From: Geoalkalibacter ferrihydriticus DSM 17813
GTDB taxonomy: Bacteria; Desulfobacterota; Desulfuromonadia; Desulfuromonadales; Geoalkalibacteraceae
Length of the DNA stretch: 64,000 bases
NCBI RefSeq assembly: GCF_000820505.1
Contig: NZ_JWJD01000002.1
Span: 147,153 to 211,152 of the forward strand
Reading direction: 5' to 3'
A model generated the notes under the pieces. That model was given only the letters and a program-made list of their open reading frames with translations. It was not told the DNA's origin and made no database searches. The position numbers were made by a program, and so were the translations under genes. Below are positions 1 to 64,000 of this stretch, one piece after another; within the stretch, counting starts at the first letter, position 1; every line of letters begins with the position of its first letter.

Positions 1-1316
1 ACCGTCTCGCCGTCATACCAGGGCTGGCCCATGCGCTGCCGCTTCCAAGCCCGCGTCGGCATAAGTCCTTGTTTCTCGCCGGCCAGTTCAAATCCAAGGG
101 ATTGGCCCAGACCGAACTCTTGACCCATCTCAGCGAGCCGCTCGATACCGAGATCTAGCCCGACCTTATAAAACCATATATCGCAACTCTCGCGCATGGC
201 CTTGCGCATATCAGTCACTCCGTGGCCGGTTCTTTTCCAGCAACGAAATACATGGTTGCCGAGGGTAAAGCTGCCGGAACAAGTGACTTGAGTATTGGGG
301 GTCGCAACCCCGGCGCGCAACGCGGCCAGAGCTGTGACAATCTTGAAAGTCGATGCGGGGGGATACTGCCCTTTGATGGCTTTATTTTGCAGAGGGTGGC
401 GGGGATTCTGCAACAATTCGATCCACTCGGTGCCGGTAATCCCGCGTGCAAACAGGGCCGGGTTGAACGAAGGTACGCTGGCCAAAGCAAGGACCTCACC
501 GGTGCGAACGTCAAGGGCTACAGCCGACCCGGCATGGCCGCGCAGCGCGCGCTCGGCGGCAAGCTGGACATCGCGCTTCAGCGTCAGATAAACCTTGTTG
601 CCGGGGACTGGATCCTGAACCTGAAGAACCCGCAACTCCTTGCCGAGAACGTCGACCTCCACCAGGCGCTGCCCCGCGGCACCGCGCAGATAGTCCTCCA
701 AGGTCTGTTCCATGCCGGTCTTGCCGACGAAATCTCCGGGACGATAGCCGAGGCCCTGCAACCGCGCCAGGTCGCGCTCAGTAACCTCGCCGAGATAGCC
801 GAAAATGTGAGCGGCCGCGTCCTCATAGGGATAGGAGCGCAAGGGCTGCACATCAATCAGAACCCCGTGCAAATCGAGGGAATTTTCCTGAACCCGCTCC
901 AGCATTTCGCGGCTGACGTCATCGGCAAGAGGAACGGGACGGTAGAAGGGAAAGCGCCGCCCTGCCTCTAAACGTGCTTCCAATTGCGCGCGATCGGTTT
1001 CCAGATGAAACGACAAGCGCTCCAATAGACGATCTCGATCGTCAACATCCTGACGCATGACCGAAACACCGAAGGACGGCCGATTATCGACCAGAAGATG
1101 GCCGTCTCGATCGAAAATAGGCCCGCGCGGGGCGGCGATAGGCATGTAGCGGATCCGGTTTCTCTCCGACAGTGCCTGGTAGCGCTCGGCATTGATCACC
1201 TGCAGATACCATAGACGCAGCAGCAGCAGCAGAAAAACGACCACCGCCACCAACGACAAAGCAACAAATCTTTTTGTCAGATCGGGCTTGCCCGACCAGT
1301 CTGAATCAGAATTCAT
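1..1316 (-). CDS. mrdA: Penicillin-binding protein 2 (partial, C-terminus off the left edge)
   Basis: This is the transpeptidase of the lateral-wall elongasome, which crosslinks peptidoglycan in the periplasm. About 438 residues are visible. A cytoplasmic N-terminus is followed by one membrane anchor (about residues 17-40), the PBP dimerisation region (about 60-240) and the start of the transpeptidase domain. The catalytic STFK motif is at residues 322-325, and a later SCD triad fits the second motif. The ATG at 1316 lies 5 bases after the mreD stop, so it is the last visible gene of mreBCD-mrdA. The missing part should contain the KTG box. The identification is firm. Confidence 0.95.
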   Translation of the reverse strand, partial: MNSDSDWSGKPDLTKRFVALSLVAVVVFLLLLLRLWYLQVINAERYQALSERNRIRYMPIAAPRGPIFDRDGHLLVDNRPSFGVSVMRQDVDDRDRLLERLSFHLETDRAQLEARLEAGRRFPFYRPVPLADDVSREMLERVQENSLDLHGVLIDVQPLRSYPYEDAAAHIFGYLGEVTERDLARLQGLGYRPGDFVGKTGMEQTLEDYLRGAAGQRLVEVDVLGKELRVLQVQDPVPGNKVYLTLKRDVQLAAERALRGHAGSAVALDVRTGEVLALASVPSFNPALFARGITGTEWIELLQNPRHPLQNKAIKGQYPPASTFKIVTALAALRAGVATPNTQVTCSGSFTLGNHVFRCWKRTGHGVTDMRKAMRESCDIWFYKVGLDLGIERLAEMGQEFGLGQSLGFELAGEKQGLMPTRAWKRQRMGQPWYDGET

Positions 1317-1321
1317 AACGC

Positions 1322-1834
1322 TTATCTCAGACCGGGAATGATCTGTTTCAAGCCGGTACGGCGCTGCAACCAGAACATCAGCGCCAACAACGCACAGGCC
1401 ACGGCAGAACTAACCAAGGCCTGCATGGGTATATGGCGTAGAATGATTTGCCAGCTGCGCCCGACATCATCAAGAATCAGCAGAGTTACCGCGGTCAATC
1501 CCCCCTCAATGAGAACTCCGGCAAAAACCAGCAGAACCAGAAGCAGTGAACTTTCCGTATTGAGACGTCGCTCAGTACCTTTGATCAAGAAGAATGTAAT
1601 CAGAAACACAAAACCATGCAGACCCAGGGTCTGTCCCGCAAAAACATCCTTGAGTCCCCCCAGACCCCAGGCAATAAGAGCTCCGCGCAGGGTATTCTGG
1701 CTGAGGCTGAGGCAGACAATGAGAAGGATAAACAAATCAGGCCGGGTGGAGAGTGGAAGAAACCTGGGGAAAAGCGCCGTCTGAACAAAGGCGCAAACAA
1801 ATCCGGCAAGAATAAAGCCCAAAGCCGATTTCAC
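1322..1834 (-). CDS. mreD: Rod shape-determining protein MreD
   Basis: MreD is a small polytopic inner-membrane protein that links MreC to the cell-wall synthesis complex. The 170-residue product is almost wholly hydrophobic, with about five predicted membrane spans and the usual short charged N-terminus, and its length fits the family. Translation starts at a GTG that overlaps the mreC stop (GTGA), which indicates translational coupling. Its position between mreC and mrdA is the classical arrangement. MreD sequences are poorly conserved, so context carries much of the call. Confidence 0.88.
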   Translation of the reverse strand: MKSALGFILAGFVCAFVQTALFPRFLPLSTRPDLFILLIVCLSLSQNTLRGALIAWGLGGLKDVFAGQTLGLHGFVFLITFFLIKGTERRLNTESSLLLVLLVFAGVLIEGGLTAVTLLILDDVGRSWQIILRHIPMQALVSSAVACALLALMFWLQRRTGLKQIIPGLR

Positions 1835-2649
1835 GGCAGCTCCTCAATGAGAATCAGGACCTCTTCCAGACGGGAAAAATCCGTCGCCGGCGCCACCTCG
1901 ACCGTTTGGAAAAGTCCATAATCACCACGCACGACCCGGACCACTTCGCCCACCAGCAGCCCCTTGGGAAACACGCCGCCGGTGCCGGAAGTCACCAGGC
2001 GGTCGCCGACCTGGATATCTTCCTGGCGCAGGGCAAAATCGAGAATCAGAGAGTCGCCACGGCCTCTACTGACTCCCCGCGTGCGCGTACGTTGCACCAG
2101 GGAAGCGACGGCCGAGGCGGCATCGGTAATCAGCAGCGCCCGCGATTCTCCGGGCGCGACCTTGATCACACGACCGACCACCCCGCTGGCGGTAACCACC
2201 GCCATGCCCTCGCGAACCCCTGAGCGCGATCCCTTGTCCAAAAGAACCGTTCGCGACCAGCTCGAAGCGTCGGCACCAATGACCCGCGCCGGGACCGCAG
2301 AAAGAGTCAGTTCATCCTTAAATTCAAGCAGCATACGCAGGCGCTCGTTGGCCAGACGGATTTCGCGCAGGTTTTCGACCTCGGCCTTGAGCAGGAGATT
2401 TTCCTCGCGCAGTCGGTCATTTTCCCCGGCCGTATCGACCAGCCAGACATAATTGTCCCACAAGGAGACCGTCCGTGCATAGAGGTGATCAAACCCTTTC
2501 AGAAAAGGTGCCGTCACCATTAGCGCCGCCTGCTCGAAAACACTTGTATGATCCTTGCGACGCAAGTTGTTGCTGTAGAGAAGCAACGCGGCAAGAAGCA
2601 GGCAGGCACCCAGCAGCAAGGGGCGATATTTTCTCAGCAACTCACGCAA
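1831..2649 (-). CDS. mreC: Rod shape-determining protein MreC
   Basis: MreC is a bitopic periplasmic scaffold of the elongasome. The 272-residue product has one N-terminal membrane anchor (about residues 10-26), then a coiled-coil rich in Leu, Glu and Arg (about 70-105), then the two-lobed beta domain (about 115-265). The frame opens at a TTG at 2649 after a purine-rich stretch; no better start is in frame. The gene overlaps mreD by four bases. The leader toward mreB carries a GC-rich hairpin that could lower the level of mreCD relative to mreB. Confidence 0.93.
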   Translation of the reverse strand: MRELLRKYRPLLLGACLLLAALLLYSNNLRRKDHTSVFEQAALMVTAPFLKGFDHLYARTVSLWDNYVWLVDTAGENDRLREENLLLKAEVENLREIRLANERLRMLLEFKDELTLSAVPARVIGADASSWSRTVLLDKGSRSGVREGMAVVTASGVVGRVIKVAPGESRALLITDAASAVASLVQRTRTRGVSRGRGDSLILDFALRQEDIQVGDRLVTSGTGGVFPKGLLVGEVVRVVRGDYGLFQTVEVAPATDFSRLEEVLILIEELP

Positions 2650-2673
2650 CCCTCACCTCGGGAAAAACACGAA

Positions 2674-2692
2674 GAGGGCCCACGGGGCCCTC
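2674..2692 (-). terminator. Intra-operon hairpin between mreB and mreC
   Basis: A perfect 8-bp stem (GAGGGCCC/GGGCCCTC, loop ACG) lies in the 99-base gap after mreB. On the minus strand it is followed at a short distance by a run of five T. The T-run is not adjacent to the stem, so this may be a leaky terminator or attenuator, or a processing or stability hairpin. Confidence 0.5.
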
Positions 2693-2748
2693 CTTGTTGA
2701 GAAAAAAGTCAATGTCCAGCATTGGAAAGAAAAGACAAAAATCAACGA

Positions 2749-3861
<1,113 letters not shown>

Positions 3862-3863
3862 TT

Positions 3864-3892
3864 ACCCTATCAAAATCACCCTTCTTTAGCAA
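3864..3892 (-). promoter_or_regulatory. Probable sigma-70 promoter of mreB
   Basis: On the minus strand TTGCTA (3892-3887) and TAGGGT (3869-3864) are separated by 17 bases. Transcription would begin about 60 bases before the mreB ATG. The -10 box is weak, so the call rests on spacing and position. Confidence 0.45.
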
Positions 3893-3914
3893 GGCAATTT
3901 AATTGAAAAATTTA

Positions 3915-3944
3915 TTGCCAGACAGGCTTTTGATGTCTTATTAT
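3915..3944 (+). promoter_or_regulatory. Probable sigma-70 promoter of the PpiD-like gene
   Basis: TTGCCA (3915-3920) and TATTAT (3939-3944) are separated by 18 bases and lie 45 bases upstream of the start codon. The divergent mreB promoter is about 25 bases away, so the two may compete or share regulation. Confidence 0.5.
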
Positions 3945-3989
3945 GTACGCTTTGTTTTGCCTTAAATCCGGCCAAGGAGACCGTGCCTC

Positions 3990-5930
3990 ATGCTTGATAT
4001 CATCCGCAGAAAACAAAAGACCCTTCTTGTCAAAATCGTCTTCTGGGTCATTATCGCAGCGTTTATCGGGACCATTTTTCTGGTTTGGGGACGTGGCAGC
4101 GACAACCCGCAAGATCCCGCCGCAACAGCCCTGATCATCAATGGAGAAAAGCTTCCTCTCGAGGCCGTGCAACGTTCCTACAACAACCTCTACAATCTAT
4201 ACCAAAGCCTCTACCGCGATCAGTTCACTCCGGAAATGGAACGCAGCCTTGGTCTGCGGCGCATGGCCGCTGATCGTCTTGTCGAGCAGACCCTGCTTGC
4301 GCAGGAAGCCGAAAGGCGCGGCCTCAAAGTTTCTCGTGACGAGTTGATCGCCTCCATCGCTGAAATCACCGCGTTCCATGAAAACGGCGTCTTCAGTCGG
4401 CAGCGCTACCTGGAAGTTCTAAGCTTTCAACGCATCACCCCGGATGAGTTTGAGCGCAGCCAACATCGCCAACTGCTCATCAGCAAGATCATCGACGAAA
4501 TCCAGAAGGATGTCGTCGTCCACGAAGAGGACATCGTCGCCGAATTTCGCAATCGCAACGAAGAAGTCAATCTGTCCTTCGTGACCTTCGCTCCTTCGCT
4601 TTTTGAAGAGCGCGTCGAGGTCAGCGAATCCGAACTTCTCGCCTGGTTTTCGGAACGCCGCGAAAATTTCCGCCTCCCTGAGGCGGTCTCCTTGCGCTAT
4701 ATCGATTTCGATCCGCAACGCTACTTTGATCAAGTCACTTTCGACGAAGCGGCCGTGGAACGGCACTACCGGCGCAACCTTGACCAATTTGAAGTACGTG
4801 AGCAGGTCGAGGCTTCCCACATATTGATTCGTCTCACCGATGATGCCGACGAGACGCGCATCGCCCGGCAGCGTGAGCGTGCCGAGGAGGCACTACGGCA
4901 AGTCAGAGACGGCAAGGACTTCGGCGAGGTTGCTCAAACCTATTCCGACGATGAGGCCAGCGCGGCTCAGGGAGGCGATCTGGGGTATTTTCCACGCGGC
5001 GTCATGGTCCAGGCTTTTGAACAGGTAGCCTTTGCCCTGAGTCCTGGCGAAATCAGCGATTTGGTACGCACACCGTTCGGTTTACACATCATCAAGGTCA
5101 CCGACCACATCGAGGCCGGGATACATCCTCTCGAAAAAGTCATCGAGGACGTCAAGGCTGACTTGCGTCGAGAGGAAGCGCGCCAGCTTGCCATCCAGAA
5201 GGCCATGGACGCCTATAACCAGTATCGCCACAGCGGCGACCTGGAAACGGCGGCCCGCGTCAATGAGCTGGAGATCAGGGAGACTGGCCTGTTTACCCGT
5301 GACGGAATCATTGACGGCATCGGTCGCGCCCCTCAGGTCGCGGTATCGGCCTTCGGCCTAACGACCGGGCAACTGGCACGGCCGGTGATACTGCCACAAA
5401 ACGTCTACCTCTTCAAAATCAAGGAACGCCGCGCCAGCCGCTTGCCTGAGCTCGACGAGGTCCGTGCCAAAGTCGAAGAAGCCTACCGGCAGGAAAAAGC
5501 CGCCGAGCTTGCCCGCCAAGCCGCCGCAGAGTTTCTGGCCGAGCTGAAGCAGGATAACGGCGACATCGAGCAACTCGCCCGACAGAAGGGCCTACGCCTC
5601 CAGGAATCGGGACGCTTCTCCGGCGCCTATGAAAATTTCATCCCGCGACTCGGCGAGAATGCCCCTTTGACCGCCGCCGCCTTTGAACTGAATGAGCCAG
5701 GCGACATCGCTCCCGAGGTCTACGAGATCGACGACAACTATGTCGTTGCCGCACTCAAGGAATTTCTACCGGCTGACATGAACCTGCTCGACGATAACCT
5801 CAGGGCCGAGTTGCGCAACGCACTGCAAGTGCGCAAGCAAGAAGCTGCACTGGATACCAAAGTCGACGCACTACGAAGCGAGGCCAACATTCAAATTACG
5901 CCGATTCTCGCCAATTTCCTGGAAAGGTGA
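3990..5930 (+). CDS. Membrane-anchored periplasmic peptidyl-prolyl isomerase, PpiD/SurA type
   Basis: This protein assists the folding of exported proteins at the periplasmic face of the inner membrane. The 646-residue product has a short cytoplasmic N-terminus, one membrane segment (about residues 15-35), a SurA_N/PpiD chaperone region (about 45-260), one parvulin domain (about 270-370, with the conserved ASHILI start, GGDLG and the FG-hII segments), and a C-terminal helical chaperone region. That order and length match PpiD. It follows the predicted promoter and a GGAG site, and purC starts 6 bases after its stop, so the two are probably co-transcribed. Confidence 0.88.
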   Translation: MLDIIRRKQKTLLVKIVFWVIIAAFIGTIFLVWGRGSDNPQDPAATALIINGEKLPLEAVQRSYNNLYNLYQSLYRDQFTPEMERSLGLRRMAADRLVEQTLLAQEAERRGLKVSRDELIASIAEITAFHENGVFSRQRYLEVLSFQRITPDEFERSQHRQLLISKIIDEIQKDVVVHEEDIVAEFRNRNEEVNLSFVTFAPSLFEERVEVSESELLAWFSERRENFRLPEAVSLRYIDFDPQRYFDQVTFDEAAVERHYRRNLDQFEVREQVEASHILIRLTDDADETRIARQRERAEEALRQVRDGKDFGEVAQTYSDDEASAAQGGDLGYFPRGVMVQAFEQVAFALSPGEISDLVRTPFGLHIIKVTDHIEAGIHPLEKVIEDVKADLRREEARQLAIQKAMDAYNQYRHSGDLETAARVNELEIRETGLFTRDGIIDGIGRAPQVAVSAFGLTTGQLARPVILPQNVYLFKIKERRASRLPELDEVRAKVEEAYRQEKAAELARQAAAEFLAELKQDNGDIEQLARQKGLRLQESGRFSGAYENFIPRLGENAPLTAAAFELNEPGDIAPEVYEIDDNYVVAALKEFLPADMNLLDDNLRAELRNALQVRKQEAALDTKVDALRSEANIQITPILANFLER

Positions 5931-5936
5931 CCACCC

Positions 5937-6833
5937 ATGAGCAAACCGCTGCTCAAGACCGATTTTCCTGAACTCAATCTGATTAACCGCGGCAAGGTGC
6001 GAGACATTTACGACCTTGGCGAGCACCTGCTGATCGTCACCTCCGATCGCATTTCGGCTTTCGATGTCATCATGGATGAGGCCATTCCGCAAAAAGGTTT
6101 CGTCCTCACTCAGATTTCACGCTACTGGTTCGAACAGATGGCCGACATCGTTCCCAACCATATTGTGGCAATGGACGTTGCCGACTTTCCGCGGCAAACC
6201 CACCCTTATCGTGAGGTTCTCGACGGTCGCAGCATGCTGGTGAAAAAAGCCCAACCGCTTCCGGTCGAATGTATAGTGCGCGGCTATGTTTCAGGATCGG
6301 GCTGGAAAGATTACAAAAAAACCGGTGCCATCTGCGGGATTACCCTGCCGACGGGTCTGACGGAAAGCCAGCAATTGCCCGAGCCCATCTTCACCCCATC
6401 GACCAAGGCCGAGTTGGGTGATCACGATGAAAACATCTCTTTTGCTCAGACCGTGGAACTGGTCGGCGCGGACCTTGCCGCACAGATTCGCGAGACCACT
6501 ATCGCCATTTACAATCGGGCCCGCGGGATCGCGGATACCAAGGACATCATTATTGCCGATACGAAGTTTGAATTCGGCATGCTTGACGGCAAACTCATCT
6601 GGATCGACGAAGCCCTCACCCCCGACTCCTCGCGCTTCTGGCCCAAGGACAAGTACCGTCCCGGCGGACCTCAGCCGAGCTTCGACAAGCAGTTTCTGCG
6701 CGATTATCTGGAGACTCTCGACTGGAACAAGCAGGCTCCGCCGCCACCTCTGTCGGCAGAGATCGTCGCAAAGACCAGCGAAAAGTACCTGGAAGCGCTT
6801 AAGCGCCTCACCGGAATTGACGCACCTCGTTGA
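5937..6833 (+). CDS. purC: Phosphoribosylaminoimidazole-succinocarboxamide synthase
   Basis: PurC joins CAIR and aspartate with ATP to make SAICAR in purine synthesis. The 298-residue product is of the longer bacterial/yeast type. It opens with the typical KVRDIYDLG glycine-rich segment, contains the [16 protein letters not shown] signature, and later TKFEFG and the [13 protein letters not shown] substrate region. It sits 6 bases after the PpiD-like gene with AAAGGTGA before the ATG, and a strong terminator follows immediately. The identification is certain. Confidence 0.97.
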
Positions 6834-6846
6834 CAAGCAATTCTCG

Positions 6847-6877
6847 GCCGCGGAACAAACCTCCGCGGCTTTTTTTT
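6847..6877 (+). terminator. Rho-independent terminator of the ppiD-purC unit
   Basis: An 8-bp stem GCCGCGGA/TCCGCGGC (6847-6854 with 6862-6869) with a 7-base loop is followed by eight T. It lies directly after the purC stop. Confidence 0.92.
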
Positions 6878-6914
6878 GCGGCTGCTGCGGCCCGCCGCCC
6901 GTCAGGTTTGCGCC

Positions 6915-7595
6915 ATGAACGCTTGCATACTTCCCGCCGGCCTTGCCGGACTGCTGCTGGGCTGCCTTCTGGCGCTATCCTCCTGTGCGCCCGCACCTCA
7001 GCTCACCGCCACCCTGCCCGCAGCCGAACATGCTCAGCAGGCTGAAAATCTGATCTTTCAGAACAATCTTGCTCAAGCCGAGAAAGAGTACCAACTTGCC
7101 ATTCTCGCCGCGCCGAGCGAAACCACCTATTATCTACGTCGCGCCGAGATTCTGGAAATTCTCGGGCTCGACCAGAAAGCACGCGAGGCCTATACCAGTG
7201 CGTTACTCGACAGCGACCCCGCGACGGAGGAATACGACCGAATTCACCATCGACTGATCCTCTTACTTGCGCTTAAGTTGGCGAGTCCCCAAGAGGCATC
7301 GGCGCTGCTGCCCCACCTGACCGAAGGCTCCTTTCTCTACACCGATGCCGCGGGCGCCCAGGCCCTGGCGCAGGGCCATATCGCACAAGCCCTCGAGCTG
7401 TTTACCCAGGCTCAGCATATCGCATACGACAATGACGACCAGGCCCTGGCTCTTTACCATGTGGCCCTCGCCTATCACCTTCTCGACGACCCAAAAAGCA
7501 CCTCTGCCGCCCTTTATTACGCCATCAACTTTGCCGAAAATCCGGCTTTGATCAAAGACATCGAGCGCCTCTGGGATGAACTGAACGTCCCTTGA
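6915..7595 (+). CDS. TPR-repeat lipoprotein
   Basis: This is a predicted exported lipoprotein of unknown role. The ATG at 6915 is preferred over one 39 bases upstream because it gives a clean signal peptide ending in the lipobox LSSC, with the lipid-bearing Cys at about residue 25. The mature part (about 200 residues) is alpha-helical and Ala/Leu-rich with at least three tetratricopeptide-like pairs (for example near residues 38-70 and 72-100). Such proteins scaffold envelope complexes, but nothing nearby names a partner. It lies between two terminators, so it may be its own transcript. Confidence 0.75.
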   Translation: MNACILPAGLAGLLLGCLLALSSCAPAPQLTATLPAAEHAQQAENLIFQNNLAQAEKEYQLAILAAPSETTYYLRRAEILEILGLDQKAREAYTSALLDSDPATEEYDRIHHRLILLLALKLASPQEASALLPHLTEGSFLYTDAAGAQALAQGHIAQALELFTQAQHIAYDNDDQALALYHVALAYHLLDDPKSTSAALYYAINFAENPALIKDIERLWDELNVP

Positions 7596-7673
7596 CTCCG
7601 GTCAAGGCGCACAAATGTTTTGAGCTGCTATGCTTTGAGTATAAACTCGGATCCCTCGCAAAGGAGACAACCC

Positions 7674-8033
7674 ATGACCAGCGACAACCATTCCGTAAAA
7701 CTTGAAGGCGGGGTTCCCGCGGATCTGGCCGACATGGTCGCCTATCAACAAGGCGCGGTGGTAAGCCGCACCCTCTTGCAGGATGAGACGGGCACCTTGA
7801 CGGTGTTCAGTTTCGACGAGGGGCAAGCACTTTCCGAACACACGGTGCCCTACCATGCTTTTGTTCAGGTGCTGGATGGGGAAGCTGAAATTACCGTGGG
7901 CAAGAACCCGTCCCTCGTCAAGGCGGGCGAAATCATCCTAATGCCTGGCCATGTTTCCCATCGGGTACGGGCGACCAAACGCTTTAAAATGTTGCTTACC
8001 CTGTTCAAGGCCGCTGCGAACACTGTCGATTAA
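7674..8033 (+). CDS. Single-domain cupin protein
   Basis: A 119-residue small beta-barrel of the cupin_2 type. The start at 7674 is set by AAGGAGA seven bases upstream. The first cupin motif is seen around residues 58-80 (SEHTVPYHAF followed by a DGEAEITVG turn) and the second around 92-105 (MPGHVSHRV). The metal-binding pattern is incomplete: His residues are present but the usual HxH pair is reduced. The substrate is unknown; small cupins often protect against reactive compounds or bind ligands. A strong terminator follows. Confidence 0.8.
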   Translation: MTSDNHSVKLEGGVPADLADMVAYQQGAVVSRTLLQDETGTLTVFSFDEGQALSEHTVPYHAFVQVLDGEAEITVGKNPSLVKAGEIILMPGHVSHRVRATKRFKMLLTLFKAAANTVD

Positions 8034-8067
8034 TGACGCCGACTTCATCAACCATCGATCGAAACGA

Positions 8068-8098
8068 AGCCCTCGCGCGCCTGCCGAGGGCTTTTTTT
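8068..8098 (+). terminator. Rho-independent terminator after the cupin gene
   Basis: The stem AGCCCTCG/CGAGGGCT (8068-8075 with 8085-8092) has a 9-base loop and is followed by seven T. Confidence 0.92.
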
Positions 8099-8173
8099 CA
8101 AGCTGGCCCCAGGTTCACAAAAAAACATGAATCATTTTAAACCATTATCCCCATTTAAAGGTCTGAGATTTTA

Positions 8174-8268
8174 TGGCATAATCAGCGCGTTGGTTTGACT
8201 GCGAAAATTTTGTCTCTCCCTTGGGCGAGTGCAAAAGACCAGAAATTCGCGGCTACCGTCATGACGGT
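8174..8268 (+). promoter_or_regulatory. Leader of the porin-cytochrome cluster: possible promoter and palindrome
   Basis: TGGCATAATCAGCGC (8174-8188) keeps the GG-N10-GC spacing of a sigma-54 promoter, but the -12 element is poor. The same place also offers a sigma-70 -10 box CATAAT. Downstream, ACCGTCATGACGGT (8255-8268) is a perfect 14-bp palindrome in the presumed 5' leader and could be an operator. GGGGG precedes the ATG at 8294. Confidence 0.3.
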
Positions 8269-8293
8269 TTTCCATTCCGTAAAGGGGGGTACA

Positions 8294-9568
8294 ATGATAG
8301 CGGCTCAGGGTCGCAAACGCCGGGCAGCTTGCCTGGCTGTGTGTTTTTTTCTGGTACTGGCGCTTCCGGGCCTGGTCAGCGGAACGCAGTTGCGTTTGAC
8401 CTCCGACACTCTTCTGCAGTCCTTCAAACGAGACCTGCCCGACGCTCCAGGGCAAAAAGCCCTGCCCGTCTACCAGTACCTGCAAATCGATTACGGAGAT
8501 CGTGAAGATGCGAACCTGACCTTCCACGGTTACGGCTGGATGCGTGTCAATCTCGGCGACGACTATTTTGAGGAAACAACAACCGGGGAAATTCTCTACG
8601 GTTATCTCGAGTATGACTCTCCAACCCTTGACTTCGTGGGACGCCTGGGGCGCTTCTATGTCTTCGAAGGAGTCGCCAATGAGGTGGTCGACGGCCTTTA
8701 TGGACGCTCGCAACTGCCCCACGGCCTGACCCTCAGCGCCTATGCCGGTCAGCCCGCAGCCCTGTCTTCCACCAACGGTCGCCGCGGCGATTACGTGTTC
8801 GGCGGACGCATCTCCCAACATCGCACCAGCCTCTACGAGGTCGGTCTCTCGTATAAAACACTCGCCAATGACGGCGGCAATGACGAGCATTTCGCCGGTT
8901 TCGACAGCTTTGTCTTCCTGCCGGGCCGCGTTTCCCTGCAAGGCAGTTCGGTCTACAACCTCAAAACCGACGGCTGGGCCGAGCATTTTTATGAGTTGCG
9001 GCTCCCTTTGGGCCCCCTTGAGGTTCGTCCCTTCTACCAGAAATATCGGTTTGACGATTTTTTCATCGAGACTGACAGCTCCGCCTTTCCCTTTCGCTTT
9101 CTGGCTGGCACCGGCAACACCCTGGAAGTCATGGGAGCTGAAGCCTTTCTCTATGTCGATGAACGTCTGGAACTGGCCGGCGTTTACAAACACTACGAAT
9201 ACGGCAAGCGCTTCGGCGACGCCGACTACTATTCCCTGATAGCTACCTGGAAAATGAAAATTCTCTCCCAGGTGGGCATTGAACTTGGTCGCATGGACGG
9301 CGACCAGGCGCGCGATCGCTTCAGCCTGGCGCGCGGCTATTTCTATTGGGATATGCGCCCTTGGTTCGTTACGGGCGATGCTATACTGGTCGACTATGAT
9401 CGAGCTATTTTCGGCAAGGATCAGGCATGGTTTGCGTCCCTGGGCTTCGGTCAGGGGTTTATGGGGGATCGGTTGAAACTCAAATTTTCCCTGGATTACA
9501 GCGACGATCCCTATCTTGACAACAATTTCCGGACGACCCTTGCGGCGCATTATCTTTTCGGAAATTGA
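8294..9568 (+). CDS. Outer-membrane beta-barrel protein of a porin-cytochrome cluster
   Basis: The 424-residue product starts with a signal peptide (about residues 1-37, basic then hydrophobic, cut near VSG-TQ). Many alternating amphipathic strands rich in Tyr, Phe, Gly and Asp follow, and it ends in ...AAHYLFGN, as transmembrane barrels do. The start at 8294 is supported by AAAGGGGGG upstream. Two multihaem lipoprotein cytochromes follow, a layout like the outer-membrane electron conduits of Geobacter (compare ExtBCD and OmbB/OmaB/OmcB). Its likely role is to sheath cytochromes across the outer membrane for metal or electrode reduction. I inferred this from context, not from a recognised porin family. 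Confidence 0.72.
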   Translation: MIAAQGRKRRAACLAVCFFLVLALPGLVSGTQLRLTSDTLLQSFKRDLPDAPGQKALPVYQYLQIDYGDREDANLTFHGYGWMRVNLGDDYFEETTTGEILYGYLEYDSPTLDFVGRLGRFYVFEGVANEVVDGLYGRSQLPHGLTLSAYAGQPAALSSTNGRRGDYVFGGRISQHRTSLYEVGLSYKTLANDGGNDEHFAGFDSFVFLPGRVSLQGSSVYNLKTDGWAEHFYELRLPLGPLEVRPFYQKYRFDDFFIETDSSAFPFRFLAGTGNTLEVMGAEAFLYVDERLELAGVYKHYEYGKRFGDADYYSLIATWKMKILSQVGIELGRMDGDQARDRFSLARGYFYWDMRPWFVTGDAILVDYDRAIFGKDQAWFASLGFGQGFMGDRLKLKFSLDYSDDPYLDNNFRTTLAAHYLFGN

Positions 9569-9619
9569 AGAAAACCGGGATTTGGCTGCGGCACCGCCGC
9601 ACTTTTCGGAGCAGGTTTT

Positions 9620-10090
9620 ATGAGCAGTAAAAAGATTCTGGCAATTCTCCTCGCCGCGGGCCTGGCCGGCCTGTTGATTTCCTGCGTGGCCGGCAACGGT
9701 TATCGTCCGCCCAAAACCCACCCCCCGATCTATGAGTTGGGCGAGAGGCGGGTTTACTGCGTGCGCTGCCATGGCTACGACAACGAAGAAATGGTCTACG
9801 AGCGCTACAACCATACGCCCTATTTCACCGACAACCACCGCCTGGTCACCTATCAGGACGAAGCGGTCTGCGCCATGTGCCACGAGCAGAGTTTCTGCAA
9901 CAGTTGCCACGCCACGCGCGTCGAACTCAAACCCTCTCTGCGCAACCAGACGGAAAATTTCCGGCGCACCCAGCACCGCGGCGATTACCTGTCGCGTCAC
10001 CGTATCGACGGCCGTATCGACCCGACCTCCTGCTTTCGCTGCCACGGCAACCCGAAAGCTTCGCAGACCTGCCGTCCTTGTCACGGCTAA
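9620..10090 (+). CDS. Pentahaem c-type cytochrome lipoprotein
   Basis: The 156-residue product has a lipoprotein signal (lipid Cys at residue 22 in LLISC) and five CxxCH haem sites, at residues 47, 84, 93, 138 and 151. Two of them are only four residues apart, which implies closely stacked haems. Several free His residues can serve as distal ligands. It lies 51 bases after the barrel gene and just before the decahaem gene. It resembles the small pentahaem lipoprotein of Geobacter ext-type conduits and probably acts as an inner or outer haem wire on the outer membrane. Confidence 0.85.
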   Translation: MSSKKILAILLAAGLAGLLISCVAGNGYRPPKTHPPIYELGERRVYCVRCHGYDNEEMVYERYNHTPYFTDNHRLVTYQDEAVCAMCHEQSFCNSCHATRVELKPSLRNQTENFRRTQHRGDYLSRHRIDGRIDPTSCFRCHGNPKASQTCRPCHG

Positions 10091-10107
10091 AGGGGATGAG
10101 GCCCAAC

Positions 10108-11391
10108 ATGCACAGGGGAGTAATGAAATCGCTGGCGGCACTTCTTCTTGCGTTTACGATGCTGCTGGCAGCCTGCGGCGGCAGCAGCAACGAGGAAGCG
10201 GCTACGACACGTAACGCCCATGAGCCGGGCTGGAAGTTCACCCACGACATCCCGACTTTGGCGGCGCAGTCACGAGGCGACCTCAGCGAATGCCAGGTTT
10301 GCCATCGCGCTGATTTACGCGGCGGAGGGGGGGTGCCGAGTTGTTTTGTCTGTCATCTTGATGGTCCGCCCTTCGACCTGCATCCTCTGTCTGCATTTTC
10401 TCTCCCCGGGTTGCCCTGGGCGCATCCTCTCAACCACGGGCGTGCCGCCAAGGCCGACATCGCCTCCTGTCAGGGTTGCCACGGCGAAAGCGGTGGCGCG
10501 GGTAGCAATCCGCGCTTTAATATCTCCATGCGTGATCTTCCCGGTGGCTGTGAAAGCCTCCAGTGCCACGACAACGGGCGCGTCAACGAAGAAACGCGCG
10601 TCAACACTTTCGTCGACACCATTTCCGGGCAATTGCGCACGGAAGAGGTGGCCCATCCGGTCAACGCCGCCCATCCAGGCTCAAGTGCGCCGGATGAATT
10701 CTGGTGGTTCGGTCAACGACTCGAATTCGAGCTCCCCGAAGGCTTGGAAATTCCTGACGGCTTCGAATTTCCCGAAGGATTTGGAGTTTTCAAGCTCGGC
10801 CATTGGGATGTCCAGAACATGGACGGCTGCAAGCTCTGTCACGGCATCGACGGGCTGGGCGGCAGCGGCCCCTCATGCCTGGATTGCCATGTGTCAAGTC
10901 CCTTTGATCATCCTGACAGATGTGTCTCCTGCCATGGACCGCTGCCCATAGTCCCCCGTGGGAATACGGTTTTGCAGTATCTGGAACAATTAAACCGGGC
11001 GCCGGGCTCCTTCAGGGGAGACTTTTTTGAACTAGTCGATGAAGGCTATCATCTTGGGTTCAATCATACCCGCGAGAGTGAATACGCAGCTTGCGGAAAC
11101 TGCCATTTTGATGACCCTGATTTTGTCCCGCCCGATCCTTTTGAAGATCCGGAAGGCTTTCAGGAATTTGTCAATGACCCAACCCGCATCGTTAACTATC
11201 ATCATTTATTGGTAGGGCAGCCGATTCCGCAAGGGACAGTTGCGCCCTATCCACCCTTTAATCAGCCTGGCCAACCCTACTTCTGCTTTTCCTGCCACGT
11301 CATCACTTCGGTTGACGGGGGCTTTGAAGCCACCCCTCCGCCCAAAGATGCGCAGGGGCGAACGGACTGTGCTTTCTGCCACAGGCGATAG
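10108..11391 (+). CDS. Decahaem c-type cytochrome lipoprotein
   Basis: The start at 10108 is one of three in-frame ATGs (also 10096 and 10123); all give a lipoprotein signal ending in LLAAC (Cys 23). The 427-residue product has nine CxxCH motifs (residues 62, 79, 121, 241, 257, 272, 329, 393, 421) and one CxxxxCH (148), so probably ten haems. The spacer around residues 206-227 contains repeated PEG/PDG turns. As the third gene of the porin-cytochrome unit it is the best candidate for the surface-exposed terminal reductase. The exact electron acceptor cannot be read from sequence. Confidence 0.85.
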   Translation: MHRGVMKSLAALLLAFTMLLAACGGSSNEEAATTRNAHEPGWKFTHDIPTLAAQSRGDLSECQVCHRADLRGGGGVPSCFVCHLDGPPFDLHPLSAFSLPGLPWAHPLNHGRAAKADIASCQGCHGESGGAGSNPRFNISMRDLPGGCESLQCHDNGRVNEETRVNTFVDTISGQLRTEEVAHPVNAAHPGSSAPDEFWWFGQRLEFELPEGLEIPDGFEFPEGFGVFKLGHWDVQNMDGCKLCHGIDGLGGSGPSCLDCHVSSPFDHPDRCVSCHGPLPIVPRGNTVLQYLEQLNRAPGSFRGDFFELVDEGYHLGFNHTRESEYAACGNCHFDDPDFVPPDPFEDPEGFQEFVNDPTRIVNYHHLLVGQPIPQGTVAPYPPFNQPGQPYFCFSCHVITSVDGGFEATPPPKDAQGRTDCAFCHRR

Positions 11392-11407
11392 ATAATAACG
11401 GACGGAT

Positions 11408-13300
11408 TCAGCGCGAAATACGCGAGAGCTTAAGCAGGCGGGAAGTGCGATCGATGAGGATGGTCAGAGCGATGATCATCAGCAGGTAGGTGGCGGCTTT
11501 CTCAAAACGAAACCATTCGAAGTTGAAGGTAAAGAAAAAACCCAGACCGCCGACTCCGACAATACCCAGAACCACTCCGGTGCGCACGTTACTTTCAAAC
11601 TGGAAAAAACTGTAAGTCAGCCAGTCGCGCCAGGCCGTGGGTGCGGCGACACAGCCGAAGCAGGACAGACGCGAGCCCATGAAAGATTGCTCAAAGCGCC
11701 GGTAGGGAATATTGTCCACCGTTTCGCTGAACACGCGCACCAACACCCCGGTGCTGTGAATGGCGATGGCGATCGTGCCTGCGAGCAGACCCGGGCCGAA
11801 GAAGGCGATAAACAGAAAGGCCCACATCACCTCCGGAACACCGCGCGCAATAAGGCCGGCGAAACGCGCCCCGACAAGTTGTAGCAGGCGCACAATGCGC
11901 ACCAGCGGATGGGCGGTCTCGCCGGTGAAGCGCGCGGGCTCCATCTGAAACGCCAGGGAATGCGGATAGGTCAGGGCGATGGCGCCCGCCACCCCCATCA
12001 GAGTGCCGATAATGGCCATCGCCAAAGGCACGGAGGCCGATTTGACTACCCGCCACACAAACCATTTTTCCAACTCCTGATCCCAAGCCGCCCAGGCTGA
12101 AGGCTTCCAGAAATCCAGCAGGGTATATTCAGCAAACAGATCAACGCTCTTTTCCGCCCCGCCCAACCCCAGGGCGGCCCCGTCAAGATCTGGCCGCAGC
12201 AGCCGCTCGAAAAAAGCCAGGTTGCGCCAGGACTCGCCCGTCACCAATTTTACCGCCGGCTCCAGATAATTGCGGCTCTGCTGTCCGGGTGGCGCGTTAT
12301 CGCCCCAGCCCATGAACCACAGGGACCAGAGCAGAACGACACAGACAAAGCCACTGCCGACATAGGCGGGCAGCAGCTGCTGGGCGAGGTTGCGCGGTTT
12401 GGTTCCGCGCGGATGATTGGGGTCCTCGCGCAACTGACGGCGGATAAAGTTGCTGGCCAGATCCGCACTAAGCGTGAGGGCCAGGGTAAATAGCATCAGC
12501 GTCGTCACCTTGCTCCAGGCGCCGAACTGGATCTGGTACCAGATTTCGGCGCCCAGGCCGCCGCCGCCGACGGCGCCGATCACTGCCGCGTTACGAATGG
12601 CACATTCGGCCCGCATCAGGGTGAAGCTCAGCATGCTGCGCGAAGCCAAAGGGCGAATGCCGTAGAAAAAGGTCTTGAGCCGACCACCGCCGACCGCGCG
12701 AATCTGTTCGTAATCGCGCTCCTCGATGCTGTCCCACAACTCGCTGTAGACCTTGGCAAGGATCCCGCTGATGTTCAGAGCCAGGGCCAGGGCGCCGGTG
12801 AGAGGCCCAAGTCCGATCATGGCCACCAGGATGATCGCCCAGACAAAATCGGGAACCGCGCGCAGGATATCCTGCAGCAGGCGGCACAAAGCACAAAGGA
12901 CTGCTGCCAAGCCGCGCAGCGCAAAGTTGCGCCGCCACCCCTGGGCATCTTCTTCGCCGACGCAAACAGCGCGGGATGAACCCATGGCCAAAAGGAAGCC
13001 GGCCGCAACCGCCAGGGAGGTACCCAGGGTGGCCGCCGCAAGGGTCTGCAGGGTCAGGGCCCAGCATTGCCGAAGAAATTCATAACTCAAATCAGGGGAG
13101 GCAAAGGTTTGCGCCCAGGCCAACATGCGCGCCAGCGCTGCGCTGCGCTGATCCGCCTGGGTCAGAGCGCTGAAATCCCATTCTGCGGCGGTAAAAGCGG
13201 CGACCACCAGGGCAGCGAGGGTGACCAGGGCCGCCCACTGACGCCAGGGGCGTGTCACGGCATAGGGCTTAAGACGGGGACTTGGGGAAGCGGAATTCAT
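11408..13300 (-). CDS. phnE: PhnE-type ABC permease, two permease domains fused in one chain
   Basis: This is the membrane part of a phosphonate-family importer. PhnE is normally about 260-300 residues; here 630 residues hold two complete BPD_transp_1 domains joined by a loop of roughly 100 residues. EAA-type coupling loops are seen near residues 180-220 (GILAKVYSELWD) and again near residues 520-560 (GVLVRVFSETVDN). One polypeptide therefore supplies both halves of the channel. Its start overlaps the ATPase gene stop by four bases. The substrate could be phosphonate, phosphite or an oxyanion such as selenate; no C-P lyase genes are near. Confidence 0.87.
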   Translation of the reverse strand: MNSASPSPRLKPYAVTRPWRQWAALVTLAALVVAAFTAAEWDFSALTQADQRSAALARMLAWAQTFASPDLSYEFLRQCWALTLQTLAAATLGTSLAVAAGFLLAMGSSRAVCVGEEDAQGWRRNFALRGLAAVLCALCRLLQDILRAVPDFVWAIILVAMIGLGPLTGALALALNISGILAKVYSELWDSIEERDYEQIRAVGGGRLKTFFYGIRPLASRSMLSFTLMRAECAIRNAAVIGAVGGGGLGAEIWYQIQFGAWSKVTTLMLFTLALTLSADLASNFIRRQLREDPNHPRGTKPRNLAQQLLPAYVGSGFVCVVLLWSLWFMGWGDNAPPGQQSRNYLEPAVKLVTGESWRNLAFFERLLRPDLDGAALGLGGAEKSVDLFAEYTLLDFWKPSAWAAWDQELEKWFVWRVVKSASVPLAMAIIGTLMGVAGAIALTYPHSLAFQMEPARFTGETAHPLVRIVRLLQLVGARFAGLIARGVPEVMWAFLFIAFFGPGLLAGTIAIAIHSTGVLVRVFSETVDNIPYRRFEQSFMGSRLSCFGCVAAPTAWRDWLTYSFFQFESNVRTGVVLGIVGVGGLGFFFTFNFEWFRFEKAATYLLMIIALTILIDRTSRLLKLSRISR

Positions 13301-14109
13301 GCGCGTTGTTCGAGGGGAACGTCATCGAGATGCATGGCGCGATATTCGGCACCGTAGAGCTCTTGCAGCAATTCGCGGGTGATGGCAGAGGGAGGCCCCT
13401 GCCAAAAAATCTGTCCGCTGCGCAAGGCGATGACACGCTCGAAATTGCCGTGCAACAATTCGAGAGTATGTAGATTGACCAGCAACGTATTGCCCAAAGA
13501 AGTCGCGATGGAACAGAGCAGTTCGATGATCTCGCGCCCCAAACGGATATCGAGCTGGCTGACGGGTTCGTCGGCAAGCATGACACGCGGCTGCTGCACG
13601 ATAAGCCGCGCGATGGCGACCCGCTGCTGCTGCCCGCCGGAGAGTTCTCCAGGCATGCACCAGAGTTTTTCCGCCAGTTCAACTTGCTGCAAAGCGGCCT
13701 TGGCCCTGTGCAACTCCTGCGGCCAGAACAGAGAAACCAGCGCCCGTGCCAGGCTCCAATCACCAAGCCGGCCCATCAGCACGTTATGCACGACACGCAG
13801 ATGGGGGATCAGATTGTCGTTCTGATACAGAACGCCGATGTCGCGCCGCAGCCTGTGCAGGGCACGTCCGCGCAGGCGCCGGGTGTCGCGCCCCAGGGTC
13901 GTCACCTGTCCGGAGGTGGGCTTGAGCACCGCGCTGAGCAAGCGAAAGAGCGTGGTCTTACCCGCCCCCGAAGGGCCGATCACGGCCACCCGCTCTCCCG
14001 CCTCGATACAGAAGCTCAGGTCTTTGAGCACTTCGGATTCACCGAAGGACTTGTATGCGTTCTGCAGCGTAAAAATTCCGCCAGATGCACGCGGGCCCAA
14101 TTCTCTCAA
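13297..14109 (-). CDS. phnC: PhnC-type ABC transporter ATPase
   Basis: The 270-residue ATPase powers the importer encoded around it. It shows Walker A (GPSGAGKTT), Q-loop (LYQND), signature LSGGQQQR, Walker B (VMLADEP) and a switch His (NLHT). I place the start at the TTG at 14109, which overlaps the stop of the binding-protein gene (TTGA) as in coupled operons. An in-frame ATG at 14157 would add 16 unconserved residues deep inside the upstream gene. The C-terminus overlaps the permease start by four bases. Confidence 0.9.
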   Translation of the reverse strand: MRELGPRASGGIFTLQNAYKSFGESEVLKDLSFCIEAGERVAVIGPSGAGKTTLFRLLSAVLKPTSGQVTTLGRDTRRLRGRALHRLRRDIGVLYQNDNLIPHLRVVHNVLMGRLGDWSLARALVSLFWPQELHRAKAALQQVELAEKLWCMPGELSGGQQQRVAIARLIVQQPRVMLADEPVSQLDIRLGREIIELLCSIATSLGNTLLVNLHTLELLHGNFERVIALRSGQIFWQGPPSAITRELLQELYGAEYRAMHLDDVPLEQRA

Positions 14110-15020
14110 CCGCCGATATCCACGCCGGTCTCGATGAGTTCGACGTATCCCATCCATTCGCTGATGTCGGCATCGACAAACCGGCCCGCCTTGAGATAGC
14201 CGAGAATCTTCTGCCCCTCAGCAGTGTCGTGCAGATTGATGAGCACCGAACGAATCTGCTCCAACAACTCATCGCCAAGGTCCGCGCGAGCAGCGAAACA
14301 GTAGTTGGTGAACTTAGGGGTGGTGTAAATGATGGGAGCCTTGGCTTTGACTTCGCCCGCGGCGCGATCATAGGGGGGCTGACCGAGGGCGCCGATGTGA
14401 AACTCGCCGTTTGCGACCTTCTGCAGCACCACGTCGTGACTGCCGCTGTAGGCCACAGTGCGAAAGACTTGCTCCGGCCTCTGGCCGCTCTGCTCGGTAA
14501 AGAAGCTGCGCGGCATAAGGTGGCTGGACGTGCTGCTCTTGCTGCCGAAGGTAAAGCTCCATCCGCGGTCTTCGGCCAGTTGCGCCAGCTCCTGAAGATT
14601 ATCCACCGGGTCAAGACCCAGGTCGGCGTTGGCGATGAAATAGGAAACAAATTCCTTGTCGATGTCACGGGCCGCAACGATCCGGAGGTTGTCCCTCATC
14701 TGCATGTAGGCCTGCGCCGCCGTTACGGCGCCGAACCAGGACAAATGAGCCTGGCCGGTGGCCAGGGCCGTGACACTGGCCGCATAGTTGTCGACATGCA
14801 CGTACTCGCAGGGAATACCGGTGGCTTTTTCGATCTGCGCGGCGATGAGCCCGAAAAATTCCCGCATGTTTTCGGCATTGTCATCGGGGATGGCGGTCAT
14901 GACCAATTTGGCGGGCAGCTGGGCCAAAGTCTCCGGCGCCGCGGACTCCTCTCCTTTCTGGCAACCCATCAGACTGAGAGCGGCAACAAACAGCACCGCA
15001 AGAACTCCAAGCTTTTTCAT
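14106..15020 (-). CDS. phnD: PhnD-family ABC transporter substrate-binding lipoprotein
   Basis: This is the solute receptor of the importer, tethered by lipid (lipobox LMGC, Cys near residue 20). The start at 15020 has GGAAGGGA upstream; an ATG seven codons earlier lacks one. The family pattern is clear: TAIPDDN near the mature N-terminus, LSWFGAVTAAQA, ARDIDKEFVS, the TFGSKSSTS loop and AYSGSHD. From memory these features match the subgroup annotated as putative selenate ABC transporter binding protein more closely than classical PhnD, but that is not proven. It is the first gene of the phnD-phnC-phnE unit. Confidence 0.85.
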   Translation of the reverse strand: MKKLGVLAVLFVAALSLMGCQKGEESAAPETLAQLPAKLVMTAIPDDNAENMREFFGLIAAQIEKATGIPCEYVHVDNYAASVTALATGQAHLSWFGAVTAAQAYMQMRDNLRIVAARDIDKEFVSYFIANADLGLDPVDNLQELAQLAEDRGWSFTFGSKSSTSSHLMPRSFFTEQSGQRPEQVFRTVAYSGSHDVVLQKVANGEFHIGALGQPPYDRAAGEVKAKAPIIYTTPKFTNYCFAARADLGDELLEQIRSVLINLHDTAEGQKILGYLKAGRFVDADISEWMGYVELIETGVDIGG

Positions 15021-15183
15021 TTTTTGTCCCTTCCTTCCCATTAATCAGCTGAATTCATCGGCGACAAATTCTAGGCAGGAGGGCCAAAAAAAGCAAATTG
15101 GAAATATTAATAACCTCGATCCATGAAATTTGTTTTTCCGATTCTTCTTGTCCAGAGCGCCAAAGCCTCAAACCGCGCGCTGC

Positions 15184-16341
15184 TCAGGGCTCCGCCGGTT
15201 CCAATCGCACCAGAGCCCCGTTTCGTTCATCCGTAAGCAGATAGAGATAGCCGTCGGGCCCCTGGCGCACATCACGAATGCGCCCCAAGGTCTTCTCCAG
15301 AAGGTGTTCTTCCTGAACCACCTTTTCGCCGTCCAATCGCAAGCGCACCAGCATCTGATCGCGTAGGGCGCCGATGAACAGATCGCCGCGCCAGTTGGGG
15401 AATTGATCGCCGGTGTAAAAAGCCATGCCGGAGGGTGCGATGGACACCGGCACCCAATAGTGCAAGGGAGGCTCTATCCCCTCGGGTGGAGTTTCTGCAC
15501 CGATGGGTCGACCGGTCACATATTCCTCGCCATGGGTAAATACCGGCCAGCCGTAGTTGCGTCCGGCGCGAATGATGTTGACCTCATCTCCACCCCGGGG
15601 ACCGTGCTCGTGCGTCCACAAGGCACCGGATTCGGGATGCAGGGCCGCGCCCTGGATATTGCGATGGCCGTAGCTGTAGATTTCCGGTTTCCAATCCTCT
15701 CTATCGACGAAGGGATTGTCATCGGGCACCCGTCCGTCATCATGCAAACGAATAACTGAACCTGCATGGTCGCCGGAGCGCTGAGAGCGCTCTCTTTCGC
15801 CCCGGTCACCCAGAGTGATGTAGAGATACCCTTGGCGGTCAAACACCAGCCGCGAACCGAAGTGCTGGCGGGCGTTGGTTTTGGGTTCCATGCGGAAAAT
15901 GACTTCCAGCTCTTCCAGGCGGTCGTCGACCAGTCGCCCACGCGCCACATCTGTGCCGATGCCTCCTTCACCGCGCCCGGCATAGGAGATGTAAACCAGC
16001 TTGTTGACGGCAAAGTCGGGATGCAGAACAACGTCAAGCAATCCGCCCTGCCCCACCGCGACAATCTCCGGCAGGCCGGAAACAGGATCGGGTGCGAGCT
16101 GTCCTTGCGCGATGATGCGCAAGCGTCCCGGGCGCTCGGTGACCAGCATACGACCATCGGGAAGAAAAGCCAGGCCCCAGGGATGTTCGAGCCCTTCAAC
16201 CAGGGTCAGCACGCGCAACCTGTGCTTTTCGGTGTCGATGACCTCATTGGCGCCTACTCCCGGGGGGCGAAAGAGAGAAAAACCCACAAGGAAAAGGGTC
16301 AAAATCAAAAGCGCCGAAGTTGCAAAAGACTTTATGCTCAT
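15184..16341 (-). CDS. PQQ-dependent sugar dehydrogenase (glucose/sorbosone dehydrogenase family)
   Basis: The 385-residue exported beta-propeller oxidises aldoses using PQQ in the periplasm. The start at 16341 follows GGAGG and gives a signal anchor or signal peptide (about residues 5-30). An upstream in-frame extension of about 50 codons looks non-coding. Family marks include HPWGLAFLPDG, GGLLDV.LHP, ITLGDRGER, YSYGHRN.QG, WTHEHGPRGGDE and NYGWP, including the catalytic-type His. It is monocistronic and divergent from mgtE. No PQQ synthesis genes are in view, so the cofactor may be scavenged or made elsewhere. Confidence 0.9.
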   Translation of the reverse strand: MSIKSFATSALLILTLFLVGFSLFRPPGVGANEVIDTEKHRLRVLTLVEGLEHPWGLAFLPDGRMLVTERPGRLRIIAQGQLAPDPVSGLPEIVAVGQGGLLDVVLHPDFAVNKLVYISYAGRGEGGIGTDVARGRLVDDRLEELEVIFRMEPKTNARQHFGSRLVFDRQGYLYITLGDRGERERSQRSGDHAGSVIRLHDDGRVPDDNPFVDREDWKPEIYSYGHRNIQGAALHPESGALWTHEHGPRGGDEVNIIRAGRNYGWPVFTHGEEYVTGRPIGAETPPEGIEPPLHYWVPVSIAPSGMAFYTGDQFPNWRGDLFIGALRDQMLVRLRLDGEKVVQEEHLLEKTLGRIRDVRQGPDGYLYLLTDERNGALVRLEPAEP

Positions 16342-16508
16342 ATTCAGGAAACCTCCATTTTGGGAGCGAGAAATCTGGACAGGGTAAGATACCGATGGCA
16401 TATTTCGCTTCCGGACCAACGCGGGTAGCGCCATGGGCTCATGGCATTTATACTTGTCCGTGGTTCTTGTCATGCTGATGCCTGGGCTTGTCAATAGGAG
16501 TGTAATTT

Positions 16509-17828
16509 ATGTCGCAAAACCCATTGCCCACAAGTGACCTCAAAACCCTGCGCCAAGAGTTGCAGGAACGTACCCCCCTCGAAGTTGCCGATGAACTCGC
16601 GCGCCTTGCGCCGGCCGAACGCGCCAAGGCGTTTCGCCTGCTGGCCAAGGACAGCGCCCTGGAAGTCTTTCAGCTTCTTGATGCCGCTCACCAGGAGGAA
16701 CTTCTCGGCGGCTTGCGCGACGAGCAGGTGCTGCGCCTGGTGGAAGAGATGGACGCCGACGACCGGGCACGACTTTTCGATGAAATGCCGGCCACCGTGG
16801 TCAGAAAACTCCAGGCCGGCCTGAGCCCACGGGAGCGGCGCCTCACGGCCATGCTCCTGGGCTATCCTGATGAATCGGCGGGCCGTATCATGAGTCCCAA
16901 ATTCATCCGTCTCATTCCCGAGATGCGTGTCGAGGACGCCCTGGCGCGGGTCCGGCGACGCGCCCAGGATGCCGAGCCCATATACACGCTGCCCGTAACC
17001 GACGATGAACTGCGTCTGCTCGGCACCATCACACTGCGCGACCTGCTTCTCGCCGAGCCGGAAAACACCGTCGGCGAGATCATGAGCGGCAAAACCCACG
17101 CCGTAAGCGTTGACGAGGATCAGGAACAGGTCGCCCGAATAATCCAGGGCGCCGACCTGCTGGCCGTCCCGGTGGTCGATTCGGAAAACCGTCTGGTCGG
17201 CATGGTCACCGTCGATGATGCCATGGACGTGCTCGGTGCCGAAACCGGCGAAGACCTGGCCCGCACCGGTGCGAGTGAACCTCTGGGACGCCCCTATTTT
17301 TCCGCTTCCGTCTTTCATCTGGCACGCAGTCGCGCCGTATGGCTACTGATGCTCGCCGTGGCCGCTACGCTCACCGTCAACGTTCTAAGCGCCTTTGAAC
17401 AGACCCTCGAAGAGGTGGTGGTCCTGGCATTGTTCATTCCCCTGCTTATCGGCACGGGGGGCAACGCAGGTGCACAATCGGCAACGACGGTAGTGCGCAG
17501 CATGGCTCTTGACGATATCCGTCCAGAGGATATTTTACGCGTCGTATTGCGCGAGGCCCGCGTCGGGTTCTTACTGGGCGGCGTTCTGGCAGCCTTGAGC
17601 CTTATTCCGGTCTGGCTGTTCGCCGGGGAAAGCCTGGCCGTAATTATCGCCCTGAGCCTGATCACCGTCTGCACCCTGGCGTCCTTCGTCGGTTCAATGA
17701 TGCCCCTGCTCGCCCGCAAGGTCGGCGTCGACCCGGCAGTGGTCAGCGCACCCTTTGTCACCACTATCGTCGATGCCAGCGGTTTGCTGGTCTATTTCCT
17801 GATCGCGCGGGCCGTCCTCGGCTTATAA
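16509..17828 (+). CDS. mgtE: Magnesium transporter MgtE
   Basis: The 439-residue channel for Mg2+ in the inner membrane has the standard order: an N-domain of helical repeats (about residues 10-125), a CBS pair (about 127-250, including LLGTITLRDLL and LVGMVTVDDAMDV), a plug helix, then five membrane spans with the pore motif TGGNAGAQSAT. The CBS and N domains sense cytosolic Mg2+ and close the pore. AGGAG precedes the ATG. The 167-base upstream region shows a small GCCATG/CATGGC hairpin (16430-16445) but no recognisable M-box riboswitch. Confidence 0.95.
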   Translation: MSQNPLPTSDLKTLRQELQERTPLEVADELARLAPAERAKAFRLLAKDSALEVFQLLDAAHQEELLGGLRDEQVLRLVEEMDADDRARLFDEMPATVVRKLQAGLSPRERRLTAMLLGYPDESAGRIMSPKFIRLIPEMRVEDALARVRRRAQDAEPIYTLPVTDDELRLLGTITLRDLLLAEPENTVGEIMSGKTHAVSVDEDQEQVARIIQGADLLAVPVVDSENRLVGMVTVDDAMDVLGAETGEDLARTGASEPLGRPYFSASVFHLARSRAVWLLMLAVAATLTVNVLSAFEQTLEEVVVLALFIPLLIGTGGNAGAQSATTVVRSMALDDIRPEDILRVVLREARVGFLLGGVLAALSLIPVWLFAGESLAVIIALSLITVCTLASFVGSMMPLLARKVGVDPAVVSAPFVTTIVDASGLLVYFLIARAVLGL

Positions 17829-17841
17829 GGCCGCCCGAGGA

Positions 17842-20235
17842 TTAATCCTTCACGCGTTTTTCCACCTGGGCGAGGCGGCGAATGACGCCGATCACGCTGT
17901 CGGGGTTCAGCGAGACCGAATCGATGCCCTCCTCCACCAGAAAGGCGGCAAACTCCGGATAGTCGCTGGGGGCCTGTCCGCAGATGCCGATTTTGGTGCC
18001 GGTCTTGTTGGCGGCGCGAATCACCTGGGCGATGGTCGCCATAACAGCCGGATCGCGCTCGTCGAAAAGTTCCTTGAGGATCGCCGAATCACGATCGACG
18101 CCGAGGGTCAGCTGAGTCAGGTCGTTGGAGCCGATGGAGAAACCGTCGAAGCGCTCGGCAAATTGCTCGGCGAGTATCACGTTGGAAGGAATCTCAACCA
18201 TCACGTACACCTCGAGTCCCAATTGACCACGCACCAGGCCGTTTTCCGCCAAAACCTCCAGCACCCGGTCAGCCTCTTTGAGAGTGCGGCAAAAGGGGAT
18301 CATGATGACGACGTTGGCCAACCCCATCTTTTCGCGCACTCGCCTTATGGCCGCGCACTCCAGAGCAAATCCGGCGCGATAGTGGTCGCTGTAGTAGCGC
18401 GAAGCGCCGCGGAAACCGAGCATGGGATTTTCTTCGGAAAATTCGAACTGTCGGCCGCCGATGAGGTCGGCGTATTCGTTGGTCTTGAAATCGCTCATGC
18501 GCACGATGACCGGCTCGGGGTACTGGCTGGCGGCGATGGTGGCAATGCCCTGGGCGAGCTGGTCGACGAAATATTCACTTTTGTCGTCGTAATTTTTTGT
18601 CAGCTCGCGGATGCGCTGCTTCGCCTCCTTATCCTCCAGCTCGTCGTACTTGAGCAGGGCCATGGGATGGGCCTGGATGATGCTGTTGATGATAAACTCC
18701 ATGCGCGCCAAACCGATGCCGCGACAGGGCAGGCGCCACCAGCGAAAGGCCGCCGCCGGGCTGGCGATGTTGAGCATGATCTGGGTTGTGATCTCCGGCA
18801 GATCATCGAGGTTGACCTCGGTTTCCTCGAATTCGAGGATGCCGTCATAAATTTTACCCTGATCCCCCTCGGCGCAGGACAGAGTAACCTTCCGGCCATC
18901 CTTGAGTTCGGAGGTGGCGCTGCCCGTTCCGATGACGGCGGCAATGCCCAGCTCGCGACTGACGATGGCGGCGTGCGACGTGCGGCCGCCGTGATCAGTA
19001 ATGATGCCGGCCGCCTTTTTCATGATGGGTACCCAGTCGGGATCGGTCATGCCGGTGACCAGGATGCTGCCCTCTTCGAAACGCTCGATTTCTGAAGCGC
19101 TTTTGATCACCTGCACCTGCCCCGCGGCAATGGCCTCGCCAATGGCCAGTCCCGTGAGCAGCACCTCGCCCGACTCCTTGAGGGCATAGCTCCTCAGTAC
19201 TCCCGCCTCCTTGCGTGACTGCACCGTTTCGGGGCGCGCCTGCACGATAAAGAGTTCCCCGCTGTCGCCGTCCTTGGCCCACTCCATATCCATGGGTCGC
19301 CCATAGTGTTTTTCGATCACCACCGCCCAGCGCGCCAGTTGCAGAATCTCCTCATCCTCGAGCACAAAGCCGCGCCGCTCCTTGGCCGTGGTGTCCACAT
19401 TGCGCGTGGTCTGCCCCGCGCTGCGGGCATAGACCATCTTCTTCTCTTTGCTGCCGAGCTTCTTATGCAGAATGGGGTTAAAGGCGCGGTTGTCAAGCAA
19501 GGGCTTGAACACGAGGTAATCGTCGGGGTTGACGGTGCCCTGCACCACGTTCTCACCCAGGCCCCAGGCCGCGTCGATCACCACCACATCGGGAAAACCC
19601 GTATCGGTGTCGATGGAAAACATCACGCCGGCCCCGGCTTTGTCCGAGCGCACCATCTTCTGCACGCCTACGGAGAGCGCGACCTGCATGTGGTCGAAGC
19701 CCCTGTTTTCCCGATAGCTGATAGCGCGATCGGTGAACAGCGAAGCGTAGCACTTGCGGCAGGCATCGAGCAGTTCCGCCTTCCCGCTGATGTTGAGAAA
19801 AGTTTCCTGCTGGCCGGCAAAACTGGCGTCGGGCAAATCCTCGGCGGTGGCACTGCTGCGCACCGCGACATCCACTTCCTCGCGGCCGCCGCGCCGGCAG
19901 AGTTCTCCATAAGCCTCGCGGATGGCGACGGCCAGATCTTCGGGCCAATCGCCACGACGAATCATGCGACGGATACTATCTCCCGTCTGGTGCAGGGATT
20001 TTTCTCCTTTGCGGTATTCGTCCAAGCGCGATTGAATTTTTTCATCCAGATCGTTCTCCCGTAAAAAACGCCTATACGCTTCGGCCGTTGTAGCAAATCC
20101 ATCCGGCACCTGGACACCTTCGGCTTTGAGGGTTCGTATCATCTCCCCCAAGGAAGCATTTTTGCCGCCGACGAGAGAGACATCCTCGTTGGTGAGATCC
20201 TCAAACCAGCAAATCGTCCCGGTCAGCGCGCTCAT
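17842..20235 (-). CDS. ppsA: Phosphoenolpyruvate synthase
   Basis: PpsA converts pyruvate and ATP to PEP, AMP and phosphate, the gluconeogenic entry expected in an acetate- or organic-acid-using anaerobe. The 797-residue product matches the full length of the family. It shows the N-terminal PEP/pyruvate-binding domain (LVGGKNASLGEM, then RSSATAEDLPDASFAGQQ), the swivelling domain with the phosphorylated His in GGRTSHAAIVSRELG, and the C-terminal TIM barrel (GSNDLTQLTLGVDRD, GICGQAPS). A good AAAGGAGAG site precedes the ATG, and a TTGACA promoter lies upstream. The gene converges with mgtE. Confidence 0.97.
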   Translation of the reverse strand: MSALTGTICWFEDLTNEDVSLVGGKNASLGEMIRTLKAEGVQVPDGFATTAEAYRRFLRENDLDEKIQSRLDEYRKGEKSLHQTGDSIRRMIRRGDWPEDLAVAIREAYGELCRRGGREEVDVAVRSSATAEDLPDASFAGQQETFLNISGKAELLDACRKCYASLFTDRAISYRENRGFDHMQVALSVGVQKMVRSDKAGAGVMFSIDTDTGFPDVVVIDAAWGLGENVVQGTVNPDDYLVFKPLLDNRAFNPILHKKLGSKEKKMVYARSAGQTTRNVDTTAKERRGFVLEDEEILQLARWAVVIEKHYGRPMDMEWAKDGDSGELFIVQARPETVQSRKEAGVLRSYALKESGEVLLTGLAIGEAIAAGQVQVIKSASEIERFEEGSILVTGMTDPDWVPIMKKAAGIITDHGGRTSHAAIVSRELGIAAVIGTGSATSELKDGRKVTLSCAEGDQGKIYDGILEFEETEVNLDDLPEITTQIMLNIASPAAAFRWWRLPCRGIGLARMEFIINSIIQAHPMALLKYDELEDKEAKQRIRELTKNYDDKSEYFVDQLAQGIATIAASQYPEPVIVRMSDFKTNEYADLIGGRQFEFSEENPMLGFRGASRYYSDHYRAGFALECAAIRRVREKMGLANVVIMIPFCRTLKEADRVLEVLAENGLVRGQLGLEVYVMVEIPSNVILAEQFAERFDGFSIGSNDLTQLTLGVDRDSAILKELFDERDPAVMATIAQVIRAANKTGTKIGICGQAPSDYPEFAAFLVEEGIDSVSLNPDSVIGVIRRLAQVEKRVKD

Positions 20236-20295
20236 ACACTCTCCTTTCTGAAAAACAAACAGGCTCGTACTTCGACGCGTAAAAGACTTACCGCA

Positions 20296-20323
20296 TTTCT
20301 ATCAACACCCGACTGGATGTCAA
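20296..20323 (-). promoter_or_regulatory. Probable sigma-70 promoter of ppsA
   Basis: On the minus strand a perfect TTGACA (20323-20318) is followed after 16 bases by TAGAAA (20301-20296), about 60 bases before the start codon. Confidence 0.5.
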
Positions 20324-20441
20324 CCCGGCCCGAACTTCATCGCTTGCGATTTATCCGTCGCGAATTGCAATTTATCTAATTTTGTTAAAATTGATAGCAA
20401 CTTGCCTCTTACTACCTGCGGCCCAGGAGGAAATTTCGCCC

Positions 20442-22865
20442 ATGAACAGTTGGACTCTTGTCTACGAATCTTTCGACCCTCCCCAGGAAAAATTGCGCGA
20501 GGCCCTGTGTACCGTCGGCAACGGCTACTTTTGCACGCGCGGGGCCGCGCCTGAATCCCGCGCCGATGATGTGCACTATCCCGGCACCTATCTCGCCGGC
20601 GGATACAATCGTCTGGAGACGCAAATTGCGGGTCGCACCATAGAAAACGAAGATCTGGTCAACTTGCCTAACTGGCTGCCCCTCTCCTTTCGGATCCAGG
20701 GTGGTGACTGGTTTAACCTGCAAGGAGTTAAAATTCACTCCTATCGCCAGACTCTTGACCTCAAACAAGGGCTATTGCAACGCAGCATTCGCTTTGAAGA
20801 CGCTGAACAGCGCATCACCCTGCTTGAGCAAAAATGCCTGGTGCACATGGGCAATCGTCACCTGGCGGCCCTTGAAACCTGTCTGCAGGCTGAGAACTGG
20901 TCGGGCAAAGTCGATTTTTGCAGCGCTCTGGACGGACGCGTGGTCAACGACAACGTCGAACGCTACAGCGACCTGGCCAATCGGCATCTCGAGCCCCTCG
21001 CCGCGCAACAGCTCGATGAAGAAACACTTTTGCTGAAAATGCGCACCAACCAGTCGCGGGTCGAAATCGCCCAGGCGTCCCGCACCCGAATTTTTATCGC
21101 AGGCGCGGCACAGACTCCCGAGCGCAGTCTGGATCAGCAAGACGATTACATCGCCCAACAGTTCACCATCAACCTTGAGCAGGGCCAGGAAGCCAGAATC
21201 GAAAAAATCATCGCTCTGTTCACTTCCCGTGACGAAGCTCTTTCTGAATGCGGCCTGGAAGCTCGCACCGCCGCGGCACGTGCCGGGTGCTTCGATGATT
21301 TGCTCAAGGGGCATGCCTTGCGCTGGAAACATCTGTGGCGACGCTTCGATATCAACCTCGAAGAAGCCAACGGCGACAAGGGCGAACGCAACAAGATGAT
21401 TTTGCGTCTGCATATCTTTCACCTGCTGCAAACCGTCAGCATGCATGCCATCAAACTCGATATCGGGGTGCCTTCACGTGGTTGGCACGGCGAGGCCTAT
21501 CGAGGGCATATTTTCTGGGATGAGCTGTTCATCTTTCCACTGCTCAACCTGCGCACCCCGGAAATCACGCGCACCCTGCTCAAATACCGCTACCGACGCC
21601 TTGACGAAGCGCGCGCCGCAGCCCGCGAGTCCGGTTTTCGTGGCGCCATGTACCCCTGGCAGAGCGGCAGTAACGGCCGCGAGGAAAGCCAGGAGGTTCA
21701 TCTCAATCCCAAGTCAGGCAACTGGATTCCCGATAATTCGCGTCTGCAGCGCCACGTCAACGCGGCCATCGCCTGGAATGTCTGGCAGTATTTCCAGGTG
21801 ACCGACGACTTGGAATATCTCTGCTTCTACGGGGCCGAGATGATCCTCGAAATCGCGCGCTTCTGGTCCAGCCTCGTACAGTGGAACGAAGAGATCGAAA
21901 GATACGAAATTCTCGGCGTCATGGGCCCCGATGAATATCATGACGCCTATCCCGATTCCGACCAGCCGGGGCTCAACAACAATACCTACACCAACGTCAT
22001 GGCGGTCTGGGTACTGAGCTGTGCCCTTGAGACGCTGGAGGTTCTGCCCGAAAATCGACGGCAGGAATTATGCGAAATTCTTGGTTTGAAAGAGGATGAG
22101 ATCGAGCGGTGGGATCACATCAGCCGCCGCATGCGTTTGGTGTTTCACGGTGAGGGTCTCCTCAGCCAATTCGAAGGCTATGACGAACTTGAGGAACTCG
22201 ACTGGGAGAGTTACCGCCAAAAACACGGCAAGGTCATGCGTCTCGATCGCATTCTTGAAGCTGAAGACGACACGCCCAACCGCTACAAATGCTCCAAGCA
22301 GGCCGATGTGCTGATGCTTTTCTATCTGTTTTCCGCCGAGGAACTGCAAACCCTCTTCGAGCGCCTCGGCTATGACTTCGATTGCCAGACGATCCCCAAA
22401 AACATCGACTACTATCTGGCTCGAACCTCCCACGGCTCAACCCTTAGCCAGGTGGTCCATTCCTGGGTTCTTTCGCGCTCGGATCGCGAAGGTTCCTGGG
22501 ATCTCTATGCCCAGGCCCTGCGTTCGGATATCGATGACATTCAGGGCGGCACCACCCCCGAGGGCATTCACCTCGGTGCCATGGCGGGCACCGTTGATCT
22601 GATTCAGCGCTGCTATACCGGCATCGAAACCCGCAACGGCGTGTTGCACCTCAACCCCTGCCTGCCGCGGGAACTGATGAGCTTGTGTCTGCAACTTCAC
22701 TATCGTGGCCAATTATTGACCTTGCGAATCACCCAGGAGAAAATGAAGCTGACCTGCCAGCAGTGCGAAATAGAGGCGATTCGCGTTGCCTATGGCGAGC
22801 AGGAATACCGCCTGCGCGGGGGAGAAACACTGGAAATGAACTTGTGCAGCAAAGAGTGCCCCTGA
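20442..22865 (+). CDS. Glycoside hydrolase family 65 disaccharide phosphorylase
   Basis: GH65 enzymes phosphorolyse alpha-glucosides (trehalose, maltose, kojibiose, nigerose) to beta-glucose-1-phosphate plus glucose. The 807-residue product has the N-terminal beta-sandwich (TVGNGYF.TRG near residue 24), the (alpha/alpha)6 catalytic barrel (HIFWDELFI at 356-364) and the general acid Glu 498 in GVMGPDEYHD, plus the C-terminal beta domain. The AGGAGG site sets the start at 20442, not at an upstream in-frame codon. No beta-phosphoglucomutase or trehalose gene is adjacent, so the sugar cannot be named. Confidence 0.88.
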   Translation: MNSWTLVYESFDPPQEKLREALCTVGNGYFCTRGAAPESRADDVHYPGTYLAGGYNRLETQIAGRTIENEDLVNLPNWLPLSFRIQGGDWFNLQGVKIHSYRQTLDLKQGLLQRSIRFEDAEQRITLLEQKCLVHMGNRHLAALETCLQAENWSGKVDFCSALDGRVVNDNVERYSDLANRHLEPLAAQQLDEETLLLKMRTNQSRVEIAQASRTRIFIAGAAQTPERSLDQQDDYIAQQFTINLEQGQEARIEKIIALFTSRDEALSECGLEARTAAARAGCFDDLLKGHALRWKHLWRRFDINLEEANGDKGERNKMILRLHIFHLLQTVSMHAIKLDIGVPSRGWHGEAYRGHIFWDELFIFPLLNLRTPEITRTLLKYRYRRLDEARAAARESGFRGAMYPWQSGSNGREESQEVHLNPKSGNWIPDNSRLQRHVNAAIAWNVWQYFQVTDDLEYLCFYGAEMILEIARFWSSLVQWNEEIERYEILGVMGPDEYHDAYPDSDQPGLNNNTYTNVMAVWVLSCALETLEVLPENRRQELCEILGLKEDEIERWDHISRRMRLVFHGEGLLSQFEGYDELEELDWESYRQKHGKVMRLDRILEAEDDTPNRYKCSKQADVLMLFYLFSAEELQTLFERLGYDFDCQTIPKNIDYYLARTSHGSTLSQVVHSWVLSRSDREGSWDLYAQALRSDIDDIQGGTTPEGIHLGAMAGTVDLIQRCYTGIETRNGVLHLNPCLPRELMSLCLQLHYRGQLLTLRITQEKMKLTCQQCEIEAIRVAYGEQEYRLRGGETLEMNLCSKECP

Positions 22866-22887
22866 CTGCAGATTGTCAAAATAACTC

Positions 22888-22911
22888 AAGCAGATGACTT
22901 ACTCTGCTTTT
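22888..22911 (+). terminator. Possible terminator between the converging GH65 and PKS genes
   Basis: The stem AAGCAGA/TCTGCTT (22888-22894 with 22903-22909) has an 8-base loop and a short T-rich tail. It overlaps the last codons of the PKS gene. The U-tract is weak. Confidence 0.4.
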
Positions 22912-23987
22912 CTAAGCAAAAAGGCATGCGCCGAAAGCCCGGCGCCGTAGGCGAGCATGATGCACCATTCGCCCGGGGCGATGCCGTTCTGCTCGAGTTC
23001 CTTGAGGACAAACCAGACTGTGGGTGACGACATGTTCCCGTATTCTGCAAGAATCTTGCGCGTCGCACAGAGGCGCTCCTCGGCAATGCCGAGTTCGTCA
23101 CGCACGGCGTTAATAATCTTCTCGCCACCGGTGTGGAGCGCCCAGTGCTGAATATCATCCGGCTTCAGGCCCTGCGACGACAAAACCTCGGATACGACCT
23201 CCGCCGCGGCGTGCTTGACAAGCTCCGGTAACTTGAGGGAAAGCTGGTTGTGCAGTGCACCCCCTTTATGAACGAAACGAATGGCCTCTCGCTGCTCCGG
23301 TATATAACGACCGGCTGAGGCAACCAGTTTCAGCCCCTGCGGCCGCTGCCAGAGCACCGCGGCAGAGGCGCCGTCACCAAAGAGCGCATTAGAGAGAATC
23401 AGGCTCACATCATTATCCATCTGCAAGGTCGCGCTGCAAATCTCAACGCTGACGCTCACCACCACGCCCTGGTTAGTGGCCCCGAGCAGAGATTCTGCCA
23501 CCTGGAGGTTGGGGATGGCGCCTCCGCACCCGCTTCCGACCAGATCGTAAACCCTGGTGCCGCGGGCAAGCCCCAATCGCTCCAAGAGATAGGTGGATAT
23601 GCCGGGGCAGATATAACCGGTGCAGGTATTTACCACGAGCCCTGCCACCTCCTGGGTGGCGACGCCGGCCTGCGCCAGGGCGCTGGTCACGGCCTGGGCG
23701 GAAAGTTCAACCGATTTTTCGGTAAACCGTGCGATGCGCTGGTCGGGTGATTCATCCGCCAGGCACTCCGGATCATCAACGGCAAAATGCCGCTTGTGGA
23801 TGCTCGGATGCGAGAAGGTGGCGCGCAACAGGCCCAAGCTTCGCTGACTCAGCTTCTGTCCATAATGCCTTCGCATAAAATCGGCGGAAAATGCCTGGTC
23901 GGCATTGTAGGGTGGCACCACTGCGGCAATGGAAGCGATGTGGACGCCGCCTGTGGCATCCTTGCGTACCGCTTGACTGCTGTTCAT
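22899..23987 (-). CDS. Type III polyketide synthase (chalcone/stilbene synthase family)
   Basis: This homodimeric condensing enzyme builds a polyketide from acyl-CoA starters and malonyl-CoA. The 362-residue product has TCTGY.CPG (about 121-129), the nucleophilic Cys 154 in GSGCGGA, His 285 (HTGGEK, where plant enzymes have HPGG) and Asn 318 in EYGNMSSPT, so the catalytic triad is complete. It is the last gene of a minus-strand group with a radical SAM protein and a methyltransferase. In other bacteria a type III PKS beside a methyltransferase makes alkyl-resorcinols, pyrones or quinones. The product here is unknown. Confidence 0.9.
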   Translation of the reverse strand: MNSSQAVRKDATGGVHIASIAAVVPPYNADQAFSADFMRRHYGQKLSQRSLGLLRATFSHPSIHKRHFAVDDPECLADESPDQRIARFTEKSVELSAQAVTSALAQAGVATQEVAGLVVNTCTGYICPGISTYLLERLGLARGTRVYDLVGSGCGGAIPNLQVAESLLGATNQGVVVSVSVEICSATLQMDNDVSLILSNALFGDGASAAVLWQRPQGLKLVASAGRYIPEQREAIRFVHKGGALHNQLSLKLPELVKHAAAEVVSEVLSSQGLKPDDIQHWALHTGGEKIINAVRDELGIAEERLCATRKILAEYGNMSSPTVWFVLKELEQNGIAPGEWCIMLAYGAGLSAHAFLLRKAE

Positions 23988-24100
23988 GCCCTCTGCCTTT
24001 CTGCCCGCTTTCGCGAGGCAAAGAAAATATCAATGTAACTGTTCAGCTTGCGCCGCAGACCGCGGCGGCATCGCTTGCGGTGAAAACTCGCCTGCGGCTC

Positions 24101-24166
24101 AAACATTCACCGCGGCACTCAACCGCCACAGCCTGCGGCGCGATTGGGGATTGCAGCTGAATGTTT
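24101..24166. repeat. Inverted repeat in the gap between the radical SAM and PKS genes
   Basis: AAACATTCA (24101-24109) and TGAATGTTT (24158-24166) are perfect complements 48 bases apart. The gap (23988-24175) is GC-rich with several CTTGCGGC/CCTGCGGC-like repeats and no gene. It could be a mRNA structure that sets PKS expression, or a decayed repeat element. Confidence 0.4.
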
Positions 24167-24175
24167 ACATATTAA

Positions 24176-25603
24176 TTACACATCCATGCCCGCCATCCTC
24201 AACCCACGCCGAATGAACCGAGTATACCTCCACAAGGGCGGACGCAGTCCGAGACGAGCGCCGATCCGATGCAGGCGGGGCAAAAAGGGCAAGCCCAGCG
24301 AATTCATATCAATGAAATTCATGTGAATCGCCATGGCTTGCTTCAACTCCCGAGCAATCCACCCTGGTTCAACTTCAGGGGAAAGGTAAAACGTCGGCGC
24401 AAGCATCTCAGCCGGGGAGCGGCTGAGGATTCTCTGCTGCCGGGCGATCGTTTCCAATTCCGTGCCTGGGTAGATGCGAATTCCGGTATTGAAAAAGGCG
24501 ATATCTCCAGAGCGCAGCTGAGTCTTGGCAAAACGCAGCGTTTCCCTCACGGTTTCCCGGGTTTCGCCTGGCCCACCAAACATAAAGATCCAGGCACACG
24601 GAATCCGGTGGCGGCGTACCACGGCGGCCGCCCGATAGACCTCACGGCTGGTGAAGCCTTTTTTCAATCCCGCCAAAACCGGATCGGCAGCACTCTCCAG
24701 GGTAATCCCCATGCCTGTAAAGCCGGCCTGTTCCATGGCGCTCAGCAGCGTTTCGTCAACATAACGGGGACTCAACTCCAGGCACTGCAAGCGCGCCTTG
24801 CCGGGAGCGCGGGCCAAGGCAGCGCAAACATTCATGGCATGATCCGGAGGCGCATTGAATATGCTGTCCACGATCTCGATATCCCGCAGTCCCGCGGCCA
24901 GGAACCGCGTCACCGCAGCGGCGATGCTTTCAGGATCTTTCAGCCGGCAGGTACTGCCTTCAATGCCTGGATAGGTGCAGTAAACGCACTGGAATTGACA
25001 GCCGGTCTTGGTCTGAAGCGGCACCGTTGCCTGTTGCGCGCGGTAGGCCGGCAAGTTCAACCATCGCCGATAGTCCGGCGCCGGACAGATTGTCGAAAAC
25101 TCCGACATATCTAACGGGTTGCGGGAAAAAGCGCCATTTTCGATAAAGGCGACACCGGGGACATCCGTAAAGTTGCGCCCAGCGGCAAGCCGCTCAAGCA
25201 CCTGCGGGAAGACCGACTCTCCATCTCCGACGATGGCGCAGGAGGCATCCACCATACGCAACAGCGCCTCGGGCATCACCCCGAGGGCGGCTCCTCCCAA
25301 TAGGGTCGGAGCGCCGCTGCGGGTGCGGATCGTCGCGACGATCCCTTGAAGCTCATTGAGGTAGGACACCGGGTTCTGCATGTCGTTATTGTCGATGTTG
25401 CGCACCGACAACCCGACTGCATCCGGCTGAAAATCTTCCACCGCCGCGGCGACGGCGGCCCGCGCGTCGGCGGTGAACATCAGGTCGAGAAGTCGCACGC
25501 GGTGGCCGGCCTTCTCGGCAGCTTCGGCAACCAGGCAGGCACCGATAGGCATCACCGGCATGGGCAGGGCATTGCGGTTGGTGCTGAGAATAAGCACCTT
25601 CAT
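24176..25603 (-). CDS. Radical SAM protein with B12-binding-like N-terminal domain
   Basis: The 475-residue product has an N-terminal Rossmann-like domain (about residues 1-135) of the kind seen before B12-dependent radical SAM enzymes, but without a DxHxxG cobalamin motif. The radical SAM core follows, with the cluster Cys at 202, 206 and 209 (CQFQCVYC). It also has a GGPGET motif near residue 340 and a C-terminal basic tail. Its start overlaps the methyltransferase stop (ATGA). Such enzymes methylate, cyclise or rearrange unactivated carbons. The link to the downstream type III PKS suggests tailoring of a polyketide, which is inference. Confidence 0.82.
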   Translation of the reverse strand: MKVLILSTNRNALPMPVMPIGACLVAEAAEKAGHRVRLLDLMFTADARAAVAAAVEDFQPDAVGLSVRNIDNNDMQNPVSYLNELQGIVATIRTRSGAPTLLGGAALGVMPEALLRMVDASCAIVGDGESVFPQVLERLAAGRNFTDVPGVAFIENGAFSRNPLDMSEFSTICPAPDYRRWLNLPAYRAQQATVPLQTKTGCQFQCVYCTYPGIEGSTCRLKDPESIAAAVTRFLAAGLRDIEIVDSIFNAPPDHAMNVCAALARAPGKARLQCLELSPRYVDETLLSAMEQAGFTGMGITLESAADPVLAGLKKGFTSREVYRAAAVVRRHRIPCAWIFMFGGPGETRETVRETLRFAKTQLRSGDIAFFNTGIRIYPGTELETIARQQRILSRSPAEMLAPTFYLSPEVEPGWIARELKQAMAIHMNFIDMNSLGLPFLPRLHRIGARLGLRPPLWRYTRFIRRGLRMAGMDV

Positions 25604-26355
25604 AAGGAATGTCCCGTGGGTTCCTGCGCCCCCTTACGTAACAGCAGAACAACCCGCGACGGTGGCGTCTCGATCACCCGGATCGGGACATCAGGGAAAT
25701 TTTTCTGTATGAAATCGCGCAACTCTTCAGGTTGGAATCCTCGGCGAATGGACAGGCGTCCGTCATAATAAGCAAAACTGCGGCGGGCCAAGAGCCCCAG
25801 GCAAAGCGTCGCACCCAGATAGGCTCCCCGTGAGCGTTTGAGGTCGTTCATGACAAAAGCGATCCGGGTGCGGGCGATGAGACTCTGCACAAAAATTTGA
25901 ATCTGATCCCAGGACAAGTGATGCAAAAAATGGTTGGAAAAAATGAAATCAAAGGATTCCAGCGAGCTTAAATCCAGGGCATTTCCTTCTAGGATGCGAA
26001 CCTCGGGGAAATCCCTGACCTTCTGGTGCGCGGCGGGAAGAATCCGTGGATCATTGTCCAAAGCCGTAATCTTGAGCTTCAGGCCCCGGCGGCGCGCTGC
26101 CCGGGCCGCCCACAGCGCGATATCGCACCCCCCCGCGCCCACGTCCAGGAGGCTGTAGGTCCGTGCCGGATTCTGTTCCATGAGGGAGAAAACCTGCCGG
26201 CGCAGGAGCCTGCGACTGGCACTGAAAAGGGCATTGATCAGGTGGAACTGGCGGATGGTGCGAAGCAACAGCTCCGGATCGGCATCGGCCTGGTCCATTT
26301 TCTCCTGGTCCGTGGTGTTCCTGAGCCGCAGGTCCGGGAAGATAAGGTTAAGCAT
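25600..26355 (-). CDS. Class I SAM-dependent methyltransferase
   Basis: The 251-residue product has motif I LLDVGAGGCDIAL (about residue 72), the acidic ribose-binding Asp in TALDND, and FSNHFLHHLS as motif IV. The start at 26355 is preferred over the in-frame ATG at 26385 because the predicted promoter places the transcript start between them and because GGAG lies eight bases before it. It is the first gene of the methyltransferase/radical SAM/PKS group and resembles methyltransferases that travel with type III PKS genes, which methylate phenolic lipids or pyrones. The exact substrate is unknown. Confidence 0.83.
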   Translation of the reverse strand: MLNLIFPDLRLRNTTDQEKMDQADADPELLLRTIRQFHLINALFSASRRLLRRQVFSLMEQNPARTYSLLDVGAGGCDIALWAARAARRRGLKLKITALDNDPRILPAAHQKVRDFPEVRILEGNALDLSSLESFDFIFSNHFLHHLSWDQIQIFVQSLIARTRIAFVMNDLKRSRGAYLGATLCLGLLARRSFAYYDGRLSIRRGFQPEELRDFIQKNFPDVPIRVIETPPSRVVLLLRKGAQEPTGHSL

Positions 26356-26387
26356 CCACAAGTCTCCGCGAAAAATTACATTCACAG

Positions 26388-26415
26388 AGTATAGAAGGGT
26401 AACGACCGATCACAA
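26388..26415 (-). promoter_or_regulatory. Probable sigma-70 promoter of the methyltransferase/radical SAM/PKS unit
   Basis: On the minus strand TTGTGA (26415-26410) and TATACT (26393-26388) are separated by 16 bases, about 30 bases before the chosen methyltransferase start. Confidence 0.55.
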
Positions 26416-26594
26416 GAGCCAGCGCGCCAAGCTGGTTACGATTGTGTTTCCTTGCGGGACAAGGGCCGCAGGCTCCGAATTTCCAACACCTTCGCCAAAC
26501 ACCACAATTGATGATAGACTGTGCTGTAGTAAGGTGGAATTCTCGCCGGGGGCGGCAACAGAATTCGCAAAAAAAAACTGAAAGGAGAAAGGTC

Positions 26595-26801
26595 ATGACA
26601 GATCGATTTACGAAAGCTGTGGAAGAACTCCAGGAAAAATCGCCGTTTATCTGTGTGAGCTGCGGTCGGCACGAAATCGTCCAAGGGCGCGAAAAAGGAA
26701 GTCCCACACCGGACGAAGGTGTAAAGGATCGCTTTTCTGAAGCGGTTGAAGAATCAGGTCAAAAATCAGCATTTCTTTGTGAAAGTTGCAGAAAGCATTA
26801 A
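26595..26801 (+). CDS. Small internally duplicated double-CxxC protein
   Basis: The 68-residue protein is made of two near-identical halves. Each half reads DRF(T/S)xAVEE..(E/Q)KS.F.C.SC, so CVSC (about residues 20-23) and CESC (about 62-65) could jointly bind Zn or a redox metal. GAAAGGAGAAAGG precedes the ATG, and an excellent terminator follows 45 bases after the stop, so it is an isolated short transcript. I do not recognise a family. It might be a zinc-ribbon stress protein or metal chaperone, but no function is shown by its neighbours. Confidence 0.75.
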   Translation: MTDRFTKAVEELQEKSPFICVSCGRHEIVQGREKGSPTPDEGVKDRFSEAVEESGQKSAFLCESCRKH

Positions 26802-26846
26802 CCGCCGGACAGCCAAAATTACAGCCGACACATTATTGGTCCGACA

Positions 26847-26877
26847 GCCTCCTGAAATCGTAGGAGGCATTTTTTTT
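26847..26877 (+). terminator. Rho-independent terminator of the small CxxC gene
   Basis: The stem GCCTCCT/AGGAGGC (26847-26853 with 26862-26868) has an 8-base loop followed by A and eight T. Confidence 0.92.
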
Positions 26878-26929
26878 GCCGCAGGGGAGGGCTGCGCGAA
26901 TCGGACCCGCCACGCTCTCTCGGATCAGC

Positions 26930-29794
26930 TCAATAAGCCGGTGGATCACTCGCCGGAAACGATTCCTTTGAGCCTTCATCCACATCGTTGCCATCGGCAA
27001 CATGTTCCGGGCTGGATTGCGCGGCCGATGCCAGGCCGCCATGCTCTTCTGCATGCCCGGTTTCACCGTCCAGAAGCTGGCGCAGCACATATTGCAGAAT
27101 GCCGCCGTGGCGGTAATAGAGAGCCTCCTGCGGTGTGTCGATACGCACCAGAGCCGAAAATTCCACCCGCTCACCACTTTCGCGCGAAGCGACAACCTTG
27201 ACGCGGCGCTCCTGCATGCCGTCGGCAAAGCATTCCGCCAGGCCTTGCACATCGAAGAACTCTTCACCAGTCAATTTCAGCGAATCAATGCTGTCGCCGG
27301 CGTCAAACTGCAGCGGCAAAATGCCCATGCCGATCAGGTTCGAGCGATGAATACGCTCGTAGCTTTCGGCAATCACCGCCTTGACGCCCTGCAGGAAAGG
27401 CCCTTTGGCGGCCCAGTCGCGGCTGGATCCTGAACCGTATTCCTTGCCGGCAAGCACGATTAGCGGCACGCCCTCGCGCTGGTAGCGCACCCCTGCGTCA
27501 TAGATCGAGAGCGTCTCGTTGTCGGGCAGATAGCGCGTATACCCGCCTTCGACATCGGGAACCAGGCGATTGCGAATCCGGACATTGGCGAAGGTGCCGC
27601 GCACCATCACTTCGTGGTTGCCGCGCCGCGAGCCGTAAGAGTTGAAATCCTGCGCGGCTATGCCCTGATTGATCAAATATTTCCCGGCCGGCGCGTCTTT
27701 GCTGATATTTCCGGCCGGTGAAATATGATCCGTCGTGACGCTGTCGCCAAGCAACGCCAATGCCCGCGCGCCGCGGATTTCGGGCACCCGCGCGGGAGCT
27801 TCGCGGCTCATCCCCTGGAAAAAGCTCGGTTGGCGGATGTAGGTCGAATCGGATTGCCAGTCAAAGCGCTCGCCCTGCCGAACATCCAGCGCATCCCACC
27901 AGGCATCGCCCTGATAGATCTCAGCGTAATTGCGTTGATACATCTGGGTGCGGATCGCTTCGGCGATCGTGGCGTCGATTTCCTCACGGCTCGGCCAGAT
28001 GTCGCGCAGATAGACAGGCTCGCCCTGCGGATCGCTGCCAAGCGGCTCGGTCTCCAGATTGATGTCGATACGTCCGGCAAGGGCAAACGCCACCACCAAC
28101 GGTGGAGACATCAGGTAGTTGGCCCGCACTTCCGAATTGATACGGCCCTCGAAATTACGGTTACCCGAGAGAACCGAGGCAGCGACCAACTGTTCGCTGC
28201 TGATCGCCGCGGAGACTTCTTCCGGCAAGGGTCCGGAATTGCCGATACAGGTGGTGCAACCGTAGCCGACAATGTGAAAGCCCAGCTTTTTCAGGGGGTC
28301 GAGCAGCCCGCTTTGCGCATAATAATCCTGAACCACCCTCGAGCCAGGCGCCAGCGAGGTCTTCACCCACGGCTTGCGGGCCAGCCCGCGCGCCACGGCC
28401 TTTTTGGCCAGCAACCCGGCGGCAACCATGACCGCAGGATTTGAGGTATTGGTGCAACTGGTGATGGCGGCAATGACCACCGCGCCATGACCCAGGCGAT
28501 GCACCTCCTCCCCGATTCTGCACTCGGCCGTCACCTCCAGCCGATCCTGCTCCCGGTGCGCTACCGGTGCCGGCGGCAAAAGCCCGGGCAGATCCTTGCG
28601 GAAGGCTTCCCGGGCATCGCCGAGAGCAATGCGTTCCTGCGGCCGGCGCGGGCCGGCGATGCTGGGCTCCACGCTGGCCAGGTCCAGCTCAAGAATCTCG
28701 GTGAACACCGGCTCGGGCGTGGCCGGAGTGTGGAAAAGACCCTGCTCCTGCATATAACGCGCAACCAGTTCCACCCGTTCTTCCGAACGAGCGGAAAAAC
28801 GCAAATAATCAAGCGTCTTTTCATCAACCGGGAAAATAGCGCAAGTGGCACCGTACTCAGGAGACATGTTGCCGATCGTCGCCCGGTCGGCGACCGTCAG
28901 CTGTGAAACGCCAGGGCCGAAGAATTCCACGAACTTGCCCACCACGCCATGTCGGCGCAGCAGTTGCGTCACCGTCAGAACCAGATCCGTCGAAGTCACC
29001 CCGGCGCGCAACTCACCGCTCAGGCGAAAGCCGACCACCTGTGGAATGAGCATGGAAATGGGCTGACCGAGCATCGCCGCCTCCGCTTCGATACCGCCCA
29101 CCCCCCAGCCCAGCACGCCGAGACCGTTGACCATCGGCGTGTGTGAATCGGTTCCCACCAGCGTATCGGGATAGATCTGCGGCCGTTGCCCCTGCTGGTG
29201 GGGTCCGTCCTCTGCGAGTCCGAAAACCACGCGGGCCAGATATTCAAGATTAATCTGGTGCACGATACCCGCATTGGGCGGCGTGACCTTGAAATTGTCA
29301 AAAGCCTTCTGCCCCCATTTCAGAAAAGAGTAGCGCTCGCGGTTACGCTCATAGTCGCGATCCTGATTGATGGCAAAAGCCTCATCGCTGCCGAAGGCAT
29401 CCACCTGGATCGAATGATCGATCACCAGTTCCACCGGCTGCACGGGGTTGATCATTTTCGGGTCGCCGCCAAGATCCGCCATGGCGTCGCGCATGGCGGC
29501 AAGGTCAACCACCGCCGGCACGCCGGTAAAATCCTGCAACAGGATGCGCGCCGGCAGAAAAGTGATCTCTTGCGCGGATTGTGACTGCGGTGTCCAGCCG
29601 GCCAGCGCTCTGATATCCTCTGCGGTAACGTTCTTGCCATCCTCATGGCGCAGCAGGTTTTCCAGAAGAATCCGCAATGCGTAAGGCAAGCGCGCGACTT
29701 CGTAGCCGGCCTTCTCAAGCGCGTCGAGGCGAAAGATGTCGTATGTGCGATCACCGATCTCCAACGTGGAGCGGGCCCCAAAGCTGTCTTTCAT
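26930..29794 (-). CDS. acnA: Aconitate hydratase A with an extra C-terminal tail
   Basis: This is a TCA-cycle enzyme interconverting citrate and isocitrate by a [4Fe-4S] cluster. The 954-residue product carries all AcnA marks: VGTDSHT, the cluster Cys in SCTNTSNP and [20 protein letters not shown]-type segment (SGNRNFEGR), and the C-terminal swivel with [13 protein letters not shown]. The start at 29794 follows GAGAGGA and a good promoter. AcnA usually stops near residue 895-905; here about 45 further acidic residues end in a short SFPASDPP motif that I have seen at the ends of unrelated small bacterial proteins. Confidence 0.95.
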
Positions 29795-29827
29795 AACTAG
29801 ATGTCCTCTCTGTAACTGCCGGGTGAC

Positions 29828-29856
29828 AAGATATTGGCCTGTATGCATTGTGACAA
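29828..29856 (-). promoter_or_regulatory. Probable sigma-70 promoter of acnA
   Basis: On the minus strand TTGTCA (29856-29851) and TATCTT (29833-29828) have exact 17-base spacing and lie 33 bases upstream of the acnA ATG. This also supports the chosen start. Confidence 0.6.
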
Positions 29857-30043
29857 AAATATCGCCGCGCGCAACGTCAGTAAAGTTGACTGCCGCGGCC
29901 GCAGTCGGCGCGATAAGACCATCTTGATATTAAATAGAATTTAACAGTTTGCCGGTTAGAATCCGCGCCGGCAGGGATAAATACAAGTCTTCGGATTTTT
30001 CTTGACGAGTCGGTTTTCTCTTTGCTAAAAAGACGTCATTCAC

Positions 30044-30101
30044 GATCGCAATAGCGATCATTCCCCCGCCCACACCCCCTCCGTGAGCGGGGATTTTTTT
30101 T
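30044..30101 (+). terminator. Orphan rightward terminator with a second small hairpin
   Basis: GATCGC/GCGATC (30044-30059) is followed by a stem CCCCGC/GCGGGG (30064-30069 with 30087-30092), extendable by CAC/GTG across a bulge, and then A and eight T. No plus-strand gene precedes it within 250 bases, so it may end an unannotated small RNA or be left from a lost gene. Confidence 0.6.
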
Positions 30102-30103
30102 AC

Positions 30104-30348
30104 CACAACTCTCTGGGCGTTTAACCAAAGCTCCGGTGAGTTGCCAAACAAAGGCCCCAACCCAGCGCCATCTCTGGGCTGACACTCCGACGCTCGCGCA
30201 GCAATTCATTGATCGACTGCCGCAAGCCTCCCGCAGCCTCGGCCAAGCCGGAAAGGGTAATCCCGCAATCAGGCAAAAAATATTCGCGCTGCATCTCGCC
30301 CGGCTGGGTGGAGCGACGTTTGATCCTGATTGTGTTCGAAATACTCAT
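30104..30348 (-). pseudogene. HigA-type antitoxin, frameshifted remnant without a toxin
   Basis: From the ATG at 30348 the frame reads like a HigA/VapI-family antitoxin: basic N-terminus, PGEM.REYFLPD, then a helix-turn-helix (GLAEAAGGLRQSINELLRERRSVSPEMAL). At about 30165-30180 the homology jumps frame. The original frame ends in a nonsense tail, while the next frame gives LFGNSPELWLNAQR, the conserved end of these proteins. A deletion has therefore broken the gene. No HigB toxin lies upstream; the gene starts 5 bases after the DUF2254 gene. It is probably a dead remnant, though the N-terminal DNA-binding domain could still be made. Confidence 0.8.
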
Positions 30349-30353
30349 CGTTT

Positions 30354-31700
30354 TCAGCGACGAGCGTCTGTGGGTTCTTCGTACAACGCGATTACCGCCT
30401 GCCAATGCTCTTCCACGACCCGACGGTCCTCGCCTTCGGGCAGCTGCTCTCTGGCCCCTCGGGCGATCATTTCAGCGTGCCGTAAGAGAGTGGCGCGGTC
30501 CTCGGAACGATGCGCGAATCCCACGATCACGGCGATCGTGTCCAGCAGGCGGATGGTCACCGCGGCATTGGATCGGCCATTTTGCCGGATCTGGTTGAAC
30601 GCCGCGTCCAGAACCTCCCGGAAGGTATCAGTCCGCAAAATCAACCGAAGCTGATCGTGGCGGTCATAGCGATAAGGCGACGGCATGTTTCGTCCCGCAA
30701 GACGACAAAGAGCGGAGCCGAGGTGATCCACACATGCGATCGCTGTGAACGGGTCGTTGATCCCAGGGGAGAGGGCTCGCACCGCCATCTCGACAAGCTG
30801 GTTCACCGAGAACTCGATGTCCTGGTCAGAAGTCCGCTGGTGGCCCGTGATGAAGAGGGTCTGAACCTGTTTCGCGAGTTGGTCCGTCACCCGGCTCCCC
30901 GGCGAGATCAACACCAGACGACAACCGGCGACAACATAGTTTCCAGGCTTTCGCTCCAGTCGAACGACCAGGTTCTCCTCCATCGCCAGTGCCAGTAGGG
31001 CGTCCTTGTCGATGAGCTGAAGATAGCCGTCCCGGGCTGCGGAGACCGGCTGAGCATCCCGGTCGAACGCCCCGATGACGCCCGTATCGGGTGGCTCCGC
31101 CGTAACCCGAGGGCCCTCCTGCCCGACCTGCTCCGGAAAGAGTTGATCGATGTTCTGAATCAATTGCTTGCCGATTCCTGCGGCGATCTCGTTGGCCTGA
31201 ATGGAAACGGAAACGTGATGGATGAAGTAGATCAACACCCCTACGCTCGCCACTGCGAGTAAAACGCCTAGGCTGACCGACAGGTGCGGGACGAACTGGA
31301 TCTCCTCCGCACGGCGGATCGTGCGGAGCACAAGCAGGCAGTACACGAAGGTGGCGATGAAGGTGCCGAGGACGACCTGTGTGCTGGTGTCGCGCATGAA
31401 ATTGGTCAGTAAACGGGGTCCCAACTGGGAAGAGGCGAGCGAGAGGGCTACCAATGTCATCGAGAAGACGACACCGGCGATGGTAATCATCGACCCGGCG
31501 ATGATCCCCAGCACGGCGCTCGCTCCTTCGGCTCCAATCTTGAACGTCCAGTCCAAGTTTCGCGCCAACCACTCCGTCACCGACTCGTCCACGGTGACGC
31601 CCACAAGCGCCATCGCCACTGCCATAGCGGCCATTGTCGTCGGCGTAAACCAGAAACTGGAGCGAACGCGATACCAGTATTTGGTGATCTGTAGTTTCAT
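30354..31700 (-). CDS. DUF2254 family membrane protein
   Basis: The 448-residue product has four clear membrane spans in its first 160 residues (about 20-38, 60-85, 107-127 and 138-160), then a long soluble region. A KPGNYVVAG-like segment and the conserved INDPFTA.ACVD.L motif are typical of DUF2254, a family of unknown function. GAGGTG precedes the ATG. It has no obvious partner; the genes on either side are a HigA remnant and a sulfur-transport cassette. A transport or sensor role is possible but not supported by the sequence. Confidence 0.82.
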   Translation of the reverse strand: MKLQITKYWYRVRSSFWFTPTTMAAMAVAMALVGVTVDESVTEWLARNLDWTFKIGAEGASAVLGIIAGSMITIAGVVFSMTLVALSLASSQLGPRLLTNFMRDTSTQVVLGTFIATFVYCLLVLRTIRRAEEIQFVPHLSVSLGVLLAVASVGVLIYFIHHVSVSIQANEIAAGIGKQLIQNIDQLFPEQVGQEGPRVTAEPPDTGVIGAFDRDAQPVSAARDGYLQLIDKDALLALAMEENLVVRLERKPGNYVVAGCRLVLISPGSRVTDQLAKQVQTLFITGHQRTSDQDIEFSVNQLVEMAVRALSPGINDPFTAIACVDHLGSALCRLAGRNMPSPYRYDRHDQLRLILRTDTFREVLDAAFNQIRQNGRSNAAVTIRLLDTIAVIVGFAHRSEDRATLLRHAEMIARGAREQLPEGEDRRVVEEHWQAVIALYEEPTDARR

Positions 31701-31725
31701 GACGAAGACACCTCATTCATACGCA

Positions 31726-31785
31726 TTGCCTCCACGGCCGAACATCAGCCTTTTGCGGTTGCCTGAACGTGTAGCGTGGAGGCAA
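31726..31785. repeat. 11-bp inverted repeat in the leader of the DUF2254 gene
   Basis: TTGCCTCCACG (31726-31736) and CGTGGAGGCAA (31775-31785) are perfect complements separated by 38 bases, just upstream of the DUF2254 start. It could be a leader RNA stem or the ends of a decayed small element. The rest of the gap to 31944 shows nothing I can name. Confidence 0.4.
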
Positions 31786-31944
31786 CCCGAACCCTGGTTT
31801 TGTTGGTCCCGATTGCCCCATTGTTGGCGCCTCAGCCCAAGATTCGTTCCTTCAGCTTTTTGAAGGTCACCTCTGGTAATTTTACTGGCACAGATCACGT
31901 ATTTCATTTTTTTCAAATGCGTAGGGCGGACCCTCTATCCTTTC

Positions 31945-32502
31945 TTACAACCCGGCCATTTCGAGAACGATCAACAACAGCACCAACCCAACGGCCACCG
32001 GGACGATCACCACCCATTCGTTGACCTTGAAGAGCCGCGGCAGGGTGAGATCACCAAAATCACCTTTAGCCAGAATACCGGTCTTGAGCCTCGGGTAGAG
32101 TGCCGCAAACAGGCCGCTGCCGATAACGATGCCGGCTAAGCCCCCCACCAGGGCGTCGAGGTAGCCGTTGCCGACCGCACCGGCAATGGTGCCCGGACAG
32201 TAGCCGAGCACAGCAAACCCCACCCCGAAAATCAGGCCGCCGACGATATTCATACCGAACGACCCCGACTTGATGGACAGCTTGATCCAACCGAGGTTTT
32301 TCATGGCATAAATGCCGATCATGCCGGTCACCACCGCCGACAGCATGATTTTCACCACGGTAAAATCCGTGAGCAGCAACTGGCCCAGAATCACATCATA
32401 TTTGGTGGCTCCGCCTTTGTGCAGCAGAAAGCCGAACGCAATGCCAAACAGCAATCCCCACAGCAGCGGCGCCTTGTCCGATTTTTTTTGTGTCTGCATC
32501 AT
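31945..32502 (-). CDS. YeeE/YedE-type sulfur transporter, second half
   Basis: The 185-residue membrane protein has about five spans and the conserved family segment VGFAVLGYCPGTIAGAVGNG, whose Cys is thought to take part in thiosulfate relay in YeeE/TsuA. The start is at the ATG-ATG pair at 32502/32499 following GGTGGAG; an in-frame extension upstream overlaps the preceding gene. Together with the adjacent gene it makes the split form of a YeeE-type importer. It is the last gene of the sulfur cassette. Confidence 0.82.
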   Translation of the reverse strand: MMQTQKKSDKAPLLWGLLFGIAFGFLLHKGGATKYDVILGQLLLTDFTVVKIMLSAVVTGMIGIYAMKNLGWIKLSIKSGSFGMNIVGGLIFGVGFAVLGYCPGTIAGAVGNGYLDALVGGLAGIVIGSGLFAALYPRLKTGILAKGDFGDLTLPRLFKVNEWVVIVPVAVGLVLLLIVLEMAGL

Positions 32503-32510
32503 CTCCACCC

Positions 32511-33029
32511 TCAGCCGATGACGTGATAAATGAATTGGGCGGTCAGAATCCCACCGACAAAAAAGCAGACGGCGGAAATCCAGCTCGACACCGCCAACTG
32601 CAAGGTGCCGCTGATACCGTGGCCGCTGGTGCACCCGTTGGACCAGCGCGCACCAAAACCCAGCACAATGCCGCCCATCAACGCTACCATGACGCGCAGC
32701 AGGGCGTTGTCGCCAAAGGTCGCCGCCCAGCGATCCGGCACCCATTGTAATTGAAAGTCGCCGGACACCAGCGCCGACAAAAGCGATCCGAGCACAATGC
32801 CGACGACCAGCATGCCCTGCCAGCCCCAGGAAAGCTTGATTTCCCGATAGTAGAGTTTGTCCTGCGCCTGCGCTCCCCCCACCATTCGCTCAAGCAGACC
32901 GCTGCTGCGGGCAAAGGTGGTGGAGCAGGCAATGGGTTGCTTTGAAATGAGAAAACTCAACCAGCTCAACAGACCGATACCTATCCCCACGACGTAGGGC
33001 GACCAGCGCACCTCGGTTAAAAACTCCAT
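32511..33029 (-). CDS. YeeE/YedE-type sulfur transporter, first half
   Basis: The 172-residue product has about four membrane spans and two Cys signatures typical of the family: PIACSTTFARSSG near residue 33 and GFGARWSNGCTSGHGISG near residue 125. It lies 8 bases before the partner half and 39 bases after the metallo-beta-lactamase/rhodanese gene. The pair probably brings in thiosulfate or another reduced sulfur species that the rhodanese domains then handle. Confidence 0.84.
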   Translation of the reverse strand: MEFLTEVRWSPYVVGIGIGLLSWLSFLISKQPIACSTTFARSSGLLERMVGGAQAQDKLYYREIKLSWGWQGMLVVGIVLGSLLSALVSGDFQLQWVPDRWAATFGDNALLRVMVALMGGIVLGFGARWSNGCTSGHGISGTLQLAVSSWISAVCFFVGGILTAQFIYHVIG

Positions 33030-33068
33030 GGTTTCCCCCTTTTTAATGCCAGTGGCTTTCCTGGTGCA

Positions 33069-34487
33069 TTACCCGGCATGGTAACGCGATCCGTGAGGAT
33101 TCTCGCAGGCACGGCATTGTTTGGCGTAGCCGGCGGCACTGTAGCCCGTCATGCCGCCTGCGACGTTGGCGACATCCGCAAAACCGTGCTGCAGCAGGAT
33201 GCTCGCCCCAAGGCTGGAGCGATTGCCGGAACTGCAGATCACCCATGTCGGCAGGCTATTATCCAACTCATTCGAGCGGGTGCGCAGATCGGCCACCGGG
33301 ATATTGACCGCCCCGTCAATATGGCTGTCGTCAAATTCGCGCGGGGCGCGCACATCCACCAACTGAAACGCCTGCGCATCGCTCATCCGTGCATGAAGAT
33401 CCTCCACGGAAATCTGCGACACGGCGCGCGAGGGAAACCCTTCCACCGCCCAGCCGGGAATGCCTGCGTCGAGATAGCCGACGATGCGATCGACCCCCAC
33501 GCGCCGCACCCAGCGATTGGCCTCCAGAGCTTTCTGGTAATCTTCGGCCACAAGCAGAATGTCCTTGTCGGTGGGCAGAACCCAACCGGCGAAGGTGGGG
33601 AAATTGCCGTTGAGATCGAGATGCCATGAATCCGGAATATGCTGGCTGCCGAAGGCAAGATAGCTGCGCGCATCAAGCACAAGCGCATCGGATTCGGCCA
33701 AGCGCTTTTTGAATGGCTTGGCATCGAGTTCCTCAAGAGCGGGCAGATCGTCGATCAGACGGGGCCCTTTGCGGTTAATGTCGCTGCAGCGGCTGAAATG
33801 ATCCGGTGCCGGCGGCATGTTTTCCGTCAGCGACGTGATAAATTCGGCTTTGTCCTGAATCTGCAAAGCCTCGTTGAACTTGCGCTCATAACCGATGGTG
33901 CTCATCTGCTTGGCGCCCATGGCGCGCCCACACAGAGAACCGGCGCCGTGGGCCGGATAGACTTCGCAGAAATCAGGTAATTTGAGCAGCTTGTCATGCA
34001 AGCTGTGATAGAGCTTTGCAGCCAACTCTTGCGCCATATCCGGGAACAGATCGGGCCGCCCGACATCGCCAACGAACAGCGTATCGCCGACAAACACGCC
34101 GACGGGGCTTTCGGAGCGCGAGGTATCCACCACCACATAGCTCAGATGCTCGGGCGTATGGCCCGGTGATTCCAGCACCTGCAGGCGCATGTCCTCCAGT
34201 TCGATCACGTCGCCTTCTACCAAAGATACATGCTCGAAAGCGCATTTCGCCGATTTGGCCACATAGATTTCAGCTCCGGTTCTGGCCGCCAGATCCATAT
34301 GTCCGGAGATAAAGTCGGCATGCAGATGGGTTTGCAGAATGTGCGTGATTTTAACTCCTTGCGCACGCGCCGCCTGAATATAGACCTCCACATCGCGTTG
34401 CGGATCGATAACCGCACAGCTCTTGCTGCCGGCCAGGATATAGGAGCTGTGGGCAATCTTTTCGACGAAAAAATGTTTCAACAGCAT
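33069..34487 (-). CDS. Metallo-beta-lactamase/double rhodanese fusion, persulfide dioxygenase-like
   Basis: The 472-residue product joins an ETHE1-like metallo-beta-lactamase domain (about 1-235) to two rhodanese domains (about 255-350 and 370-460). The metal site is seen as H54, H56, D58 and H63 (HLHADFISGH) plus SPGHTPEH. The second rhodanese has the active Cys 418 in ICSSGNRS; the first has no Cys at the equivalent place and is probably structural. Such fusions oxidise glutathione or protein persulfides and move sulfane sulfur. Its place between an anion carrier and the YeeE halves suggests reduced-sulfur handling. Confidence 0.88.
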   Translation of the reverse strand: MLLKHFFVEKIAHSSYILAGSKSCAVIDPQRDVEVYIQAARAQGVKITHILQTHLHADFISGHMDLAARTGAEIYVAKSAKCAFEHVSLVEGDVIELEDMRLQVLESPGHTPEHLSYVVVDTSRSESPVGVFVGDTLFVGDVGRPDLFPDMAQELAAKLYHSLHDKLLKLPDFCEVYPAHGAGSLCGRAMGAKQMSTIGYERKFNEALQIQDKAEFITSLTENMPPAPDHFSRCSDINRKGPRLIDDLPALEELDAKPFKKRLAESDALVLDARSYLAFGSQHIPDSWHLDLNGNFPTFAGWVLPTDKDILLVAEDYQKALEANRWVRRVGVDRIVGYLDAGIPGWAVEGFPSRAVSQISVEDLHARMSDAQAFQLVDVRAPREFDDSHIDGAVNIPVADLRTRSNELDNSLPTWVICSSGNRSSLGASILLQHGFADVANVAGGMTGYSAAGYAKQCRACENPHGSRYHAG

Positions 34488-34517
34488 AACGTCCTCCCTT
34501 GATGTTGTGGTGATGAT

Positions 34518-36308
34518 CTACAGATAAAAGACATAAAAAACGGTAACAACCACCAGCAGAAAGATCAGCGTCATGCCGCTGCCGGCTTTGAGATAATCGC
34601 TGTTGCGATAGCCTCCCGCCGAAATCAGCATGGCATTGACCTGATGGGTCGGCAGGATGAACGAATTGGCGGTGCATACCGCAGCCATCAACGCCAGGGC
34701 GCGCGGATCGAGCCCGCCCAGGCTCGCCATGCTCATGACCAGCGGCGCCAGCACAACGATTGCACCCACATTGGAGATGAACAGGGAAAAAGCAGTGGAG
34801 AGCACCGCCACGCTCAGCACAAGAAAGATCGGATGGGCACCCTGGACCAACGCCATGAGCTTGCCTGCCAGCAGATCGGCCGTGCCCGTTTTCTGCATGG
34901 CCAGTCCCAGCGGGATGAGCCCGGCGAGCAGGAAAACCACTTTCCAGTCGATGGCCTGATAGGCCTCCTGCATGCTGAGCACGCGCAGCAGCACCATGGC
35001 AAGAGCCCCGGTCAGAAATGCCACGGAGATGGGGGCGCCCGAAAACGCCAGAGCAATCGCCGCCACAAAGCAGGCCGCCGCCGGCAGCGCTTTGGCGGGG
35101 GCCTTTTTCTCCGTGGTCAGGGGGGTGACGACCACAAAATCCGGTGTCTCCTTGAGTTCGGCAATTTTTTCCCATAGGCCGTACACGATGAAGGTATCGC
35201 CGATGAGTACCTGATGATCGGAAAAATCTCCGCGCAGGCCCTCGCCCTTGCTGAACACCATGACGGGCTCCACGGCATAACGCTTGCGCAGGGAAAAGGT
35301 GCGGATGGACTGGCCGACCATGGCGGAGCGCGGGGGGATGACAACCTCGGCAAAGCCCGCCTGGCCAGGGTCGCCGAGCCTGGCAAAAAGCGCCAAATGC
35401 TCCTGGCGCAGCAACCCGTAATCGGTGGCGAAGCGCTCGACATCGGCGTCATCGCCCAGCAATGCAAGCAGTTGCCCGCCGGCAAAACGGGTTTCACGCC
35501 AGGGGGCATACTCTATATGCTTGTCATCGGAGAGCCCGAGAACGTTGAGCCGATAGTCTCCCCACACCCCGGATTGCTCGGGGGTTTTGCCCTGCAAGGG
35601 ACTGTTGGCCGGAATGCGATAGTGCCGGATGTGATGCGGCAGGCGCAGGGCTTCGATGAGTTTTTCCTGTTCGGAGAGGCCCTGACCCTCAGGGTGCGCC
35701 GCGGGCAGCACGAAGCGCCCGAACAGCATAAAATAGCCGATGCCCACCGTCAGCAGGACCAGGCCCACGGGGGTCACGCTCAACAAACCGAAGGGTTCCA
35801 ACTCGGCGCCGCGCAGCAGATCGTTCATGAGAATCAGCGGTCCCGACCCCACCATGCTCAGGGTCCCTCCGAGAATGGCGGCAAAGCCGATCGGCATGAT
35901 CAAGCCGGAAGCCGCCAGTTTGCGGCGGCGTGCGATATCGAGAACCCCGGGAAGAAAAAGCACCACCGCACCGATATTCTGGATAAATCCCGACATGAGA
36001 CCGACCGGCACCGACACCAAGGCGACAATTTTTGAGCGCTTTTCACCCGCCACCCTGAGGACGGCACGCGAAAAACCATCCATCAGCCCGGTGCGCGCTA
36101 CCCCCCTGCCCATGATCATAACCCCCATCATGGCCACCACCGCGTTGCTCGAAAAGCCGGAAAGCGCTTCCTGTGGCGCCAGAATACCCGTCCAGGCCAG
36201 CGCCAGCAGGCACAGGATGGCCACCACGTCGATGCGCAGAAGATCCAGCACCAACAACACCACTGTTGCGGCCAGGATCATCAGCACAATGATATTTGCG
36301 GAATCCAT
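34518..36308 (-). CDS. SLC13/DASS family anion carrier with TrkA-C domains
   Basis: The 596-residue carrier has an N-terminal set of spans, a central soluble insert with two TrkA_C (RCK_C) domains (about residues 220-410; the second begins near VVIPPRSAMVG), and a C-terminal set of spans. FIQNIGAVVLFLPG and the later SNVGAIVVLAPLV are the paired Asn-containing re-entrant motifs of the family. The start at 36308 has AAAGG upstream; an ATG ten codons earlier is also possible. Relatives move sulfate or dicarboxylates; the downstream sulfur genes favour a sulfur oxyanion. Confidence 0.83.
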   Translation of the reverse strand: MDSANIIVLMILAATVVLLVLDLLRIDVVAILCLLALAWTGILAPQEALSGFSSNAVVAMMGVMIMGRGVARTGLMDGFSRAVLRVAGEKRSKIVALVSVPVGLMSGFIQNIGAVVLFLPGVLDIARRRKLAASGLIMPIGFAAILGGTLSMVGSGPLILMNDLLRGAELEPFGLLSVTPVGLVLLTVGIGYFMLFGRFVLPAAHPEGQGLSEQEKLIEALRLPHHIRHYRIPANSPLQGKTPEQSGVWGDYRLNVLGLSDDKHIEYAPWRETRFAGGQLLALLGDDADVERFATDYGLLRQEHLALFARLGDPGQAGFAEVVIPPRSAMVGQSIRTFSLRKRYAVEPVMVFSKGEGLRGDFSDHQVLIGDTFIVYGLWEKIAELKETPDFVVVTPLTTEKKAPAKALPAAACFVAAIALAFSGAPISVAFLTGALAMVLLRVLSMQEAYQAIDWKVVFLLAGLIPLGLAMQKTGTADLLAGKLMALVQGAHPIFLVLSVAVLSTAFSLFISNVGAIVVLAPLVMSMASLGGLDPRALALMAAVCTANSFILPTHQVNAMLISAGGYRNSDYLKAGSGMTLIFLLVVVTVFYVFYL

Positions 36309-36413
36309 AAAAACGCCTTTCGGCATGAACGGGAGCAATGGCTTGGAAGATTATACCTAAAATTTGCGGGAATAATTCGATGGGCCTGAGCAACAGACGT
36401 TGGCAGGGGGGAG

Positions 36414-36500
36414 ATGCCGCGAGCGCATCGATATTTTCTGCCAGGGGATATACGGCATATCACCCATCGGTGTCACAAGCAGGGATTTCTTCTGAGGTTT
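36414..36500 (+). mobile_element. 5' fragment of a REP-associated tyrosine transposase (RAYT)
   Basis: After a GGGGGGAG site the ATG at 36414 opens with the typical RAYT/IS200-like N-terminus (MPRAHRYFLPGDIRHITHR, then CHKQGFLLRF). After about 29 residues the similarity is lost, so only the first tenth of the usual gene is left. The fragment overlaps, on the opposite strand, the C-terminal codons of the hydrogenase protease gene. Confidence 0.7.
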
Positions 36501-37014
36501 GTGCATGTTGGCAGGGCCTGGACAATAATTTTCGATGTGATCGATTATTACGCGTTGCCGTTGATGAGGCGTCGCCGGCGGGATGCAGAAGCGCAAGCGC
36601 ATGCTCCAGGGCTTGAGACAGAGCCCTTTGCGTCTTGGGGCTGAGACCTTCGGCGAAAGGGGTCGCGTGGGACGGCAGAGTGAGTAGCCAGGCCCGCGGG
36701 GTGCGACCATAGAGACGCGCGCACAACATCAACAGAACCTCGGGAGAAAGCTGATGACCGCAACGCCCCTCCCCCCCCTCAGACCGGAGGCGATGCAGAA
36801 GGAAAGGGCGCTGCTGGCCGGCCGCGGCATCGATGAACAGGACACGGTCGACAGAGGCGCAGGCGATCTCCAGGCAGAGCTCCGGCGTTAATTGATGAAC
36901 CGAGAGCACGCGCACTGCGGCGGCGGGCAGGCGTTGGGCGAGTAACTCAGCCAGACGCCTACCCGCGCCATCGTCTGCACGCAGCAGATTGCCGTAACCG
37001 ATGACCAGCCACAT
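36460..37014 (-). CDS. hoxW: Hydrogenase maturation protease, HoxW/HyaD type
   Basis: This endopeptidase trims the C-terminal tail of the large subunit after Ni insertion. The 184-residue product starts with the family's VIGYGNLLRADDGAG (Ni-sensing Asp/Glu region), then FIDAA and a His in the GHQLSPE segment. Its ATG overlaps the hoxH stop (TGATG). Family members are about 150-165 residues; the last 30 or so residues here are encoded opposite a transposase fragment and look foreign. The original C-terminus has probably been replaced by read-through into the insertion. Confidence 0.87.
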   Translation of the reverse strand: MWLVIGYGNLLRADDGAGRRLAELLAQRLPAAAVRVLSVHQLTPELCLEIACASVDRVLFIDAAAGQQRPFLLHRLRSEGGEGRCGHQLSPEVLLMLCARLYGRTPRAWLLTLPSHATPFAEGLSPKTQRALSQALEHALALLHPAGDASSTATRNNRSHRKLLSRPCQHAQTSEEIPACDTDG

Positions 37015-38444
37015 CAGGCGCGCCGCACCTCGTCGAGCAGGCGCCCGTCGACGTCGCGCAGTTCCACTTGCAGAGGCATACGCCCCGCTTCATGGGTCGA
37101 GCAACTCAGGCAGGGGTCGTAGGCGCGGATGCCGTGTTCAACGCGGTTGAGCAACCCCTCATCGAGTCGGTCCGCTGAGAGAAAGCGCTGGGCGATTTGC
37201 TTGATGGTGCGATTCATGGCCAGGTTGTTCTGTCCGGTAGCGATGATCAGGTTAACTTTTTCAAGCAGGCCGTTGTCGTCAACCTGGTAATGGTGGAACA
37301 GGGTGCCGCGCGGCGCTTCACAGACCCCAACGCCGACATTCTGGTTGACTCCGGCGCGACTGCGGATATGGCGTTCGGCAAGAATGTCATTGTCCAGGAT
37401 TTCCTCGATGCGCTCAAGAGAATGGAGGATTTCGATGAGCCGCGCGTAGTGATAGAAAAAACTGCTGCTGACGGGCCTGCCCGGCCCGCAATAATGGCGA
37501 AATTGGCGCAATTCGCGGTCGGCCTTGCGGGTTCCGGCGAAGTCGCAGACATTGAGTCGCGCCAAAGGGCCAACCCGGTACATACCTTTCTCCGGACCCA
37601 AGGGAGCGTAATAAGGAAATTTCAAATAGCTCCAGGTTTCTTCACCTTCGGTGATCAATTGCGCAAAGTTTTCCGGTGCGACCTGATCCTCAATGATTTT
37701 TCCGTCGGCATCGACGATGCGCAGGCGCCCATCGTAATGCTCCAAGCTTCCGTCCTCGCCGACCAGGCCCATGAACAGACTGGGGAAGTCTCCGTAGGCA
37801 TCGATTTCGCCCTTGACGCGATCAAGGGCGTCCTTGAACAGATCGAGCGCAATATCGACCACGGCAAACATTTCGGGCAGTTGCGCCCGAATCTCATGTT
37901 TGGCTTGCGGCTCAAGGCCGGCCCGCACTCCGCCCGGAACAGACCAGGAGGGATGCACACTGCGCTCGCCGAGGGTGCGGATCAGATGCTGACCGAAGGC
38001 GCGCAATCGGATACCGGCACGGGCGACTTCAGGATGAGCGGCTATCAGTCCGGTCAGATTGCGCTGCTCCGGGTTGCTGTCCATGCCGAGGAGCAGGTCG
38101 GGACCGGAAAGCAGAAAGAAACTCAGGGCATGGCTTTGTACCAATTGGGCGTAGTTCATCAGGCGGCGCAGGGCTATCGCCGGAGCTGGGGTGCGAACAC
38201 CGAGAATGGCGTCGCCGGCCTTGCTTGAAGCCAGCAGGTGACTGACAGGGCAGATGCCGCACACCCTTGCGGTGATGCCGGGCATCTCCCAGAAGCTGCG
38301 GCCGATACAGAATTTTTCGAACCCGCGAAATTCGGTGACGTGGAAGCGCGCGTCGGCCACCCGGCCCTGATCATCGAGTTGGATGCTGATTTTAGCGTGC
38401 CCCTCGATGCGGGTGATCGGTTCGATGTGAATCGTGCGTGACAT
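37014..38444 (-). CDS. hoxH: NAD-linked [NiFe] hydrogenase large subunit HoxH
   Basis: This subunit holds the Ni-Fe site that splits or makes H2 in the cytoplasm. The 476-residue product has both ligand pairs: RVCGIC (Cys 62 and 65) and DPCLSC (Cys 445 and 448) followed by STH at 451. The 25 residues after His 451 are the expected cleavable tail, matching the protease gene next door. It opens with the EPITRIEGH motif near the N-terminus. AGGAG precedes the ATG. Confidence 0.95.
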
Positions 38445-38465
38445 AAAATAAACTCCTATACCTCG

Positions 38466-39011
38466 TTAACCGAAGGTGCGCAGCGATGGGGGGAGTTCGA
38501 CGGCGCGGCCTTCAATAAGGGCGGTGAGTGTGGCGCTGATGCGCTCCGGAACGGGCGGACAACCGGGAAGAAAGACATCGACCTGGATCGCCCGATGCAG
38601 GGGAAGAACTTTTGTCAACAAGGCCGGCAACACCTCGAGAGCTTCCGGCCCGATGGGGGCGCGGGCCTCGTGGTAAACGGCGGTCAACAGATCCTTGACG
38701 GAAATGCGGTTGCGCATACTGGTGACATTACCGGTGACCGCGCAATCGCCGAAGCTCACCACGGTCTTGGTATGGGTGCGAATGCGGCGGGCCAGTTCGA
38801 GATTTTCAACATTGGTTATGGCTCCCTCGACCAAACACAGATCAACATTCTCGGGATAAATTTTGGCATCGACCAGGGGGCCGTAGACCAGATCGACGCG
38901 CTCACTCAGCGCCATAAGCTCTTCGTCGAGGTCGAGAAAACTCATATGACAACCGGAGCAGCCTCCCAACCAGACCGTGGCGAGGCGCAACTTTTGTGGT
39001 TTTGCGTTCAT
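38466..39011 (-). CDS. hoxY: NAD-linked [NiFe] hydrogenase small subunit HoxY
   Basis: The 181-residue small subunit carries the proximal [4Fe-4S] cluster: [10 protein letters not shown] near the N-terminus, the Cys of [10 protein letters not shown], and LPGCPP near residue 160. The short length, with no C-terminal extra-cluster domain and no Tat signal, is typical of group 3d cytoplasmic enzymes. The start at 39011 follows GGATGGAG; two upstream in-frame ATGs are less well placed. It lies between hoxU and hoxH. Confidence 0.94.
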
Positions 39012-39031
39012 GCTCTCCATCCTTTGCTGGT

Positions 39032-39748
39032 TTAGCGATGCCATTGGCGCTTCTCGCGGCCGTCGAGAATGCGGCGCAGAAAACGTGAATCTTTCTTCAT
39101 TTCGCCCACCGAGGACCCTTGGTCGAAAAGAGCGCCGGTCGGACAGACCTCAACGCATTTTCCGCACTCGGTGCATGTCTCGCTTTCACCCCAAGGCCGA
39201 TTAAGGTCCGTGATGACCTGACTGGCGATCCCGCGGCCGCGCACGTCCCAGGTATGAGCGCCTTCGACTTCGTCACACACCCTGACGCAGCGCAGGCACA
39301 AAATGCAGCGGTTGTGATCGGCACCGTACTTTTCGTGGCTGGTGTCCATGGCCAGGTCGGGATCCAGATAGTCATAGCGCACATGGTCCATACCCAGTTC
39401 CGCGGCCAGCGCCTGCAATTCGCAGTGTTCGTTGCTGACGCACACGGCGCAGGCATGATTGCGCTCGGCGAAGGTCAGTTCCAGAATCATCTTGCGGTAG
39501 CGGTTGATCTTGTCGTTGTGAGTGACCACCACCATGCCTTCCACCGCTTCGGTAGTGCAGGCCGGCAGCAAACGGGGCGCTCCGGCAACCTCGACCAGGC
39601 AAAGGCGGCAGCCGCCCCGGGTGCTCAAGCCGTCGAGGTAACACAGCGTCGGCAATTCGACGCCCTGATCCCGGATTGCTTCGAGCAGGCTTTGGCCGGC
39701 GCGGGCGCTCACCAGCCGACCATTGAGGGTCAATGTGATGACAGACAT
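39032..39748 (-). CDS. hoxU: Hydrogenase diaphorase subunit HoxU
   Basis: The 238-residue iron-sulfur subunit carries electrons between the diaphorase and hydrogenase parts. It has an N-terminal [2Fe-2S] ferredoxin fold (Cys in [16 protein letters not shown]), the His-Cys cluster region (NHACAVC), and two [4Fe-4S] sets, [11 protein letters not shown] and [11 protein letters not shown]. It resembles the N-terminal part of NuoG. Its ATG overlaps the hoxF stop (TGATG). Confidence 0.95.
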
Positions 39749-41457
39749 CAGATCTGCTCCTTAAGGATAGTCAACTGATCGATGTGTTCCGGCAACTTGT
39801 ACAGGGGGATCTGATCGAGCTTGCAAATTCCAGCCGGGCAGCGTTTTTCTTCCACGTGGGCAAGATACTCGTCGCGGAAGTAAAGCAGCGTGTTGAGGAC
39901 CGGATTCGGCGCAGTCATGCCCAGGCCGCAAAGACTGGTTTCTTGAACCAGTCCGCAGAGTTCCTCGAGCGTCTGCAGATCCTCTGCGACGGCACTGCCG
40001 TCGGTGATGCGGGTAAGCAGCCGATGCATTTCGACGGTGCCGACGCGGCACGGCACGCACTTGCCGCAACTCTCATCCAGGCAGAATTCCATGAAAAATT
40101 TGGCGACGTCGGGCATGCAGCTGGTTTCGTTCATGACGATCAGTCCGCCCGATCCCATAATGGATCCTAGCTCCTTGAGACTCTCGTAATCGACGGGGGT
40201 GTCAAGATGCGTGGAGGGGATGCAGCCGCCGCTCGGTCCGCCAGTCTGCGCGGCCTTAAAGTTGCCGCCGTCGGGCAGACCGCCGCCGATGTCGAAGACG
40301 ATGTTGCGCAGGCTGATGCCCATCTCGACCTCAATGAGCCCTGAGTTGACGACCTCGCCGCACAGGGCGAAGACTTTGGTGCCTTTGCTTCTTTCCGTGC
40401 CGAAGCCGGCGAACCAGTCGGCTCCGTTTCTGATGATAGGTGCGATGTTGGCGAAGGTTTCGACATTATTGATAAGGGTCGGCTGGCCCCAGAGGCCACT
40501 GTGGGCCGGATAGGGCGGCCGGGGAACCGGTTGCCCGCGGCGTCCCATGATGGAGGTCATCAAGGCGGTTTCCTCGCCGCACACAAAGGCGCCGGCACCG
40601 ACGCGCAGGTCGATGCGGAAGTTGAAGCCGCTGTCGAGAATACGGCTTCCGAGCAACCCACTTTTCTCGGCCGCCTTGATGGCCTTGGCCAGACGCGCCG
40701 CAGCCAGGGGATATTCGCCGCGGACATAGATGTAGCCCTGTTCGGCACCGACGGCATAGCCGGCGATGGCCAGACCTTCGAGAACCCGGTGCGGATCCGA
40801 TTCCATGATGGTACGATCCATATAGGCGCCGGGATCGCCTTCATCGCCGTTGGCGACCACGTATTTGCGCTCTCCCGGAGCCTTGCGCACCAGATCCCAT
40901 TTGACTCCGGTCGGATAACCGCCACCGCCGCGCCCGCGCAAGCCGCTGTGGGTGATTTCGCCGCAGACCTGTTCCGGAGTCATTTCCTGCAGCGCATGAG
41001 CCAGGGCACTATAGGCGCTGCGGGCCAGGCTGTGCTCGATTTTCTCCGGATCAATCCGGCCATTGTTGTCCAAAACGATGCGGGTTTGCTGGGTAAAGAA
41101 GGGCAGATGCGACGAGAGTTCCTCGGTCACCGGGGCGTTCTTTGAAAATTGCGCTGAGAGGATCGCGTGTGCCGACTCCGGCGTCACTTTTTCAAAAATC
41201 TGTTCGCTGCCGTCTGCCTGGGTGATTCGCAGCAGAGGACCACGACTGCAAGGGCCCATGCAGCCGGTCGCAACCACCTCAAGTGACACATCTGAATGAC
41301 TTTTTCGTGCGGCGATTTCCTCATCGAGAACGGCTTTGACCCGGTCGGCGCCGGCCGACAGACAAGGGGTACTGTAGCATAGAAACAAGCGCAGGCTCAT
41401 TTGCCCCTGGCGCTGCCGTTCCTGTTCAGCGCGTTCCTGTAATTCTGTCGGGTTCAT
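39748..41457 (-). CDS. hoxF: Hydrogenase diaphorase subunit HoxF (NuoF-like)
   Basis: The 569-residue flavoprotein oxidises or reduces NAD(H). An N-terminal thioredoxin-like [2Fe-2S] domain (about 20-110; Cys in LFLCYSTPC and CMGPC) precedes the FMN/NADH core ([28 protein letters not shown]) and the [4Fe-4S] Cys set [12 protein letters not shown]. The C-terminus ends with a few extra Cys (KRCPAGIC). The gene overlaps hoxE and hoxU, so the subunits are translationally coupled. Confidence 0.95.
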
Positions 41458-42002
41458 TATTCCTTCTCCTGGCAGGTATCAACCGCAGCGATTTTTTCCT
41501 GAATGGCCGCCGCGGTAGACTCAGGGGTTTGCTTGCCGAGAACCTCACCGTCGAGTGTCAGCATCGGCGCCAGGCTGCAATTGCCCAGGCAGCGCGCCGT
41601 CATCAGCGTCAACTTTTTGTCCGCGGTCGTTTCTCCGGCTTTGACCTCGAAGATCTCCTCGAGCTTGGTCACAATTTCTGCGGCCCCTTTGACGTAGCAG
41701 GCGGTACCCATACAGATCACGCACACATGATCGCCCTGGGGCTCCAGGGTGAAGAAGTTGTAGAAGGTGGCAACTCCGTAAACCCAACTGGGCGGCAGTT
41801 TAAGATGGATAGAGACATAATCGAGTATGGCCTCGTCGAGGTGCCCAAAGGTTTCCTGCGCAGTATGCAGGATTTCAATGAGGGCATCCTGCTGGTATTG
41901 ATACCTTTTGAGGGATTTGTCGAGGAGTTGTAATTTCAGTTTTTGAGAATTGTCGGGATTTTGTTCCGAAGGGGGCCGTGTAGCCATTGTGGGTTGTGCC
42001 AT
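41457..42002 (-). CDS. hoxE: Hydrogenase diaphorase subunit HoxE (NuoE-like)
   Basis: The 181-residue thioredoxin-like [2Fe-2S] protein is the NuoE counterpart of the bidirectional hydrogenase. The cluster ligands are in [11 protein letters not shown] and, about 40 residues later, ARCLGNC. It has the helical N-terminal bundle with [17 protein letters not shown] lies just before the ATG at 42002. It is the first gene of hoxEFUYHW; presence of HoxE marks the five-subunit form. Confidence 0.94.
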
Positions 42003-42104
42003 GAAACCTCCTGATCCATTCAATATTTTGGTCTGAGGGGAAGTTACGGCAGGCCGGGTCGACCTTGCTATTCACCCCAAACTATAGCAGATTAATTGAC
42101 GAAG

Positions 42105-42119
42105 GCATTTTTGGGGCCA
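42105..42119 (-). promoter_or_regulatory. Possible sigma-54 promoter of the hox operon
   Basis: On the minus strand TGGCCCCAAAAATGC (42119-42105) keeps GG and GC ten bases apart, with one mismatch in each element, about 100 bases before hoxE. A sigma-70-like -10 (TATAGT, 42086-42081) is an alternative without a good -35. The rest of 42003-42317 holds TTTGCTCCGACCCCCAG-like sequence (about 42233-42250) and no gene. Confidence 0.35.
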
Positions 42120-42317
42120 GACAGGGATGAAATCGGCAAAAATTCGCCTTACCCTGAAATGTTGCGGCTTTTGCCACACACGTGGAGCACATCCTTGGTT
42201 TTGAGAACAAACGCTTTGCTTCCGACAGCAAGGCTTTTGCTCCGACCCCCAGCTCTTTTATAGAAGGATAAAAAGGTCAACCTGGGAAATGAATTTTATT
42301 CAGTGCGGAGATTTTGT

Positions 42318-42533
42318 ATGAAAGTTCGCGATAGCGGCATGCCGGATGAGGAAATGTGGAACTCCTTTTTCTCACCGGCAAAGATTCTCGCTCTTCTCGG
42401 CCTGGACGCCGACACCCGCGGGGTAGCCAAGTTTGGCTGCGGGTATGGCACCTTTAGCCTGGCGGCGGCCCGGCTGACGCAGGGGATGGTGCATGCCTTC
42501 GATATTGAGCCTGCAATGGTTGCGGTGCAGGCG
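42318..42533 (+). pseudogene. N-terminal remnant of a class I SAM methyltransferase
   Basis: From the ATG at 42318 (GGAG upstream) about 72 residues match the start of a methyltransferase: a short helical lead (MPDEEMWNSFF), then motif I FGCGYGTFSLAAAR and the acidic loop AFDIEPAMVA. After that the frame continues but becomes low-complexity Ser/Arg-rich sequence with no later motifs, and it runs opposite the selenoprotein gene. The family is normally about 200 residues, so this gene has lost roughly two thirds. Confidence 0.7.
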
Positions 42534-42655
42534 GTCCCACACAGAAAAGACGGTGGAGTAGTTGGAATTGGTCTCATTCGGCACCTGCGAGTGGTGAACG
42601 CCGTGCATCCGGGGGGTGACGATTCTCTGCCCCCGTGGCCGGTTTCATCAGGGCG

Positions 42656-42892
42656 CTACGAGGCTGCGCTTTGGCGGCAGATTTCCAGAAGGTCGTCGAG
42701 TTCGGGGAAACGGCGTTGCTCCAGGCGCGAAAAAACCCGTTCTTTGTCGAGAAACACGGCGAATTCGCTTTTCTGCTCTCCGGCCACGGTTTCGATCTCG
42801 ACGTCCTGCACCTTTTGCTTCAATTCAGCAGCGAGACTCGTTGCGCGGGGCTGATGCCCTCAGGAAGCACAGTATACAATCGTCATCAGCAT
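42656..42892 (-). CDS. SelW/Rdx-family selenoprotein with in-frame TGA (Sec at residue 11)
   Basis: Reading through a TGA at 42862-42860 gives 78 residues that match the SelW/Rdx family end to end: beta strand TIVYC, the redox motif C8-A-S-U11, the PRATSLAAEL helix, FAVFLDKERVFSR strands and RFPELDDLLE. The family motif is CxxC or CxxU, and the TGA falls exactly at the U position. GGAG precedes the ATG at 42892 (a second ATG is at 42886). Stop is TAG. These thioredoxin-fold proteins are small thiol redox proteins. A conventional gene finder would miss it. I could not fold a convincing SECIS by eye. Confidence 0.85.
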
Positions 42893-43069
42893 CTCAACTC
42901 TCCTTTGCTTTGGGGTTTTTGTTTAGTAATTTTGGGAGAATAATTTTGGGGCTTGACAGGCGGAATGCAGAATGTTCCTTCTGGTTCTGCAATAATTTTG
43001 AATAAGCCGGTGGTGTGCGAGTATCTCGTCGCCGCCGGTTATCTCAACCGGTTCGGCAGGAGGAAATCA

Positions 43070-43177
43070 ATGAAGGACACGTGCCACCTATATACGGATC
43101 TGGCGTGGCTGTGGCCGATATGGGGAGATCCCGCCACTGAATACGCGTACTACTGCGAACATGTCACGACACTCTGG
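43070..43177 (+). pseudogene. Second truncated methyltransferase 5' end
   Basis: AGGAGG and ATG at 43070 open a frame whose first 36 residues look like the lead of another class I methyltransferase group (LYTDLAWLWPIWGDPATEYA, then YYCEHVTTLW). Similarity ends before motif I, and the frame then runs into the promoter of the toxin-antitoxin pair. It differs from the remnant at 42318. Insertion of the toxin-antitoxin module may have cut it. Confidence 0.6.
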
Positions 43178-43188
43178 GTAGCCCGGGC

Positions 43189-43219
43189 TTGCTTTCACCT
43201 GCAAAACATTTTAAAATGT
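43189..43219 (+). promoter_or_regulatory. Promoter with overlapping palindromic operator of the toxin-antitoxin pair
   Basis: TTGCTT (43189-43194), 17 bases, TAAAAT (43212-43217). The perfect palindrome ACATTTTAAAATGT (43206-43219) covers the -10 box, as expected for an autorepressed antitoxin operon. TGCAAATGCAA just after it is a further short repeat. Confidence 0.65.
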
Positions 43220-43248
43220 ATTGCAAATGCAACGCAAGGAGTTAGCGC

Positions 43249-43521
43249 ATGAAAACAGCCACATTGCCATCCCTTCGGGTTGATCCAGAGTTGCGCCATG
43301 AGGTCGAAAGTGTTTTGCACAATGGTGAAACCTTATCGAGTTTCATGGAAAAATCTCTACGTGCCAGCATCGAGCACCGAAAAATGCAGCAAGAGTTTAT
43401 CGCCAGAGGCTTGACCTTACGCGATGAAGCACGAAAAACCGGAGAGTATTTCGCGGCCGAGAATGTCTTGGATGAAATGAGCGACATGCTTGCCCAGGCC
43501 GAAGCTAAAGCCCGCAAGTGA
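43249..43521 (+). CDS. Antitoxin of a type II toxin-antitoxin pair
   Basis: The 90-residue protein begins with a short strand-helix region (LPSLRVDPELRHEVESVL) that looks like a ribbon-helix-helix DNA-binding domain, with a long charged C-terminal helix likely to wrap the toxin. It resembles small antitoxins of the YlcI/ParD kind. AAGGAG precedes the ATG, the palindrome over its promoter fits autorepression, and its TGA overlaps the GTG start of the toxin. Confidence 0.78.
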   Translation: MKTATLPSLRVDPELRHEVESVLHNGETLSSFMEKSLRASIEHRKMQQEFIARGLTLRDEARKTGEYFAAENVLDEMSDMLAQAEAKARK

Positions 43522-43817
43522 ATTATAAAGTACGCTATACCAAGGCTGCCAAGAAAGATTTTTTGCGTCTCTATGATTTTCTCTTGGGAAAGGACCTTCA
43601 GGCCGCACGCAGAGCCCTTGAGGCCATCCGGAAGGGAATGGATTTTCTGCAGGATTTTCCTTTCACCTGTCGCAAAGCGACCCCTGAGAACCCCTTTTTG
43701 CGGGAAATGATAATCTCTTTTGGTGCCGGTGGGTATGTCGTTCTCTTTGAAATAGAGGATGAAAAAACCGTGACCATCCTTGCCGTCCGCCATCAACGCG
43801 AAGAAGATTACCACTAA
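43518..43817 (+). CDS. ParE/RelE-superfamily toxin
   Basis: The 99-residue basic protein has the ParE/RelE fold pattern: VRYTKAAKKDFLRLYDFL, a central helix pair, FPFTCRKA, the LREMIISFGAGGYVVLFEI strand pair and the end VRHQREEDY. It starts at a GTG overlapping the antitoxin stop (GTGA). ParE members poison gyrase while RelE members cut mRNA; the sequence does not settle which. The C-terminal RHQREED is typical of ParE. Confidence 0.85.
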   Translation: MNYKVRYTKAAKKDFLRLYDFLLGKDLQAARRALEAIRKGMDFLQDFPFTCRKATPENPFLREMIISFGAGGYVVLFEIEDEKTVTILAVRHQREEDYH

Positions 43818-44212
43818 TTCTAATATATCCATCCGTGGCTTACCCACATTTCGTTGCCTGCCCTCCCCGCTTGACGCTCAGTCGCTGTTCCCTCCGACCG
43901 AAGCTCCCGCTTCGATCATCCAGAAAAAGCCCTCGATCTCCGGGGCTGTGTTTTTTCTGATAATGCGCGATTTTTTTAACGACGCTGGAGGATATCGTTT
44001 GCTCCTGCCTGATAAGGGAGGATTTGTGGGAACCTTCGGAGGCGATGCTCGTTGGGCGCCTTCAGGAACACAGGATGACTTGTGAGGCTCTGTCTCCGGT
44101 TCAAAGGCCCGCGAACCTTACGAGTAACAGCAAAATGTTCTTCATGGAATCGGACCGCCTACATGGTCGTGCAGACAACGAGACAGAGCCAAAGCCACTG
44201 CGGCAGACCCAT
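43818..44212. other. Intergenic stretch without recognisable gene
   Basis: 395 bases between the toxin and the ArsR gene. Open frames here have no family resemblance or ribosome site. A GAAGCTCCCGCTTC hairpin lies near 43900. The base composition looks like decayed coding sequence. Confidence 0.4.
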
Positions 44213-44557
44213 TTACTTGCGTCCGACCTCCGACGCTCGCCCCGCACGCTCCGCGGCGATGATGGAGTCGAGAACTCCCGGGAACAGTGCATCAAGATCT
44301 TCTCTTCGCAGGCTGTTGACCCACTCCTTGCCTTCACGCCTTGTGGCCAGTACCCCGGAACGCCTCAGGACCTTGAAATGGTGGGATAAAGAAGATTTCG
44401 GCATAGCCAATCCGAAGCACCCGCATGCGATTTCGCCGGCGCCGGCGAGTTTAAGCACTATCTCCAGTCGCACCGGGTCACTTAGCGCGTGCAGCACTTT
44501 ATGCAGAGTAATCCCGTCGCGCGACGGTTGCTCCTGTTCGATATTTCTCGCTGCCAT
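44213..44557 (-). CDS. ArsR/SmtB-family transcriptional repressor
   Basis: The 114-residue winged-helix protein shows LHALSDPVRLEIVLKL, then CGCFGLAMPKSSLSHHFKVLRRSGVL (Cys 45 and 47 at the recognition-helix lead) and the wing TRREGKEWVNSL. GGAGG sets the start at 44557. The Cys pair could bind metal or respond to oxidants, though this subgroup often senses other signals. It is divergent from the flavodoxin-like gene, and the 154-base gap holds a set of half-sites it is likely to bind. Confidence 0.87.
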   Translation of the reverse strand: MAARNIEQEQPSRDGITLHKVLHALSDPVRLEIVLKLAGAGEIACGCFGLAMPKSSLSHHFKVLRRSGVLATRREGKEWVNSLRREDLDALFPGVLDSIIAAERAGRASEVGRK

Positions 44558-44597
44558 GCTGTTCCTCCATTCCACAGGCCATCTTACAAAAATATGA

Positions 44598-44655
44598 TTG
44601 ACTAAACAATACGGGTCGAATAATCTCGAACCGAACAGTTCGAGAATATTCGAAC
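44598..44655 (+). promoter_or_regulatory. Promoter and operator half-site array between arsR and the flavodoxin-like gene
   Basis: TTGACT (44598-44603), 17 bases, TAATCT (44621-44626) drive the flavodoxin side. Four TCGAA/TTCGA half-sites start at 44616, 44626, 44638 and 44650. They form TCTCGAAC/GTTCGAGA (44624-44631 with 44638-44645) and GTTCGA/TCGAAC (44638-44643 with 44650-44655). The overlap with the -10 box fits repression by the ArsR protein. Confidence 0.6.
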
Positions 44656-44711
44656 CATCCGATGGGGGGAGCCCTTCGGATGTCGATCATCCTTACGCAC
44701 GAGGAGAACAC

Positions 44712-45380
44712 ATGAGAGCAATTGCAATTAATGGTAGCCCCAGAAAGAATTGGAATACCGCAAGCTTGCTTGAGCATGCACTGGCGGGCGCCGCCAAGGA
44801 TGGGGCGGAAACCGAGTTGGTGCATCTCTATGATCATGTTTTCAAAGGATGCGTCAGTTGCTTTGCCTGCAAGAAAATAGGCGGCCAGAGTTATGGCCGG
44901 TGTGCAGTCAACGACGGCCTGACATCCATTCTGAAGAAAGCCTCGGAGGCGGACATCCTCATCTTGGGAACCCCCGTGTACTTCGGTGCTGAAACGGGTG
45001 AAATGAGGTCGTTTCTGGAGCGCCTTCTCTTTCCGTTTCTCACCTACACACCCGGCTATGCGTCTATTTTTCCTGGGAAGCTCCGGATTGGACTGGTCTA
45101 TACGATGAATATCGCCGAAAAAGACTTGCCTAACTACAATTACGACAAGATCTTCGCCGCCTCGCAGGGGTATCTGAGTCGAATTTTTGGGAACTGCAAT
45201 CTCCTCCTGTGTACGGACACTTACCAGTTCAGCGACTATTCGAAATACCTTTCAACCTGCTTTGACGCAGAGGTCAAGAAGAAGCGGCGCGAGGAGGTCT
45301 TCCCGCAGGACTGTAGGAGTGCATTTGAGTTAGGAGCCAGACTTACGGCCACCGCGAAGGTGGATGTGTCAGTCCCATGA
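44712..45380 (+). CDS. Flavodoxin-family FMN-dependent oxidoreductase
   Basis: The 222-residue product has the NADPH-dependent FMN reductase/flavodoxin_2 fold: AIAINGSPRKNWNTASLL (phosphate loop), a CVSCFACK double-Cys motif (about residues 45-52, a possible iron-sulfur or metal site as in iron-sulfur flavoproteins), ILGTPVYFG and a later IGLVYTMN strand. The start at 44712 has GAGGAG upstream. The ArsR-type divergent regulator implies induction by a chemical stress, perhaps a quinone or metal. The physiological substrate is unknown. Confidence 0.82.
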   Translation: MRAIAINGSPRKNWNTASLLEHALAGAAKDGAETELVHLYDHVFKGCVSCFACKKIGGQSYGRCAVNDGLTSILKKASEADILILGTPVYFGAETGEMRSFLERLLFPFLTYTPGYASIFPGKLRIGLVYTMNIAEKDLPNYNYDKIFAASQGYLSRIFGNCNLLLCTDTYQFSDYSKYLSTCFDAEVKKKRREEVFPQDCRSAFELGARLTATAKVDVSVP

Positions 45381-45397
45381 GAAAAAGAGCTTATCCA

Positions 45398-45465
45398 GGC
45401 GGGAGCCCGCCGACGCCTCTGGAGATCGGTCACCGATCTATAGAGGCGTCGGCCATCAGCTTTTT
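45398..45465 (+). terminator. Large two-level hairpin after the flavodoxin-like gene
   Basis: A 12-bp stem (45409-45420 with 45442-45453) is capped by a second 7-bp stem AGATCGG/CCGATCT (45423-45429 with 45433-45439). A run of five T follows after eight bases. A competing stem GGCGGG/CCCGCC (45398-45411) shares its 5' side, so two alternative folds are possible. Confidence 0.6.
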
Positions 45466-45603
45466 GCCTACGGAAGTGTGAAAAATGTTTGAACAATGTC
45501 CAAGGGGGAGACAATCCCCTGCTCCAACTGGCAAAAGTTCGGATCGGAATGGCCCTTTTTTTTCTGAATTTGACATAAGAGACACATTATTGGCGCCGGT
45601 CGT

Positions 45604-46050
45604 TTATCCATTTTTCCGTGGGATGAACCTGCCCTTGGAAGGTGGACTAAGAAACACGCGCTTGAGAAACGCCAGGGAAAGGGCCTCGGTGCGGTTCCAG
45701 GGCATCAAGTGCATCAGTCGCGCAAGCGGACAATAATTGAAAAACAGGTTGGCCGCCAAGCCGACCGTGGTGATGTACATCAGAATAATCATGCCGGAGA
45801 CATATGTGCCGATCGCAACCCAGAGCAGATAGGCGAGGCGAACTTGTACCGGAAAGGGATCAACTCGGAAGCGGAACAACCAGAGAAACAGAAGAGCGTG
45901 GAGAGCCGAGAGGAGTACCACTCCTTGGTAGAAATAGGGATAGAGGAGGCCGCCGAGCAAAAGCAACCAGGTGAGTAGCCAGAGCCACCAGATCAGGCGC
46001 TTGCGAGATGGTTCGGAGAGATGTTGCCAAGGTATAGCCGACTGAGTCAT
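45604..46050 (-). CDS. Small membrane protein of unknown function
   Basis: The 148-residue product has three or four membrane spans (about residues 20-38, 44-62, 72-96) and a conserved-looking NYCPLARLMHLMPWNR segment after the last span. It ends in a basic tail. I recall similar small proteins in bacteria annotated as DUF2784-like or DUF2878-like, but I cannot assign the family. There is no clear ribosome site beyond a weak purine stretch. It is single, between hairpin-rich non-coding stretches. Confidence 0.55.
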   Translation of the reverse strand: MTQSAIPWQHLSEPSRKRLIWWLWLLTWLLLLGGLLYPYFYQGVVLLSALHALLFLWLFRFRVDPFPVQVRLAYLLWVAIGTYVSGMIILMYITTVGLAANLFFNYCPLARLMHLMPWNRTEALSLAFLKRVFLSPPSKGRFIPRKNG

Positions 46051-46451
46051 AGGGTCACGTATATCAGAGAAAGGTCTTTACTCAGATGTATTATGACCAG
46101 AATCCATTTTTCTGCCAACCAGAGATTTTGAGCCGAGCATAACTCCAAATCTATCCGACAGAAGTGATTCGGAGTTTTCAGTCGGAAACCCAATAGAAAC
46201 TTCTCCAAAGATGACGGGGGGCGGAACCAGATCTGAGCAGTCCAAGAAATCACGACCATAAGAACACGAAAATCCCGCCTGGCGATCAGAGCGGGATTTC
46301 CTGCTTATGCAGGAGTAGCAGGATTTGCGGAAGAGTAGGTTTTCAAAAATAGCAGCCTTGAATATCTCATGGTCAATTATATAGTTACACACACAGTTAA
46401 GAAGGGATCTTGTTACTTGTACCCTACATTAAGCTGAAAAGGAGAGCGGCC
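46051..46451. other. Intergenic stretch with paired hairpins
   Basis: 400 bases without a credible gene. AAATCCCGC/GCGGGATTT (46270-46278 with 46291-46299) is a perfect 9-bp inverted repeat, followed at once by CCTGC-TTAT-GCAGG (46300-46313). Neither has a T-run. They may be processing hairpins or the remnant of a repeat element. Confidence 0.45.
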
Positions 46452-47231
46452 ATGAGCATTGATGGGAAAGTCGCCCTGGTAACGGGCGCGGGACAAGGTA
46501 TTGGCCGCGCAATTGCGTTGCGGCTGGCAAGGGATGGCGCCGACATCGCCATTGTCGACATCAACGATGAGAAAATGCAGGCGGTCGTGGCTGAAGTGCG
46601 GGCGATGGGTCGCAAGGCGACGACGTTCAAGGCCGATGTGTCGAAGCGCGACGATGTATATGCCGCCATCGATCACACCGAAAAAGAGCTTGGAGGTTTC
46701 GACATCATCGTCAACAATGCCGGTATCGCCAACATCCAATCCATCGCCGAGGTTACGCCTGCCGAAGTCGAGAAAACCTTCAAGGTGAACGTCGAGGGCG
46801 TTTTGTGGGGTATCCAGGCGGCAGCGGCGAAATTCAAGGAGCGCGGACAGAAAGGCAAAATCATCAGCGCATCGTCCATCGCGGGCCACGAAGGATTTCC
46901 TTTGCTGGGCGTTTATTCGGCTACCAAATTCGCTGTGCGTGCCCTGACGCAGGCGGCGGCCAAAGAATTTGCGAGCGACGGCATCACGGTCAATGCTTAC
47001 TGCCCCGGTGTGGTCGGCACCGATATGTGGGTGGAAATCGATCGGCGCATGGCCGAAATCACTGGCGCTAAAATCGGCGAGAGCTACGATAAGTTCGTCG
47101 GCGGCATCGCACTGGGTCGCGCGCAAACGCCCGAAGACGTGGCGGCTTTCGTTTCCTACCTGGCCGGCCCCGATTCAGACTACATGACGGGACAAGCTCC
47201 CCTGATTGACGGCGGTCTTGTTTATCGTTGA
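46452..47231 (+). CDS. budC: Short-chain dehydrogenase, acetoin/diacetyl reductase type
   Basis: The 259-residue SDR has TGAGQGIG (11-18), the NNAG motif (88-91), Ser 141/142, and catalytic Tyr 155-Lys 159 (YSATK). The sequence around [16 protein letters not shown], the ending [17 protein letters not shown] and the length match BudC/ButA, (S)-acetoin-forming diacetyl reductase, also called meso-2,3-butanediol dehydrogenase. The start at 46452 has AGGAG upstream. No other acetoin genes are in the window, so the natural substrate stays open among vicinal diols and diketones. Confidence 0.85.
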
Positions 47232-47264
47232 GTTTGATTACTGCGTTCTGTAAAACGACTTCCG

Positions 47265-47293
47265 TTGACACCGCATTTGTGACGAGAAACTAT
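47265..47293 (+). promoter_or_regulatory. Possible promoter of the thioredoxin-fold selenoprotein
   Basis: A perfect TTGACA (47265-47270) is followed after 17 bases by AACTAT (47288-47293), about 75 bases upstream of the start codon. The -10 is weak. Confidence 0.4.
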
Positions 47294-47370
47294 CCAAGGC
47301 GAAAACGATGCTCAAAATTGCAGTTATCATAGGTTACAAACAACACTAACCATCAGAAAGGAGAACGATC

Positions 47371-47943
47371 ATGTCAGAGATTTCCTGGGTTACTTCATTC
47401 GCAGACGGGTTGGCACAAGCCAAAGCTGACAATAAACTGGTGCTCGTTGATTTTTTCAACCCCAGCTGAATTGGCTGCAAACAGATGAACGCGGTCGCGT
47501 TCCCTGACCCTGCGGTTGTTGATTTCGTCACCAACAACATGATCCCCTTGCGCATCCCCGCAGATGACCCCGAGCTGGGACCGCGCTTCAAAGTTAAATG
47601 GACTCCGACCCTGCTGATCCTGGATGCCGACGGGATTGAACATTACCGGACGCTGGGATTCTATCCTCCGGATGAGCTGATCCCGGCGCTGCTAATGGGG
47701 ATGGGCAAGGCGAGTTTCAATCGGCCGGATCGCTCCGCGGCGTGTGCCTACTTTGAACAGATCCGGGCCAGCTACCCGGCCAGCAGCCTGGCTCCGGAGG
47801 CGGTCTATCTCGACGGTGTCTCCCGCTACATCGAAACGCACGACGCGGCCAACCTGATAGGTATTTTCGACCGGTTGGCAGCCGACTATCCCGATAGCCC
47901 ATGGCTTACCAGAGCCGATCCGTACCGATTGCTGAAAAAGTAG
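47371..47943 (+). CDS. Thioredoxin-fold selenoprotein with in-frame TGA (Sec at residue 33)
   Basis: From the ATG at 47371 (AAAGGAGAA upstream) the frame runs through TGA at 47467-47469 to a stop at 47943, giving 190 residues. The TGA lies exactly in the thioredoxin active site: LVDFFNPS-U33-I-G-C36-K-QM, where relatives have CxxC or UxxC. Both sides read as one family: an N-terminal helix before the TGA, then AVAFPDPAVVDFV, FKVKWTPTLLILD with cis-Pro, and a C-terminal helical half (EAVYLDGV, PYRLL). Similar thioredoxin-family selenoproteins occur in Geobacter relatives. Started after the TGA it would be a headless 152-residue fragment. Confidence 0.87.
47487..47502 (+). promoter_or_regulatory. 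Candidate bacterial SECIS hairpin
   Basis: GAACGC-GGTC-GCGTTC forms a perfect 6-bp stem with loop GGUC, whose start is 23 bases after the TGA. Bacterial SECIS elements have a short apical stem, a G at the loop start and a UGA-to-loop distance of roughly 16-37 bases, and the E. coli fdhF loop also contains GGUC. Confidence 0.6.
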
Positions 47944-48066
47944 ACTACTGCTACAAATAGTTCAAGATGCACTTTGCCTTGCACCATCTGCAAGGGTGTA
48001 CATGACGTAAAACGAAGAAATTCACAGTCAAAATCCGCCGTCTTATTGAACACCATCTGTAACAGG

Positions 48067-48103
48067 CAACAATGGCCCTTCCTCTCTGGATGGGCCATTG
48101 TTG
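48067..48103 (+). terminator. Terminator-like hairpin downstream of the selenoprotein gene
   Basis: The stem CAACAATGGCCC/GGGCCATTGTTG (48067-48078 with 48092-48103) is a perfect 12 bp with a 13-base loop, about 125 bases after the stop. There is no T-run. It may also mark the broken end of the IS110 remnant. Confidence 0.5.
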
Positions 48104-48105
48104 TT

Positions 48106-48362
48106 ATGACCAATGCCAGGACGAAATCAATCCCTTCGTCGGCGCACAGATCGGCCAGCCAGTATCAGGTGAACATGCACTCGCATCCGACCACGAGATT
48201 GGCGCGATAGGGTTTGATCAGACGCAGAAACGCCTTGGGGCGAGTGGGGATGTTCTGATGGACCACCACCTCGCCTGTTGCATTGAGGATGCAGACATAC
48301 ATGGCGTCGGCATGCAGATCGACGCCGCAATAATGCGGATGCTGCTTGGTGTAGAGTTTCAT
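48106..48362 (-). mobile_element. IS110-family transposase, 5' remnant with a nonsense codon
   Basis: From the ATG at 48362 (AAAGGAG upstream) the frame gives the IS110 RuvC-like start: HYCGVDLHADAMYVCIL with the catalytic Asp, then LPTRP-type segment and CECMFT. A TGA at 48167-48165 replaces the conserved Trp, after which YWLADLCADEGIDFVLA continues in frame. Similarity stops at about 48106. Full IS110 transposases are about 330-400 residues, so only about 85 are left. Confidence 0.8.
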
Positions 48363-48447
48363 GGTGCAGGCTCCTTTCTTTGAGGTTTTGGGTTTCTCAA
48401 AGGATACCGGGTTGTCCGGTGTCTAGGAGGGGGCCTGCACTAGTATC

Positions 48448-48540
48448 AATGGCCTGGAGCGCATCATGAGGGAGATCCGGCGGAGAACCAGGGTGGTTGG
48501 CGCCTTCCCCGATGGACATTCTGCTCTGGTGCTCTGCGCG
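48448..48540 (+). mobile_element. IS256-family transposase, C-terminal fragment
   Basis: In frame from 48448 the sequence reads NGLERIMREIRRRTRVVGAF then PDGHSALVL, the conserved end of Mutator/IS256 transposases. No start or N-terminal part is present. The IS110 remnant lies directly to the left, so this is a junction of two element scars. The frame ends in a TGA inside the -35 box of the next operon. Confidence 0.75.
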
Positions 48541-48563
48541 GGCATAGGCTTACAAAAAGGAAA

Positions 48564-48592
48564 TTGACAAAACGTAAATTATGTACAAAATA
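48564..48592 (+). promoter_or_regulatory. Probable promoter of the Phd-MNT/HEPN module
   Basis: A perfect TTGACA (48564-48569) is followed after 17 bases by AAAATA (48587-48592). The AT-rich spacer contains TTATGTACAAAATA, a possible antitoxin-binding site. Confidence 0.5.
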
Positions 48593-48615
48593 GAAAGGGT
48601 GGACAGGAGAAAAAA

Positions 48616-49125
48616 ATGCGTGAAATCCCTTTGACCGAGGCACGAGCAAAAATTTCCGATCTGGCCGGCGCGGTGCGTTACAATCGCGAACGGATCGCTC
48701 TGACCAGGCATGGCAAACCGGTGGCCTACCTCATTGGCGCCGAGGACATGCAGCGCCTTGAAGAAGCGCAAAGCACCACGCTGAATGCCTATCCCACCCT
48801 GAAACAACTGCGCGCGGAGGATCTGAACCAACGCAAGGCCAAGGCGCTTGCCGGTGCAAGGCGCGTGCTGGCTTACCTTGAATCCCTGGGCGCAAAGGCC
48901 GCAGTGGTCGGCTCCCTGGTGCGCAATCGCTTTCGCCTGCATTCCGATGTCGATTTCCTGATTCTGTCGATCCCCGAAAACCGGCGCTATTGCGTTGAAG
49001 GGGAGATCGAAAAATTGATCGACAGGGACATTTCCTTCCATGTGCTGTACCTGGATGAGATTGAAGATCCGCAATGGCGCGCCAAACTTCTGGACGAGGC
49101 AAGAGATGGATCCGATCTGGTTTGA
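48616..49125 (+). CDS. Antitoxin: Phd/YefM domain fused to an MNT nucleotidyltransferase
   Basis: The 169-residue protein combines two antitoxin types. Residues 1-55 are a Phd/YefM-like DNA-binding domain (IPLTEARAKISDLAGAV, then LTRHGKPVAYLIGAEDM). After a helical linker, residues 80-169 are a minimal nucleotidyltransferase with the complete GSx10DxD site (G99-S100, D111 and D113). MntA antitoxins silence HEPN toxins by adding AMP to them. The N-terminal Phd part would give autorepression. GGAG lies before the ATG, and the frame overlaps the HEPN gene by 20 bases. Confidence 0.83.
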   Translation: MREIPLTEARAKISDLAGAVRYNRERIALTRHGKPVAYLIGAEDMQRLEEAQSTTLNAYPTLKQLRAEDLNQRKAKALAGARRVLAYLESLGAKAAVVGSLVRNRFRLHSDVDFLILSIPENRRYCVEGEIEKLIDRDISFHVLYLDEIEDPQWRAKLLDEARDGSDLV

Positions 49126-49624
49126 TGTCGCCAACAAGTTTCGCAACATTTGGCGCGAAATCGCTTATGTGGAACAGGCCATCAGCGACCCGGCTCTGAG
49201 CCGCGCCGAAGACCACTTCGAACACCGCAAGGCCCTCACCGCCCTTTCTTCAAGCATCGAGCATGTTTATTCCGGCCTGGAGGATATTTTTGTCAAAATC
49301 GTCGCGGAAATCGACGGACCCTTCACGGAAAGCGGCAACTGGCATCGCGACCTGCTCGAACGCCTCGAAAACCCCTGCCCCGGCCGCCGCCCGGCCGTCC
49401 TTTCCGCGCACACCGCGGGCCAGCTCGCCGAACTCCTCGGCTTTCGCCATGTGGTGCGCAAAAACTACCCCCATGTCCTATACGTCGACAAGGTCATTGA
49501 AAACGCCAACCTTACACGAGACTGCACCGCCCGCGTCGCCGCAGAGTTGATCACATTCGCCCGAATCATGGAGGATGATCCGGCGCTGGAAATCATCGGC
49601 ATCAGGCCACCCGACGCGCGTTAG
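49106..49624 (+). CDS. HEPN-domain toxin, HepT-like
   Basis: The 172-residue all-helical protein starts at the ATG at 49106, inside the last codons of the Phd-MNT gene. The HEPN RNase motif Rx4H appears at R118 and H123 (RKNYPH), followed by Y126. Classical HepT has Rx4HxY with the Tyr modified by AMP, so here the Tyr is one residue further. It is longer than typical HepT (about 110-140 residues), with an N-terminal helix extension. Its pairing with the MNT protein makes a toxin role likely. Confidence 0.75.
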   Translation: MDPIWFDVANKFRNIWREIAYVEQAISDPALSRAEDHFEHRKALTALSSSIEHVYSGLEDIFVKIVAEIDGPFTESGNWHRDLLERLENPCPGRRPAVLSAHTAGQLAELLGFRHVVRKNYPHVLYVDKVIENANLTRDCTARVAAELITFARIMEDDPALEIIGIRPPDAR

Positions 49625-49685
49625 AAACGCCCGCTTGCCAGAGGCCACGGAGGACAGCATCGGAGGTTGAACAGTTTCTGTCTCG

Positions 49686-49771
49686 AAAATCGGGCTATAA
49701 GTCGTGCTGAGGCCTTTCTTTTGTGAGGATAATTGAAGGAAGGTCAACTACTTTCTTTGGTCCGACCCCAG
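49686..49771. repeat. Dispersed repeat, copy 1
   Basis: AAAATCGGGCTATAAG (49686-49701) and CTTTGGTCCGACCCCAG (49755-49771) lie 69 bases apart start to start. The same two blocks recur at 54420 and 54487. The sequence between them is not conserved. A block of the CTGGGGTCGGACC kind (reverse strand) recalls repeats linked to RAYT transposases. Confidence 0.7.
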
Positions 49772-50204
49772 GCGGGGCACCTCACCGGGGGTTCAAACCC
49801 CCGGCTGCAGCCACGCGGCCGCCATGCGGCGCCTAGGATCATCGGCCAATTACGCCCGAAGGCCTCTCTCTGTCAAAGCGCTGGCAGCCTGCTGAATTTG
49901 GCTGTTTTTTGACCTACTTCAATCATTCACAAGGCTATTTTTTCACTAATCCGGTTGTTCATAAAACCGAAATCTTGGCAGATTCCCGCCTAATTCGACG
50001 GATATCCTCCTCTTCGCAACGCCCCAGGCATACAGGCATGTTTCTTGCTTTATTAGTTACTGTTTTTTAAAACTCACAAATTAGCTATCGGCACAATGAT
50101 GTGCTTGAGGCTTGGCAACGGCGCCCCTGGGGACATTGGTCTTCAGGGGTTTTTTTGTTTGGTCCCTGGGGATGGCGGGGATATTTCAAGGAAGGGATTA
50201 ATTG
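49772..50204 (+). other. Long leader before the CheW-sensor gene, with terminator-like hairpin
   Basis: No gene is seen. 49790-49815 contains GGGGGTTCAAACCCCC followed by a CCA, resembling the 3' end of a tRNA but with no 5' half. Nearer the gene, CCCCTG/CAGGGG (50124-50129 with 50144-50149) plus seven T forms a terminator-like hairpin in the presumed leader, 50 bases before the ATG; it could be an attenuator or the end of a small RNA. Confidence 0.5.
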
Positions 50205-52850
50205 ATGTCGAAGGAAGCGCACTACAAGGATGTGAAAGTGCCTAAGCAACTGCTCGGTTTGATCAACCACATGTCGGATGTGGAAGGCTACCGCGAAGAG
50301 CTCAGGAACCTCGGCAACCAGTGGGACCTGTTGACTATCTTGGGACAGATCAGCGGCACCGGCATGGACATGAGCGGCACCCGCCTGGGATTCCAGCGGC
50401 TCACTGCGGAACTGCTCGGGCAGCTAGGGATGGAAACCCTGAAAAAGACCGTCCAGGAAATCGGCAGCAAAGCCCAGGTGGCCGTCGACATCGTCATCCG
50501 CAACCTTTTCGAACGCACAGCCGATATCGGCTTTCTGGCCACCGACGACGACATTCGGGAATTCCTCAAGGCCTTCATCGCGCTCAACAACCAGATGGAC
50601 GTGTTCCAGGAAAGCGACAGCGATGAACTCCATATCAGCGGTCTCGACGCCAGTCTGAGCGACCATGCCGACAAGGTAGCCAAAATGGTCGCCCGTTTTC
50701 AGGAATACGTGGCCAAGTACTCGGTCTATTTCAATATCATCCTGCTTGACACCTGCGGAAACGTTCTGGTTCAGTTGGACTCCGACAACAACATCCGCCA
50801 ATCAGCGGATCCCTTGATCAAGGAAGCCCTGTCCACCAACGCGGACTACGTGGAAATCTTCCGCCACAGCGATCTGCTCGAATCGGAAAGTGAATCGCTG
50901 ATTTACGCCTACCGGGTCACCGAAAGCAATGATCCCGACTCCGCACCCCTGGGAGTCCTCTGCCTGTGCTTCCGCTTCGAAAACGAAATGCAAGGCGTGT
51001 TCAAGAACCTGGGCGGCGAAGGGGACTGGTCGGTCATGAGCCTGCTCGACAAAAAGGGGCGGGTTATCGCCAGCAGTGACACATTCCATATTCCCCTCGG
51101 CGCGGTCATGGAGTTCGACCTGGAGGCGGAATTCAAGGTCACCCAGTTCGCCGGACGACAATACCTGGCCAAAACCTGCGCCACCAAAGGATACCAGGGA
51201 TTTTACGGCCTCGGCTGGTACGGACATGTGATGATTCCCCTGGAGCACGCCTTCGACAAATCCCATTCCTCCGACCTGCGGCAGCGGGTCGATCAGGGCA
51301 TTCTCGATGCGGTCATGAGCGACCCCCGGCTGTTCTCCGAAGACCTGCGCTCCATCCCCATCCAGGCCGACCAAATCCAGCACGAGCTTGAGCGAACGGT
51401 TTGGAACGGTAACGTGCGCGAGAGTGACGCGCAGAGCAAGGTGCTGCTGTGGAACATCTCCGACGCCGGCGCCCGCACCAAGATGGTCTTCGAGCAATCC
51501 ATCGGCAATCTGCATGAAACGGTGGTCAGCGGCATCCTCAACGATGTCGAGTTCCAGGCGGCGCTGGCCGTGGACATCATGGATCGCAACCTCTACGAGC
51601 GGGCCAACGACTGCCGCTGGTGGGCTCTAACCTCGGCATTCCGCAAGATTCTCGCTCAGAGCCAAATTTCAACGCAGGAAACGGAGGAGATTGCCTCAAT
51701 TCTGGCGTACATCAACGGCCTCTATACGGTTTACACCAACCTGTTCGTCTACGATGCGGGAGGAAAAATTCTCGCTGTATCCAGCCCATCCGATGCCCGG
51801 ATCGTCGACGCCACCCTGAGCGACGACTGGGTCCGCGAAACCCTGGCCTTGAAGGACTCGCAGGCCTACAGCGTTTCCCCATTCCGGGCCACCCCCTTAT
51901 ATGACGACCGGCACACCTACATCTATGGCGCCGCCATCACCGACCTGCAGGATGAAAAGCACTGTGTTGGCGGCATCGGGATCGTCTTCGACAGCGAGCC
52001 GCAATTCAGGGAAATGTTGCTAGACTCCCTGCCCCGCAGTGAAAAGGGCGGTGTCTTGAATGGCTGTTTCGGCATTTTTGCCGACCGCAAAAAGAGAATC
52101 ATCAGCTCAACGGATGAGCGGTTCAAAGTCGGCACCGTGCTTGACATCGATGCGAACTTTTTCAACCTGCCGAAGGGGGAAGGGACGTCCAAGATCATCG
52201 AATTGCATGGCTACTATTACGCCGTGGGTTCTCGCACCAGCGCCGGTTATCGCGAATACAAGGTCAATGACGGCTATGAGAACGATGTCATCGGCATGGT
52301 TTTCGTCCCCCTGGCCGAGATCGCCGACCAGAAAAAACGCACGCAGCGCCGCCGGGAAATGGGGGTGGGTGTCGCCAACAGCCGCGACAGCGGACCGGAC
52401 TGCATCGAACTGGCCACCTTCTATATCGGCAACAAGTGGCTCGGCATCAATGCCGGCAAGGTGAGAGAGGCGATCAATTCCGACGGCATCACGAGCATTC
52501 CGGGAACCCAGGAATACGTGATCGGAAAACTGCTGCACAACAACAAGGTCCTCACCATCATCGACATCCGCACCCAACTGCGCCTGCCCAAGGAAATCTT
52601 TGACCCCAATGGGCCGATCGTGGTCGTGGAAACCGAGGATGGAGACTGGATCGGCCTGGTCGTCGATGCCCTGGGTGAAATCCCCCGGGTCGCCCTCGAC
52701 CGGGTCGACAGCAGCAGAAATGTTTTCGACACCCAGGAAAGTTATGTGGAATGCACCATCAAGCCAACCGTCCAATCCGGGCAGAAGGATCTGCTGGTGG
52801 TCTTGGATCCGACCAAGTTGGTAAAGACCTTAATCGGTAAACGCCGCTGA
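50205..52850 (+). CDS. Soluble double-sensor protein with C-terminal CheW domain
   Basis: The 881-residue protein has no signal peptide or membrane span and no chemoreceptor signalling hairpin. Two sensor-like (Cache/PAS-fold) regions are seen at about residues 165-370 and 480-720, each with a strand pattern such as VYFNIILLDTCGNVLVQLD and TVYTNLFVYDAGGKILAVSS; they look like an internal duplication. Residues about 740-875 are a CheW domain (FYIGNKWLGIN, IDIRTQLRLP, VVVETEDGDWIGLVVDALGEI). GGAAGGGA precedes the ATG. It may couple a cytoplasmic signal to CheA arrays. No chemotaxis genes are near. Confidence 0.8.
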   Translation: MSKEAHYKDVKVPKQLLGLINHMSDVEGYREELRNLGNQWDLLTILGQISGTGMDMSGTRLGFQRLTAELLGQLGMETLKKTVQEIGSKAQVAVDIVIRNLFERTADIGFLATDDDIREFLKAFIALNNQMDVFQESDSDELHISGLDASLSDHADKVAKMVARFQEYVAKYSVYFNIILLDTCGNVLVQLDSDNNIRQSADPLIKEALSTNADYVEIFRHSDLLESESESLIYAYRVTESNDPDSAPLGVLCLCFRFENEMQGVFKNLGGEGDWSVMSLLDKKGRVIASSDTFHIPLGAVMEFDLEAEFKVTQFAGRQYLAKTCATKGYQGFYGLGWYGHVMIPLEHAFDKSHSSDLRQRVDQGILDAVMSDPRLFSEDLRSIPIQADQIQHELERTVWNGNVRESDAQSKVLLWNISDAGARTKMVFEQSIGNLHETVVSGILNDVEFQAALAVDIMDRNLYERANDCRWWALTSAFRKILAQSQISTQETEEIASILAYINGLYTVYTNLFVYDAGGKILAVSSPSDARIVDATLSDDWVRETLALKDSQAYSVSPFRATPLYDDRHTYIYGAAITDLQDEKHCVGGIGIVFDSEPQFREMLLDSLPRSEKGGVLNGCFGIFADRKKRIISSTDERFKVGTVLDIDANFFNLPKGEGTSKIIELHGYYYAVGSRTSAGYREYKVNDGYENDVIGMVFVPLAEIADQKKRTQRRREMGVGVANSRDSGPDCIELATFYIGNKWLGINAGKVREAINSDGITSIPGTQEYVIGKLLHNNKVLTIIDIRTQLRLPKEIFDPNGPIVVVETEDGDWIGLVVDALGEIPRVALDRVDSSRNVFDTQESYVECTIKPTVQSGQKDLLVVLDPTKLVKTLIGKRR

Positions 52851-52982
52851 TCCAGGCATGCAGTCGCCAGGCGGCGCTTAAGATCAACAGAGAATTGTGC
52901 CCCCAACTCCTTGCCCGCCGCCTCTTCGCAGCGTCGGCTGCCCTCCGGCTGCGTCACAGGGGGAAGAGCGAGATACTTGCCT

Positions 52983-53003
52983 CCCCCCTGTTGCATAGGG
53001 GGG
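52983..53003. terminator. Hairpin between the converging CheW-sensor and HNH genes
   Basis: CCCCCCT-GTTGCAT-AGGGGGG is a perfect 7-bp stem. There is no T-run on either side, so termination is uncertain. The rest of 52851-53012 is GC-rich and shows no gene. Confidence 0.35.
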
Positions 53004-53012
53004 ATTGAGAGG

Positions 53013-53993
53013 TCAGAGCCGCCACGCCCGTCGATGTTCGCCGAGAAATTCCTGCGCCGGCCAGTGATCGCGCTCCGCAGGCGGGATGATACCGCGACCC
53101 GAGAGCATCGACAGCAGGCCGGGGACGTTGGGATCAGTGGCCAGGGTGCGGGCGGTGATGACCGTGTAACTGCCCGACACGCCGAGCATACCTTCGTCAA
53201 AACCCCAATGGCAGGTGCGGCACAGAGCCAGGCCGTTGCGGATGTCGTCGTTGCGGGTTTTGCTCCAGGGCATGATATGGGCGGCTTCCACCACGGTGTG
53301 GCCGTCTGGTGTGACGATGCGGATGCCGCACAGGGCGCAGCGATGATCATAGGTTTTCACCACCAGCCACCGGAATCCCTGGTCCCGAGCCGCCGGGCGA
53401 AAGCTGGCGGCTTCGACGATGTCCTGCACCAGCGGCAGATGAGCTTTTTCTTCCAACAGTCGGCTGTAATCAAAAGCTTCTCGATTGATAAGCGACTGCT
53501 CGCGCAGCAGCGCCGCTGCTTCAGGCGAAAAACAGGAGAGAAGCAGCGCTTCACGCAACGCCTCTCTCCCCTCCCCACTCAGCATGATCTGGAACAGATC
53601 TTCGTCAAGCTTGGCGCCCAGCGCGTATTTGCGCAGATAGCTCACGGAGGAGGTATTGTTGATGCCCGCCGGTGTGATTTTCTTGCCTGCCTGGGGCACC
53701 AATTGCCAGAAGGGTTCGCGGGAAAGGCGCGAAAAGGGGAAGGCGATGCTGCTGGTCTGGCCCAAGGGTATGATGCGCCGCCAGTAGAGATTGAAGAGCT
53801 CGTTGAGTTCCACCAGATCATCGGTGACGGCGATAAAGGGCGTGATGATGACGCCGCGATGAACCAGGTCGAGCACCGCCAGCAGGAGGATGGGTTTGTG
53901 CGGTGCCTTGCGTTTGGTCGCGTCGGTCCAGATCGCACCGGGGGCGCGGTTGAGGGTGGTGAAATGTTTGATGTGGGTTTCAAGGGTAGTCAT
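53013..53993 (-). CDS. HNH endonuclease, putative restriction-type
   Basis: The 326-residue product has an N-terminal helical region with KAPHKPILLLAVLDL, a segment common to putative type II-like HNH restriction proteins. The C-terminal HNH nuclease domain (about 220-290) has CALCG, HTVVEAAHIMPWS, NGLALCRTCHWGFDEG. The Cys pairs bind a structural Zn and the AAHI His is catalytic. Its ATG overlaps the stop of the HIT gene (ATGA). No methyltransferase partner is beside it, so it may attack modified DNA or be regulated another way. Confidence 0.83.
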   Translation of the reverse strand: MTTLETHIKHFTTLNRAPGAIWTDATKRKAPHKPILLLAVLDLVHRGVIITPFIAVTDDLVELNELFNLYWRRIIPLGQTSSIAFPFSRLSREPFWQLVPQAGKKITPAGINNTSSVSYLRKYALGAKLDEDLFQIMLSGEGREALREALLLSCFSPEAAALLREQSLINREAFDYSRLLEEKAHLPLVQDIVEAASFRPAARDQGFRWLVVKTYDHRCALCGIRIVTPDGHTVVEAAHIMPWSKTRNDDIRNGLALCRTCHWGFDEGMLGVSGSYTVITARTLATDPNVPGLLSMLSGRGIIPPAERDHWPAQEFLGEHRRAWRL

Positions 53994-54370
53994 GTGTTCC
54001 AGTATGCCGCCTTGTCGGGAAAAATCCACCGCACCCCGCCGCGCGGATCCGGCATATCGCCTTGATAGCGGGGCATCAGGTGGATGTGCAGGTGCATCAC
54101 CGTCTGGCCGGCGGCGGTGCCGTCGTTGATGCCGATGCTAAAGCCGTCCGGGTTGCGCTCACTGAGCAGCAGCCGACGCGTCTTATCAAGCAGGTCGAGC
54201 ATGGCGCGCTGCTCTTCCCTGGTAGCTTCGAAGAACGAGGCGATGTGGCGCTTTGGGATGATGAGGGTGTGGCCGGGGGTGACGGGGTAGGCGTCGGAGA
54301 TTGCCCATGCATGGGCGCTGGTGAGGATTGTTCTGGAGGCATCTGGCTTACAGAAGGGGCAGGTGGTCAT
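53990..54370 (-). CDS. HIT-domain nucleotide hydrolase/transferase
   Basis: The 126-residue protein is a histidine-triad member with CPFC near the N-terminus, PVTPGHTLIIPKRH in the core and the catalytic triad HLHIHLMPR near residue 97. HIT proteins cleave nucleoside phosphoramidates or dinucleoside polyphosphates. The start is at the ATG at 54370; a GTG three codons upstream is possible. It is coupled to the HNH nuclease gene by a four-base overlap, which suggests a shared role in nucleic-acid or nucleotide-based stress or defence. Confidence 0.87.
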   Translation of the reverse strand: MTTCPFCKPDASRTILTSAHAWAISDAYPVTPGHTLIIPKRHIASFFEATREEQRAMLDLLDKTRRLLLSERNPDGFSIGINDGTAAGQTVMHLHIHLMPRYQGDMPDPRGGVRWIFPDKAAYWNT

Positions 54371-54419
54371 GACTTGCACTCATTGCATTCAGCGATTTAG
54401 AGTCGCCATTTTGCCCTTA

Positions 54420-54503
54420 AAAATCGGTCTATAAGCCTCTTTTCAAGGGGGATTTTTGGGTTTTTTCTTGCGAATTCAAGCAGTTGCTTTGGTCCGACCC
54501 CAG
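54420..54503. repeat. Dispersed repeat, copy 2
   Basis: AAAATCGGTCTATAAG (54420-54435) and CTTTGGTCCGACCCCAG (54487-54503) lie 67 bases apart, as in copy 1. The transposase fragment begins immediately after the second block. Confidence 0.7.
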
Positions 54504-54805
54504 ACGCAGACGCCGTCGACTTTATCGTCAAATGGAATCCTCGCAAAACCGATGTGCCGATCAAAGCGACCGAGGTGTTTTATCACGGCAAGACGGTTCA
54601 TCAGGATGAGACCTGCCGGGTCGCCATCATGACGGAGACCGTCGAACGGATCTGCCAGGACGAGGACGGCAACGACAAAACCATCAGGGTTCGCCGCGTC
54701 GTCAGAGCGACGGGGCGTTATGTCGATCGCCACGGAAAGCAGCGTATCAAAGGCGATGCCAGCATAAAGTTCGCCCGTTGTTTCTTCCCCGTCAACCGCA
54801 GCGCT
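54504..54805 (+). mobile_element. Internal transposase fragment, possibly IS1380-like
   Basis: In frame from about 54504 the product reads DADAVDFIVKWNPRK, then a charged core ending in VRRVVRATGRYVDRHGKQ. This looks like the middle of a DDE transposase with the D-x-x-hydrophobic-K-NPR pattern. It has no start codon context and loses similarity near 54780, before the end of the convergent SSS gene. The IS1380 assignment is from memory and tentative. Confidence 0.5.
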
Positions 54806-56194
54806 TCAATTGTCCTTTGACTCGAATTGACTGACAGCGCCTTGACGATCAGTGGCGAAGAACGCGATCAGGTTAGCCAAAGTCCCCACCACCAGCCCGT
54901 CAATGCCAAAGGGAGAGCCGAGCAAATAGTTCCACGCCAGCACCCCGATCACACCAGCGGCCGCCCCGGCAAAAAAACGGCGCCGGCTTACTGCCAGGCC
55001 AAGCAGTGCCGCTGCCAGCGGGACCAGCACCGTCGGAGCCCAGAAGTTGTAAGAGTAGATGAGGATATCCAAAACACTCTTGATGGAGATGGCAAACCCT
55101 ACTGCCATGACCCCCACCAACAGGGTGATGCCGCGCGCCAGGCGCAGCTCACCCGCGACCGTGAGCGGCGTCCGCCGCAACGGCTTGACGATGTCGTTAC
55201 TGAAGGCAATGGCGGCGGCGTTGAGGAACGAGTCGGCCGAAGACATGATGATAGAGATAACGGCGGCCACCACCACCCCTTGCAGCAAGAGCGGCAGCGA
55301 CTCACGGATAACGAAGGGCATGGCCAGGTTGGCATCGATGGTCGGGTCGATGGCCAGGGCCACCAAGCCGATCAGACCGGTAACAGCGAAGAAAGGGATG
55401 GAGAACAAGCCGCTCATCATTGTCCCGCGCGCGACCTCACGCGACCCCTTGCCGATAAGCAGCCGTTGTACGTAAGGTGGCACCAGACTCTCGCCCAGCA
55501 GGAAGGTCAAAAAAAGCGAGCCAAGGGCGATCAGCGCCAGCGGCTCACTGGGCAAACTAAGATGGGTTGCCGGCACTGCCATGGTCACCGCCTCCCAGCC
55601 GCCGACATGGCGAATCCCCATATAGAGTACCAGCGGGATACCCACTGCCAGCACAATAAACTGGACGACATCGGTCCACACCACCGCGCGCATGCCGCCA
55701 ATGGTGGCGTAGAGAATAAGGATACTGCAGCCGAGCAGGATGCCCCACTCCCGCTCAATCCCCAGGAAGAGGTTGAAAACGTAGCCGATGGCACCCACCT
55801 GAGCACCGAGGATGCCGGCACAGAGGATGACCCCGAACAGGCCGCTGAACAGTCGCGCCTCGCGGCCGTAGGCAGGCTCCATGATATCACCAACCGAGAT
55901 CGCCTCCGCATAGTTGTGAATACGGGGAGCGATGAATCTCGCCACCAGTATTTCTTTAAGGCTGAAGCCCCACAGGGCGACGATGTTGGCGATGCCCACC
56001 AGAAATACCTTTTCGGCATTGCCCATGGAGAAGCCGCCGCCGATGAACGAAGCCGAAAGAGTGGCGAAAATGATCAACGTGCCGAAGGAGCGTCCGGCTA
56101 CGGCGTACTCCTTCATGTTTTTGATGTTGCGGCCGGCCCACAACCCAACCAGCAGCACCGCGAGCAGATAAGAAAAGATAATGATGTTTTGCAT
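54806..56194 (-). CDS. Sodium:solute symporter (SSS/SLC5 family)
   Basis: The 462-residue carrier has about 13 membrane spans. Family signs are the early AGRNIKNMKEYAVAGRSFG, SFIGGGFSMGNAEKVF, and the Na+ site region IISIIMSSADSFLNAAAIAFSNDI. AAGGA precedes the ATG. It is 18 bases after the Nramp-like gene and is the last gene of the predicted nucleoside operon, so its substrate may be a base, a related amine or a degradation product such as an acid; the family alone does not tell. Confidence 0.88.
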   Translation of the reverse strand: MQNIIIFSYLLAVLLVGLWAGRNIKNMKEYAVAGRSFGTLIIFATLSASFIGGGFSMGNAEKVFLVGIANIVALWGFSLKEILVARFIAPRIHNYAEAISVGDIMEPAYGREARLFSGLFGVILCAGILGAQVGAIGYVFNLFLGIEREWGILLGCSILILYATIGGMRAVVWTDVVQFIVLAVGIPLVLYMGIRHVGGWEAVTMAVPATHLSLPSEPLALIALGSLFLTFLLGESLVPPYVQRLLIGKGSREVARGTMMSGLFSIPFFAVTGLIGLVALAIDPTIDANLAMPFVIRESLPLLLQGVVVAAVISIIMSSADSFLNAAAIAFSNDIVKPLRRTPLTVAGELRLARGITLLVGVMAVGFAISIKSVLDILIYSYNFWAPTVLVPLAAALLGLAVSRRRFFAGAAAGVIGVLAWNYLLGSPFGIDGLVVGTLANLIAFFATDRQGAVSQFESKDN

Positions 56195-56212
56195 AGCAGT
56201 TCCTTGATGTGA

Positions 56213-57517
56213 TTAGTTGCGGATAAAAGTCACGTAGAGATAGCCCAGGCTCATAAGGGTGAAGAACAGCATTCCTGACCAGCTCAGCAGCCTCAACCAC
56301 GCTCCCGGGCGGTACTCAGCGGGCACGTTGTCCCCGTTCATCACCCGATAGTTGATATAGGCGAGGACCGGCGACGTGAGGAACGAGATAATGGCGGCAA
56401 AGGAGAGCAACTGGAGCAGATTGTCGACGAAGCACAGCATCACCAGTGCGCCGGCCAGCGCCGAAAAAAGAAGCCACAGATGTTGGATCTGCTGGAAGCG
56501 ACGCGTGTCCAGCTCGCCGATGAGCACACAACAGGCCGCAAGTGAACGCGGATAACCGTCCATGGACGTCAGCGTGGTGCTGAACATGGTTACGAAGGCA
56601 GCGGTGAGGATGAGCGGGCGTGACCACTCGCCGATGTTGGCAGTGTAGAGGTTGACCAGTTGGTTAGAAAAGGCGATACCGCCCTTGTCGAAAGATACGC
56701 CCGAGCCAAACATGACCAGCGCCCCAAGCGCCATAAACAGCACTGCCAGTACAACAGCCGAGCCGTAACCGAGATAAAAATCGATGTTCGACTCCCGAAC
56801 GGTTGCGAAGTGCCCTGTCTGCTCCCGACGACTGAACATCCACAATGAAGACCACGCCGAGAGATCCACCGGGGCCGGCATCCAACCCATCAACATGACC
56901 AGAAAGGCGATACTGCCCCAACTCCACGGGCTGGGGGCGACGAACGCGGCCGGAGAGGGTAGCCGGTTGCCATAGGCAAGCGCTACCGCCGCCACCGTGC
57001 TGATGGCGAGGAGAACGACAATCACCTTCGCCGCCGTATCAAGAAAGCGGTAGCGCCCTATCAGCAGCAGTAAGGCGCAGAGAACGAGAACGATGGTGCC
57101 GAGTTGCGGCACTGTCAGTGATCCGACCCCGTAGCCCGCGAACAAAGCGCCGCTGAGCATCGCCACCCCGGCGATATTGATGGTCCCGGTCAGGATATTA
57201 ATCAGCAGGAAGGCATAGACAAAAGCTAGCCCCTGGCGGCGATAGCCCGCCAGCAGGCTTTCGCCAGTGGCGGCAGTATAGCGCTGACCATAGAGAAAAA
57301 AGGGAAACTTAAGCAGGTTGGCGATCAGAATAAGGCCGACCAGACTCCAACCGTAATCCGCCCCGGCGCGCGTTGACCATACCAGATGGGAACCGCCTAC
57401 CGCTGCGCAGGCGATCAGGATACCGGGTCCGAGCGCCTTCCATAGGGTGCTGCGCGCAGCGTCTTGTTCCCCCATTGAGAGCGTCTTCTCCCCCATTACC
57501 GTAACCTGCTTATCCAT
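56213..57517 (-). CDS. Nramp-related transporter lacking canonical metal-site residues
   Basis: The 434-residue protein has about 11-12 spans and opens like Nramp carriers (LGPGILIACAAVGGSHLVW). Metal-transporting Nramps have DPGN in span 1 and an MPH motif in span 6. Here the equivalents are VGGSH and WMPAPVDLSAW, so the Asp, Asn and His-containing metal set is missing. Members of this divergent branch are thought to move other substrates. An in-frame ATG at 57496 is an alternative start. Its place among nucleoside/pyrimidine genes hints at an organic substrate. Confidence 0.8.
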   Translation of the reverse strand: MDKQVTVMGEKTLSMGEQDAARSTLWKALGPGILIACAAVGGSHLVWSTRAGADYGWSLVGLILIANLLKFPFFLYGQRYTAATGESLLAGYRRQGLAFVYAFLLINILTGTINIAGVAMLSGALFAGYGVGSLTVPQLGTIVLVLCALLLLIGRYRFLDTAAKVIVVLLAISTVAAVALAYGNRLPSPAAFVAPSPWSWGSIAFLVMLMGWMPAPVDLSAWSSLWMFSRREQTGHFATVRESNIDFYLGYGSAVVLAVLFMALGALVMFGSGVSFDKGGIAFSNQLVNLYTANIGEWSRPLILTAAFVTMFSTTLTSMDGYPRSLAACCVLIGELDTRRFQQIQHLWLLFSALAGALVMLCFVDNLLQLLSFAAIISFLTSPVLAYINYRVMNGDNVPAEYRPGAWLRLLSWSGMLFFTLMSLGYLYVTFIRN

Positions 57518-57619
57518 GTCGCATTTACTTTCTGCCGCACCACCGAATTTCCACTAAGCATTTTCATATCCCGATATCCTCATTCCATAGATCCGGCCGT
57601 TCGGCAATAAAATCGGTCA

Positions 57620-58816
57620 TCATCCGGATACACCTTTCATCCTGATCGCTCCGGTCGGGCAGACATGACTGCAGAGCGAACATCCGGTGCAAATTGTCTG
57701 ATCAATCTCCGGCAGGCCGCCATGCCGACGAATGGCCTGATAGCCGCCGTCACGACAGGCGGTGTGACAGCCGCCGCAACTGGTGCAACGCTCTGCCAGC
57801 AGCTGTGGGCGGCAGCCGTTGTTACCGGACAATTTTTCAAAGCTAACCGCCGTATCACGGCAGCATCGGATAAAATCGGCCGGTGCTGCGAAACCGTGCC
57901 ACCCCATGAACTCCCGTAATTCCTGCTGCATCTGGTCTACCAGCCCAAATCCTTGCAACATGGCTTCAGTACCCACCTGTACCACCGGTGCACCCAGCAG
58001 CATGAATTCTGCCGCATCAAAACCGTTGGCAATGCCACCGCTGGCCATAACCGGCAGGCCGGGCGACTGGCAGATTTCACTGACTGCCCGTAACGCAATC
58101 GGTTTGATGCCCGGTCCAGAATAGCCACCATAACTGGTCATGCCGCCAATATCAGGTTTTGGTCGCAGCGTTGTCAGATCAAAACCAAAGAACGAAGGGA
58201 TGGTATTAATGGCGCAGAAACCGTGCGCACCGGACTGTGCCAGTTCTTCGGCGATATGCCGGATATCGGCCACCGCAGAAGTCAGCTTTGGGATGATCGG
58301 CAGGGTTATTTGTTTATCATTCGTCAGCCAACCGGTTATCCGAGCAGCAATGTCCGGGTTCTGGCCGATGGCCGCTCCGCGCCCCCGTTCCGGGTAGCCG
58401 TGGGGGCAGGAGAAGTTCAGCTCCAGCAGATCAGCCCCGGCATCCTGACAGCCGCGCGCCAGCGACAACCACTGCTCGGGCGAATCGGCAGCACCCATGA
58501 TGCTGCCGATAATCGGGCAATCGGGAAAATCCGCCTTGATGGCGGCAATGTCGCTAAACCACTGATCAGGCGACTGCTCACTTAAGAGCTCCAAGTTTTC
58601 AAAGCCGGTTATCCGATTGCCGTTTTTGATGACGGCAAAACGGTTAGGCAGGTTGCGCACCGGCTCAAAGATGAGGGTTTTAACCACCGCCCCACCCCAG
58701 CCCGCATCAAAGGCTCGCCGCACCATGTCACCGGTTGCGGTGGGTGGAGCCGAGGCCAGGACAAAGGGGTTTCGGAATGTAACACCCAGGTAGCTTGTAC
58801 AGAGATCAGAAGACAA
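57620..58816 (-). CDS. preA: NAD-dependent dihydropyrimidine dehydrogenase subunit PreA
   Basis: PreA is the flavin/iron-sulfur half of the enzyme that reduces uracil and thymine to dihydropyrimidines (or runs in reverse). The 398-residue product has a DHOD-like TIM barrel (NPFVLASAPPTATG, LLELNFSCPHG with the active Cys, GGYSGPGIKPIALR, ASGGIANG) and a C-terminal pair of [4Fe-4S] sets (CTSCGGCHTAC and CTGCSLCSHVC). It starts at a TTG at 58816 after GGGAGG. The usual partner PreT is not in the window. Confidence 0.9.
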   Translation of the reverse strand: MSSDLCTSYLGVTFRNPFVLASAPPTATGDMVRRAFDAGWGGAVVKTLIFEPVRNLPNRFAVIKNGNRITGFENLELLSEQSPDQWFSDIAAIKADFPDCPIIGSIMGAADSPEQWLSLARGCQDAGADLLELNFSCPHGYPERGRGAAIGQNPDIAARITGWLTNDKQITLPIIPKLTSAVADIRHIAEELAQSGAHGFCAINTIPSFFGFDLTTLRPKPDIGGMTSYGGYSGPGIKPIALRAVSEICQSPGLPVMASGGIANGFDAAEFMLLGAPVVQVGTEAMLQGFGLVDQMQQELREFMGWHGFAAPADFIRCCRDTAVSFEKLSGNNGCRPQLLAERCTSCGGCHTACRDGGYQAIRRHGGLPEIDQTICTGCSLCSHVCPTGAIRMKGVSG

Positions 58817-58849
58817 ATCGTTCCTCCCATAACAGATGAAAACATCCGC

Positions 58850-60085
58850 TCAGAATGGCAGCATCAGGGCCGCGATGGCTGCAGTCATGCTGGTGGCCAG
58901 GGTTCCGGCGAGGAGCGATTTCAACCCGAGGCTGACAATCTCGTGGCGACGCTCCGGGGCCATTGCGCCCATACCACCGATCATGATGCCGAGGCTGCCG
59001 GGATTGGCGAAGCCGCACAAGGCATAGCTCATGATGTACAAACTGCGCTGGCTTAAGGTTCCCTCGGACAATTGGGTCATGTTCAGATACGCCACAAACT
59101 CATTAATCACTGTCTTGGTGCCGAACAGCTCCCCCGCAGCAGGGGCTTCGTGCCACGGAATCCCCAGCAGCCAGACCACTGGAGCCAGTGCCAAACCGAG
59201 CAGGCCCTGCAAGGTCACCCCTGTAAAGAAAAACCCGAGCAAGCTGTTGATTAAAGCAATCAACGCCACCATCACGATAATCATCGCTACAATATTGATC
59301 AGCAACTGCACTCCCTGCACCGTGCCCTGGGTGATGGCATCCATACTGCTGCGCGTGTTGGTATCAGGCAGCAGTGCGCCGAGGGTGCTCTGCTCAGTTT
59401 CCGGAACCATAATCTTGGCGATCACCACCGAAGCCGGGGCGCTTATCAGCGATGCGATGAGGATATGTCCCATGATATCCGGCAAAACCGGGCTGAGGAT
59501 GCTGGCGTAGAGGACCATCACCGTCCCGGCAATGGTCGCCATGCCGCAGGTCATCAACGTAAACAACTCACTGCGCGTCATCCGCTGAATATAGGGCCGG
59601 ATAATCAGCGGCGACTCGACCATTCCGACAAAGATATTTGCCGCCACGCCCAGACCTTCGGCCCCGCCAATTCCCATGCTTTTCTGCAGCAACCACGAGC
59701 AGCCCTGCACGATGCGCGGCAGCACGCGCCAGTAAAACAGCAGCGACGACAAGGCACTGATCAGCAGCACCAGTGGCAGACCGCGAAAAGCGAGGACATA
59801 GGCACTGCCGGGAAAAGATTCTGCAAACGGCAAGCTGCCACCACCCAGATAGCCGAAGACCATGCTGGTTCCGGCAGTCGTAGCGCTCTCAAGAGCCAGC
59901 ACTACTTTGTTCAGCACCAGAAACAGGCTTTGAAACAATGGAACATTGAATAATAGAATGGCCAACAGCAGTTGCAATGCCAGACCAATAATCACCAGCC
60001 TCACCGGAAAACGGCGACGCTGTTCACTGATCAACCAGGCAAAGAGAATGAAGATGCCGAGGCCTAGAAAGGGTTGAAAAGGCAT
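58850..60085 (-). CDS. Concentrative nucleoside transporter (CNT/NupC family)
   Basis: The 411-residue carrier imports nucleosides with H+ or Na+. The family is plain from GGAEGLGVAANIFVGMVESPL, MTCGMATIAGTVMVLYA, and near the end GTKTVINEFVAYL and YALCGFANPGSLGI. The GGAGACC site precedes the ATG. It lies 33 bases before preA, so imported pyrimidine nucleosides would be passed to the reductive pathway. Confidence 0.93.
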   Translation of the reverse strand: MPFQPFLGLGIFILFAWLISEQRRRFPVRLVIIGLALQLLLAILLFNVPLFQSLFLVLNKVVLALESATTAGTSMVFGYLGGGSLPFAESFPGSAYVLAFRGLPLVLLISALSSLLFYWRVLPRIVQGCSWLLQKSMGIGGAEGLGVAANIFVGMVESPLIIRPYIQRMTRSELFTLMTCGMATIAGTVMVLYASILSPVLPDIMGHILIASLISAPASVVIAKIMVPETEQSTLGALLPDTNTRSSMDAITQGTVQGVQLLINIVAMIIVMVALIALINSLLGFFFTGVTLQGLLGLALAPVVWLLGIPWHEAPAAGELFGTKTVINEFVAYLNMTQLSEGTLSQRSLYIMSYALCGFANPGSLGIMIGGMGAMAPERRHEIVSLGLKSLLAGTLATSMTAAIAALMLPF

Positions 60086-60168
60086 TAATTGGTCTCCGGT
60101 TTAAAGACAATTATCGAGTAATTCCAGTAATTCTATCTCTTTCACCGTATTAGAGATGGACTGGACTG

Positions 60169-60507
60169 TCATGCTCGTTCCCGGTACTGTTGTACAATAA
60201 AATCCAGCAAATCCCTGGCGGTTTCTGACACCACAGCAATCTTTGCCGGATCAATCTGCACGTTGTTCAAGTACTGCAGTTTGAGGACATCGCCGTTGTC
60301 CAATTCTGGAATGACGCTGGAAAACAGAAAACCGTGCTCCGCAAGCTGGCCAGCAAGCTCGGCTGCCTCACGGCGTGCCATAGGAAGATTAAGATAAATC
60401 GCCTCCATCTTTTTCTCACACAGCTGCACCGGGCGTAGAGACGGCGATATAGACGGTACCGTGGTTCTGGCAACAACCCCATAGGCAAACGGAATTTTAG
60501 ACGACAT
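60169..60507 (-). CDS. Small conserved-looking protein of unknown function
   Basis: The 112-residue protein starts after GAGGAG at 60507. The second half (AIYLNLPMARREAAELAGQL, LFSSVIPELDNGDVLKLQYLNN, then a C-terminal helix) resembles the C-terminal part of larger proteins that follow ATP-binding or acetyltransferase-like domains; here it appears free-standing. It is 84 bases before the nucleoside transporter gene and in the same direction, probably co-transcribed. A regulatory role for the partner-switching genes upstream is conceivable but not shown. Confidence 0.6.
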   Translation of the reverse strand: MSSKIPFAYGVVARTTVPSISPSLRPVQLCEKKMEAIYLNLPMARREAAELAGQLAEHGFLFSSVIPELDNGDVLKLQYLNNVQIDPAKIAVVSETARDLLDFIVQQYRERA

Positions 60508-60676
60508 AACGCTCCTCAATCTCAGACGTGAACGCACCGTTACAATGGTTGCGCACCGGTTTGTGACTGAAAGTCTTAACTACCGCCATGGCCGACGGAC
60601 TCAACTGCTCCTGATCACCTGAATGAGATCCACAACCTAACAATCCCAATTCGCGTACTGCCCCTTCCTGAGACAT
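60497..60676 (-). CDS. Possible short protein at the head of the nucleoside operon
   Basis: The 59-residue frame starts with an ATG after AAGG at 60676 and ends in TAA overlapping the next start. It includes LGLLGCGSHSGDQEQLS and a basic C-terminal half, with no family that I know. It lies directly downstream of the sigma-54-type promoter. It may be a leader peptide or simply non-coding leader. Confidence 0.35.
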   Translation of the reverse strand: MSQEGAVRELGLLGCGSHSGDQEQLSPSAMAVVKTFSHKPVRNHCNGAFTSEIEERYVV

Positions 60677-60747
60677 GACACCTTCAGCAAACCATCTGTC
60701 CAAACTCGGACAATTCTGTCGATAAAAGTCGATATAAGCATTGTAAA

Positions 60748-60762
60748 GCGAAACCTATGCCA
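60748..60762 (-). promoter_or_regulatory. Sigma-54-type promoter of the nucleoside/pyrimidine operon
   Basis: On the minus strand TGGCATAGGTTTCGC (60762-60748) matches TGGCAC-N5-TTGC with two changes and exact GG-N10-GC spacing, about 75 bases before the first possible start codon. Tandem enhancer-like sites lie 54-100 bases upstream. Confidence 0.65.
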
Positions 60763-60815
60763 AACATTAGGCCTAAGTAATTTCAGTAGTTTAGTCAATG
60801 GCGTGGACAAAAGAT

Positions 60816-60850
60816 TGTCCTATTAGGGACAGTCTGTCCCGGTTGGGACA
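60816..60850. promoter_or_regulatory. Tandem TGTC-N8-GACA sites, putative enhancer-binding protein sites
   Basis: TGTC(8)GACA occurs at 60816-60831 and again at 60835-60850, centres 19 bases apart, so two dimers would bind nearly on the same face. The position upstream of a -24/-12 promoter is typical of sigma-54 activator sites. No activator gene is in the window. Confidence 0.65.
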
Positions 60851-60968
60851 GCTTGCAGGGGGAGGAATAGCAAAAATAGTTGCAGAAGGTTTTGATTGAG
60901 CGGCATGTTCCAAGAACGAAGGATGGGCAAAATACCCATTAGCTGCGGATGAACAGAGCTAAATACCT

Positions 60969-61379
60969 CTACTCACTTTTGAATTCCATCCGTAGCACAT
61001 TCCGCCCGTTTTCCCGCCGGTAACTGACCTTATCCGACAGTGTCCGAATAAAATGAACTCCGAGGCCACCGATTTTCCGCTCCATGATGCCCAGGCTGGT
61101 ATCGGGATCGGGGAGGGACAACACATCAAACGGGCTTCCGCTGTCGGCAATTTCCAGCACAAAGACAACGCCGTCTTTCCCGCACGTAATTTCGGCGTCC
61201 CCTTCCCCGTCAGGGTAGGCATAACTGCAGATATTGACGAAGGCTTCTTCCAGAGTCAGCGTTAGGGCGTATATTTTTTTCTGGGGAAGACCACTATCAT
61301 CGGCGCACTCCTCGACAAACTCGGTTGCTGAAGCGAGGTTGTCAAGGACAGCCGCATATTTCCTTGTGCTTGATTTCAT
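60969..61379 (-). CDS. RsbW/SpoIIAB-like serine kinase anti-sigma factor
   Basis: The 136-residue protein is a GHKL ATPase of the HATPase_c_2 type: N-box TLEEAFVNICSYAY, G1 box IADSGSPFD, and G2 GGLGVHFIRTLSD. Such kinases bind a sigma factor or another target and phosphorylate a STAS antagonist. The STAS gene lies 5 bases upstream and a SpoIIE phosphatase before that, so the three make a partner-switching circuit. The target sigma factor is not in view. Confidence 0.9.
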   Translation of the reverse strand: MKSSTRKYAAVLDNLASATEFVEECADDSGLPQKKIYALTLTLEEAFVNICSYAYPDGEGDAEITCGKDGVVFVLEIADSGSPFDVLSLPDPDTSLGIMERKIGGLGVHFIRTLSDKVSYRRENGRNVLRMEFKSE

Positions 61380-61384
61380 GATGT

Positions 61385-61720
61385 TCAGGAAAACGCCGCC
61401 AAAGAGGCCGCCACCGAGTCATCCATCTGGAAGATCGTGCCGAAACCCGAGATATCAAAAACCTCCCTGACGGTTCCCTTGACATTGGCAAAACGCACCT
61501 GCCCCCCTTTCGCCTTGAGTTGCTTGGCGGTGGTCAGCAACCCCCGTAGTCCGGCGCTACTGATGTAGTCGAGGCCATCGAAATCGATGATCAGCGCGAT
61601 TTCGCCGTTGGCAATCAGCTCTTTTATTTTCGCTTCATACACAGAGGCGGTAACGGCGTCAAGGCGGCCGGTTACTGTTGCTACGGTGACGTTTGCTTCC
61701 TTCTTTGTTTCAATATTCAT
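61385..61720 (-). CDS. STAS-domain anti-sigma factor antagonist
   Basis: The 111-residue SpoIIAA/RsbV-like protein has the phosphorylatable Ser in LDYISSAGLRGLL (about residues 51-63) and the FDISGFGTIF segment near the end. When dephosphorylated by the SpoIIE phosphatase it should bind the RsbW-like kinase and free that kinase's target. AAAGGAGCG precedes the ATG. Confidence 0.92.
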   Translation of the reverse strand: MNIETKKEANVTVATVTGRLDAVTASVYEAKIKELIANGEIALIIDFDGLDYISSAGLRGLLTTAKQLKAKGGQVRFANVKGTVREVFDISGFGTIFQMDDSVAASLAAFS

Positions 61721-61755
61721 GATTCGCTCCTTTTTTTATGTTTCATCGATTATGT

Positions 61756-63672
61756 TTATGATCCCCGATATTTCAACGCGACCATGGTCACATCGTCTGA
61801 TTGCGGAGCACCATTGGCGTGGCGTGTGACTTCGGCGCGGATATTGTGGATCATCTCCACCAGATCTTCTTGAGGTCCGGATTGCAAGGCTGCCAGCAGT
61901 TGTGGTTCACCGTATAAATCGTTGGCCGAATTTGTCGCTTCAGTCACCCCATCCGTGAACAGGAAAAGGACATCCCCCGACTGCAGGGTGAGTCGTTCGG
62001 TTGTGTAAACGATATCCTCCATGGGGCCAAGCACAAAGCCCGGCTGCAGGGTCAGATAGCGGATGCCCGCTGCGTCAAGGACAAGCGGTGGATTGTGCCC
62101 GGCATTGGCATAGCGCACCTCGCCGGTTTTGATATTGAGGATGGCACAAAATACCGTGGCAAACATGCAACTGTCATTGTTTTCAGCAAGGATATTGTTG
62201 ACGTTGGCAAGTATCTGATCCGGCTCTCCAAGTCGCTGACCTTCTGACTTTAACAGAGTCTTTGCCACCATCATGTACAGAGCGGCCGGCACCCCCTTAT
62301 CAGAGACATCGGCAATCAGAAAGCAGAGATTATCCTCGTCGATAAAAAAGAAATCGAAGAAGTCTCCGCCGACCTCTTTGGCCGGATCCATGGAGGCGAA
62401 GATATCGAACTCGGGACGATCCGGGAAGGCGGGGAAAATCTGCGGCAGCAGGCTCGCCTGAATATCGGTGGCGACCTTGAGCTCGCTTTGGATGCGCTCC
62501 TTGGCGGCGGTGGTTTCGGTCAGGTTGCGGATATACTCTTTCAGCGCACTGTTCATCGCGCTAAAGGCTTGAGTGAGTTTGCCCACCTCATCCTGTGACC
62601 GGACCGGCGGCAGCGGGGCGTCAAAATCCCCGGCAGCAACCGCCTGCGTTGCGCTAGCCAGGGCATGAAGCGGCGCGGTGATGGAACGGGCAATAAAAGC
62701 CACCGCCATGGCCAGTAACAGAATCCCGGCCACCCCCATCAATGCAATTTTTATCGTCAAGGAACGCACCTCGGCAAAGAGTTCTGCTTCGGGGAATACC
62801 ACTGCCAGAGTCCAGTTGGTCGATGCAACCGGCGCATAATACATCCAGCTTTTGACACCGTTGGTACCAATGTGAGGGGTAAAGCCTGATTCGCCCCGCA
62901 CCATCTTCCGGCCGATATCGCGCAGGCTCGGATTGTTCTGTGCCTCGGCAACGGTGAAGATGGTCTCGTTCATGATCATCTCTTTGTCGGGATGGGTCAG
63001 AATAGCACCATTGCGGGAGATCAAGACGCTGTAGCCGGTTTCGAGCACCCTGATGGAGGCTACAATTTCCGTAAGCCAACTCAGGGAAACATCGGCCACG
63101 ACAATCCCGCGGAAATGACGCTGGTCACCACCTTCTTCGTAAAAGGGGAGCGAGCAACTGGTCATCAGCACCGTCCCGCCGCCGCCGTCATAATAGGGTT
63201 CGCTCCATTCTTTGTTCCCCAACTCCTTCGGAATCTGGTACCAGTCCAACGGCAGGAACCGGAAATCCTCTTCCGGAGCAAACAACAGCTCGCCATCTTC
63301 TCGATAAAAATAGGGTGCCCGTGGCTGCGCGCCGGAAGTCACAGAATCCGGCTCAAACATCGCACCGATGCCATAAATATGCGGGTTTCCCTCCATGGTT
63401 TCCGACAGCAGGGTGTTGAGTGCCTGGTCACTATAGTTGCCGGTCTCAAGCGACCGGGCTACCCCTTCAGCGACCTTGCCGATGGCCGTAAGCTCCTTAT
63501 CTACCCGGTTAACCGAGGCCAGCACCAGATTGCGGGCATTGCTCTCCAGCTCCCTCTCCAGCGCGGCGCGGGAGTTATGATAGAAATAACCGGTGGTTAT
63601 CGCGAAGATGCCAACGCTGCAAAGGGTAATCACCAGGATCAGCCTGGAGGTGATGCTGTTAGTTCTCAACAT
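61756..63672 (-). CDS. Transmembrane sensor with HAMP and SpoIIE-type PP2C phosphatase
   Basis: The 638-residue protein has one membrane span (about 10-30), a large periplasmic dCache-like sensor (about 35-305, with WYQIPKEL and ETGYSVLISRNGAILTHP), a second span (about 312-335), HAMP (about 335-390) and the RsbU/SpoIIE phosphatase (about 430-635: KEVGGDFFDFFFIDED, IADVSDKGVPAALYM, FATVFCAILN, NAGHNPPLVL, DGVTEATN). The metal-binding Asp residues are present. The start at 63672 fits GGGAA; the upstream in-frame ATGs lie inside the previous gene. It should dephosphorylate the STAS protein when an outside signal is sensed. Confidence 0.92.
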   Translation of the reverse strand: MLRTNSITSRLILVITLCSVGIFAITTGYFYHNSRAALERELESNARNLVLASVNRVDKELTAIGKVAEGVARSLETGNYSDQALNTLLSETMEGNPHIYGIGAMFEPDSVTSGAQPRAPYFYREDGELLFAPEEDFRFLPLDWYQIPKELGNKEWSEPYYDGGGGTVLMTSCSLPFYEEGGDQRHFRGIVVADVSLSWLTEIVASIRVLETGYSVLISRNGAILTHPDKEMIMNETIFTVAEAQNNPSLRDIGRKMVRGESGFTPHIGTNGVKSWMYYAPVASTNWTLAVVFPEAELFAEVRSLTIKIALMGVAGILLLAMAVAFIARSITAPLHALASATQAVAAGDFDAPLPPVRSQDEVGKLTQAFSAMNSALKEYIRNLTETTAAKERIQSELKVATDIQASLLPQIFPAFPDRPEFDIFASMDPAKEVGGDFFDFFFIDEDNLCFLIADVSDKGVPAALYMMVAKTLLKSEGQRLGEPDQILANVNNILAENNDSCMFATVFCAILNIKTGEVRYANAGHNPPLVLDAAGIRYLTLQPGFVLGPMEDIVYTTERLTLQSGDVLFLFTDGVTEATNSANDLYGEPQLLAALQSGPQEDLVEMIHNIRAEVTRHANGAPQSDDVTMVALKYRGS

Positions 63673-64000
63673 CGAAATTCCCAATAAAATCATCATAGGC
63701 GGTGGTAGTCATGATGTGCCCCATAGTGCGCAACGTGTCTGTTACCGCGGCATAGTCGACGGAGCTGAGTTGACCTGTTTCCTGGTCGTTGTTTTGCGGC
63801 ACGATCAAGTCACGCATTCTCTCCAGCATCCATGTCTGGTGGGTACGGTTGGCGGGAACCTTTGCCTCTCTCATATAGCGCAGAACAATGTCTACCGCTT
63901 CTTCCGGATGGTCAAAGGCGTATTGCCAGCCTTCAAGGGATGCCTGGGCAAAGGCAGCGGCAAGAGCAGGATCCTGACGATACGTCTCTTTTAGAGTGTA
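63659..64000 (-). CDS. NMT1/SsuA-like ABC substrate-binding protein (partial, N-terminus off the right edge)
   Basis: The last 113 residues of a periplasmic binding protein are visible: TYRQDPALAAAFAQASLEGW, YAFDHPEEAVDIVLRYM, then NRTHQTWMLERM and a C-terminal helix. This pattern fits the NMT1/ThiY/SsuA group that binds pyrimidine precursors, sulfonates or similar ligands. The stop overlaps the SpoIIE phosphatase start by 14 bases. Lying directly before a sensor phosphatase, it may act as the ligand receptor for the switch. The rest of the gene is outside the window. Confidence 0.75.
   Translation of the reverse strand, partial: YTLKETYRQDPALAAAFAQASLEGWQYAFDHPEEAVDIVLRYMREAKVPANRTHQTWMLERMRDLIVPQNNDQETGQLSSVDYAAVTDTLRTMGHIMTTTAYDDFIGNFDVEN

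Follow-up and report, generated by a model that had tools for sequence, protein, structure and literature searches.

A SelW-type selenoprotein gene, apparently the last one left of a redox cluster that many relatives keep

We analyzed a locus within a stretch of 64,000 nucleotides of the Geoalkalibacter ferrihydriticus genome, referred to below as the window. On the minus strand, the frame 42892-42656, read with TGA as selenocysteine (Sec), encodes 78 residues and ends at the stop codon TAG (42658-42656). It contains a single in-frame TGA, at codon 11 (window positions 42862-42860, minus strand), and this codon is the U of the motif C8-A-S-U11. The gene and the features around it are listed below; MT2 is the second of two methyltransferases encoded near SelW in relatives, whose genomes (G) and contigs or loci (L) are given by our own handles where they have to be told apart.

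42656..42892, minus strand: SelW/Rdx-type selenoprotein gene, 78 aa, Sec at residue 11 (CASU), from the frame, Pfam Rdx, TIGR02174 and the predicted fold
42860..42862, minus strand: TGA codon as selenocysteine, from the frame reading and TGA at the same codon in relatives
42900..42906, minus strand: Shine-Dalgarno-like AAAGGAG, 7 nt upstream of the ATG, read directly
43020..43047, minus strand: weak sigma-70-like promoter match (9/12), a pattern match only, with one found versus 0.4 expected in 42500-43260
42828..42844, minus strand: bSECIS-like hairpin GCA-A-CGA, loop GUC, UCG-C-UGC, from folding and covariation
42518..42623, minus strand: fragment of a fatty acid hydroxylase gene near the 3' end of SelW, 93% DNA identity over 106 bp
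42318..42527, plus strand (opposite to SelW): N-terminal fragment of MT2, about 70 of 194 aa, from homology to the MT2 behind SelW in some relatives
42138..42243, no strand assigned: 106-bp repeat, the terminal part of an IS200/Y1-type transposase gene, with three matches elsewhere in the genome

The 78-residue product scored 63.2 bits with the Pfam family Rdx (PF10262; cut-off 22.6, E 2.6e-17) and 55.0 bits with TIGR02174, CXXU_selWTH (cut-off 34.2), whereas with the narrower model NF041051 (Campylobacter type) it remained below the cut-off, at 60.4 of 88 bits. In a six-frame PF10262 search of the genome (23 contigs, 3.84 Mb), this was the only Rdx place (E 2.8e-14, one TGA inside). The original prediction had described a complete SelW/Rdx protein, with TGA as the U of the CxxU redox motif and a ribosome site upstream; its coordinates and reading are right, because the frame, the position of the TGA, the ribosome site, both family matches and the single genomic Rdx place all agree with them. 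On this sequence evidence, the window gene is confirmed as a genuine selenoprotein gene of a known kind.

The predicted structure, modeled with Cys for Sec (mean pLDDT 92), has the secondary structure E2-8, H14-27, E32-38, E44-48, E51-55 and H65-77, and places CxxU between strand 1 and helix 1 of a thioredoxin-like fold. The top structure match was the SelW-related 2p0g (E 1.3e-5, TM 0.82), and the TM score against 3dex was up to 0.86; thus, the predicted fold agrees with SelW, in line with the helix and later strands that had been read from the sequence. The genome also holds all four components of the Sec machinery that had been proposed as a check (selA, selB, selC and selD). The tRNA-Sec scored 75 bits, versus a gathering score of 47, and has the anticodon TCA (ARAGORN); SelA (615.7 bits), SelB (392.8 bits) and SelD (370.7 bits) each exceeded their cut-offs, and the genes selA, selB and selD follow one another on contig 1. 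SelD carries its own in-frame TGA, at SAGUAAK, which makes it very probable that UGA is decoded as Sec at other places in this genome as well.

Close orthologues with an ordinary sense codon, together with evidence of a decayed copy, had been named as a point against the prediction. In all 19 relatives recovered by a pattern-based contig scan with the protein alone, the corresponding codon is likewise TGA. When 194 genomes sampled from the class were searched with a profile, 76 of them yielded Rdx, at 87 places in total: 84 with one TGA, one with two and two with none. As indexed by script, 102 of 105 rows have TGA at the same codon, duplicates counted (contigs met twice, by name and by handle, are among the 105). 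The remaining three rows are L088, which was mis-indexed and has one TGA in the profile search, L139, which has a shifted motif, and L124, which has no internal stop; L137, a partial match in an 824-residue frame without a stop, yielded no row. L124 (G158:C210) is a rare Cys form, with CSKC replacing CxxU, and its genome also encodes two TGA-containing Rdx forms.

A tree of these proteins places the window SelW within a clade of 27 rows with the support of 100/98, although the tree is built from 89 short rows and many of its forks are unresolved. The three rows indexed as non-TGA, the divergent or shifted L130, L135, L136 and L138, and identical proteins were dropped beforehand. The clade is marked by KSEFAVFVD and FSRLEQRRFPE (12-row alignment), and the rows nearest to the window SelW are L121, L099 and L105, about 68-72% identical.

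For analysis of the hairpin, 88 distinct sequences were read in frame from TGA, with T as position 0; the three non-TGA-indexed rows, L136, L138 and duplicates were left out. Positions 18-24 pair with positions 34-28 around a three-base loop, the first base of which is G in 88 of 88 sequences. Standard pairs make up 93.7% of the pair cells, compared to 79.7% (sd 0.9%) when the 3' letters are shuffled among sequences, a shuffle that does not preserve the relatedness of sequences, and to no more than 56.7% when the partner is displaced by 1-3 bases. Two pairs, 20-32 (C-G, A-T, T-A and G-C) and 23-29 (C-G, G-C and A-T), covary, and because they join third codon positions, this covariation, as read from the alignment, is unexplained by protein coding. 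We relied on covariation because the test of fold energy against synonymous recodings is weak in relatives, too (fractions from 0.013 to 0.817 over 27 sequences); 60% of the recodings fold as low as the window SECIS (fraction 0.600). A search of Rfam at the gathering threshold gave no match within the window.

In the window copy, the apical loop (42837-42835) starts with G, 22 nt past TGA, and the hairpin retains the loop GUC and six of the seven pairs. The seventh, 21-31, is lost to an A(42841).C(42831) mismatch: codon 18 reads ACG (Thr), and its counterpart in clade relatives is an Ala codon with G as the first base. This pair is intact in 24 of 25 distinct clade sequences, the window being the exception, while outside the clade, 9 of 65 SelW sequences are mismatched at this stem position, with Thr or Ser for Ala. 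The predicted energy of -4.6 kcal/mol is the weakest in the clade (others, -7.8 to -16.3); the wider SelW set reaches -2.0 kcal/mol, and the window hairpin is not the weakest there. A SECIS element downstream of TGA was thus recovered as a bSECIS-like hairpin with one stem mismatch.

In the three nearest relatives (L121, L099 and L105), SelW follows a thioredoxin reductase (TrxR) gene and precedes the gene of a SAM methyltransferase, MT1. In L099 and L105, MT2 lies behind MT1, and an ArsR-type regulator lies in front; in L148, the full contig of L121, the MT2 gene is farther upstream, and L022 and others have a DsrE-like gene added to the cluster. The order ArsR - (DsrE) - TrxR - SelW (Sec) - MT1 - (MT2) was observed in L022:3291-5885, L105:138-3015, L099, L025, L031 and others. 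The TrxR proteins of L022 and L105, the two that were scanned, exceed the TIGR01292 cut-off, and that of L022 has a CATC site. Counted on the SelW strand and no farther than 2 kb away, the genes occur at the 26 clade loci (the window excluded, doubly-met contigs avoided) as follows: TrxR in 12 cases, ArsR in 12, MT1 in 11, DsrE in six and MT2 in four, where 12 of 26 counts loci rather than independent events, near-identical or same-genome members being included (L022 and L031; L025 and L031). For each of these five genes, the count is zero at the 69 other SelW loci, which mostly have about 1.5 kb of flank (some less, at contig ends), enough for TrxR and MT1 and not always for ArsR and MT2. Nine of the 26 clade loci (seven of the group L119-L134, L024 and L115) have none of the five genes, and L026 has just a weak ArsR match, farther off; therefore, on gene order, the linkage characterizes only part of the clade. 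At the 12 loci with TrxR, the gene has a large internal deletion in L027 (L027:4728-4965), is split by a frame break in L121 (L121:1233-2181) and is cut by the contig end in L030; another TrxR, L028:1405-2335, has moved and lies in pieces. Because the cluster TrxR is broken in several relatives, its loss seems to be recurrent.

None of the ten proteins scanned around the window SelW is an intact part of this cluster. No TrxR gene lies directly upstream of SelW, and the genome encodes no orthologue-level TrxR: the best matches are 52% and 42% identical, similar to those of the SelW-less members of the family, whereas full-length cluster TrxR copies are 72-83% identical to the L105 protein. The best two matches to MT1 elsewhere in the genome (31% and 35%) were rejected as other methyltransferases, none being long or close enough for an orthologue. 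MT2 persists as the fragment listed above, which is 61% identical to the L105 MT2 over 69 aa (42318-42524) and 64% identical to those of L029/L023 over 70 aa (plus-frame residues 6-75); it is the sole orthologue-level MT2 match in its own genome, the next best being 33%. At 42518, it abuts the hydroxylase piece, whose PF04116 match (E 0.002) is below the cut-off; the hydroxylase gene to part of which this piece is 93% identical is intact in G005, a relative from the same family (L146:2494-3351, E 1.8e-28), and adjoins an intact MT2 there. The 106-bp repeat lies past MT2, away from SelW. Its five fetched copies are 77-80% identical, with three further places in the genome and three in G001, and its transposase identity comes from one scanned copy.

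Farther out, 37014-42023 (minus strand) is a hydrogenase gene cluster, in which the large subunit (PF00374) and a 2Fe-2S thioredoxin-like subunit were confirmed. The rest of it we take to belong, probably, to an NAD-linked bidirectional hydrogenase, with nickel-site motifs that read as Cys, not Sec. On the other side, at 43249-43817, a ParE-type toxin gene (E 1.7e-17) is preceded by a small partner, and a stretch over both is 91% identical in G004. The open frame at 42953-43252 (ATG at 43071) matches no Pfam family and is perhaps another gene fragment.

The plus-strand frame 42303-42854 is open over 183 aa and resembles methyltransferases only over residues 6-75 (42318-42527). For residues 88-183, or parts of them, the other tblastn matches fall at the SelW gene of relatives, on the strand opposite to it. 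By these comparisons, the frame consists of a truncated MT2 followed by hydroxylase and then SelW sequence in antisense, which bears out the earlier description of a dying methyltransferase tail. It should be noted that selenoprotein genes are easily missed or mis-stranded in standard gene calling, and here a dead frame runs antisense through the true gene.

Judging from gene content, SelW is separated from the cluster in the window species and seems to be the last remaining member of a redox cluster that many relatives have retained. In its family, SelW was found in one of six genomes, the window's own, while selA is present in five of six; SelW is absent from the five others (one 81% complete, the rest 92% or more), four of which retain selA. 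The same-genus genome G001 carries, directly behind an ArsR gene that shares 58% identity with the cluster regulator, a remnant of MT2 (L147:4021-4451), in which the first 15 residues match, the last ones match by eye, the middle is seemingly missing and there is no Pfam match; within the 8 kb fetched around this ArsR gene, no match to SelW, TrxR or MT1 was found. Horizontal gain of SelW by the species was considered and is not needed: the intact MT2 and hydroxylase of G005 and the ArsR gene and MT2 remnant of G001 suggest that loss of the cluster fits better than transfer. An ArsR-like protein in the window (44213-44575) was rejected as the cluster regulator, being merely 29% identical over 70 aa.

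We consider it likely that the window carries a working selW-type selenoprotein gene that has been orphaned. A working gene is favored because the dN/dS ratio resembles that of relatives: it is 0.12-0.26 for the window SelW versus five relatives and 0.11-0.27 among those relatives, all rough values, since most dS exceed 1 and are near saturation. This comparison of sequences shows purifying selection on SelW. The end branch of the window SelW (0.27) is similar to those of its neighbors (0.25, 0.24 and 0.19). Within the first 70 residues, the lone departure from columns that are invariant in 17 clade rows is residue 18 (Thr for Ala), and this is the change that breaks the SECIS stem.

The main alternative, which we regard as rather unlikely and yet deserving of weight, is a recently dying copy: the frame would be intact, but with a weakened SECIS and the operon lost, UGA would mostly terminate translation and leave a 10-residue peptide, the gene being in the course of loss, as in the sister species. 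Such decay would be in line with the A.C mismatch, unique to the window among the 25 clade sequences, with the loss of TrxR and MT1 and the truncated, inverted MT2, with the failure of all five family relatives to keep SelW, though four of them keep selA, and with the MT2 remnant behind ArsR in the same-genus G001. Conversely, the 9 of 65 SelW sequences outside the clade with the same mismatch indicate that it has been tolerated repeatedly; the branch length and dN/dS are ordinary, and the start, the ribosome site and the full frame are intact. Hence, the earlier concern that this locus might be a decayed copy is answered in part: the frame and dN/dS speak against it, while the gene fragments around SelW and the stem mismatch leave the worry not fully removed. 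Function appears favored over a dying copy, with certainty limited because long-term selection would not reveal a recent death.

Two further readings fare much worse. Sec decoding is never certain from sequence, and UGA could be a plain stop, behind which translation restarts or the sequence goes unused, in a settled condition and not a recent decay; this is highly improbable in view of the UGA shared at this codon by all 19 named relatives and nearly all rows as indexed, of the covarying hairpin with its invariant G, and of the Sec machinery. That the true gene is the plus-strand frame, encoding a short methyltransferase, with the minus frame a product of chance, is refuted, in spite of its 183 open codons and a weak methyltransferase match (residues 41-75, E 0.0004, below the Pfam cut-off), by the end of homology to intact MT2 after about 70 of 194 residues, with the remainder antisense to the hydroxylase fragment and SelW, by the Rdx match of the minus frame and by the concentration of changes at minus-frame third codon positions (e.g., 18, 7 and 38 for the three positions, versus L121).

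If the orphaned gene works, SelB and Sec-tRNA would bind the hairpin, Sec would be inserted at UGA 11, and the product would serve as a redox carrier of thioredoxin fold, with a selenenylsulfide formed between C8 and U11. In the cluster-bearing relatives, electrons might pass from NADPH via TrxR and SelW to a thiol or metalloid substrate, a flow that we infer because, in many relatives, the clade SelW lies directly behind TrxR, often with an ArsR-type regulator in control and SAM methyltransferases downstream; the purpose is perhaps metalloid or selenium/sulfur handling, because ArsR, DsrE and methyltransferases are in the cluster. In the window species, SelW would need reduction by a general thioredoxin reductase, because the dedicated TrxR and MT1 are gone. 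As a tentative proposal, for which we claim somewhat less than even confidence, the SelW clade may be a dedicated Sec redox partner of its own TrxR, in an ArsR-controlled module with SAM methyltransferases (at times DsrE) that forms an undescribed pathway for metalloid or selenium/sulfur species; the window would then represent a late stage of loss, with the selenoprotein outliving its partners and its SECIS starting to weaken. The cluster names candidate partners of SelW (its own TrxR and two methyltransferases), so that function becomes testable with purified proteins, and the window provides a natural case of a selenoprotein separated from its cluster.

Compared to known systems, the window SelW shares with the bacterial SelW-like selenoproteins (PF10262, TIGR02174) the CxxU motif, a length of about 78 residues, the thioredoxin-like fold and a SECIS after UGA. 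Most other SelW proteins have GGVFEVxVDGxxxYSKK, whereas the window clade has KSEFAVFVD...FSRLEQRRFPE instead. The SelW-related crystal structures 2p0g, 2fa8, 2ojl and 3dex have the same fold (TM to the query 0.83-0.86, best bacterial chains), as does mouse SelW, 2npb (TM 0.79), all at no more than about 20-33% identity. A 2006 paper lists SelW-like selenoproteins for Geobacter sulfurreducens and Desulfotalea psychrophila (PMC1794560); another account ranks SelW-like proteins first in abundance among the selenoprotein families of the Sargasso Sea set and calls the function of bacterial SelW unclear (PMC1088965). Because SelW-like selenoproteins of Geobacter and marine bacteria had already been published, the window gene is less novel than the original prediction implied.

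The cluster was compared to other arrangements of selenoprotein genes. Ten Prx/SelW sequences are reported from marine metagenomes (PMC2398784), and in these pairs, SelW likewise adjoins another redox gene; unlike in the Prx/SelW pairs, the neighbors in clade relatives are TrxR, an ArsR regulator and methyltransferases, with no peroxiredoxin among the genes scanned. Tso and SAO are selenoprotein operons described by Haft and colleagues, some members of which are implicated in metal or metalloid handling, according to a review (PMC13188914). The NCBIfam TsoR is an ArsR/SmtB-type regulator, which the ArsR of the SelW cluster matches weakly (E 4.8e-7, 29.7 of 115 bits); among eight cluster proteins of L022 and L105 and two window neighbors, none exceeded the cut-off of a Tso or Sao model. 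Our literature search, of partial coverage, found no account of a TrxR-SelW-methyltransferase cluster, and the cluster may already be in print. On the present comparison, it is this cluster that we put forward as the novel case, while the window gene itself is of the known SelW type.
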